Shown: in pieces, positions 1-35,316 of the stretch
How positions within the stretch are numbered: the first letter of the stretch is position 1
Layout of the letters: every line of letters starts with the position of its first letter
Virus record (IMG/VR): IMGVR_UViG_3300005664_000023
Location: 1-35,316 of that record
Reading direction: 5' to 3' (one strand)
Origin: a virus
DNA length: 35,316 nucleotides
Notes under the pieces: generated by a model
Databases searched by the model: none
Seen by the model: the letters and a program-made list of their open reading frames with translations, nothing else
What the model was told of the DNA's origin: nothing
Made by a program: the position numbers and the translations under genes

Positions 1-49
1 GGGTGGCTTTACTTAAGATATTTGATAAACCTTAATAGAACGCAACATA

Positions 50-520
50 ATGGTATGGTATAACTCACCTTTTAAGTCTGCTAAAGAAGCTAAAGAGAAG
101 ATAGATAAGTATTTTAATAAGTGTGAGAAAGACGGCAAGCCTCTTACTATTACAGGATTAGCGTTGGCGTTAGGGTATTACGATAGGTCAGGACTCTATA
201 AGGCATCACAGAGAGACGACGAAGCTGGACACCTAATAAAAGTAGCGAAGGGAGAAGTGGAAGCTTCAGTGGAAACCCAGCTCCTACAGAAGAATTCAGT
301 CGGTGCTATCTTCTGGTTAAAGAATCACAATTGGATAGACAAAGTAGAAAACTCAAATCCAGGACTAGAATCCACACTGTCCCAGATTTTAATAGGCGTA
401 AATGAACGAAAACGTACTCGACAGCTTGGAGAAGTTCCAGATAAGCCCATTGTTGTTCATCCAACAGATGTGGGGACTGACACCGCAACCAGTAAAGCCG
501 ATGTTCCAACCCCTGGTTGA
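50..520 (+). CDS. terS: Terminase small subunit (TerS)
   Basis: 156 residues. Small terminase subunits recognise phage DNA and regulate the large subunit at the start of packaging. The N-terminal 100 residues follow the pattern of the gp3-type small terminases: a short helix, the segment TITGLALALGYYDRSGLY (a helix-turn-helix-like core), then a KAK..VE..VETQLL helix ending in GAIFWLKNHNWIDK. Position directly before the large subunit agrees. The last 40 residues (after about residue 117) are polar and probably disordered, and are encoded in DNA that also encodes the start of TerL in another frame. No Shine-Dalgarno precedes the ATG; the leader is A/T-rich. Confidence 0.85.
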   Translation: MVWYNSPFKSAKEAKEKIDKYFNKCEKDGKPLTITGLALALGYYDRSGLYKASQRDDEAGHLIKVAKGEVEASVETQLLQKNSVGAIFWLKNHNWIDKVENSNPGLESTLSQILIGVNERKRTRQLGEVPDKPIVVHPTDVGTDTATSKADVPTPG

Positions 521-1931
521 TAAGCTAGTAGAGGAGGGACAGTGGCATGAGTTTAAGAAGGACTTCTTTGACAACTTCGAGAAAGGAAAGCACGTCACAT
601 GGCAACAGTGGCTTATCTTGTTATCAGTAGAGAGAGCTATAGCTGGTAAGGGACAGAAGAAGATTTCAGTAGTCTCTGGTCACGGCATAGGGAAGACAGC
701 GACAGAATCATGGCTTATCCTTTGGTACCTGTTCTGCCACCTCAATGCACAGGTTCCTTGCACTGCTCCATCAAGTGATCTTCTGCACGACGTTCTATGG
801 AAAGAGCTAAAAGTGTGGATAGACCGGATGCCCGTTGCCGCCAGCGCAGTATATGATTGGACTACAGGCTATCTTCGTGTTAAGGAAAGCCCAGAGACGT
901 GGTTCGCAAGAGCACGTACTGCACGTAAGGAGTCCCCAGAAGCCTTGCAGGGAGTACACGGTGAGAATGTTTTCATCCCTATTGAAGAGGCTAGCGGTAT
1001 CGATGAAGAGATTTTTAGAGCTGGTGAAGGATCACTAACTGGAGAAAACACCCTGGTACTCATGATCTCCAATGGTACACGCAACAACGGCTACTTCTAC
1101 AACTCACACCACGATTTTAAACACCTTTATCAAGTGCTCTCATTTAGTGGAGAAGACAGCCCATTAGTTAATGACAGATTCGTGACAGGCATTATAGACC
1201 AGTACGGTAAAGAATCAGACGAGTATAAAGTCCGTGTACAAGGCAGATTCCCAGCATCAGAGCAGATGGACACTCAAGGTTGGATCCCTCTAATCACGGA
1301 CAAGCAAGTAAATCAGGTCAGTGAGGGGCTACCGTTTATAGGGCGCACATGGTTAGGTATAGATCCAAGTGGCGAGGGCGATGACACTACCAGATGGGTA
1401 GCACGTGACAGATTCCAGGCACGTGTAGTAGCGACAGAGGCCACCAGCAACGACAAAGGGATAGCACGCAAGACTTATGAGCTTATAAAGCAGATGAACA
1501 TTAGCCCACAGGACGTGACAGTTGGGAATTTCGGAGTAGGAGCAGACGTTAGGGCAGAACTTCTACTACTCGATCACCAGTGCAACATCCAGACAGTAAA
1601 TGAGGGAGATCAGGCATCGGACAGTGAAGTGTACGCCAACGTGAAGGCAGAGATGGCTTTCCGTGCCCGTTCCTGGCTTATTAGAGGTGGTGCCCTAGTC
1701 GGAGACGAACTGAAGCGTGATGTGATAGGGTACGCCTACAAGAACACCAATAAAGGCAAGAAGCAGATGATGGACAAGCCAAATTTGAAGAGGCGTTTAG
1801 GCCGTAGTCCTGACAGAGGAGACGCATTCTTCATGACATTCGCACACGACGTTAGTATGGACGTATTTAGTAACGAGACACCTAGTTATGTACAAACACC
1901 AAGACAGTCTGACCCTTATTCGGCAATCTAA
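402..1931 (+). CDS. terL: Terminase large subunit (TerL)
   Basis: 509 residues; ATPase and nuclease of the DNA-packaging motor, acting at the portal. Seen: Walker A GHGIGKT (residues 93-99), Walker B-like VFIPIEEA with acidic pair (about 190-197), and the first nuclease-domain acidic motif GIDPSGEGDD (Asp at 321), followed by the C-terminal RNase H-like half. The start at 402 is chosen although it overlaps TerS by 119 nt, because the conserved N-terminal motif FIQQMWGLTPQPVK begins before the next Met (residue 23). The portal gene follows after 3 nt. Family assignment is firm; the cutting mode (pac or cos) cannot be told from sequence alone. Confidence 0.93.
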   Translation: MNENVLDSLEKFQISPLLFIQQMWGLTPQPVKPMFQPLVDKLVEEGQWHEFKKDFFDNFEKGKHVTWQQWLILLSVERAIAGKGQKKISVVSGHGIGKTATESWLILWYLFCHLNAQVPCTAPSSDLLHDVLWKELKVWIDRMPVAASAVYDWTTGYLRVKESPETWFARARTARKESPEALQGVHGENVFIPIEEASGIDEEIFRAGEGSLTGENTLVLMISNGTRNNGYFYNSHHDFKHLYQVLSFSGEDSPLVNDRFVTGIIDQYGKESDEYKVRVQGRFPASEQMDTQGWIPLITDKQVNQVSEGLPFIGRTWLGIDPSGEGDDTTRWVARDRFQARVVATEATSNDKGIARKTYELIKQMNISPQDVTVGNFGVGADVRAELLLLDHQCNIQTVNEGDQASDSEVYANVKAEMAFRARSWLIRGGALVGDELKRDVIGYAYKNTNKGKKQMMDKPNLKRRLGRSPDRGDAFFMTFAHDVSMDVFSNETPSYVQTPRQSDPYSAI

Positions 1932-1934
1932 CAA

Positions 1935-3836
1935 ATGGACAAAGAACCAACACAACCCAGTATAATACTCACGGCGGACGAAGCCCACCAGCAAGGTAGG
2001 ATTTTTGACCGTATCGTGAAAGCACGCAATCAGCGTGAGATGCCAAGAGACGAGTTTGACGGTATGACGTACGAGCAGACGTATCTGGCCAACAAGCGTG
2101 CAGCCATGTCGTTCCTCACTCCAAAGAAGAATGATGATGAAGTACGTGTGAACACAGGAACCACAGAGAAGCGTATTGAGCTGGTCATCAACGAGCTTCT
2201 AGCGTTAAATGTCGGTACCACCACAAAGGCGTTCGACGTTGATGACAACCTGCTTGAGGGTATTAGCGAATCCCTAACTGACGTAGTGAAGCGCACAAAG
2301 CAAATCGAGCTAGCCAAGGACAAGAACCCGTACTTCTACAAAGAACTGTTGACGCAGCCATGCGTATTTGTTGAGGAGTTATTCTTGTCGAAGCGAGTCC
2401 CAGACAACAGTAAGAAAGGATTCCGCACACGCAACATGTGTGAGCGTCGTATGCTTCAGGGTGTTCAGGTCTACTTAGGGGATATCAACATGCCCGATGT
2501 GAGATTCAACGACCAGCCATACATAGTTAAGTACTGCCGCATGTTTAAGAGCGAAGGAGAGCCGTTGTTCAAGGACATGAACCCAGAGAAGTGGGCAGGT
2601 ATTAAGGCTGGCCCGTACCAGTCTCCAGGTTCTCCATCTAACGAGCTTTATCGCAAGAACAGTCTGATCGGTGACGAGATCGAGGTGTTCTATTATTTCT
2701 CCTATCCAGATAACGAGGTACAGATCTACGTACAGGGCGTACCATGGCTCAAAGTCGGTGAGAGGTACACAGACGTTTATGGTGAACTTGGTGGATACCA
2801 CATCACACAGGTCGGCCTCTACCCATACTCATGGGACTTTGCCTACGCAAAGCCACTCACGCAGTCGGCTAAGACGCTCCAGGCTCTCGACAACGAGACA
2901 ATCCGCAACTTGATCAGAAAGTTCCGTCAGGCGATTGAGCCACCATTAGGCGTACCACGTGGCAAGGTCTATAGCCGTGATATCTGGACTCCTGGTGCTA
3001 TGACACAGGGGGTGAAGGCTACAGACTTTGAGCGTCTAATCGATCACCAGGGTGTAACACAGTCAGAAATGGCGATGTTCGACCTGATTGAGAAGAAGAC
3101 CAACGAATTCATCGGTACAAGCCAAGCTGAACCTCTGCAGAACAAGGGACAGGTCACAGCAACAGAGCTTATGTTGGCACAGAAGAACGCAATTAAGATG
3201 CTAGGCAATTCGGTGTTGGCTGTCATGCGTTTAGAAGAGAAACTCGACATGTTGCGCATCCGTAACGTCCTAGTAAACCACACGAAACCTATCGGCAAGG
3301 CAATCGACCCTGTGACCAACCAAGTCAACGACATCTATCAGCAGTTCAGCCTAGACGGTGAAGACGTGGACGGGCTAGAAGGACGCAAGGTTGTAAAGAT
3401 GATGGACAGAAGCCTGACAGAAGACGAACAAATAGAGACATTCGCACAGGAGAAGCGTGGGCGTGAGCAGGGTAAGCCTATGAAGTTTAGTGTAATTAAC
3501 GTCCCACAGCTTCGTGATTTGGACCTCTACTTCTACGTCACTGCATCAGCTAAGGAACGAGAGTCAGACCAGGTAGACCGTGCTCAATTCTCTGAAATGC
3601 TCAACCAGGCCGCAGGGGTGTCAAAGATGACAGGTCTTACGATCAACAAGGGTAAGATTGCAGAGAGATTCGAACGCACCTGGAAGGAGAAGGACATGTT
3701 CGAGAAGGACGCACCAGCAGCGATGGCACCTCCTATGCCAGGAGCACCAGTCCCAGGAGCACCAGGCATGGCACTGCCAGGTATGGAACAAGGTACTAAG
3801 ATGGGTAATGAGATGTCAGCAGGCGATCTAACCTAA
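1935..3836 (+). CDS. Portal protein
   Basis: 633 residues, the size expected for podoviral portals. It forms the dodecameric ring at the packaging vertex. The assignment rests on length, position right after TerL and before scaffold and capsid, and portal-like segments such as AKPLTQSAKTLQALDNETIR and a long helical stretch around residues 390-440 (KKTNEFIGTSQAE...TATELMLAQKNAIK). The C-terminus (after about 595) is a Met/Pro/Ala/Gly-rich tail (MPGAPVPGAPGMALPG), probably flexible and internal. No Shine-Dalgarno; the ATG is preceded by CTAACAA. Its stop overlaps the next start as TAATG. Confidence 0.85.
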   Translation: MDKEPTQPSIILTADEAHQQGRIFDRIVKARNQREMPRDEFDGMTYEQTYLANKRAAMSFLTPKKNDDEVRVNTGTTEKRIELVINELLALNVGTTTKAFDVDDNLLEGISESLTDVVKRTKQIELAKDKNPYFYKELLTQPCVFVEELFLSKRVPDNSKKGFRTRNMCERRMLQGVQVYLGDINMPDVRFNDQPYIVKYCRMFKSEGEPLFKDMNPEKWAGIKAGPYQSPGSPSNELYRKNSLIGDEIEVFYYFSYPDNEVQIYVQGVPWLKVGERYTDVYGELGGYHITQVGLYPYSWDFAYAKPLTQSAKTLQALDNETIRNLIRKFRQAIEPPLGVPRGKVYSRDIWTPGAMTQGVKATDFERLIDHQGVTQSEMAMFDLIEKKTNEFIGTSQAEPLQNKGQVTATELMLAQKNAIKMLGNSVLAVMRLEEKLDMLRIRNVLVNHTKPIGKAIDPVTNQVNDIYQQFSLDGEDVDGLEGRKVVKMMDRSLTEDEQIETFAQEKRGREQGKPMKFSVINVPQLRDLDLYFYVTASAKERESDQVDRAQFSEMLNQAAGVSKMTGLTINKGKIAERFERTWKEKDMFEKDAPAAMAPPMPGAPVPGAPGMALPGMEQGTKMGNEMSAGDLT

Positions 3837-4834
3837 TGAGTAAAAAATCACTAGAGATTAAAATAGCAGGTGGTCTGCACGAAGAAGGACTCTATATCTT
3901 CCGTGATGGAGTGTTCTATCGAGCACAGCAAGAACCACAAATCAGTATCCCACGCCCAGGGGAGGGGTTCTTCAGAGAGAGAAGTCATGGGAACGCAACA
4001 GACCAGCTCATGATGGAACCCCAGCCAGTGTTTGAGCTAGATGACACAGTTAGCCCAGGGACAGACCATGTGGGGATTGACTATCCAGAATCAGGGGGGA
4101 CATTCGTCCACTTGAAAGGATTACTCTTCCCCACTAAGGGCTTCCCATTCCCAGAGGCATTACAGGCGGTCAACGTGTTTAAGCGTGCGTTGGTGTTCCT
4201 TATTAAGGGTCTAGTAGTCAACAAGATACATCTGTTGAGTCTCTTGAGAGTCAAGAACCTACAGATGTTCCTGGATACCGTCTACAAGATAGGGAACATC
4301 ACGATGAAGGCATATTTCCCAGCGCAAGAAAGGTACTCCCGTGCAAGCAGAGCAATCAAGACGATGGTTGATACTTTTTTCTTCAACTTAGGGGTAGAGA
4401 AGCGCACTTCGTCGGGTCTTGGTCTTGTAGTGGCCACAGTGTTCGAGTATGATAACGCCTATATGTTCCGCATTCAGGACTTGGCGAACGAAACCTCATG
4501 GGATAAATTATCAGAGAACCCAAGCGGTGAGATGATTAGACTGTTCAACATACTTAAGCAGAGAGACAAGCGTCCTACGATGCACGACAAGATGGGCAAC
4601 GTGGTTTGGCTCTTACGTGTAGCGATGTGGATCCCAGTGGTACGCATGGCCTTCATAAAAGCGATCAGCGCAGTAGACTGGAAGGATATACAAATGGACG
4701 AGGGCGATAGGTATCACGTGTGTAGATGGATTTCATATGACTTCTTCGGAGAGCCGTTCGAGGTACGAGGCCAGAGGTTCATCGACATGCACGGAGGACA
4801 GTTGCCACCATCATTCACATTACAAACACAATGA
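3836..4834 (+). CDS. Conserved-looking head-module protein of unknown function
   Basis: 332 residues, not recognised. It lies between portal and scaffold genes and is coupled to the portal by a TAATG overlap and to the next gene by ATGA, so it is probably expressed with head proteins. The middle (about 95-145) is rich in hydrophobic and basic residues (ALVFLIKGLVVNKIHLLSLL), and the C-terminal half is rich in Trp, Arg and aromatic residues. No signal peptide, zinc site or nucleotide-binding motif is visible. It could be a head-associated or DNA-binding protein, but nothing in the sequence decides this. Confidence 0.6.
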   Translation: MSKKSLEIKIAGGLHEEGLYIFRDGVFYRAQQEPQISIPRPGEGFFRERSHGNATDQLMMEPQPVFELDDTVSPGTDHVGIDYPESGGTFVHLKGLLFPTKGFPFPEALQAVNVFKRALVFLIKGLVVNKIHLLSLLRVKNLQMFLDTVYKIGNITMKAYFPAQERYSRASRAIKTMVDTFFFNLGVEKRTSSGLGLVVATVFEYDNAYMFRIQDLANETSWDKLSENPSGEMIRLFNILKQRDKRPTMHDKMGNVVWLLRVAMWIPVVRMAFIKAISAVDWKDIQMDEGDRYHVCRWISYDFFGEPFEVRGQRFIDMHGGQLPPSFTLQTQ

Positions 4835-5148
4835 GCGCAACACAAGCAATTAAGGACATAATGGGCAGAGGGATCGAGTTCTATGACTACTCAAAGCTAG
4901 ACAAGAACGCATGGCGTAGTTACTACAACGACGCACAGCAAATCTCACAGAATGACGTATTCAAGAATGAAATAAACCACTATATCGCAGACTTGGTGAA
5001 GTTCATCAGCTACGAAGCCGCAAATTTCGACCAGGTACTACACACAAGAACAGCGATAGTCACATTGGAGACGTTGATGATCAGACTACAGAGTATCGAG
5101 AACCCAAATAAGGAGCGCAGACCAATAGATGAATTCGAACCAATCTAA
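4831..5148 (+). CDS. Small protein of unknown function in the head module
   Basis: 105 residues, acidic to neutral and helical in appearance (many Asn, Gln, Tyr), with no recognisable motif. Its ATG overlaps the previous stop as ATGA, typical of translational coupling. Its last 20 nt overlap the start of a 54-residue membrane protein in another frame. By position it may be a head-assembly accessory protein; this is inference only. Confidence 0.6.
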   Translation: MSATQAIKDIMGRGIEFYDYSKLDKNAWRSYYNDAQQISQNDVFKNEINHYIADLVKFISYEAANFDQVLHTRTAIVTLETLMIRLQSIENPNKERRPIDEFEPI

Positions 5149-5293
5149 TGTAGTAGAGGTGTCTGACTGGAGCCAAAAATACAAGTTGGCCTTGTATGTC
5201 TTCTTCGGTGTAGGGGTGATCCTGATTCTGACTGACATCATCAGCCTACTCGAAGAAATTGTCGTGTTATTAACAAAATTATCACTCGCTTAA
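5129..5293 (+). CDS. 54-residue single-pass membrane protein
   Basis: A short frame running from ATG at 5129 to TAA at 5291-5293. It has a polar N-terminus (MNSNQSNVVEVSDWSQKYK), one hydrophobic segment at about 20-40 (LALYVFFGVGVILILTD) and a second weakly hydrophobic end (LLEEIVVLLTKL). It overlaps the preceding gene by 20 nt, as is usual in compact phage operons. A GGAG lies 13 nt upstream, too far to be a good ribosome-binding site. Function unknown; a membrane protein between portal and scaffold is unexpected, and it could be a small holin-like or exclusion protein. Confidence 0.55.
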   Translation: MNSNQSNVVEVSDWSQKYKLALYVFFGVGVILILTDIISLLEEIVVLLTKLSLA

Positions 5294-5345
5294 GTACGGC
5301 TCCCTACGGCTTGTCAGCTGCAATCAGTAGTAGTGGACTTAATCG

Positions 5346-5975
5346 ATGAACGTAATGGATATTAACGAGGTAACGCAAGAACAGTTAGATACGTTGCAGG
5401 CAGAACGTGAAGAGTTAGCCAAATTTAAAGACGAGTCTGCTGCAAAACTAGCTGAATACGAGACTAAGAAGGCAGAGTGGGAAGCCAAAGAGCGTGAATT
5501 CCAGGAGCAGGTGAACCCAAACTGGCAGAGAGCACGCAAGAGTATGGACGCTATGCGCAGTGCCTTAAAGGAAAAGGGTGTAGAAGTGGATGATGATGGT
5601 AACGTTCGTGGCAACCCAAATGGCATCACGATTGAACAGGCACGGCAGGAAGCTGCACAAGCCGCACGCAATGAGATGCTCGGTGGCCGTCTTCAGGAGC
5701 TTCTAGGTGAGTACGACGCAGAATCCGCACCTGTTATTAAGCACTATTATGACAAGCTCACAGCAGGAGAAGAAGTGAGCCTGCAGAACGTGAGAAAGTT
5801 TGTGCAACAGGCAGAGACAGTGGCACGCAGTAGCACATCGAACCCTATTAGTCGTGTCGCTTCATTCTCTGGTGGTTCTGGCCCACGTATTCCTTCTAAC
5901 GAAGAGAAGCTAGACGAAACAACAGCAACCGAACTAGGACAAAAGATGGGTTTGTCGTTCGTTAACAAGAAATAA
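5346..5975 (+). CDS. Capsid scaffolding protein
   Basis: 209 residues with a strongly charged coiled-coil N-terminal half (about 8-60, E/K/A-rich) and a Gly/Ser-rich hinge near residues 165-185 (SRVASFSGGSGPRIPS). This composition, the size and the position shortly before the cement and capsid genes are typical of phage scaffolds, which direct procapsid assembly and then leave. The start at 5346 could instead be the Met three codons later. Preceding bases 5294-5345 hold no gene. No Shine-Dalgarno is visible. Confidence 0.72.
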   Translation: MNVMDINEVTQEQLDTLQAEREELAKFKDESAAKLAEYETKKAEWEAKEREFQEQVNPNWQRARKSMDAMRSALKEKGVEVDDDGNVRGNPNGITIEQARQEAAQAARNEMLGGRLQELLGEYDAESAPVIKHYYDKLTAGEEVSLQNVRKFVQQAETVARSSTSNPISRVASFSGGSGPRIPSNEEKLDETTATELGQKMGLSFVNKK

Positions 5976-5977
5976 AC

Positions 5978-6502
5978 ATGGCTAAAATCAACAACGAAGA
6001 GGAAGTAGTACCACAGCAGACGATTACGATGACGGTTGAGCAGATGAACGCATTGATCGATGAACGCATCAAGAACCGTGGCACTGTAGAGAAGCCAAAG
6101 CGTGTCACTGACCGCACAGCACGTTTGCGTGTACATAATGGGCAGGCCGTGGTAAAATTCGGTCAAGTAAAGGAGCGTATGGACGCTAGCATTGGTCGTC
6201 CTATGGCATGGCTTGAGGTAACACTTGAGGACGGCAAGGTGGAGACTGTCCCATATCTGGATTTCTTGAACAGCCCAAACTCGGTGCTAGTCCAGATTAA
6301 GCGTACACAAGTAGAGGAAATCGTCAAATCTGATGGCTACATCCACGCACAGAACCCTAACCCTAAGGATATTAAGAACTGGAAGGATACAGAAGTAGAA
6401 GCAGTCAGCACGTCAGAGAAGCGCACCATGGAAGTCCTCATCTTAGAGGGTGAGCTGAAGGGCAAAGAATTGACAGTAGACGGTAACGTTCTAAACTCCT
6501 AA
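5978..6502 (+). CDS. Unknown protein of the head module
   Basis: 174 residues, not recognised. The N-terminus is acidic and helical (QTITMTVEQMNALIDERIKN), then a basic linker, then a beta-rich part (VKFGQVKERMD...AWLEVTLEDGKVETVPYLDFL) ending in LEGELKGKELTVDGNVL. It starts 2 nt after the scaffold stop with the leader AATAAACATG, which lacks a Shine-Dalgarno. It is probably co-expressed with scaffold, possibly as a minor head protein. Confidence 0.6.
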   Translation: MAKINNEEEVVPQQTITMTVEQMNALIDERIKNRGTVEKPKRVTDRTARLRVHNGQAVVKFGQVKERMDASIGRPMAWLEVTLEDGKVETVPYLDFLNSPNSVLVQIKRTQVEEIVKSDGYIHAQNPNPKDIKNWKDTEVEAVSTSEKRTMEVLILEGELKGKELTVDGNVLNS

Positions 6503-6503
6503 T

Positions 6504-6893
6504 ATGGCGAAGAAACCAGAAAAAGTAGAGAAAGACCTTACTAAAGAACGAGAGGAGAAGCTTGCGCCTGTAGCACAGGAAATCCTGGAGCTGATCACCA
6601 ATGCGAAACTGCCTATCGGTGAGACGCACGCACATGACAACGCCAAGTTCGACCACGTTGCAGGTGAGGTATTGAAGCTGATGCTGAAGCACGAAGTCAA
6701 ATACGCAGACAAGAGCTTTCTATTCCAGCTCGTACTCCAGCCGTTGGACATTGTAAAGGAGACTGTACATCTATCCCTTACTAAGTCGTTTGACATGGTG
6801 ATAAACAGAGCACTAAAGAAAGACTTCGGTGATGTTACTCTAAAAGACATGGACCAGATCCTAAAGAAGACGAACGACATCCCAGTAAGTTAG
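6504..6893 (+). CDS. Unknown small head-module protein
   Basis: 129 residues, mainly helical and charged, beginning MAKKPEKVEKDLTKEREEKLAP. No family recognised. It begins 1 nt after the previous stop and is the last gene before the capsid promoter and its structured leader, so it closes the first transcription segment. The C-terminal half (KSFDMVINRALKKDFGDVTLKDMDQILKK) suggests a small helical protein-interaction domain; a second scaffold-like or packaging accessory role is possible but unproven. Confidence 0.58.
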   Translation: MAKKPEKVEKDLTKEREEKLAPVAQEILELITNAKLPIGETHAHDNAKFDHVAGEVLKLMLKHEVKYADKSFLFQLVLQPLDIVKETVHLSLTKSFDMVINRALKKDFGDVTLKDMDQILKKTNDIPVS

Positions 6894-6909
6894 CCGTCCA
6901 CAGGGGGGA

Positions 6910-6938
6910 TTGTACTATGAACCTTTATGTAGTATAAT
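6910..6938 (+). promoter_or_regulatory. Sigma70-type promoter for the capsid genes
   Basis: TTGTAC at 6910-6915, a 17-nt spacer and a perfect TATAAT at 6933-6938. Transcription would begin near 6945, about 210 nt before the cement gene. It sits in the only long plus-strand gap in the head module, which fits a need for extra transcription of the most abundant virion proteins. Confidence 0.7.
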
Positions 6939-6944
6939 TGTGAT

Positions 6945-7154
6945 ACGGGAAGATACGGGCGGTTTCAACCGAAATGCTTGGGGATTAGTAATAGTCCCCT
7001 TGCACCTCGGCTGAAGTGCATCAGCCATAATTTTCTAGAGAAGGAAACTCTAGTCAAAAAACCATCATAACAAGGGAGACACCTTGTAAAACACAGATCA
7101 TGAGATACCACGTTGAGTGGTCAAAACTGTATCGGCAGGTTAATTAACTAACAC
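6945..7154 (+). promoter_or_regulatory. Hairpin-rich 5' leader upstream of the cement and capsid genes
   Basis: No gene lies between 6894 and 7154. Downstream of the predicted start site I see successive hairpins. They are: CGGT/ACCG (6960-6971); GGGGATTA/TAGTCCCC with a GTAA tetraloop (6980-6999, one G-U); two mutually exclusive stems, TGCAC/GTGCA (7001-7020) and GGCTGA/TCAGCC (7009-7026); CTAGAG/CTCTAG with AAGGAAA in the loop (7035-7053); ACAAGG/CCTTGT (7070-7087); and ACCAC/GTGGT (7107-7121). The density suggests an RNA stabilised against decay or a regulatory leader. The capsid-proximal 20 nt (GGTTAATTAACTAACAC) are unstructured and lack a Shine-Dalgarno. Confidence 0.6.
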
Positions 7155-7595
7155 ATGGCATTTATTCACAGAAAAGGCCCAGCGAACGCTGAGCAATTCG
7201 CCAAGGCTGCTAGTACTGCCATCGCTTCGAACTCTGCTTTGAGCTTTTTGGGTTCAGGGTATGTGAAGCAGGCTCTCGCCGCTTCTCTTCGAATCGCTGG
7301 TATCGCTATCGGCAAAGTTGCATCCACGGACGACAACTACGCAGACAACTCACTCATCTCGGTCATCGTACCTGGTAGTGACGACATCTTCGAGGCAGAC
7401 GTTACCACTGGAACAGCAACGATCGCAAACGTAGGAAAGCAGTACGACCTGGACACCAACACGGACGGCACAGCACAGGGCATCACAGTTAGTGGTACCT
7501 CATACAAAGTAGTCACCGTAGTAGGTTACTTGAGTGCATCGAAAGTATTGGTTAAATTTAACGGGGCTTACGAATTCGCAAACAAGGCTAACTAA
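7155..7595 (+). CDS. Head decoration (cement) protein, probable
   Basis: 146 residues, beta-rich, immediately before the major capsid gene, where many phages encode the trimeric protein that clamps capsid hexamers. The segment LRIAGIAIGKVASTDDNYADNSLISVIVPGSDDIFEADVTTGTATIANVGKQYDLD resembles the central sandwich of cement proteins (G...G.V..., D.FEAD, T.TATIANVG.QYDLD). The start follows the structured leader; bases before ATG are TAACAC without a Shine-Dalgarno. It is likely highly expressed. Confidence 0.65.
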   Translation: MAFIHRKGPANAEQFAKAASTAIASNSALSFLGSGYVKQALAASLRIAGIAIGKVASTDDNYADNSLISVIVPGSDDIFEADVTTGTATIANVGKQYDLDTNTDGTAQGITVSGTSYKVVTVVGYLSASKVLVKFNGAYEFANKAN

Positions 7596-7631
7596 TAGTT
7601 ACCTCTAAGCAAATTCTAGTCTAAGATACAC

Positions 7632-8657
7632 ATGGCAGGACAACAGACAACCCTCTTATCAACCATTTCGCTTTCGGAAATGACAGATTTGGTCCGCAAG
7701 GAGTGGGTGATGCTACGAGAAGGTTCTATGCAGAACGCTCGTCAGCTCTTCATCTCCGACCAGATCGGTTCTGGGAATGGTTCCACTAAGAGATATGACG
7801 AAGTAGACGTAGAGACGTATGCTGATGCAAAGGCAGAAGGCACAGACTCCACAAAGGCAAAGGTAGGTGTTGGCTACAACAAGACGATGGTAGCACGCAC
7901 ATTCTCTAAGGAGGTAGACATCACCTTGGAAATGCGCAACGACAACCGCTACGCCGAAGTAGGCACATATATCACGAACCTTGGTAAGTTCTGTGATGCA
8001 CGTCAGGATTTGGATTTGACCCACCGATTTACCTTCGCTGGTGACACTTCCTACACCGACCGCAATGGTGAGACAGTCAGTACCACTGTAGGAGATGGTT
8101 TGGCTCTCGTAAGTGCTTCCCACACGTTGGCTTTCTCCTCCACCACGTTCTCGAACTTGGTAGCAGGCGCACCAGCTTTCAGTGAGAGCGCACTTGAGTC
8201 TGCTCTTCTCTTGGCAGCCACGAACATCTATTCGAACTTTGGTGAGAAGCGCACCCTCCGATTTAACAAAATCGTAACTGGGGACGATCCAACCACTGTC
8301 CGCACTGTCCGACAGCTCTTGCAGTCGACAGCAGATGTAGATGCAGTACAGTCTGGAATCGTTAACGTGTACAACGGACGATTCGAGCACGTCATCTTGC
8401 CTGACTTGGCAACATCAGCAGCAGGAGCTTATAACTCCGCTAAGAAGCGTTACTGGTTCTTGGTAGCGGCTGGCCAGGGCATGAACGGATGGCAGGCATT
8501 TGTAGGCCAGTGGATTGCTCCTACCCTTTTGACTCCTTCGGATTCAAACGCTGGTATGGACATTCACAACTACAACTGGACCTACTCTGCGTACTGCCGT
8601 TACGGTATCGTAACAGTCAGTCCTAAGGGTTTGATCGGTTCATTGGTAGTTAGCTAG
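7632..8657 (+). CDS. Major capsid protein (HK97-type fold expected)
   Basis: 341 residues. It follows scaffold and cement genes, and its composition (N-terminal helix SLSEMTDLVRKEWVMLREGSM, an E-loop-like region with KAEGTDSTKAKVGVGYNK, a long central helix DARQDLDLTHRFTF, and a C-terminal domain ending in YCRYGIVTVSPKGLIGSLVVS) fits a short HK97-fold major capsid protein. No cleavable N-terminal delta domain is evident. The leader CTAAGATACACATG lacks a Shine-Dalgarno although this should be the most abundant phage protein. The 36-nt gap to the cement gene has no promoter. Confidence 0.85.
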   Translation: MAGQQTTLLSTISLSEMTDLVRKEWVMLREGSMQNARQLFISDQIGSGNGSTKRYDEVDVETYADAKAEGTDSTKAKVGVGYNKTMVARTFSKEVDITLEMRNDNRYAEVGTYITNLGKFCDARQDLDLTHRFTFAGDTSYTDRNGETVSTTVGDGLALVSASHTLAFSSTTFSNLVAGAPAFSESALESALLLAATNIYSNFGEKRTLRFNKIVTGDDPTTVRTVRQLLQSTADVDAVQSGIVNVYNGRFEHVILPDLATSAAGAYNSAKKRYWFLVAAGQGMNGWQAFVGQWIAPTLLTPSDSNAGMDIHNYNWTYSAYCRYGIVTVSPKGLIGSLVVS

Positions 8658-8672
8658 TAGTATGGCTCTCTC

Positions 8673-8785
8673 CCACTCTCTGCCTTAAGTAGAGTGGACC
8701 CGAAAGGGTTAATAACAATCAGATTGAGTTGTAAGGAATGGATGTTTACATGTCAATTCCTAATAGGTGGTGGGTGGACTCAATC
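8673..8785 (+). promoter_or_regulatory. Intergenic hairpins after the capsid gene
   Basis: The 140-nt gap after the capsid gene contains CCACTCT/AGAGTGG (8673-8697), ACCC-GAAA-GGGT with a GNRA tetraloop (8698-8709), and a long arm GATTGAGT/ACTCAATC (8722-8785) that encloses AGGAAT/ATTCCT. No U-tract follows, so these are not ordinary rho-independent terminators. They may protect the 3' end of the capsid message or set the expression ratio to the next gene. Confidence 0.5.
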
Positions 8786-8797
8786 AGATGAACACAC

Positions 8798-9229
8798 ATG
8801 GAACGACGAGGAGAACAATTCGGATTGTGGAACGCAGTGAAAGCATCAACAGCCCTTGCAGTAGGGAACACAACGCTATTTACGGTTTCTGGTAAGGTAA
8901 AGCTGTTGAGTATTAGTGGTAAAGTGGAGACGGCTGTCTCTGACAGTGCCGTAAGCGTCACGCTTGCATCCGTCCCTACGGTTGGTGCATCTGCTTCAAT
9001 TGCAGCTGTTACGAGTGTTAGAAACAATGGACTTGGTGTACAGTACAACATCACTGGAACCCTAGCCAACGCCATCACAACTTCAGTAGCCGCAGGAGTG
9101 TACCAGGCAGCCCCGTTGGTAATCCCTGCTGGTGCCATCAAGCTTCAGTCCTCTGCGACTCCAGCCGCTGGTGCAATCTCGTGGGTAGTACAGTACGTGC
9201 CAATGGAGGCAGGTGCCAGAGTCATCTAA
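8798..9229 (+). CDS. Beta-rich virion protein, possible second decoration or appendage protein
   Basis: 143 residues, rich in Ala, Val, Ser, Thr and Gly, with alternating beta-strand pattern throughout (LFTVSGKVKLLSISGKVETAV...VSVTLASVPTVG). It contains no catalytic motif. It has its own hairpin-bearing leader after the capsid gene, and the leader AACACACATG has no Shine-Dalgarno. Composition and place point to a small structural protein on the head or tail surface. Confidence 0.55.
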   Translation: MERRGEQFGLWNAVKASTALAVGNTTLFTVSGKVKLLSISGKVETAVSDSAVSVTLASVPTVGASASIAAVTSVRNNGLGVQYNITGTLANAITTSVAAGVYQAAPLVIPAGAIKLQSSATPAAGAISWVVQYVPMEAGARVI

Positions 9230-9247
9230 TTATAGGCAAACCAATAA

Positions 9248-9448
9248 ATGCCTAAATTAAAGAAAATACAGCCAGTAGTACAAGAACCCGACGCACTCGA
9301 CAGCGTAATGGCAGTCGCAGACGTAGTGTTCGACCTACCACAGGAGCCTGTAGAGAAACCAAAATTCAAGACGATAGATATCAACGGTAAGAAATATAAG
9401 CAGTTCCGTCGTGATGATGGGACCACCTTTGTCGAACCACTAAATTGA
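9248..9448 (+). CDS. Small hypothetical protein
   Basis: 66 residues. The acidic N-terminal part (VVQEPDALDSVMAVADVVFDLPQ) is followed by a compact beta segment, KFKTIDINGKKYKQFRRDDGTTFVEPLN. It is not recognised. It lies between virion genes and is preceded by ACCAATAAATG without a Shine-Dalgarno. Its stop codon lies inside a stem (TTGAGT/ACTCAA) of the following intergenic structure. Confidence 0.5.
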   Translation: MPKLKKIQPVVQEPDALDSVMAVADVVFDLPQEPVEKPKFKTIDINGKKYKQFRRDDGTTFVEPLN

Positions 9449-9506
9449 GTCTAGTCTTCCTCTGGCCGAGCTATCCAAGTGCTCCGCCAGAGAGGATTGC
9501 ACTCAA
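9445..9506 (+). promoter_or_regulatory. Intergenic stem structure
   Basis: TTGAGT (9445-9450) pairs with ACTCAA (9501-9506) and encloses CTCTGGC/GCCAGAG (9460-9466 with 9486-9492), itself around GAGC/GCTC. The outer stem includes the stop codon of the upstream gene and ends 7 nt before the next ATG. It resembles the other hairpin-bearing spacers of this region; there is no U-tract. Confidence 0.45.
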
Positions 9507-9513
9507 AACATAA

Positions 9514-9915
9514 ATGCGAAGAATTCCACTGAGAGAGACAATGTTGTCAGCCTCCACCACCGCCACAAGCGCAGGTGTTAGAGTTACTGACTATCGTAAC
9601 TGTATCCTTGCCATCTCCGGCAACAACGCTTCTGCGAACCTAAAGGTATTCATCAAGGGTTCCATCGGCGACACAGCACCAGACTTCACGGTAGACAAGG
9701 CACAACGCAGCCCCACGAACAACTGGGAGTACATCGAAGTAGTAGACCTTGAAGACGGCGCAGCAATTGACGGGCTTACAGGAATCAACCTTTCCGGCAA
9801 CGCATTCCGCCTCATTGAGGTGAACATCAACTCTCTAGACTTTATTGCCGTCTCTTGCACTGCTGTCACAGCAGGAACAGTGACTGTTACAGGTAACTTT
9901 ACCACCAACGAGTAA
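9514..9915 (+). CDS. Beta-rich virion protein of unknown role
   Basis: 133 residues with a beta-sandwich-like alternation and a Thr/Val-rich end (CTAVTAGTVTVTGNFTTNE). The segment WEYIEVVDLEDGAAIDG...LSGNAFRLIEVNINSLDFIAV resembles small phage fibre or decoration modules with an aromatic-flanked sheet, but no family is named with confidence. Its stop overlaps the next start (TAATG). Confidence 0.52.
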   Translation: MRRIPLRETMLSASTTATSAGVRVTDYRNCILAISGNNASANLKVFIKGSIGDTAPDFTVDKAQRSPTNNWEYIEVVDLEDGAAIDGLTGINLSGNAFRLIEVNINSLDFIAVSCTAVTAGTVTVTGNFTTNE

Positions 9916-10532
9916 TGTCGATGGCAAAGAAGCTTAGCGCAATAGCCGAGCTTAACCTGAAGAGAGTAGAGATAGAGCACATAAAGGAAGCGATGAGGAA
10001 GGGACAGGAAGAGATTAACAATCAGGAGAATAGGCTACGACAGATACAGGCCGACACTAGGGCAGAGCAGGACAAGTTGGCCTCTTTACAGGCTCAACAA
10101 GCCCAGTATGACGATATCAGTGCCAAGGTAGTCCAACAGCAAAATATCCTACAGGCACTAGCTAGGGAGAACGATAAGATGGACAAGGACATCCAACTCC
10201 GCAGGCATCAGCACAACATAGAGATAGAGGCACTAGATAAGGCACTAAGCGACAGACTCGAACAGACACGACGCAAGACGAAAGACGCTGAAACCGGCAT
10301 GATAGCAGTGATAAACCGCCTTCAGCAAGAGATAGATGCACTGCAAGCCCAACGAGAGAGCCTAGAACAGTGGGCAGAAGACAAGCTCCAGGAGGTGGCC
10401 ACAGCTGTGAAGGCACTCCACGACAGGGAGCAGTACATCTCGACAGAGCTTATTAGCATAGACAAAGAGAGAAAATCATTAAAAGACATGAGACGGTTAA
10501 TACAACACATCAATGACAAGAACAGCATCTAA
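9915..10532 (+). CDS. Coiled-coil virion-associated protein
   Basis: 205 residues that read as an almost uninterrupted coiled coil from about residue 5 to 195 (heptads of L/I with E, K, Q and R; Gln-rich LQAQQAQYDDISAKVVQQQN). No enzyme motif is visible. The start could be ATG 9915 or the Met two codons later. It overlaps the preceding stop by TAATG and the next gene by 20 nt, and so is coupled to the appendage genes. It might be a fibre-attachment rod or a tail assembly chaperone; only the coiled coil is seen. Confidence 0.55.
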   Translation: MSMAKKLSAIAELNLKRVEIEHIKEAMRKGQEEINNQENRLRQIQADTRAEQDKLASLQAQQAQYDDISAKVVQQQNILQALARENDKMDKDIQLRRHQHNIEIEALDKALSDRLEQTRRKTKDAETGMIAVINRLQQEIDALQAQRESLEQWAEDKLQEVATAVKALHDREQYISTELISIDKERKSLKDMRRLIQHINDKNSI

Positions 10533-11379
10533 TCTAACAGTCAGTGTCGAAGGAGACATCGGCACACTAGACCAGCTACAGACTGGTCCTATCGCTCCGT
10601 TGACTACTGCCATCGTTGATGCCAGTGGCAACCAGGTCACGTCTTTTGGTGGCGGAACGCAGTACAACGACGGTGCGGCACGTGGGTCAGCTACTGGTAC
10701 CCTTGCACTTGGCGACGACGGCACCAATATCCAGTCGGTAAAAGTAGACTCCGCAGGTGAACTACAAATCGATGTGCTCTCTATCGCCGCAGGTGATAAC
10801 AACATCGGCAACGTAGATATAGCCTCTTCGATCCCAGCAGGTACCAACAACATCGGTGACGTAGATGTTCTCACTATCCCTGGCGTTGTCGGCACAGTAG
10901 CGGACGATGCTACCACACCAGGCAATCCAGTCATGGTGGGTGGTTCTTCTAAGAACTTCGATGGTTCTGCACCTGGTAACGTTAGCGCAGAAGACGACGT
11001 GTCTCGCTCAATCACAGACCCAAATCGCAGAGTGTATGTAAACGCTGTACACCCACACTTCTGGTCGTATCACACAGACACGGCGGTTGCTATCGTAGAC
11101 AAGCAAATCCAAGCGTCCCCCGGTGCGAATCACTCAATCTTCATCACGGACATTGTGGTATCTAGTACCTCGACAGTAGCAGGCGCACAACTCTTCTTTG
11201 AGGAAGGTTCCACGAAAATCCTTGGGCCATACTACCTTGAAGCAGTGGCAGGACGTGGCATGGCTATTAGCTTCTCCACACCCAAGCAGGTGACAGCCAA
11301 CACAGCGGTCACTATTACAGCTAACCAGGCCACACAGAAGACTATCGACATAACTGGCTTTATCGCACGCATCAACTAA
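10513..11379 (+). CDS. Virion or fibre protein with short repeated beta motifs
   Basis: 288 residues. The first half contains repeated elements of the type N-N-I-G-N/D-V-D (DNNIGNVDIASSIPAGTNNIGDVDV) and VKVDSAGELQIDV, as in beta-helical or fibre-shaft segments of phage tail proteins. The second half (VYVNAVHPHFWSYHTDTAVAIVDKQIQ... to FIARIN) looks like a globular beta-sandwich domain. It starts inside the coiled-coil gene (20-nt overlap). It is probably a surface appendage; the role in receptor binding is inferred. Confidence 0.55.
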   Translation: MTRTASNLTVSVEGDIGTLDQLQTGPIAPLTTAIVDASGNQVTSFGGGTQYNDGAARGSATGTLALGDDGTNIQSVKVDSAGELQIDVLSIAAGDNNIGNVDIASSIPAGTNNIGDVDVLTIPGVVGTVADDATTPGNPVMVGGSSKNFDGSAPGNVSAEDDVSRSITDPNRRVYVNAVHPHFWSYHTDTAVAIVDKQIQASPGANHSIFITDIVVSSTSTVAGAQLFFEEGSTKILGPYYLEAVAGRGMAISFSTPKQVTANTAVTITANQATQKTIDITGFIARIN

Positions 11380-12032
11380 TGGCACTCACGCTCCTATCAA
11401 CTATTACGGCAGTAACTAGTAACTCGACTGTTACTAACTATTCCACTAGCCACACTACCGACACCGGCACCACGCTGTTAGTCGTGACAGTGGCGAATCT
11501 TACAGCGACGACAGCCGTGACATTTGATGGGGTATCGATGACTAACTTCGGTGGCACTACGCAAGGCACACGTCCACGCATATTCTATCTCTTGAACCCA
11601 AATATCGGCTCTGGGCTTACTATCCAATGCACGAACGCAAGTAGTGACGGGCACGGTGTTGCGGCCTACAACTTTTCTGGGAACGACATGACTACTCCTA
11701 TGGAGAGTCTGCAACAGACAGACGATTCAGAAACCACTACAGTCACTGTCGTAACTAGCAGGGACGGTTCATACTGTGTCGGCTTGCTCGGCACCAACTC
11801 TAATACCGCTACTGTCGGAATGTCTACTGGTACTGAAGTACTAGACGGGTCTGCCGGATTCGCCAAACTTGTTGGTGGGTATCAAACGGCTGCGACTGCT
11901 GGGAACCAAACCGTAACATTTACTATTTCTGCTGGTACCCCACGTATGGTAGGTGCTGGCGTAGTGCCTGCACTCCCAACACCTGAAGGTGGAGCTTCCA
12001 ACCCAGGGTGGTCTGGAGCAGGAGTCTGGTAA
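11379..12032 (+). CDS. Beta-sandwich appendage protein, unknown
   Basis: 217 residues, very rich in Thr, Ser, Gly and Val. A pattern of strands (TTLLVVTVANLTATTAVTFDGVSMTNFG... RIFYLLNPNIGSGLTIQCTN) is reminiscent of the carbohydrate-binding-like or immunoglobulin-like modules found on phage particles. The C-terminal tail GGASNPGWSGAGVW is Gly/Trp-rich. It begins directly at the preceding stop (TAATG). Virion surface location is inferred from context. Confidence 0.5.
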   Translation: MALTLLSTITAVTSNSTVTNYSTSHTTDTGTTLLVVTVANLTATTAVTFDGVSMTNFGGTTQGTRPRIFYLLNPNIGSGLTIQCTNASSDGHGVAAYNFSGNDMTTPMESLQQTDDSETTTVTVVTSRDGSYCVGLLGTNSNTATVGMSTGTEVLDGSAGFAKLVGGYQTAATAGNQTVTFTISAGTPRMVGAGVVPALPTPEGGASNPGWSGAGVW

Positions 12033-12045
12033 ATAACTATAAACA

Positions 12046-13650
12046 ATGAGAGTAATCACAAACTGGCAAACAACACTATCGGCATCGGTCACAGCGTCAC
12101 AGACGACGATTCCTGTTAGTTCGATTATGACTTCGGACGACACACCACATACCATTACCATCGCAGACTTTGATGATGGGTTTGGGTACATGACAATCGA
12201 ACCATTAGGTTCTAAGATTGAGATCATTAAATTCACTGGTATCACCGACAACGGCGACAACTCTGGCATTCTTACAGGTGTCACCCGTGGTCTTGCCTTC
12301 TATGGTGGTACAGAAACATCAGTAGCGGCCAATGGACGCACGCACCAGGCTGGCTCTAGTATCGTGTGCTCTGACGCTCACTATTACTACGACCGCTTGA
12401 TGGATCTCACATCCGCAGAGACAGTGACCGGTATTAAGACATTCACAGTATCCCCTATTGTCCCTACACCTACGACGGACTACCAGGCTTCTACTAAGAA
12501 GTACGCAGATGACCTGTCTTTCGCAGGTGCACCTAACGCTTCTACTACAGTAAAGGGTATCTCACAGGAAGCGACACAGGCAGAAATCGACGCACGCACG
12601 ACTACTGGTAGTACTGCGGCACGCCTATTCATGAACCCAGGCACACAACGCTCAACGATGAAGAGCGACTACGTTGTGGCAACTGGCACACCAACGGCCT
12701 ACGCTATCGCACCAACACCTGCAATTACAGCCTACAGCGCAGGGCAGGAATTCACGTTCAAGGTAGCGAAGACCAACACGACAGCTGTGACACTCTCTGT
12801 CAACGGCTTAGCAGCTACCCCACTAAAGCGCAACAAGAACCTGGCACTTGTAGGTGGTGAAATGACGACTAACGCTGTTGTGGGTGTTCGATTCGATGGA
12901 GTAAATTTCCAGCTCCAAGACACCGTTTCCCCGAAGGTTTCTACCGATGGCCGTGAGCTGTACGCTCTCTCCACGACAGGAACGACTGCATGGACTATCG
13001 GACTTTCTCCAACACAGACAGCATTGGTGGCAGGTCTTCTAGTGCACTTCAAGCCTGACACAGTAGGTGGACACCCGACCCTCAATGTAGACAGCCTGGG
13101 CGCAAAGGACGTGATGTATGCCTCTGCTGGCGGTGTTGAGTTTATCCCTACAGGATACTTCGAGTCTGGTGCTGTAATCTCCGCCATTTATGATGGTACG
13201 CGATTTGTGTCGGTGTCCGACAGCAGGCCATTGTTTGCGGCTGGCGCACCGTCCGACCTATCTACTACTGGTGCAGGTAACAATGATGTTACCATTACGA
13301 CAGGATTTCGACCTCGCTTCATTGCCATGGACTACTACATTCAGGGTATTGATGGAACCTCTGCCGCAGTAAACGAAAAGGGAACCTTGTTCTTTGTCGG
13401 TACTACCAAGGTTAATGGCACATTATTGGCAACAGGGACGGGCGACAATAGTATACCAGCTACACATACAAACTCGGTAGCTGATGCTGATGGGGCTATT
13501 AGTGGCTCAGCAAACCAAGAGGCTAGTATGACATTAAGTATTCCATCACTGTCGTCAACTGGGTTCACACTTAGACGTGCCGTTGCAGTAGGAGGCACAT
13601 ATGCAGGCGGAACGCTACGAGCCAAGGTTAGCTATAGAGCATTTGCCTAA
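12046..13650 (+). CDS. Tail fibre-like protein
   Basis: 534 residues. N-terminal beta domain (about 1-120), then the segment SAETVTGIKTFTVSPIVPTPTTDYQASTKKYADD (about 125-160). This matches the common fibre pattern in which a T-V-x-G-x-K-T-F strand precedes ASTKKYAD. Next comes a middle region with Gly/Thr-rich beta repeats (TAVTLSVNGLAATPLKRNKN, FDGVNFQLQD), and a C-terminal domain (FRPRFIAMDYYIQ... to YRAFA) similar to small lectin-like fibre tips. It is probably a host-binding fibre or base of a fibre. The leader AAACAATG has no Shine-Dalgarno. Confidence 0.62.
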   Translation: MRVITNWQTTLSASVTASQTTIPVSSIMTSDDTPHTITIADFDDGFGYMTIEPLGSKIEIIKFTGITDNGDNSGILTGVTRGLAFYGGTETSVAANGRTHQAGSSIVCSDAHYYYDRLMDLTSAETVTGIKTFTVSPIVPTPTTDYQASTKKYADDLSFAGAPNASTTVKGISQEATQAEIDARTTTGSTAARLFMNPGTQRSTMKSDYVVATGTPTAYAIAPTPAITAYSAGQEFTFKVAKTNTTAVTLSVNGLAATPLKRNKNLALVGGEMTTNAVVGVRFDGVNFQLQDTVSPKVSTDGRELYALSTTGTTAWTIGLSPTQTALVAGLLVHFKPDTVGGHPTLNVDSLGAKDVMYASAGGVEFIPTGYFESGAVISAIYDGTRFVSVSDSRPLFAAGAPSDLSTTGAGNNDVTITTGFRPRFIAMDYYIQGIDGTSAAVNEKGTLFFVGTTKVNGTLLATGTGDNSIPATHTNSVADADGAISGSANQEASMTLSIPSLSSTGFTLRRAVAVGGTYAGGTLRAKVSYRAFA

Positions 13651-13653
13651 ATT

Positions 13654-14838
13654 ATGGAATCTACTAAACTCTCAACAATCATAGCGAGAATGGATAGATA
13701 CCAAGATGTATCTACCGTGGAGGAACAGTACAAGGTGCGTGACATTGATGAAGCTGTCCGTACCTTGCGCAGGACTATCCAGCCACCCTGGGTAGTAAAA
13801 TCGACTACCATCGCTATCTATAAGGACGTGTTCTTGTACCCTATCGCCGCAGACCACGCATACTTGGCGATGATAGAACAGCCACTCAACGGCGGCACAC
13901 AACCATGGTTCAAGCCTAACTTGAACGCACAATATACCTCGTTGCAACAGTTCTACCAAGACCGCACGGACAGGAATCTAATCGCTGAAGTGTGGGATGG
14001 TGGTTCTAAGCAGCTCGGTATCCGTTACAAGGACATCAACTCGACCAGCGCACAGGTAAGCTCTAGTGATGCTGACAACTACACGGCTTCTGGTACAGCT
14101 TCTAACCCTGTCGCTGAAACAGTGAACACAATCGACGGGCAGAACACGGTGAAGTTCACAGTTACCGCAGGAACGGCCACAATCACAGAAGCACTCAATA
14201 GCCTAAGCGACTCTGACTACTTGAAGAAGAACTTCTTCCGTTGGATATACCTAGATGCGGTGCCCACCTCTATATCTCTTAGTTATGGCAACGACTCTAG
14301 CAACTACCTATCGGCCACCGTCACCACGCAGTTTGCAGGCAACGCACTGAAGGCTGACGCATGGAACCTTGTAGCGTTTGACCTTAACACAGCTACCACG
14401 ACAGGCACGATCGATTCTGACTCGTTCGACTACTCTGTGCTGACTATTAACGGCGCAGGTGCAGGGACGTATTATATCGGCCCAGCCTACATCAGGACAG
14501 GCGTAAAACTGGATTACTACTACTACAGCCTTTATAACATTAAGGGTTCTGCGTCCTCTGTTCTTAGTAAGCAATACTTCTTCAACGACACGACCAACAC
14601 TTATGACACAGCTGACTCTCTAGTAGGAGAGGGCGAATGGATAGATGTGATCACATTCGATGCTATCCTCACCACGCTTGGCGACAACGCCAATGACAAT
14701 GTGATTAAGCTAATTAGCCAAAAACGCATGAAAGCATGGGAGGCTTTCGAAATGAGATACCCAGATATGAGTCCCGTCATCACTACTAACCGTCAGGTCT
14801 TCTCAACGGAGCCTGGACTTGAATTCCTCAAACGCTAA
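13654..14838 (+). CDS. Large structural protein, possible head-tail connector or tail protein
   Basis: 394 residues. The N-terminal 110 and C-terminal 80 residues look like one helical and beta domain (MDRYQDVSTVEEQYKVRDIDEAVRTLRR; KLISQKRMKAWEAFEMRYPDMSP). They are separated by a beta-rich middle (about 130-300) with the look of a jelly-roll insertion (FFRWIYLDAVPTSISLSYGND...WNLVAFDLNTA...YYIGPAYI). Adjacent to the beta-propeller-like tail gene, so a connector or tail-gatekeeper role is plausible. No sequence motif proves it. Confidence 0.5.
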   Translation: MESTKLSTIIARMDRYQDVSTVEEQYKVRDIDEAVRTLRRTIQPPWVVKSTTIAIYKDVFLYPIAADHAYLAMIEQPLNGGTQPWFKPNLNAQYTSLQQFYQDRTDRNLIAEVWDGGSKQLGIRYKDINSTSAQVSSSDADNYTASGTASNPVAETVNTIDGQNTVKFTVTAGTATITEALNSLSDSDYLKKNFFRWIYLDAVPTSISLSYGNDSSNYLSATVTTQFAGNALKADAWNLVAFDLNTATTTGTIDSDSFDYSVLTINGAGAGTYYIGPAYIRTGVKLDYYYYSLYNIKGSASSVLSKQYFFNDTTNTYDTADSLVGEGEWIDVITFDAILTTLGDNANDNVIKLISQKRMKAWEAFEMRYPDMSPVITTNRQVFSTEPGLEFLKR

Positions 14839-16655
14839 TGGCTGAATCTAAATGGATAATTAGAGACGTGTTCCCTGGGATGATGACCAAGAAAGATGCA
14901 TCTAAGGTTGTGCCTGGTGCCTCTGTCGGAGGTAGGAATGTCATGTTCACTGATATGGACAGAATCGCTGTGCGTCCTCTTGGTTACGAGACGTACCCTG
15001 CTGACAGTGAAGCTCTATCTGACACGACAAAGGTGCACTCAATCCATACATTCAGAAGGCGTGACGGCTCCAACATCCTGATCCGTGGGCAAGGGTCTAA
15101 GATGCAGTGTTTCGATGAGACTACCGCAGGGTGGGTTGTGATTACTAGCGGCCTCACAGTTGGTGCTAGTATCGGGTTCGCTGATCAGAACATCAACACC
15201 GACCAAAGCTCATTCACCTACTTTGGTAACGCCTACCAGCCATACTCTCGCTGGAGTGGGAACAAGACGCACCTGACTGTCGCACTCAACCCAACAGCGA
15301 CGACTGTAGCAGTAGCAGGCGCACAGGGATTCCGCACGGTCAACGGCACAATCGTGATCGGTGGTGTAAGGAAGACCTATTCATCTCGTACCAACACCAT
15401 CTTCACCCTTACTGGGCAGGCTGGTACCACGTGTGCAGTGGGCATCCCTGTCGTAGAGGCTATCCACCGCTATCCAAACAACCCGAAGGGCAACCTACTC
15501 TTGGCCAACAGCAACCGTGTATTCGTCGCTGGGGCAACACAGGTAGCATCTGCCGTGTGGTTCTCAAAGTATGGAGATGCCACGAACTTCATTAACGCCG
15601 TGTTGGTCACAGGGAGTACAGCAACAGACCCTGGTATCTTTAACCTAGCGGAAGGCGGTGGAGCAGTGACTGGTATGGCACTGGACGAGAATTCGACATA
15701 CTTCTTGAAACGTGGTCTCATTTATAAAGCCACGCTGTCTGACACCTTATATACACTCACCCCTCTAAAGCCTTTCGACGGTAAGAGCCAGACTACCGGC
15801 TCCATCGGCGATCCTTTCACTTCAGAAAATGGCACTATCTTTGTGACTCCGGATAAGAAGATCTACCACCTAACACGATTACCGCAGGTTGACTACCCAC
15901 AGCTTGTACCTATCAGCGACCCAATCAAGACGACAGTCGACGCACTCTATTTTGAGAACTTTAAAGGCATCACATTCAGGGAATCAGCCTACATCGCATG
16001 TTCATCTATTAAAGGCGGTGGTAACGATACGATATTGGTATATGACTTGAAAGACCAGATCTGGCACACCCCGATTTCAGGTTGGAATGTCAGCGATTGG
16101 GCTATCTATGACAACGGCGACGGCGATGGCGACCAGCTCTATTTCGCATCGAACAACTCGTTAAATGTCTTTAAAGTCACCACTACGCCTCTGGATGGAG
16201 AATTCAGCGTGGAGGCTGTAGCGATCATGAACCAAGAGACGTTTGGAGCACCAGCAGAACGCAAGTTCCTAGAGAATTTCTTCCTTGAGGGGTACATCGG
16301 TGCCAACACTACACTCAATATCTCACTCCTGTTCGATGATAACGGTTTCACTCAACAGCTCTCCGGTTCTATACAGGGTAACGAGACAGCAATCCTGTTC
16401 GACACTGACAACCTCAACCAATTCGGAACCAATCCGTTTGGTATAGAGGCTTTCGGCGCATCATCGGATGAGATTGGGCTTAAGAAGTTCCGTGTCTACA
16501 TGAAGGACGGTCTGCGCAACATCCCATTCTACTCGCTCCAACTCCAGCTCTCCAGTGATGGCGATAACCAACAGTGGGAGGTCATCAATGTGGGATATAA
16601 AGTTGGTATCTATGAGAAGGAGACAGACCGTAATCTTAATAAAGCTTTCGCCTAA
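14838..16655 (+). CDS. Tail tube or nozzle protein, beta-propeller type (probable)
   Basis: 605 residues. The start (FPGMMTKKDASKVVPGASVGGRNVMFTDMDRIAVRPLGYETYP) has the pattern seen in podoviral tail nozzle or stabilisation proteins: a P-G start, a G..V....N segment and an R-x-R/V-P-G-like turn. Repeated blade-like units follow (SFTYFGNAYQPYSRWSG, NRVFVAGATQVASAVWFSKYGD, GMALDENSTYFLKRG, DTILVYDLKDQIWH, DQLYFASNNSLNVFK). Such proteins form the short tail below the portal. The start overlaps the preceding stop (TAATG). Distinguishing a T7 gp12-like from a P22 gp10-like part needs structure prediction. Confidence 0.66.
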   Translation: MAESKWIIRDVFPGMMTKKDASKVVPGASVGGRNVMFTDMDRIAVRPLGYETYPADSEALSDTTKVHSIHTFRRRDGSNILIRGQGSKMQCFDETTAGWVVITSGLTVGASIGFADQNINTDQSSFTYFGNAYQPYSRWSGNKTHLTVALNPTATTVAVAGAQGFRTVNGTIVIGGVRKTYSSRTNTIFTLTGQAGTTCAVGIPVVEAIHRYPNNPKGNLLLANSNRVFVAGATQVASAVWFSKYGDATNFINAVLVTGSTATDPGIFNLAEGGGAVTGMALDENSTYFLKRGLIYKATLSDTLYTLTPLKPFDGKSQTTGSIGDPFTSENGTIFVTPDKKIYHLTRLPQVDYPQLVPISDPIKTTVDALYFENFKGITFRESAYIACSSIKGGGNDTILVYDLKDQIWHTPISGWNVSDWAIYDNGDGDGDQLYFASNNSLNVFKVTTTPLDGEFSVEAVAIMNQETFGAPAERKFLENFFLEGYIGANTTLNISLLFDDNGFTQQLSGSIQGNETAILFDTDNLNQFGTNPFGIEAFGASSDEIGLKKFRVYMKDGLRNIPFYSLQLQLSSDGDNQQWEVINVGYKVGIYEKETDRNLNKAFA

Positions 16656-16660
16656 AATCT

Positions 16661-18025
16661 ATGGCACAAACACCAATATTCGCAGAACCGACAATCAAAG
16701 ACTCCAGCAATTCTGGTTTCTTGACGCAGGCATCTAAACCCTTTGAGATGGCTAAAGCTAAAGATCCCACTTCTACTACGAGTGATATAGAGACTGCGTA
16801 CAATTCGACCATCGCAGATCTCAACAGCCTGTCCGAGGTACGCACAGCGTATGACAGTCTCAATGCTCCATTCAGCGCACAGGACGAGGGGCAGGTGAAC
16901 GCTGCAGGAAACACTGCAGGACTAGAATACGACTCACGCATAGCGCAAGCACGTGAAGAGAAACGACAGGGTATGGCCAGAGCTACGATCGGTGCAGGCG
17001 AACGTGGTGGTTTTATGAACACCCAATTTGCAGGGATCGGTGCTCTCATGCCCACAGAGGGGGATACGTTCGTAGGTACAGGTGGTGAGCTGTCTCGCAT
17101 CCAGGATCAATATAGCCTCACTATCGCAGAGTTAGAGAACGCCAAGCAGGTTGCGATCCAGAAGGCAAAGTCCGCAGAACGTGAGTACATCAAGACCGGT
17201 CGCAGACAGGCATATGACGACTTGCTCAAGTACACGTCTGAGGCACGGGCTACGGCAGACCAGCAGATCCAACAGGCCAACGCTAAGACGACAGCATTAC
17301 TGAATGCGAAGAAATTACAGGACGAACTGAACAAGCCGGTCATCGAAGCAACGGAGGCTGTGCAGAAGTACGCAGTCAAGTCAATGGAGGATTACGCCTC
17401 TGGTTTTGTTGATCTTGAGCCTGCAGACATCCCTAATCTCACATTGAAGCAAATCCAAGAGCGCATACTGCGCAGTGACGAGTACAAGCTAGAGGCACAG
17501 GGCGAACAGGACAAGGCGGCAGGCTCTGACTATCAGGAGTATAAGAACCTACAGAAGTTGGGTGAGATCCCAGCAAACATGACGTACCTGGGCTACCAGA
17601 AGCTACTCGCTACACAGTATGGCACAGAGAAAGCTGGTGGTTCTAAAAATGGGTTTAGCTTCTCATCTGGCGACCAAACCAAGCTCTTGGGCTCTGGCTT
17701 CTCTCTCCAAGACATGAAGAACATAGAAGCAGATGTGGAGACCGCAGGGCTTGATGCCGTTCTTGCTGACCCAAGCCTCACAGAGCAACAGCGTGGTGTG
17801 CTTAACGACATATTTAAGGTTCAGACTAGCAAGCTCACACGCTCTAGCCTATCGGACTTTTTCGGCATCCCAGATACCGCAGAAAGATCAGGCATTAAGG
17901 GATTCTTTGGTGCAGGAAAGACAAACGCAGAAAAGCTTACTGAACTAGTAGACGCAGTAGAAAAGTATAAGGCCGTTGGATATACAGATGTAGAAATATT
18001 GAAAATAATGGAAGACCAATCATAA
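16661..18025 (+). CDS. Probable internal or ejected virion protein
   Basis: 454 residues, mostly helical, Ala/Glu/Gln-rich, with long heptad-like stretches (SLTIAELENAKQVAIQKAKSAEREY; ATADQQIQQANAKTTALLNAKK). A Gly-rich segment lies near 105-125 (ARATIGAGERGGFMNTQFAGIGA). It lies between the tail protein and a 1193-residue virion protein, the usual place for ejection proteins that line the DNA path. No catalytic motif is recognised. The leader AAAATCTATG has no Shine-Dalgarno. Confidence 0.52.
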   Translation: MAQTPIFAEPTIKDSSNSGFLTQASKPFEMAKAKDPTSTTSDIETAYNSTIADLNSLSEVRTAYDSLNAPFSAQDEGQVNAAGNTAGLEYDSRIAQAREEKRQGMARATIGAGERGGFMNTQFAGIGALMPTEGDTFVGTGGELSRIQDQYSLTIAELENAKQVAIQKAKSAEREYIKTGRRQAYDDLLKYTSEARATADQQIQQANAKTTALLNAKKLQDELNKPVIEATEAVQKYAVKSMEDYASGFVDLEPADIPNLTLKQIQERILRSDEYKLEAQGEQDKAAGSDYQEYKNLQKLGEIPANMTYLGYQKLLATQYGTEKAGGSKNGFSFSSGDQTKLLGSGFSLQDMKNIEADVETAGLDAVLADPSLTEQQRGVLNDIFKVQTSKLTRSSLSDFFGIPDTAERSGIKGFFGAGKTNAEKLTELVDAVEKYKAVGYTDVEILKIMEDQS

Positions 18026-21000
18026 TGTATACTCCAGTCTCACAACGCCAGCAACAAAAGACTGGGTACACACCTGTGGCACAACGAACACAGGAATCTA
18101 AGCCTGCGCAGGGACTCAATTTACCTCTGTCTACAGACGTATCGCCAACCGTAGCGGCTGGTTCTTCGATGCAGTATGGGAAAGAGAGCCAGGCTGGCAT
18201 GACAGTGAACCCACTAGCTATCCCAAAGGTTGTCGCACAAGGCACAGCACGTTTCGCCTCACAGGTCTATTCTGGCTTGAAGGACGTGCTAGGAGATAGT
18301 AGAGGTGTAGTTGCTTCTGCGAAGGACTTACTAAGTGGCAAGAAGGAAGCTTCTACGCTTAGACTCGACCCACAGGCAGGCAAGATAGAACGTGGGATCA
18401 TGAAGACTATGTTCGGTGCCGATGAGGTCACACCGTTCGTACAAGATATCGCAGAGACTGAACTAGCAGTACAGCCATATGTCGGCAAAAAGGCTGCAGA
18501 ATTGGCTGTCGCACCGGTATTCACGATACTTTCAGCTTTCGATTTCGCTGGTGGTGGCAAGAAACAGTTGTTAGAACAACTCGCTAAGGGAGATGAGACG
18601 CTAGCACGCAACACACTGAAGGCACGTGGTATCCCTGATGATGTTATTTCTTCCTACGCTCCTATGTTCGGCAAAGCGAAGACAGCCAAAGAAGCAGGGC
18701 AGGCATGGGACGCTATGGAGAGATTAGTACAGTCTACTAGGAGATTTGAGCTACCAGAGGTACAGCTACTCAAGGCGGAGGCCAAAGCGTCTGGTCTTCC
18801 TCCGTTGCCAAAGGTATCCCAAGGGGCTGATATAGCACCTAGTAATGCTAGAGTGCAACCCGTGACAAAGGAAGTACCAACGGGGTTACCTGGGCGCACA
18901 GGCCTAAGGGCTGTCGGCCTAGCTCCAGACGTTAGGAGGATTGAGAAAGCAGAAGATGTACTACTCCGTGATCGCATCCGTAACGAAGCTAGGGGTGCAC
19001 GTGCTGGTTTTAGAGCAGGGTACGCAGAAGCTAGAGAGTCTATCACCAACCAACTACGCAATACTTTTGACACTAAGCTGGCCGAGGTGAAGCGTGCTGG
19101 TGAGTTGTCTACGCTTAAGCAGGGTATTAAAGTGGGAGACATCCAGCGTGTACGTGGTGAGATCGTTGATTACGTGAAGAAGTCTATCCCATTGGCCGAA
19201 CAGGGCAAGTATATTACTATGGCCAACAATGCCCGAACTCAGAAAGACCTCATCAAAGCTTTCACACGTATCGACAAGAATGCAGAGCAAATCGTGCGTA
19301 ACACAGCTATCCGTGATCTTAGTAAGAAGGTGGAGGGTCTTTTAGACGCTGGCAATATTGATATTGGGTACGTACAAAAGGTGAAGAACCTCATGTCAGA
19401 CTTTGAATTGAAAGGCCACAACGCACAGACAATCGCAGACTTGCGTGCTACACAGTCCTACCTGGAACAGCAGAGAGCACTAGGGGTAGATGTCGAGATG
19501 CCAAAGCGTATCTTAGATAGGCTACAAATCCTGAACAAGACCCCAAAGGACGACCTCTCTGTAGAACAGATCGAGGCATTGTCACGTGAGTTAGATCTGT
19601 TGGAGACTCTAGGTAAGACGAAACTGCGCACACGTGAAGGTCTATACGCCGTGGAAAAAGAGCTACGAGCTGCGTCTCTACAGCCTATTAATGTAGAGCC
19701 TAAAGAGTTGGCACGTGCTGGTATCGGTCAGAAGCTAGGTCTGAAAGAGAAAGTCCTAAATAAGCTGAAGGATAATTATAACTTCTTGAGACAGAAGAAC
19801 CTGACCATAGCTCCTATTGATGGTCTAGCAAAAGTGACAGGTATGGAACCACTCAAAGAATCTCTAGACTTGAGCTTCACCAACTACCTACAACATGACC
19901 TGAAGGTAGGCGTTCTGAATAGGCGTTTGGCTCTGTTGGAGAAACTCAAACTCGATGATTCCAACATGGAGCGTATCGGTGTCTACGCTGCTTCTAAGCA
20001 GAAGGGCGGCATGGAGAAGCTGGCCAACATGGGGTACACAGAGCTGGATGTGAATGCAGTGGCATTGACTGCACAGGAGTTGGAATATTATAATTTTGTT
20101 AGGCAGGTGTTCGATGATAGCTTCCCAGAGGTACAGAGGTATATGCGTGAGGTCTACAACAAGGACGTAGGACAAGTGGAAAACTATGTGTCTTTCATGA
20201 CAGACTTCGAGCAGATGAGCGACCTTGATGTCTATGATAGATTCGGTACCTTCGCTGACGACGCAGTACGCAGGACAAAGAAGGTAGAACAAGGATACAC
20301 AGAGGCTCGTACTGGAGCAGGTGGCCAAAAGATCCAGCTCAACATCGACAAGATTTTCTTGCGTCACACAGATGATGTGGCCTACATGACCACCATGGGT
20401 AGGGACATTAAGATGTGGTCTGAAATCGTAGGCACAAAGGAGATGGTGGACAGCATGGGCCAGGTATCGAACCTCATGTGGAAGCAGTACTTAGACCTAA
20501 TGGCTCGTAAGGGCGGCACAGACGGAGCTAAGAGAATCGCAATCCTAGACACCGTGCGCAAGAACCTCGGTGCATCAGTGCTCACGTTCAAACTAAGCTC
20601 TGCCCTGGTACAGCTCACCTCACTAGCTGATGGCGCATCGGTATTGGGTGGCGATTATATGTTCTCTGGAGCAAACGCAATCGTCACAAATCGACAGTGG
20701 AGGAATTTTGTGATGGACAACTTTCCTGAAGTACGCACTGCGGTAGGAGACGATGTTGCATTTAGAGAGCTTGGAGACAATTGGCTAGGGAGGGCTACAG
20801 AGATCGGGTACCTACCCCTCAAGAAGATGGACGCATTCGTCCGTAGTTCCACCGCAGTAGGCGCATATAAGAAGCTCATGGACGAAGCAGGGTTAGTAGT
20901 AGATTTAATAAACCCTAATAAGGAGATAGTGCAGAAGGCACAGGCTCTAATCCGCAAGTCACAGGGTTCTTCGTTCTACAAAGACCAGCCACTAGCCATC

Positions 21001-21606
21001 ACAGCAGGATCATTCACTGGTAATCGTTCTCTAGATAAGACGATATTCCAGTTCCAGAGCTTCATGCTCAACAGGTGGGACAACATCAAGGATCAGATCT
21101 GGACGGAGGGGCTACGCAAAGGGAATTTGAGACAGGCAGGCAGTGGAGTGTTCTGGTTGTTCGGTGTAGCAGGTGCCATGCAGATGGGCATCAAGAAAGG
21201 TACAGACAGTGTGGTGAACGCAGTCACAGGATATGAACCACAAGACGACGACGATTCAGTATGGTCAGAGCTAGCATGGAACTCGCTCACAACTATCCCA
21301 GTGTTCGGGTCTATGATGAACGCAATCGCATGGGACAGCAACCCGATACCTGCTATTAGCATGGCAGAGAACGCATCGGCCGGTGTCGGGCAGGTCATAA
21401 ACGGCGTAGAAACTGGTACGAAAGTCCGTGGAGGCGTAAAAGCTGCAGGAGCCATCGGTGCTCTGTCTGGTGTACCAGGTGCCACAGAATTCTCTAGACT
21501 CGCAGGCAAGGCACTGCAAGACGACAAGAAGCACTCATCTAAAGGATTGCCAACATTGCCAAAATTGCCAAAGCTCCCTAAACTACCCAAAATCCCTAAT
21601 TTATGA
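18025..21606 (+). CDS. Giant internal virion protein (ejection or polyvalent-type)
   Basis: 1193 residues. The N-terminal 120 residues are low-complexity with a repeated motif (YTPVSQR...GYTPVAQR). A long helical region spans about 150-600, and a C-terminal domain (about 840-1080) contains FKLSSALVQLTSLADG and FTGNRSLDKTIFQFQSFMLNRWDNIKDQ, a signature seen near the C-terminus of large phage internal proteins. A hydrophobic stretch (VFWLFGVAGAMQMGI) could insert in the host membrane. The extreme C-terminus is a PKL repeat (LPKLPKLPKLPKIP). It probably enters the cell with the DNA. It is coupled to the fibre gene by an ATGA overlap. Confidence 0.62.
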   Translation: MYTPVSQRQQQKTGYTPVAQRTQESKPAQGLNLPLSTDVSPTVAAGSSMQYGKESQAGMTVNPLAIPKVVAQGTARFASQVYSGLKDVLGDSRGVVASAKDLLSGKKEASTLRLDPQAGKIERGIMKTMFGADEVTPFVQDIAETELAVQPYVGKKAAELAVAPVFTILSAFDFAGGGKKQLLEQLAKGDETLARNTLKARGIPDDVISSYAPMFGKAKTAKEAGQAWDAMERLVQSTRRFELPEVQLLKAEAKASGLPPLPKVSQGADIAPSNARVQPVTKEVPTGLPGRTGLRAVGLAPDVRRIEKAEDVLLRDRIRNEARGARAGFRAGYAEARESITNQLRNTFDTKLAEVKRAGELSTLKQGIKVGDIQRVRGEIVDYVKKSIPLAEQGKYITMANNARTQKDLIKAFTRIDKNAEQIVRNTAIRDLSKKVEGLLDAGNIDIGYVQKVKNLMSDFELKGHNAQTIADLRATQSYLEQQRALGVDVEMPKRILDRLQILNKTPKDDLSVEQIEALSRELDLLETLGKTKLRTREGLYAVEKELRAASLQPINVEPKELARAGIGQKLGLKEKVLNKLKDNYNFLRQKNLTIAPIDGLAKVTGMEPLKESLDLSFTNYLQHDLKVGVLNRRLALLEKLKLDDSNMERIGVYAASKQKGGMEKLANMGYTELDVNAVALTAQELEYYNFVRQVFDDSFPEVQRYMREVYNKDVGQVENYVSFMTDFEQMSDLDVYDRFGTFADDAVRRTKKVEQGYTEARTGAGGQKIQLNIDKIFLRHTDDVAYMTTMGRDIKMWSEIVGTKEMVDSMGQVSNLMWKQYLDLMARKGGTDGAKRIAILDTVRKNLGASVLTFKLSSALVQLTSLADGASVLGGDYMFSGANAIVTNRQWRNFVMDNFPEVRTAVGDDVAFRELGDNWLGRATEIGYLPLKKMDAFVRSSTAVGAYKKLMDEAGLVVDLINPNKEIVQKAQALIRKSQGSSFYKDQPLAITAGSFTGNRSLDKTIFQFQSFMLNRWDNIKDQIWTEGLRKGNLRQAGSGVFWLFGVAGAMQMGIKKGTDSVVNAVTGYEPQDDDDSVWSELAWNSLTTIPVFGSMMNAIAWDSNPIPAISMAENASAGVGQVINGVETGTKVRGGVKAAGAIGALSGVPGATEFSRLAGKALQDDKKHSSKGLPTLPKLPKLPKLPKIPNL

Positions 21607-24600
21607 TCAAGAGCGACAAGGTATTAGACATAATTGAATCAGGTAAAGGCGTAGGAGACTTCGCTCCTAAGAAATTATACCAGGAATACTCCTCACTCCA
21701 GGAGAAGCTCGATGCTGGAGAAAAGCTAACCGCAGAAGACCTCATCGGAAAACAAGGACCACCAGGCCCACCTGGGCCACGTGGTATCGGTATGAAGGGC
21801 GACCCGGGCACTGACGGCAGAGATGGTGTAAATGGTATGGACGGACGTGATGGACGAGATGGTAGAGATGGTGTTGACGGCAAAGATGGTGGGGATGGCA
21901 AATCAGCTAGTGTTCGTGTAGGAAAGACTGTCACTGTCGCTCCTACCGAGCCAGCACAGGTCATCAACGTCGGAACCGACACCGATGTTGTCTTGGACTT
22001 TGTAATTCCACGTGGACAGCGTGGGTTGACTGGCAACAATCGCTCTATATTCGGGACTGGTAATTCTGGTCTTACAACTAAAGGCGACATCCTCGGGTTC
22101 GATGTGCGTGCGACACGTGTTCCTGTTGGCACAAATGGCCAAGTATTGACTGCCGACTCTGCAGAAGACCTTGGTGTTAAGTGGGCAGACGCATCTGGTG
22201 GGGGTGAATGGGGTTCCATCACGGGCACCCTCTCTGACCAGACCGACCTCCAGACTGCGCTCGATGCAAAGGCTGACGACTTGAGCGGTACAGCGAACCA
22301 GGTTGCGTACTTCGACACCACCAGCACTATCGCTTCCCTCACCACTGCCACCTACCCCTCTCTCACCGAACTCTCCTACGTCAAAGGTGTGACTTCGGCC
22401 ATTCAAACGCAGTTCACAAATAAGCAACCACTCGACACGACTCTTACTTCTCTCGCTGCCCTAGCTGATTCTTCTGGTGTGCTTTCTAATAATGGTTCAG
22501 GAACTTTGTCTTGGGGAGCAGCAGGAGCCGCAGGAGCTGGTGGAGCAGACACTCAAATTCAATACAATGACGCTACTGTTCTAGCTGGTGATGCTGGCAT
22601 GACGTACAACAAGACACTTCGTGTCCCCACTTTCACAGGTGCAGTGCCAGCGAGTGTCGGTACAGCTACAGGAACAGCAGCAGGAACAATGCTTTATACA
22701 GGGTCTTTGGGTGGAGCAACGAGTATCGTAACTACTGGTACTGGTGGTATCGGTGGTAGCTTTAACGTAAACCCTGGAGGTGGTGGAACAACTACAACTG
22801 CTCTCACAAGTGCCGTAGGTGGTAAGGGTGGAACAATTTATCTTGGCTACACTGGAGCTGGTGGATACGGAGGCTCTGTAGCTGTGGGTGGAACTGGAAA
22901 TAACTTAGGCGGTGCGGGTGGAGAGATATATCTAATGACAGGACTCGGAGGTTCTGCTACTGGTAATTCAACTGGTACTAACACAGGCGGTGCAGGTGGA
23001 TTTTTCTGGGTAAATGCAAGAAATGGTGGTGCGGCTAGTAATGCAAACGGAAGCCCTGGAGCTATCACAGGTGGTGCTGGTGGTTATATTTATATGTTGG
23101 CTGGTACAGGCGGTACAGGAGTAGGAGGTACTGGCGGTGCTGGTGGTGGTGCTTCTCTAATCGCTAGTGCTGGAGGTTCTGGTGATACTGGAGGAGCTGG
23201 TGGAACATTCTTTTTGGGAGGCGGAGCTGGCGGAGCAAGTAATGGAACTGGAACACGAACTGGTGGTGTAGGAGGCTCTTGGAGAATAGACCTTTCAAGT
23301 GGAGGTGCTGTGCCTAATGCCACAGTTGCGGCCACAGGAGGTGCTGGAGGAACTTTTGATGTGAACCCAGCAGCAACTGGTGCTGGAGGTACTGCTAACT
23401 CTGGCGGTTCTGCTAACAACACAGGCGGTACTGGTGCTGGACTTGTATTTAACTCTGGTACTGGAGGGGCGGCGAGTGGTAACACTACAGGATTTAATTC
23501 TGGTGGTACTGGAGGAACTATTGTTTTCAACGCCCGTGCTGGGGGTGCAGCTTCAAACGCTAACGGTTCACCTGGTGCAATCACTGGAGGTCGTGGAGGA
23601 AGTATTTCAATGACCGCAGGTGCTGGAGGAAACGCTACAAACGCAGGAGCTGTGGGAGGTTTTGCTGGTTCTCTTAGTTTCACAACTGGTAAAGGTGGAG
23701 ATGGTGTTTCATCAATCGGTGGTGCGGCTGGAGGTACATTATCTTTTATTACAGGTATTGGAGGTAACACAAACTCAACAACAACTGGCACAGGAGGGGC
23801 TGGAGGTTATGCTGTATTCTCAGGTATTGGTTACGGAGGTAGTGCCCCACTAGCAACAACAACATCAACTGGCGGTGCTGGAGGAGGTATTGACTTCGGA
23901 GGAGGTTCAACTATTTACGGTGCTGGTGGTGCGGCATCTGTAGCAGGTACTGGTGCAAATAACGGTGGTGGTGGAGGAAGAATATCTTTCACAGGTTTTC
24001 GTGGTGGAGTAGCCAACGGTGCAACAAGTGGTGCTAACACTTCAGGCGCAGGAGGATACATCTCATTCACCCTTCTTTCTGGTGCAACTTCATCAGGCGG
24101 AACAGGTGCTCATACTGCTGGTTCAGCAGGTTACTTCTATTTCGCTGGTGCAGCGGGTGGAGCTTCTACAGGAGCAGGTACAACCAATCAAGGTGGTGCA
24201 GGTTCATTTATGTTGTTTAGTGCTGGAGCTGGAGGTGCAGCATCAGGTGGTTCAGGTGCTAATACAGCAGGTGCGGCTGGATACATAACATTCACAGCAG
24301 GTCAAGGTGGCGTAGGAACAACTACTTCAACAGCAGGAGGGGCTATTACTTTCACAGCAGGTAATGGTGCGGCTGGAGCAGGTTCAGCAGGTGGAGCATT
24401 GAACTTCACATCAGGTACTGGCTCAACAACTGGTACTGGAGGTGCTGGCGGTACTTTCACATTCACAGCAGGAAACGCTGGCGGTGATAACACCGTAGCT
24501 CGTACTGGAGGTTCTATGAACTTTGCGGCTGGTATATCTAAAGGTACAGCTAGTGGTGGTAATGTTACCTTTAGTGCAGGTGCGGCAGGAATAAACCCAA

Positions 24601-25793
24601 GTGCATCAGCGAGTGTTACTGGACCTACAGGTGGAGTCGTTCAGTTCACCGTCGGTGCTGGGGGAACAGCCCCTAACGCAACCACTACTTCTACTGGAGG
24701 AGCAGGAGGTACGCTAACATTTACTGGAGGTACAGGCGCTACAGCCTCTGCTACAGGTGCGGTAAACAATACTGGTGGAGCAGGTAGCCCTATAAATATA
24801 AATACAGGATTTGGCGGTGCGTCTAATGGTGTAACATCAGGAACAAATAGAGGAGGAACAGCAGGAACTCTTTCTGTAGAAACTAAGAACGGAGGGGCAT
24901 CTAGTAATGGTACTGGAACATCAATCGGTGGAAATGGTGGAACAATGTCATTCACCACAGGTACTGGAGGTGCATCTACTGGAACAGGTACAACTAACAC
25001 AGGAGGTAATGGCGGAACTCTATATTTTTACGGAGGTGCTGGAGGAGCGGCTAGTGCTGGTTCAGTAACTAATACTGGCGGTGCTGGGGGCAACCTATTT
25101 TTCGCTGCTGGAACTGGAGGTACTGGAACTACACCTGGCGATGGAGGAACACTTACATTTTCAGGAGGAGGTGGTGCTGCTTCGGCTGGTTCTGCTGGTG
25201 GTGCTTTAACCTTTGCTAGTGGTACTGGCTCTAACACAGGTTCAGGAGGAGCTGGAGGTGCGATGTCCTTCACGGCTGGAAGTGCAAGAGGAGATGATAC
25301 AGTTGCTCGACTCGGTGGAACTATGTCTTTCACAGCTGGTAATTCTAAGGGAACTTCAAGTGGAGGTTCAATGACATTTACGGCTGGTACTGGAGGAGCA
25401 GATGCCACAACAGCAGGAACTGGAGGAGCTATTTCATTCATAGCAGGAACTGGAGGAAATGGCGCAGGAACAGATGGTAATGGTGGAGATGTAAACATTC
25501 GAGCAGGATTGGCAGGTTCGGCTAGTGCAGTGGGTGGAGATATTGTAATGCAAACCGCAGCGACTACTTCTCTTGCAACAAGACTAACAATCACCGAGAC
25601 AGGCAACTTAGTCCCAGGAACTGCTGCCTTAGCTACAACTGCAACCGATGGATTCATCTACATGCAGACTTGCAACGGAGTACCAACAGGAGTACCGACA
25701 ACAAACACTGGTCGAATAGCGTTTGTGTACGATACAGCGAACAATGATCTTTACGTTTACAATGGAGCGTGGAAGAAGGTAACACTAGCATAA
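21603..25793 (+). CDS. Giant tail fibre with collagen-like and glycine-rich regions
   Basis: 1396 residues. Order: helical N-terminus (1-50), collagen-like G-x-y triplets (about 52-100: GPPGPPGPRG, then GRDGRDGRDGVDGKDG), a beta domain, and a fibre neck with the familiar GSITGTLSDQTDLQTALDAK pattern (about 200-300). A glycine-rich repeat region follows (about 366-1300), and the C-terminal cap is DGFIYMQTCNGVPTG...GRIAFVYDTANNDLYVYNGAWKKVTLA, a common fibre ending. The glycine-rich part recalls polyglycine-helix host-recognition domains of some fibre adhesins (inference). It overlaps the upstream stop (ATGA) with no Shine-Dalgarno, while its Gly codons create many internal GGAGG strings. Confidence 0.8.
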   Translation: MIKSDKVLDIIESGKGVGDFAPKKLYQEYSSLQEKLDAGEKLTAEDLIGKQGPPGPPGPRGIGMKGDPGTDGRDGVNGMDGRDGRDGRDGVDGKDGGDGKSASVRVGKTVTVAPTEPAQVINVGTDTDVVLDFVIPRGQRGLTGNNRSIFGTGNSGLTTKGDILGFDVRATRVPVGTNGQVLTADSAEDLGVKWADASGGGEWGSITGTLSDQTDLQTALDAKADDLSGTANQVAYFDTTSTIASLTTATYPSLTELSYVKGVTSAIQTQFTNKQPLDTTLTSLAALADSSGVLSNNGSGTLSWGAAGAAGAGGADTQIQYNDATVLAGDAGMTYNKTLRVPTFTGAVPASVGTATGTAAGTMLYTGSLGGATSIVTTGTGGIGGSFNVNPGGGGTTTTALTSAVGGKGGTIYLGYTGAGGYGGSVAVGGTGNNLGGAGGEIYLMTGLGGSATGNSTGTNTGGAGGFFWVNARNGGAASNANGSPGAITGGAGGYIYMLAGTGGTGVGGTGGAGGGASLIASAGGSGDTGGAGGTFFLGGGAGGASNGTGTRTGGVGGSWRIDLSSGGAVPNATVAATGGAGGTFDVNPAATGAGGTANSGGSANNTGGTGAGLVFNSGTGGAASGNTTGFNSGGTGGTIVFNARAGGAASNANGSPGAITGGRGGSISMTAGAGGNATNAGAVGGFAGSLSFTTGKGGDGVSSIGGAAGGTLSFITGIGGNTNSTTTGTGGAGGYAVFSGIGYGGSAPLATTTSTGGAGGGIDFGGGSTIYGAGGAASVAGTGANNGGGGGRISFTGFRGGVANGATSGANTSGAGGYISFTLLSGATSSGGTGAHTAGSAGYFYFAGAAGGASTGAGTTNQGGAGSFMLFSAGAGGAASGGSGANTAGAAGYITFTAGQGGVGTTTSTAGGAITFTAGNGAAGAGSAGGALNFTSGTGSTTGTGGAGGTFTFTAGNAGGDNTVARTGGSMNFAAGISKGTASGGNVTFSAGAAGINPSASASVTGPTGGVVQFTVGAGGTAPNATTTSTGGAGGTLTFTGGTGATASATGAVNNTGGAGSPININTGFGGASNGVTSGTNRGGTAGTLSVETKNGGASSNGTGTSIGGNGGTMSFTTGTGGASTGTGTTNTGGNGGTLYFYGGAGGAASAGSVTNTGGAGGNLFFAAGTGGTGTTPGDGGTLTFSGGGGAASAGSAGGALTFASGTGSNTGSGGAGGAMSFTAGSARGDDTVARLGGTMSFTAGNSKGTSSGGSMTFTAGTGGADATTAGTGGAISFIAGTGGNGAGTDGNGGDVNIRAGLAGSASAVGGDIVMQTAATTSLATRLTITETGNLVPGTAALATTATDGFIYMQTCNGVPTGVPTTNTGRIAFVYDTANNDLYVYNGAWKKVTLA
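22700..25510 (+). repeat. Degenerate glycine-rich coding repeat inside the fibre gene
   Basis: About 2.8 kb coding for dozens of GGAGG- or GGTGG-type units separated by 20-30 residue modules such as GGxFxFxAGxGGAAS. Two modules share the nearly identical run GGAASNANGSPGAITGG (near 23040 and 23550). The codons are mostly GGA, GGT and GCT, giving purine-rich plus-strand DNA unlike the neighbouring genes. Long open frames on the other strand here are artefacts of this composition. Confidence 0.75.
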
Positions 25794-25798
25794 AACAC

Positions 25799-26005
25799 AT
25801 GGAAACAATTATTAAAGAAGGAGACACAATCAAGGTACTGGAGACAAAGGAAGTAGTGAAAGAAGAGTATAAGAGAGAGGAGCTTCAGGCTGAGCTAGAA
25901 GCTGTGAATAGTGAAATCAAGAACTATGATACGATAGTTGAACTCCGTCTAGAGTATCTCACCTCACGCAAAGCTCGTTTACAAACCTTATTATCAAATA
26001 AATAA
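25799..26005 (+). CDS. Small coiled-coil protein
   Basis: 68 residues from ATG at 25799 (leader TAAAACACATG; an in-frame upstream Met at 25769 lies within the fibre gene and is less likely). The sequence is a charged coiled coil (YKREELQAELEAVNSEIKNYDTIVELRLEYLTSRKARLQTLL). It follows the fibre gene directly. It may be a fibre assembly chaperone or a small structural protein; no motif decides. Confidence 0.55.
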   Translation: METIIKEGDTIKVLETKEVVKEEYKREELQAELEAVNSEIKNYDTIVELRLEYLTSRKARLQTLLSNK

Positions 26006-26010
26006 ACCAC

Positions 26011-26199
26011 ATGAATACACTCGACATCACGAAGTTATCAGACACAGAAGTAAAGGCACTTGCCTATGAGCAGTTGGTAGCACGCAATCAGGCGCAGAAC
26101 AACATCAACGTCTGCGAGGAAGAGTTAGCGAAGAGAGCACAGTCTAGGACAGAAGTGGAAGAGGAAGTAGAAGAAGAACCAAAAGAAGCAACTGAGTAA
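26011..26199 (+). CDS. Small acidic protein
   Basis: 62 residues. The N-terminal helix pattern LDITKLSDTEVKALAYEQLVARNQAQNNINVCEEELAKR resembles short phage proteins often found next to the fibre or lysis genes, and the tail is Glu-rich (EVEEEVEEEPKEATE). Function unknown. It lies 5 nt after the preceding gene and overlaps the endolysin start by TAATG, so it is translated with the lysis cassette. Confidence 0.52.
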   Translation: MNTLDITKLSDTEVKALAYEQLVARNQAQNNINVCEEELAKRAQSRTEVEEEVEEEPKEATE

Positions 26200-27008
26200 T
26201 GATTCCCTTCTTCCTCAAATATAACCGTAAGCATCTCGACTATGATGGCTCCTATGGGAACCAGTGTGTCGATGTAATCAAAGCGTACTTTGAGGAGGTT
26301 CTTCACAGGATTCCCCTAACAGGAAACGCCATTGACTACTGGAGGGACATCCCTGGGTTCACACGCATCAAGAACTCTCTCTTCTCCTACCCTAAACCTG
26401 GAGACATTATTATCTGGGACAAGACAGCATCGAACCCCTACGGCCATATCGCTATCGTGAACTGGGTACGACGCTTTGACTTCGGGTGCTTTGAACAAAA
26501 CAACCCACTCAATTCCCCCTGTCACTATGGCGAACATAACTACAAGGGAGTTATTGGCTGGCTACGACCTATGCAGAAATCCCAATACGCCATACCACTG
26601 ACCATTGTTGGAGCGAAAATCCCTGGGCTAAAGGAGGAAGTGGAGAAGTGGTCTGCTGGGTTCTTTACCCTTGATATTCGCCATGTTCCCATGTCTCTAC
26701 CCTACATCCCAACGCAAGACTACCAGTACCTCGTGAGTGGCCGATATTGTATAATTAGTTGTGAGCCAGGCCCTCAAATCTACAAGACTTCTCTGACTAA
26801 TGATTTGAACACGGCATACGCAATAGCTGGCTCCGACGCTCTAACAGCATCCTATGAAGTGAGCCACATGTTGCACAAATACTACCTAGCTCACCGAGGC
26901 TCTAGCCCATACATCGACATAGAAGACACTATGGGTGGTGTACTGGACGAGCAACGCTATCGGAAATTTGAAGTAATGAAACCATATGTAAGTGTAATAA
27001 TAAACTAA
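26199..27008 (+). CDS. CHAP-domain endolysin, no signal peptide
   Basis: 269 residues. The N-terminal CHAP domain (about 15-125) has the Cys nucleophile in GNQCVDV (Cys23), the His in NPYGHIAIV (His83) and a polar partner in CFEQNN (Glu99). It hydrolyses amide bonds in peptidoglycan. The C-terminal half (150-269) is separate: it has a SHMLHKYYLAHRG segment like a degenerate metallopeptidase helix and could be a second lytic or binding domain. There is no N-terminal signal, so release probably needs the holin encoded next (27008). It starts at TAATG and lies within the lysis cassette. Confidence 0.82.
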   Translation: MIPFFLKYNRKHLDYDGSYGNQCVDVIKAYFEEVLHRIPLTGNAIDYWRDIPGFTRIKNSLFSYPKPGDIIIWDKTASNPYGHIAIVNWVRRFDFGCFEQNNPLNSPCHYGEHNYKGVIGWLRPMQKSQYAIPLTIVGAKIPGLKEEVEKWSAGFFTLDIRHVPMSLPYIPTQDYQYLVSGRYCIISCEPGPQIYKTSLTNDLNTAYAIAGSDALTASYEVSHMLHKYYLAHRGSSPYIDIEDTMGGVLDEQRYRKFEVMKPYVSVIIN

Positions 27009-27283
27009 TGGAAAACATCACACCAATCATCGTTTCGGCAGTAACCTACGCAATCGTAGAAATCTTTAAGCGAGTCGATGCAATTCCAGTACAGGAAGGG
27101 CAGAAGAACAAACTTAGACTCATCGCATCTGTCCTCTCCTTTGTTGGAGCAGGGCTGATGGCGTTTAGTGCCAATGACTTCTCCAGCTTCGGTACACCAG
27201 AATTAGCACAGGCACTCAGTGAAGGACTCGTAGCTTTCTTGCTTACCATTGGTGGGCATAAAGTGAGGAACATACTAAACTAA
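27008..27283 (+). CDS. Holin (probable)
   Basis: 91 residues with two or three hydrophobic segments (about 4-20, 36-55 and 68-84: TPIIVSAVTYAIVEIF, RLIASVLSFVGAGLMAF, EGLVAFLLTIGGHKV) separated by a charged loop. Size, hydrophobic profile and position directly after the endolysin (TAATG coupling) are those of a phage holin, which permeabilises the inner membrane at the end of infection. The exact topology class is uncertain. Confidence 0.72.
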   Translation: MENITPIIVSAVTYAIVEIFKRVDAIPVQEGQKNKLRLIASVLSFVGAGLMAFSANDFSSFGTPELAQALSEGLVAFLLTIGGHKVRNILN

Positions 27284-27288
27284 TATAC

Positions 27289-27507
27289 ATGACAAGCGAC
27301 CCCCTAAAAACTGGATCAGACGTAATAAAAGCATGGTGGCCGTTTATAGTCACCATATTCTTATTGAGTGGTGCGTGGACTGCTCTAGATTCTAGGGTAT
27401 CCGCAATCGAGAAAGATAACCGTAGCGTGCAGGAAGACGTAAGATGGCTTAGGGCGAACACGTACAATCTGCTAATTAAACAGGGCGTACAGCCAGTAAA
27501 TCCCTAG
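27289..27507 (+). CDS. Single-pass membrane protein with coiled coil, lysis accessory
   Basis: 72 residues: a short N-terminus, a transmembrane segment (about 15-34, AWWPFIVTIFLLSGAWTAL) and a coiled coil (SRVSAIEKDNRSVQEDVRWLRANTYNLL). The layout is that of XhlA-like or spanin-like accessory lysis proteins, which sit in the inner membrane near the holin. No lipobox or cognate outer-membrane spanin is visible. The start is 5 nt after the holin gene. Its stop overlaps the end of the opposite-strand 52-residue gene by 4 nt. Confidence 0.6.
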   Translation: MTSDPLKTGSDVIKAWWPFIVTIFLLSGAWTALDSRVSAIEKDNRSVQEDVRWLRANTYNLLIKQGVQPVNP

Positions 27508-27662
27508 CGTGTCTCGTTGAAGAATGCTACAATGACAGGGACTAGGACGAAGAGAGTAAAGAGTCCAGCGAACACTGGATTCATCTGCCAACTCTTGACG
27601 TACCCGTACCCAATGCCGAAGATCACCAGACTAACTAAAACTGCCTTTGAGAATGTAATCAT
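27504..27662 (-). CDS. 52-residue two-pass membrane protein, apparently leaderless
   Basis: Reads on the minus strand from ATG at 27662 to TAG at 27504-27506. Two hydrophobic helices (about 5-21 and 29-47, FSKAVLVSLVIFGIGYGYV and FAGLFTLFVLVPVIVAFF) are joined by KSWQMNP, with a charged FFNETR end. It is the only minus-strand gene inside the late cluster, and it has its own perfect promoter with the ATG at the predicted +1. Such a small separately expressed membrane protein may serve in superinfection exclusion or lysis control. That is inference; no family is recognised. Confidence 0.68.
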   Translation of the reverse strand: MITFSKAVLVSLVIFGIGYGYVKSWQMNPVFAGLFTLFVLVPVIVAFFNETR

Positions 27663-27668
27663 GTCAAA

Positions 27669-27697
27669 ATTATACACCACAGATAAAAGCTTGTCAA
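27669..27697 (-). promoter_or_regulatory. Perfect consensus sigma70 promoter
   Basis: On the minus strand TTGACA (27697-27692), exactly 17 nt, then TATAAT (27674-27669). Both hexamers match the consensus at every base. The predicted +1 is at 27662, the A of the downstream ATG. Confidence 0.85.
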
Positions 27698-27701
27698 TAC
27701 T

Positions 27702-30086
27702 ATGCCTAACCCACTAGAACAACTGAAAGGAACACGAACTAACCTGGAGATGGCCAGACAGATGCAGTCTCCAGAATATAAACCCACACCTATCACAGAG
27801 AGTGTGAAGCCGTTCGTGCAGGCATTGGCTACAGCTAAATCTAAAGTGGGTGGTTTCCTGCGTGATCAGCCCGTGTCTCCTATCCCAGGTAGTCCGAAGT
27901 GGGGAGCGGTACAGGATTATGTGAAGTCTACAGCACCTAAGACGAAAGAAGAGGCCGCCGCACAGGGCATGGTTATGATTGGTGATACACCATTCGACAT
28001 CACAGGTATGGGTGCTGGTGCTATTACAAAGAAGGTAGCAAGCGACGTGGCACAAGCTGGCGCACCGTTGGTGAAGAAAGGTGTGCAGGAGGCAACAGAA
28101 AAAGCACGACCCATAGTGGTAGATGCGTTCCAGGGATTCTCTGACCTCTCTACTAAAATCTTGGAGAAGCTAAAGGGTAAGACTAAAGTCTCGAAGCAGT
28201 TCATCTCTGACCTCACCAACTCGCCTGATCTGAAACAGGCAGAGAGAGATTTGATACGCAACCAATTATCCGATGAGGCTGATGTTGTGGATGTTCCAGG
28301 CTTCGCCAACAGAGTGAAGACAGAGTTGCTCCCGTTGAAAGTGAAAAGCTCTGATTATATGAGTGGTATAGATGCTTATGGAAACCCAAAAGTGAGACTG
28401 GGTTTCGAGTCCAGATATGAAAACATCACACTCCCCGATGAGGTGAGGGGAAAAGTTAAAAACTACAGAGAAAATATATATGAATCACCGATAAAAACCT
28501 CTGCAGGACAAAATCATTTCGGGGGTAAGTCAGACTCCTACTTCGGTCATACCCGTATAGAAGACATGGCAGACAACAGAACCAGACGTGTTATAGAAGT
28601 ACAGAGTGATTTGTACCAGAAGGGGAATTTGGAGAGGGAGGCAACAAACAAGTTTTTGCTCGGTGAGAAAGACATACTTGCCCCAAAAGAACTTGAAAGA
28701 TTTAAGAAATATATGAACGAGGGGAGGAGAAACCTTCCTGAAAATGAGCACAGGGACTTCTATAAGCTAGAAGAGAAAGTCCGAAAAGGTAAAGATGCTA
28801 TCGAAGCAGGAAGAAATACTGAACTCTCCAAACTTGCTCAATACAACGACCCTACAGCTCACTTCCGTATGATACGAGAAGAGGTTAAGAAGGCTGCCCA
28901 AGACGGTAAGACCAAACTCCAATTCCCTACAGGCGAGACAGCTATGAAGATTGAAGGACTAGGAGATACGGCTACTTGGAGAATAGACACTCCGAGTCAT
29001 ATTGTCCGAGATAGTTCTCTGCTTTCACCAGACAATATGAAAGTAGGGCAGGAAGTATTTACCGGCTTAAACGACAACTGGATAATCACCGATGTCCTTG
29101 GCGACGGCAAGTTTAAGGCTATGCCGAAAGAGCATTTTAATTCATTCGCCGAATCAAAAGGTGTAACTAATTTAACAGGTCAGGACTTGATTTCGTATGC
29201 CGAAAAACACGGGACACCAAACTTCTGGGGGTCTAAAGAGCAATTCGACATCTCCGGCAGGGTAGACCAGAACAACCCTATCTATAAATTCTACGAGAAA
29301 GAGGTGGGTAGGTATCTCAAGAACAAGTATGGCGCACAGCTCGTCACTGACGCACAGGGTGTGAAGTGGTGGGAAGTACCAGTATCTAAAGAACAAGCTA
29401 ACTCCCCAGTAGAGGCATTCGCTAGTGTAGCAGGAATTGGCGCAGCATCACAGACAGGAGATAAGAAAGAGGACAGATCCCCTGCCGCTCTTCTTAGAGG
29501 GTATCTCAACAAGAACAACTCGATGCGTGACATGCTCATGCAGTCCACAGGGCAGAAGAAGACAGAGAATCGTCAACTATCAGCTAATATCGCATCGTCT
29601 CTACTACCACCTGCACCACAGGCTACTCCTAACGCACAATTCGTACAAGGTAGCGAACAATACGTGAAACCTAAATTCAGTGAGATGCGACCTATCGCAT
29701 ACGAGATAGAACAGGAGTACCCATCGCTCCCACCAGGGTTTATCGCTACACTTATCCGTAAGGAGAGTGGAGATAAGACATCAGACGATATGAACGATGC
29801 GAACCGTGATACTAAAACCGGTGACTGGCGGTGGCTCGGTGGTCTTGTAAAAGAGGGCAGAGGCGGATCTCTAGACCAATTACGCCAGGAGGGTATAGAA
29901 TTCGATGTCTCTACTCCTAGGGGTGCGATGGACGCTATCGCAAAATACGCCATGTGGTTATCAGATACGTATGGAGTGACTGATCCTAAGGGATTATATA
30001 AACTTTATAATGGTGGTGGTACACCAGGAGCAGAAGACTCATTTATGAAGTTATATCAGAAGGAACTCTCAAGCCGTCCACAGTAG
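27702..30086 (+). CDS. Large multidomain virion protein with C-terminal lytic transglycosylase
   Basis: 794 residues. The N-terminal 200 residues are low-complexity and helical. The middle (about 220-450) has the segment SDSYFGHTRIEDM...RRVIEVQSDLYQKG and KLQFPTGETAMKIEG, a pattern typical of polyvalent-protein domains in large phage virion proteins. The C-terminal 130 residues are lysozyme-like: EYPSLPPGFIATLIRKESG, with Glu688 as likely catalytic residue, then DWRWLGG and YKLYNGGG. This suggests a particle-borne muramidase that opens the wall during entry. It begins in the divergent gap beside the minus-strand promoter; no Shine-Dalgarno is present. Confidence 0.7.
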   Translation: MPNPLEQLKGTRTNLEMARQMQSPEYKPTPITESVKPFVQALATAKSKVGGFLRDQPVSPIPGSPKWGAVQDYVKSTAPKTKEEAAAQGMVMIGDTPFDITGMGAGAITKKVASDVAQAGAPLVKKGVQEATEKARPIVVDAFQGFSDLSTKILEKLKGKTKVSKQFISDLTNSPDLKQAERDLIRNQLSDEADVVDVPGFANRVKTELLPLKVKSSDYMSGIDAYGNPKVRLGFESRYENITLPDEVRGKVKNYRENIYESPIKTSAGQNHFGGKSDSYFGHTRIEDMADNRTRRVIEVQSDLYQKGNLEREATNKFLLGEKDILAPKELERFKKYMNEGRRNLPENEHRDFYKLEEKVRKGKDAIEAGRNTELSKLAQYNDPTAHFRMIREEVKKAAQDGKTKLQFPTGETAMKIEGLGDTATWRIDTPSHIVRDSSLLSPDNMKVGQEVFTGLNDNWIITDVLGDGKFKAMPKEHFNSFAESKGVTNLTGQDLISYAEKHGTPNFWGSKEQFDISGRVDQNNPIYKFYEKEVGRYLKNKYGAQLVTDAQGVKWWEVPVSKEQANSPVEAFASVAGIGAASQTGDKKEDRSPAALLRGYLNKNNSMRDMLMQSTGQKKTENRQLSANIASSLLPPAPQATPNAQFVQGSEQYVKPKFSEMRPIAYEIEQEYPSLPPGFIATLIRKESGDKTSDDMNDANRDTKTGDWRWLGGLVKEGRGGSLDQLRQEGIEFDVSTPRGAMDAIAKYAMWLSDTYGVTDPKGLYKLYNGGGTPGAEDSFMKLYQKELSSRPQ

Positions 30087-30109
30087 ACACCCACGGGACT
30101 GCAGGGATA

Positions 30110-30118
30110 TGATATAAT
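30110..30118 (+). promoter_or_regulatory. Extended -10 promoter
   Basis: TGATATAAT at 30110-30118 is an extended -10 element with a perfect TATAAT. No good -35 is seen 17 nt upstream. The predicted +1 is 30125, at the in-frame ATT codons that begin the signal-peptide reading of the next gene. Confidence 0.55.
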
Positions 30119-30127
30119 TAAGATATT

Positions 30128-30577
30128 ATTAAGAAAATCCAACGCTGGGCAATCGCCCTTCTGGTAATTGGATACATGGTTCCAGCAAATGCCATGGCCC
30201 CAGTGGGAACTCCAATGAACGAGGGATACTACCAGCAAGCAGTCGTAGCCATAACGTCAGTGCCGCCAGAGAAGCAAGAACCTGCCCTAGAACGAACGAT
30301 ACTACCCAACATCGGGTGTTCATGCATACAGTACGTAAAGATGCGTCTTGGGGGCATTTCTGAGGTCTGGGGCTATCCTAACAAGATGAAGGCGTATGAA
30401 ATAAACCCCTATGTAGGGGGCGTAGTAGTAACCACAGAAGGACCCGTGGGGCATGTGGCACTTATAGAAGCAATCGAAGGCACAACGATGACCGTCAGCG
30501 AAGCGAACTATGTGAGGTGTAAAATCACAAGGCGGACGATAGAAATGAATTCCCCGTTCATACGAGGGTACAGATAG
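30128..30577 (+). CDS. Secreted CHAP-domain peptidoglycan hydrolase with non-ATG start
   Basis: Translation from ATT at 30128 (or 30125) gives 149-150 residues with a textbook signal peptide: basic KKIQR, hydrophobic WAIALLVIGYMV and a PANA cleavage site before MAPVG. The first ATG (30176) would delete most of it. The mature part is a CHAP domain: Cys64 or Cys66 in GCSCIQYVK, His109 in GPVGHVALIE, and acidic/Asn partner in VSEANY. It would reach the periplasm or wall by secretion without the holin, so it complements the cytoplasmic CHAP endolysin. An upstream stop (TAA 30119-30121) limits the possible start. A TAG ends it directly against the opposite gene. Confidence 0.7.
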   Translation: MKKIQRWAIALLVIGYMVPANAMAPVGTPMNEGYYQQAVVAITSVPPEKQEPALERTILPNIGCSCIQYVKMRLGGISEVWGYPNKMKAYEINPYVGGVVVTTEGPVGHVALIEAIEGTTMTVSEANYVRCKITRRTIEMNSPFIRGYR

Positions 30578-30826
30578 CTAGACAACAAAGTGGTTCTCTC
30601 CAGGGACACGGAAGAAGTGTCCCTTGCCAATACGTATATTCTCTCCACTAGTCACCACAGTATCAAGACTCGCCCTTGCCCCTTCCTGGTCTACTGCTCC
30701 CTGAACTACCAGGGTTCGTGCTTTGGACTTCGAGATACTCATAACGTGGGCTACAAAGTCCACTACGCCGCAGATGACGAGCTTACCTTCTTGTATTTTT
30801 TGTTCTAAGTATTGTTCTATGTTCAT
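30578..30826 (-). CDS. Free-standing S4 RNA-binding domain protein
   Basis: 82 residues from ATG at 30826. Residues about 28-76 (SISKSKARTLVVQGAVDQEGARASLDTVV...GENIRIGKGHFFRV) match the S4 fold of ribosomal protein S4 and the C-terminus of tyrosyl-tRNA synthetase: SKS-A at the first helix, the QGAV turn and I-R-I-G-K. S4 domains bind structured RNA. It is the last gene of the operon that contains tRNA-like RNAs. An upstream in-frame Met (30910) lies inside the preceding gene; the chosen start has GGGGGA 7 nt upstream, but that site lies in a hairpin. Confidence 0.75.
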   Translation of the reverse strand: MNIEQYLEQKIQEGKLVICGVVDFVAHVMSISKSKARTLVVQGAVDQEGARASLDTVVTSGENIRIGKGHFFRVPGENHFVV

Positions 30827-30833
30827 AAGAAAT

Positions 30834-30853
30834 CCCCCATTTAAGCCTGGGGG
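30834..30853 (-). promoter_or_regulatory. Hairpin that occludes the S4 gene ribosome-binding site
   Basis: On the minus strand CCCCCA (30853-30848), an 8-nt loop, and TGGGGG (30839-30834) form a 6-bp GC-rich stem. Its 3' arm is the Shine-Dalgarno of the S4-domain gene, which starts 7 nt further on. Opening or binding of this stem would control translation. By analogy with ribosomal S4, the encoded protein could bind it, but this is inference. Confidence 0.55.
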
Positions 30854-30864
30854 TGGGCTATGCC

Positions 30865-31029
30865 TCATCCATGCCAGGTAGTCCTCGTTGGAGCCTTGCA
30901 GTTGGGACATCGTGTTTCTTTGAGCAGGCTCTCCAGCTCCTTGTTCCTGAGTTGGTCAGGGGGGAAAAACTGGGTTGCCCACTCGCAGTTGCGACACTTG
31001 ACGAGCCAGTACTTCCAGAGAAAGCTCAT
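30865..31029 (-). CDS. 54-residue zinc-ribbon protein
   Basis: ATG at 31029 to TGA at 30865-30867. Two CxxC pairs (CRNC at 12-15 and CPNC at 41-44) frame a helical and aromatic middle, giving a small zinc ribbon. The ATG overlaps the preceding gene's stop (ATGA), and a strong AAGGAGG lies 5 nt upstream. Function unknown; it may bind nucleic acid or protein through the ribbon. It is one of four consecutive Cys-rich mini-genes. Confidence 0.65.
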   Translation of the reverse strand: MSFLWKYWLVKCRNCEWATQFFPPDQLRNKELESLLKETRCPNCKAPTRTTWHG

Positions 31030-31166
31030 GTGTCCTCCTTCTTTCTGTACTTCATCTGATAGCAGAGCACTTCACGTCGGCCACAACCGTGGCAGACCCT
31101 CTTGCCCCTGCCGAGGTAGACCCAGACGTGAAGGCCAATCATGCACCGGACTTCTAGTATGGTCAT
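31026..31166 (-). CDS. 46-residue Cys-rich protein
   Basis: Start ATG at 31166, not the upstream Met at 31223, because AAGAAGGAG lies just upstream of 31166 and its ATGA overlaps the preceding stop. The sequence CMIGLHVWVYLGRGKRVCHGCGRREVLC gives a likely four-Cys zinc site, with the CxxC and the CG-R pattern of phage zinc-ribbon proteins. The C-terminus is basic (YRKKEDT). Role unknown. Confidence 0.6.
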   Translation of the reverse strand: MTILEVRCMIGLHVWVYLGRGKRVCHGCGRREVLCYQMKYRKKEDT

Positions 31167-31246
31167 TTCTTCTCCTTCTTGTGACAGGTGCACTGCTTGC
31201 CGTCGCACCAGGGGATACAGCATTCACGCTTGCAACCCTTTTTCAT
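31163..31246 (-). CDS. 27-residue Cys-rich micro-protein
   Basis: ATG at 31246 to TGA at 31163-31165, overlapping both neighbours by ATGA. The product has six Cys in 27 residues (MKKGCKREC...CTCHKKEKK) with flanking Lys. The exact 4-nt overlaps on both sides and the Cys spacing argue for a real gene rather than chance, but so short a frame remains uncertain. Zinc binding or a disulfide knot is possible. Confidence 0.5.
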   Translation of the reverse strand: MKKGCKRECCIPWCDGKQCTCHKKEKK

Positions 31247-31434
31247 GACGGCACCTGCTCTTCCATGACCTCGAACATCTTGGAGAGAAGGTCGGCCACA
31301 GGCAGGATTGCATGTGTGTCGCACTTCTCGCACTTACCTGCCAGGTTCACGAACGTGGGATAGACGATTGCGCCAACCACGTTGATTTGTCCCTGGCAGT
31401 TGGGACACTCGAACTTCACTGTTGCGTGCTTCAT
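31243..31434 (-). CDS. 63-residue zinc-ribbon protein
   Basis: ATG at 31434 overlaps the upstream stop (ATGA); the leader has AAAGGAG 8 nt before it. CPNC (10-13) and CEKC (35-38) flank a beta strand region (QGQINVVGAIVYPTFVNLAG), a classic two-CxxC ribbon. The C-terminal helix is acidic. Role unknown; it is the first of the run of Cys-rich small proteins. Confidence 0.65.
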   Translation of the reverse strand: MKHATVKFECPNCQGQINVVGAIVYPTFVNLAGKCEKCDTHAILPVADLLSKMFEVMEEQVPS

Positions 31435-31727
31435 GGCTCTGCTCCTTTCAGCGAAACCATTTTGGAAAGAGCTTTGACGACTTGACCCTTGCGATAGAGA
31501 AGCACCGTTATCGGGTACTCCCCTGGCTTGCGATAGGTGTGAGTCCTTGAGAAGTCCTCCAACTCATCGCTTGCCTGTGCGCTTACTGACCCGTCCATCC
31601 ATTGGATTACCCACTGGTCTGCTTGGTAATCCTCCAGCTCGACGGTGACAGTGACTATGGTCGGCCCATTGAATATTGCTATCCGTGGGCTGACCGACAT
31701 GACTACGGCTAACAGTAGACTGAACAT
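31431..31727 (-). CDS. Secreted or anchored PKD-like domain protein
   Basis: 98 residues from ATG at 31727 (leader AAAGGATAGT; an upstream Met-coding GTG at 31874 lies inside the structured RNA and is rejected). The N-terminus is hydrophobic (MFSLLLAVVMSVSP), a possible signal or anchor. The rest resembles a PKD/Ig-like domain: VTVTVELEDYQ...WVIQWMDGS and THTYRKPGEYPITVLLYRKGQ. Such domains are extracellular adhesion modules. It ends at ATGA with the next gene. Its ribosome-binding site begins about where RNA unit D ends. Confidence 0.62.
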   Translation of the reverse strand: MFSLLLAVVMSVSPRIAIFNGPTIVTVTVELEDYQADQWVIQWMDGSVSAQASDELEDFSRTHTYRKPGEYPITVLLYRKGQVVKALSKMVSLKGAEP

Positions 31728-31738
31728 ACTATCCTTTC

Positions 31739-31938
31739 TTTGATGTGCAGAGTGTAGGGGGCAACGATTTGACGAGAGGCTATCAACCTTATTAGCCAGC
31801 GTACTTGCGTACCCAGTTACTCGTATAGTCACGTTGCATAGTAGTGGACTGACGGGTTTGTAGTTATTGTCCACACACCTTCCTACAATTATTTTAAGCG
31901 TCTACCTATTCCGCCACCCCTACATTCTACACACCAAA
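31739..31938 (-). ncRNA. Structured RNA unit D: tRNA-Leu-like arms in a long clamp helix
   Basis: Minus strand. A 13-bp helix (TTTGGTGTGTAGA with TCTGCACATCAAA, two G-U), one A x C mismatch and an 8-bp helix (TGTAGGGG with CCCCTACA) close the unit. Right after the 5' strand comes a D-arm sequence, GCGGAATAGGTAGACGC (31914-31898), as in tRNA-Leu. At the 3' side GCAACG (31837-31832) pairs with CGTTGC (31766-31761), leaving T...TCAAAT, a T-loop that seems interrupted. Inner hairpins are GTGGAC/GTCCAC, GTAC-GCAA-GTAC and GGCTA/TAGCC. No ordinary anticodon arm is found. Confidence 0.55.
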
Positions 31939-31953
31939 AATCAAAGAACTACG

Positions 31954-32056
31954 GTTGATGTGCAGGTGGGGAGATGCTCTACACAGTGAGCTAGAACGCT
32001 ACGAATAACGCCGTTGGAATCGAACCAACTTCCTCTCCCCCCATCTACACACCAAC
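31954..32056 (-). ncRNA. Structured RNA unit C: circularly permuted tRNA-like cloverleaf
   Basis: Minus strand. The outer helix GTTGGTGTGTAG/CTGCACATCAAC (12 bp, two G-U), an A x C mismatch and TGGGGGGA/TCTCCCCA close it. An alternative register pairs GGGGAGA/TCTCCCC. Inside, in order: a canonical T-arm, GTTGG-TTCGATT-CCAAC (32029-32013); a stem GGCGTTA/TAGCGTT (7 pairs, three G-U) capped by TTCG (32012-31995); and a D-arm, GCTC-ACTGTGTA-GAGC (31991-31976). T-arm, acceptor, D-arm is the tRNA order cut open at the anticodon, with the acceptor ends joined. Confidence 0.6.
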
Positions 32057-32167
32057 TTGTAACCTCAGCTCTGGGGACAGGCCATGTTGTGATGTAAAAG
32101 ACAACATCTAGCACTGCACTGGATGAGGTAGCGAACCCCAAGCAACACCCCAGAGCAGAAGTTGCAA
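32057..32167 (-). ncRNA. Structured RNA unit B
   Basis: Minus strand, directly abutting unit C. The closing helix has three segments separated by single mismatches: TTG/CAA, AACTTC/GAGGTT (one G-U) and a perfect 9 bp GCTCTGGGG/CCCCAGAGC. Inside are a T-arm-like hairpin TGGGG-TTCGCTA-CCTCA (one G-U; the loop lacks the usual A58) and a 7-bp hairpin ATGTTGT/ACAACAT with a 10-nt loop. Same architecture as units A, C and D, but tRNA resemblance is weak. Confidence 0.45.
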
Positions 32168-32174
32168 TGTAATA

Positions 32175-32190
32175 GTTAACAATTGTTAAC
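32175..32190. promoter_or_regulatory. 16-bp perfect palindrome
   Basis: GTTAACAATTGTTAAC is a perfect inverted repeat between RNA units A and B. It could be an operator for a dimeric regulator or a recognition site; nothing else in the window repeats it exactly that I noticed. Confidence 0.4.
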
Positions 32191-32195
32191 CTATA

Positions 32196-32280
32196 CTCCC
32201 AAGCCAAGTACGATACTCACGGACATTACGTCTGCGCACTCAAGATGCACTACACGCGAGTACCGTAGTTGACCTAGGAG
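32196..32280 (-). ncRNA. Structured RNA unit A: 26-bp imperfect helix with a three-way junction
   Basis: Minus strand, 85 nt, beginning about 12 nt after the kinase-like gene stop. The 5' strand 32280-32255 pairs with 32221-32196 over 26 positions with one C x C mismatch and five G-U pairs; on the plus strand these five would be A x C mismatches, so the minus strand is the transcribed one. The loop contains GTGCA-TCTTGAG-TGCGC (5 bp with a 7-nt loop, like an anticodon arm) and GAC-GTAAT-GTC. Confidence 0.55.
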
Positions 32281-32292
32281 ATTGTAAAAAAG

Positions 32293-32796
32293 CTACTCCC
32301 ACCACCCCGCTTTCACCAACTTCGCGCTCCACCTATGACTCATACTCGTTGCGAGTAGACTTGCATAGTCCACGCATACGAACTTGCCGTCTAGCCAACC
32401 ATAGTTTTTGTACTTTAAGTCGCCGAAAAAAGATGGGACATACTTTGGATACTCAGACTTCGGCTTCACCTCAACTCGCTTTTGTAAAAGGAACATACCA
32501 CACGGGCTAATATCTATGCACGGCGCAAACCACTTTGCTATGCTAGTCCGCTTCACTGTCTGCCAAACCTCATCTTCTAATACGTTGATGTTGGGAGTTT
32601 CAACGGCGCACTTTATAACTAGCGTCGGGTCTAGCTTATAGACTCCAACTTTTCTGTGAATGCCAGCACCAAGAGCTTCTCCAAACAACAACTCTTTTAG
32701 GTCTTCATATCGTGATAGTTCATTAATCATAGAGATAAAAGAATGGGAGCGTGCCTTGTGGCTAACGATGGCTCCCGTCACCGAGATATGGATCAC
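32293..32796 (-). CDS. Small protein-kinase-like protein
   Basis: 167 residues from GTG at 32796 (overlaps the upstream stop as GTGA); GTG at 32781 is an alternative 14 nt after AAGGAGG. A minimal kinase-fold pattern is visible: Gly-rich loop GEALGAGIHRKVGVYK (39-54), VIK (Lys62), acidic helix residue Glu74 or Glu76, GDLKYKN (Asp126, Asn131) resembling the HRDLKxxN catalytic loop, and VDYA (Asp143) at the DFG position. The C-lobe is much shorter than in true kinases, so it may be a reduced or inactive kinase. Neighbours are an HExxH protein and a phosphoesterase. Confidence 0.6.
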   Translation of the reverse strand: MIHISVTGAIVSHKARSHSFISMINELSRYEDLKELLFGEALGAGIHRKVGVYKLDPTLVIKCAVETPNINVLEDEVWQTVKRTSIAKWFAPCIDISPCGMFLLQKRVEVKPKSEYPKYVPSFFGDLKYKNYGWLDGKFVCVDYASLLATSMSHRWSAKLVKAGWWE

Positions 32797-33074
32797 CTCC
32801 TTCTTCTTGTCGCAAACATCTTTCGATAATGATAGAGACGTTGGCGTTGGTTCATCTTTCGCAACCAGATGGTCGTTTCTTTACGAACACGAGATTCAGA
32901 CCAGCTAGGGTGGCGAACGTGGAGACATTCGTGGATGTAGTTGCCGAGTGGGTGTCCCCTTAGTAGAGAAACCCAAACGACTTTTTTCACATCATCGCAG
33001 TACCCACAGTATTCAGCGTACAGGTGTTTCTTCGACATCCCAAAGAGCTTGGGTGCGCCGAAACTGATGCGCAT
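32793..33074 (-). CDS. HExxH mini-metallopeptidase-like protein
   Basis: 93 residues from ATG at 33074 (TAAGGTCATG leader; an upstream Met at 33155 overlaps the phosphoesterase gene and is less likely). HECLH at 48-52 with Glu60 eight residues on (HPSWSES) gives HExxHx7E, a zinc-protease signature like SprT-type or phage mini-peptidases. Two Cys (CGYC, 23-26) precede it. The C-terminus is strongly basic (RKMFATRRRR). Substrate unknown. It starts 4 nt after the phosphoesterase stop and is coupled to the kinase-like gene. Confidence 0.62.
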   Translation of the reverse strand: MRISFGAPKLFGMSKKHLYAEYCGYCDDVKKVVWVSLLRGHPLGNYIHECLHVRHPSWSESRVRKETTIWLRKMNQRQRLYHYRKMFATRRRR

Positions 33075-33078
33075 GACC

Positions 33079-34083
33079 TTAGAAGAGGATGGGTGCACTG
33101 ATCGTCCTCCCCCTCTTGTTGTCGATGAGAGTGAACACCTGTTGCGGCGGCTCATAATCTGCCTTGATCGAGAGTGCGTATGCGTTGTACCCGATCATGC
33201 TTCCGTTGGAGATGAAGATGCCTCCATCCTTTCTGGAATGAAAATGGCCGAAGATGTCAAGGTCGGCACGCTTGGCCTTGTTCCACTGGGCGAGTGCTTT
33301 CCCTGCCGGAATATACAATCCGCCGACACCGCCTTGATAACGGAGCTGGTGACCATGACTGAAGCGAACGGTCACGTTGTGGACCTGAACGTAGGTGTGG
33401 TACCCACGCTCGATAATGAACCTCACCCTCGGCTCCTTGCGGAAGTAGCCTGCGAGATTCTGGTACATCATGTACTCCAACGAATGACCTGCTTCTGTCG
33501 AGATGTGAACCTGACGGGTGGTACGGGCGTGATTGCCCGATGCCGTTGGTATCACGATGTCGAACTTCGAGTTGTCCAGTAGGAACTGGATACCAGAGGC
33601 GATCATCTCCTGCGCCATGAGGCATGCGTCCATGGGAAGAAGTTGGTTGACCTCGGCCAACTCGTCGTGGATGTCGTTGGAGAAGAAGTCTCCCAAGAGT
33701 GCCAACACAACGGTGTTGATTGTCGTATCCTGCTGGCAGATTTCCACCAGCCGTAGACCGTTCTTGAAGAACTTATCACCACGCTCACGTGCGATTGTTA
33801 GGTTGTACTCGTTGAGGCCACTGACCATCTCTGGCTTGACCTCTTCTTCAACGTGCCAGTCAGACGCTACGAGGATTGGGGTCGCCTCGGTAACGCCGCT
33901 CGAAACTTTCGCTTCGATGCCGTGTGTTGACACTGTTCCAGCCAACGCCTTCTTGTACGCAAGACTTGCTCGTAGAGACGCAATGCTTCGCAAAGCGACT
34001 GCGTACCTTGCTTTGAGACTTCTAACTTCATCTTGTGCCTCCGTTATCCGGAGATCACCTGTTACCGACTTTCTTGTTTTCAC
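33079..34083 (-). CDS. Calcineurin-like metallophosphoesterase
   Basis: 334 residues from GTG at 34083, with a perfect AAGGAGG 6 nt upstream. All metal-binding motifs of the family are present: SDWH (Asp75, His77), LLGDFFSND (Asp132), SGNHAR (Asn184, His185), SHGH (His243, His245) and GHFH (279-282). A helical N-terminal region (1-60) precedes the domain. Related phage enzymes are nucleases or phosphodiesterases of the SbcD/Mre11 kind, but no SbcC partner is in the window. It probably acts on nucleic acid in DNA metabolism. It begins the coupled minus-strand operon. Confidence 0.85.
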   Translation of the reverse strand: MKTRKSVTGDLRITEAQDEVRSLKARYAVALRSIASLRASLAYKKALAGTVSTHGIEAKVSSGVTEATPILVASDWHVEEEVKPEMVSGLNEYNLTIARERGDKFFKNGLRLVEICQQDTTINTVVLALLGDFFSNDIHDELAEVNQLLPMDACLMAQEMIASGIQFLLDNSKFDIVIPTASGNHARTTRQVHISTEAGHSLEYMMYQNLAGYFRKEPRVRFIIERGYHTYVQVHNVTVRFSHGHQLRYQGGVGGLYIPAGKALAQWNKAKRADLDIFGHFHSRKDGGIFISNGSMIGYNAYALSIKADYEPPQQVFTLIDNKRGRTISAPILF

Positions 34084-34130
34084 TGACGACCTCCTTAGTT
34101 AAAGAGCTAGTTAACGTCGATTGCACTTTC

Positions 34131-34139
34131 AGTATATCA
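34131..34139 (-). promoter_or_regulatory. Possible extended -10 promoter of the minus operon
   Basis: On the minus strand TGATATACT (34139-34131) is an extended -10-like element about 47 nt upstream of the phosphoesterase GTG. A TTGACA lies at 34148-34143, only 6 nt from TATACT, so it is not a correctly spaced -35. It lies at the 3' end of the HNH gene. Confidence 0.4.
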
Positions 34140-34144
34140 TGTTG

Positions 34145-34489
34145 TCAATCTAGATGCACTGTGGACGATATACGCTCCCACAATACACGCCATTCTTTGT
34201 TCGGGTATCTATCTAAATCCTGTTCTGTCATGCGTGCAATCGCTATTGATCGGTTCTTCTTCTTGTCTAGTCCAGGGCCACGATGCGCCCACCAGCAGAT
34301 TGGTATGATAGCAAATCTCTCCTGTAACTGCCTACCTGCCCACATTAGTGCGTGCTCCCACTCTATTAACCTGCCTGTCATCGGGTCTGGTGCACATGCG
34401 TGATCATTAAATGCTAGATTGCGTGAGCACACCTTATAGTAGGGGTCTGTAGCCATCCCTGCTCTTAGTTTCCTAGGTATGTTATTCAA
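34145..34489 (-). CDS. HNH endonuclease
   Basis: 114 residues from a TTG start at 34489; the family commonly begins M-x-K-I-P-x-K-L-R, which favours this start over the Met at residue 12. Seen: paired Cys (21, 32), the core IEWEHALMWAGRQLQE (His46), CWWAHRGPGLDKKKN (Cys65, His69, Asn79) and RMTEQDLDRYP. These match the small phage HNH nucleases that nick or cut DNA, often next to replication or packaging genes. It starts 2 nt after the Cys-rich gene's stop and has a weak GAG leader. Confidence 0.72.
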   Translation of the reverse strand: MNNIPRKLRAGMATDPYYKVCSRNLAFNDHACAPDPMTGRLIEWEHALMWAGRQLQERFAIIPICWWAHRGPGLDKKKNRSIAIARMTEQDLDRYPNKEWRVLWERISSTVHLD

Positions 34490-34491
34490 CT

Positions 34492-35316
34492 CTATTTAAT
34501 CTTCCTAAATACATCTTCGAGGGCGGAACGGTAGCCATACTTATATGCTTTTACTCTTTTGTCACCGTATATCTCTGGGCTGTTTTCATCTGGCAACTCT
34601 CCAACGTCCATCTTCCTCACCATCTCCCGCATCTCACCTCTCACCCTAGATTCGGTGCGGGCACAGCAGTCTTTAGACTGGGGCTTGGCGTACTTATCCG
34701 ACCATGCATACTTCAGGTCGCACAAACAACATTGTTCGTGATTCTCTAAGTTGATGCCGCAGGCTGACGGTTGTTGGTCCCAGCAATGAGAGTGGGAGAT
34801 ATGGCTATAATTATAACTCTTAGAAGAGCCCCTGTCATACAGGCTTTTCAACCCCTTCATTACTGGGTCACACACATGATTGCCCGTATAATGAGCTAGG
34901 CACTCTTCACACCTCTGCTCTTCTTTGGGCGGTTTCTCTGTGGGGAGGGCTGGAGTGGACTTGGTTATCTTCTGCCAGTCTCTCCCACAACTATTACATA
35001 TCTTCCTGCGCCCTTTCTTGGTGGATACTGAAACGAAGGGCTTGCCGCCACAGTGGTAGCATCCGTTACTTTTACCGATTGTCTCTCCTGCTTCTTTTTC
35101 GAGCCAACTCTGATATCTGAGCAAGGAAATCCAAGAATCTTCACTCAGTGTGCGCCCAATCTTTTTACACCATGCTTCATACCTGGCTACACTCGTCTCA
35201 GTTACCTCTCCCTGCGTAGCAGAGTCCTTGGGGGCGTGGTGACCAGTTATATCTGCATTACTTATTTGAATCGGTGGTGTCTCTGGTAACTCGTCGCAGT
35301 TGCACTTTCCGTAGGG
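34492..35316 (-). CDS. Cys-rich protein, incomplete at the window edge
   Basis: The frame is open from the window edge (35316) to TAG at 34492-34494, at least 274 residues; the real start lies outside. It contains several Cys pairs: KCNC near the edge, CYHCGG...ICNSCGRDW (a zinc ribbon), CEEC, and a His/Cys-rich centre (HSHCWDQQ...CCLCDLKYAW...CCARTESR). The last 50 residues are helical and charged (EMREMVRKM...YKYGYRSALEDVFRKIK). It looks like a phage zinc-binding protein of unknown role, perhaps DNA- or RNA-binding. It is coupled to the HNH gene. Confidence 0.65.
   Translation of the reverse strand, partial: PYGKCNCDELPETPPIQISNADITGHHAPKDSATQGEVTETSVARYEAWCKKIGRTLSEDSWISLLRYQSWLEKEAGETIGKSNGCYHCGGKPFVSVSTKKGRRKICNSCGRDWQKITKSTPALPTEKPPKEEQRCEECLAHYTGNHVCDPVMKGLKSLYDRGSSKSYNYSHISHSHCWDQQPSACGINLENHEQCCLCDLKYAWSDKYAKPQSKDCCARTESRVRGEMREMVRKMDVGELPDENSPEIYGDKRVKAYKYGYRSALEDVFRKIK

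What the first reader, a model, noticed from the sequence alone, without database searches (positions are those of the whole stretch)
31739..32280. Array of four long tRNA-like structured RNAs in the minus-strand operon
The 565-nt gap between the kinase-like and PKD-like genes is filled by four consecutive units, each closed by a long helix made of two parts split by a single mismatch. Units C and D share flanking sequences (GGTGTGTAG on the 5' side, CTGCACATC on the 3' side) although their interiors differ, and both carry recognisable tRNA arms. Units B and C abut with no spacer. Units A, C and D contain wobble pairs that would be mismatches on the plus strand, which points to minus-strand RNAs. 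I know of no described RNA family with this arrangement; it could be tRNA-derived decoys, odd split tRNAs or a new processed RNA family.
Basis: partly seen in the sequence, partly recalled or inferred. Interest (0 to 1): 0.9.

Follow-up and report, generated by a model that had tools for sequence, protein, structure and literature searches.

The report
Phage array of Y-RNA-like tRNA mimics
A phage carries four tandem folded RNA units; one is clearly a diverged bacterial Y RNA (a transfer-RNA look-alike that normally works with the Ro60 protein) and a second shares its stem, although neither Ro60 nor its relative DUF2828 was found in this phage record.

Summary
The 568-nt gap folds into four closed units on the minus strand (z = -8.2 whole; A -7.8, B -3.6, C -5.3, D -3.9), and C and D share both arms of their lower stem exactly. 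The interpretation needs changing. Unit C is a circularly permuted tRNA fold: T arm, then a 7-bp acceptor stem capped by UUCG, then D arm, inside a long helix. That is the topology of the bacterial Y RNA YrlA. Rfam RF02553 is the best hit (27.3 bits, below its cut-off of 69). A covariance model built only from other viral RNAs hits the window at unit C alone (E 2.5e-14). These RNAs are Y RNAs: of 14 viral records chosen by RNA alone, 8 encode TROVE/Ro60. In a wider set 111 of 159 loci have a TROVE-like gene nearby, all on the same strand. Arrays with a common stem and differing heads, as here, occur upstream of phage Ro60 genes. The window differs: no TROVE or DUF2828 gene was found, the Ro-linked UACUUC motif is absent, and D, A and B have no recognised relatives. 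Best reading: a Y-RNA-like array whose protein partner is the host's, lies off the fragment, or is unknown.

The parts
31954..32056 (-). Unit C: YrlA-type Y RNA (permuted tRNA mimic in a long closing helix)
   Evidence: R1 covariance model built without it hits 31968-32040 at 42.6 bits, E 2.5e-14, the only significant hit in the window; RF02553 27.3 bits, E 0.0014 over all Rfam; fold z -5.3
32013..32029 (-). T arm of unit C: GTTGG-TTCGATT-CCAAC (5 bp, 7-nt T loop)
   Evidence: sequence; MFE fold; T-stem pairs covary in homologues
31995..32012 (-). Acceptor-stem mimic of unit C: GGCGTTA-UUCG-TAGCGTT, 7 pairs capped by a tetraloop
   Evidence: sequence; MFE fold; homologous hairpin fully paired in 110 of 128 RNAs beside TROVE-like genes with 115 different stems, commonest cap UUCG
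31976..31991 (-). D arm of unit C: GCTC-ACTGTGTA-GAGC; loop lacks the GG found in 127 of 128 homologues
   Evidence: sequence
32045..32056 (-). 5' strand of the lower stem of unit C (GTTGGTGTGTAG)
   Evidence: shared with D; resembles the 5' stem profile of YrlA, p about 0.0025 before correction
31954..31965 (-). 3' strand of the lower stem of unit C (CTGCACATCAAC)
   Evidence: shared with D; no match to the YrlA 3' stem profile
31739..31938 (-). Unit D: same lower stem as C, different and longer head; the head starts with an acceptor/D-arm-like stretch of tRNA-Leu
   Evidence: no Rfam match up to E 10; no R1 match
31894..31918 (-). tRNA-Leu-like stretch in unit D (GGCGGAATAGGTAGACGC region)
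   Evidence: short blastn hits, up to 25/25 nt, in other phages; the Bacillus phage hit lies in a tRNA-Leu-like sequence near an integrase
32061..32163 (-). Unit B: closing helix split by mismatches; one arm looks like a T arm (TGGGG-TTCGCTA-CCTCA); no family
   Evidence: fold z -3.6; no R1 or Rfam match
32196..32280 (-). Unit A: about 25-bp closing helix with one mismatch and two short hairpins; no family
   Evidence: fold z -7.8; no R1 or Rfam match

Best explanation
The gap encodes an array of Y-RNA-like RNAs. Unit C is a diverged YrlA-type bacterial Y RNA: a tRNA mimic in permuted order whose anticodon stem continues into a long double-stranded handle (shown by homology and covariation). 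Unit D uses the same handle with another head (shown by sequence). A and B are probably further units with unrelated heads (inferred from layout only). In TROVE-linked phages the handle lies where the Ro60-type ring protein is expected to bind, and the head is presented as a tRNA-like gate or lure for structured RNA or tRNA-handling enzymes. I infer the same use here. No TROVE or DUF2828 gene is on this 35-kb fragment, so the partner is a host Ro60-like protein, a gene off the fragment, or another protein. Approximate likelihoods: C is a YrlA-type RNA 0.92; C and D form one functional array 0.8; all four units do 0.6; the partner is a Ro60-like protein 0.4.
For: R1, built from seven viral permuted-tRNA RNAs without unit C, hits the window at unit C only. 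Its structure covaries: 94% of cells paired, 36 double changes against 11.9 in shuffles, 0/500, and this collapses when the pairing is slid. YrlA is the top Rfam match. Of 14 viral records selected only by this RNA, 8 have Pfam TROVE, and the RNA lies inside the loci fetched around each TROVE gene. In the wider set 111 of 159 loci have a TROVE-like gene in the held flank, 128 of 128 RNAs on the same strand, median 149 nt to the reading frame. Phage record G025 has five tandem units with one common lower stem, also split by an A.C mismatch, and heads from full tRNA mimic to almost none, directly upstream of TROVE. C and D share their stem exactly, and its 5' strand resembles the YrlA 5' stem.
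Against: No TROVE or DUF2828 on the record. The UACUUC motif common in Ro-linked RNAs is absent from unit C (survey). The D loop of C lacks the GG present in 127 of 128 homologues, so the tRNA elbow may be weak. The 3' stem does not match YrlA and the 5' match is modest after correction for eight tests. A, B and D have no homologues. The nearest relatives by the exonuclease gene have neither TROVE nor a convincing copy. No transcript data.
Confidence: 0.6

Rival explanations
1. Partner-free tRNA decoys: the phage makes stable tRNA look-alikes that absorb host tRNA-binding or tRNA-cleaving proteins, and the long helix only stabilises them.
For: C keeps T and D arms but has no anticodon loop and no CCA end; no TROVE or DUF2828 gene on the record. 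Salmonella YrlA was itself proposed as a competitive inhibitor of a tRNA nuclease (PMC7790460).
Against: C and D share their stem, not their head, which points to a stem-binding partner; homologues usually sit beside a Ro60-type gene.
Confidence: 0.2
2. Structured spacer in an mRNA: hairpins that are cut by RNase III or protect RNA ends, setting expression of the PKD-like gene downstream.
For: The units sit inside one operon between two same-strand genes; no promoter- or terminator-like site on the minus strand in the gap.
Against: Unit C is homologous to a free small RNA family, with tRNA sequence conserved in loops.
Confidence: 0.13
3. Remnants of a phage tRNA cluster or of an attachment site.
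For: D holds a tRNA-Leu-like stretch matched at a phage sequence near an integrase; a tandem tRNA pair can score about 42 bits with R1 (L169).
Against: ARAGORN and Rfam find no tRNA; the acceptor strands of C pair with each other across 4 nt, and its flanks pair over 20 bp, which neighbouring tRNAs would not do. No integrase was found among the ORFs scanned.
Confidence: 0.05
4. Permuted tRNA gene that is spliced and processed into a working tRNA.
For: Order of arms is 3' half before 5' half (sequence).
Against: The anticodon stem runs into a 20-bp helix without an anticodon loop; only UUCG separates the two acceptor strands, leaving no space for end maturation; no CCA.
Confidence: 0.02

Closest known systems
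YrlA, bacterial Y-RNA-like RNA (Rfam RF02553)
   Same: Permuted order T arm, capped acceptor hairpin, D arm, within a long 5'/3' helix; conserved T and D arm sequence; tandem copies occur.
   Different: Scores 27.3 bits against a cut-off of 69; lower stem is almost fully paired instead of having the large internal loop; UACUUC and the D-loop GG are missing; no Ro60 gene on the record.
Phage Y RNA arrays beside TROVE/Ro60 (e.g. records G025, G015, G019 here; Y RNAs in mycobacteriophages as cited in PMC12282133)
   Same: Several RNAs in a row; in G025 one common stem with differing heads.
   Different: In those records the Ro60 gene is next to the array; here none was found.
Viral arrays beside a DUF2828 gene (seen here in L245, L254, L227)
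   Same: Permuted tRNA mimics with a capped acceptor hairpin in phages with no Pfam TROVE match.
   Different: They carry an ACAGCAA motif and a DUF2828 gene; the window has neither.
Permuted tRNA genes of algae and archaea (from general knowledge)
   Same: 3' half precedes 5' half.
   Different: Those have an anticodon loop and processing sites; unit C has neither.

Membership tests
YrlA / bacterial Y RNA (unit C) | Permuted tRNA-like head: T arm, capped acceptor hairpin, D arm | tested here: met
   covariation in homologues
YrlA / bacterial Y RNA (unit C) | Score above the Rfam gathering cut-off of RF02553 | tested here: not met
   27.3 against 69 bits; none of the permuted-tRNA RNAs in the 11 viral loci scanned reaches it either, so the cut-off is strict for viral forms
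YrlA / bacterial Y RNA (unit C) | Long stem formed by 5' and 3' ends, with a Ro60-binding element | tested here: inconclusive
   Stem present; 5' strand resembles the YrlA profile, p about 0.0025 of eight tests, 3' strand does not
YrlA / bacterial Y RNA (unit C) | UACUUC motif next to the stem (105 of 180 RNAs, 2.5 expected; common, not universal) | tested here: not met
YrlA / bacterial Y RNA (unit C) | GG in the D loop, needed for the tRNA elbow | tested here: not met
   CTGTGTA in unit C; GG in 127 of 128 homologues
YrlA / bacterial Y RNA (unit C) | Ro60 (TROVE) gene nearby | tested here: not met
   No TROVE on the record; the record is classed linear and one ORF runs off its end, so absence from the phage is not shown
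YrlA / bacterial Y RNA (unit C) | Bound by Ro60 in the cell | not testable with these tools
   Needs biochemistry
YrlA (units A, B, D) | Match to the permuted tRNA-like head | tested here: not met
   R1 with filters off and Rfam up to E 10
tRNA (RF00005) | Cloverleaf with anticodon arm | tested here: not met

The most novel reading that the evidence does not exclude
A phage has kept a Y-RNA-like handle, put different heads on it in tandem, one a permuted tRNA mimic, one tRNA-Leu-like, and uses it without Ro60, with a new stem-binding partner.
Probability: 0.25. Interest if true: 0.7.

Novelty: new variant of a known kind. Interest (0 to 1): 0.5.

Why it matters
It turns a puzzling gap into a testable Y-RNA-like array, suggests that Rfam's YrlA cut-off misses viral members, and suggests that phages carry these RNAs as arrays with one handle and many heads. 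If the partner is not Ro60, it would widen what bacterial Y RNAs are for.

Tried and rejected
A first pattern with a too long D loop mostly returned tandem ordinary tRNAs and was corrected. RF02553 through the genome search was too loose to use (11 of 14 control genomes ring at E 0.1). Exonuclease relatives gave no homologous array; the G009 match looks like a tRNA remnant next to a possible integrase. Searches for relatives by the gene at 32293-32796 and by terminase found none. Nearest DNA matches of the array in phages were only short tRNA-like stretches or chance. Permuted tRNA gene and tRNA remnant were considered and rejected as above.

Full report
What is there. The 568 nt between the ORF 32293-32796 and the PKD-like ORF fold into four units on the minus strand. 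Single-unit z-scores are A -7.8, B -3.6, C -5.3 and D -3.9. C and D share 10 and 11 nt exactly on the two arms of their lower stem, with no other exact copy in the window.

Unit C. Read 5' to 3' it holds a T arm (GTTGG-TTCGATT-CCAAC), a hairpin of two 7-nt acceptor strands joined by UUCG, and a D arm (GCTC-ACTGTGTA-GAGC), enclosed by 8 bp, an A.C mismatch and 12 bp. This is a tRNA cut open at the anticodon and closed at the acceptor end: the YrlA topology. Rfam's best match is YrlA, 27.3 bits, E 0.0014 against all families, below the curated cut-off of 69. ARAGORN and Rfam at gathering level find nothing.

Independent test. A pattern for a T arm followed closely by a D arm was scanned over viral contigs, and folding filtered the matches. 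Seven of the resulting RNAs, not including unit C, gave an alignment with strong covariation and a covariance model, R1. R1 hits the window at 31968-32040 with 42.6 bits, E 2.5e-14; the next match has E 0.58. Caution: one tandem tRNA pair also reaches 42 bits (L169), so the score alone does not decide. The 7/7 paired acceptor hairpin and the long closing helix do.

These RNAs are Y RNAs. Of the 14 viral records chosen by the RNA, 8 encode TROVE by Pfam, with the RNA in the loci fetched around it. Three cautions: frames are stop to stop; my profile also picks up DUF2828, which it scores as related; and some of the 48 loci without it are tandem tRNAs. Among RNAs beside a TROVE-like gene, 110 of 128 acceptor hairpins are fully paired, with 115 different stems, and the commonest cap is UUCG, as in unit C.

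Arrays. In G025 five units upstream of TROVE share a lower stem split by an A.C mismatch, while their heads run from full tRNA mimic to almost none. Within 1.2 kb upstream of TROVE-like genes the UACUUC motif occurs two or more times in 75 of 123 cases, against 2 of 123 on the other strand. The window's layout, C and D with one stem and two heads, fits this.

What does not fit. The window has no TROVE and no DUF2828. Unit C has no UACUUC motif. That motif is commoner in viral records with a TROVE-like gene (38 of 70 RNAs) than without (3 of 17), Fisher p 0.007; that table counts DUF2828-type loci as TROVE-like. The D loop of C lacks GG. The 5' stem of C resembles the YrlA 5' stem (p 0.0025 before correction for eight tests), D less so (0.035), the 3' stem of C not at all. 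D, A and B match nothing. The record class was not printed individually, but an ORF runs off its right end, so a missing partner gene is not shown to be missing from the phage.

Literature. Y RNAs have been reported in mycobacteriophages and suspected in a Listeria phage with an Rsr-like protein (PMC12282133), and a Ro60-related protein in a Vibrio jumbo phage (PMC7765460). Jumbo phages with TROVE are noted in PMC7824862. The founding YrlA paper was not held. For DUF2828 the library returned four papers, all on plants by title; I saw no link to Y RNAs there.

Mechanism. Shown: C has the YrlA fold and homology; C and D share a stem. Inferred: the stem is a protein handle; heads are exchangeable modules; A and B belong; the partner is Ro60-like. 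In Deinococcus, Y RNA tethers Rsr to PNPase (as described in PMC7790460), so a phage array might redirect RNA decay or occupy tRNA-handling enzymes.

Noticed in passing
L254:5546-6949 and 7053 (G040); L245:844-1740 and 652 (G038); L227:12238-13677 and 12079 (G033); also L080, L108, L127 (G018, G020, G022) and G029, G030, G043: Viral records with permuted tRNA mimics but no Pfam TROVE match often encode a DUF2828 protein (PF11443; 9 of the 21 records other than the window). The RNA cores lie within about 1.4 kb of it in the six loci where both are held, and units carry an ACAGCAA motif, repeated in several. DUF2828 may be a second Ro60-like partner of Y RNAs; four papers naming DUF2828 were found, all on plants.
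   Followed up: partly
L177:2480-3500 (record G025): Five tandem Y RNAs upstream of TROVE with a common lower stem and heads from complete tRNA mimic to nearly none.
   Followed up: yes
L066, L067, L105, L143, L151, L167, L169, L175: No YrlA match at the gathering cut-off in these loci although all belong to TROVE-coding records and hold the permuted tRNA fold; the Rfam cut-off seems too strict for viral members.
   Followed up: partly
window 32175-32190: AT-rich perfect palindrome GTTAACAATTGTTAAC between units A and B.
   Followed up: no
window 26199-27008 and 30176-30577: Two CHAP-domain genes on the plus strand; the first matches phage endolysins.
   Followed up: no
L176:600-710 (Bacillus phage KLEB27-1): Unannotated tRNA-Leu-like sequence with a long middle part near the integrase gene; shares 25 nt with unit D.
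   Followed up: partly
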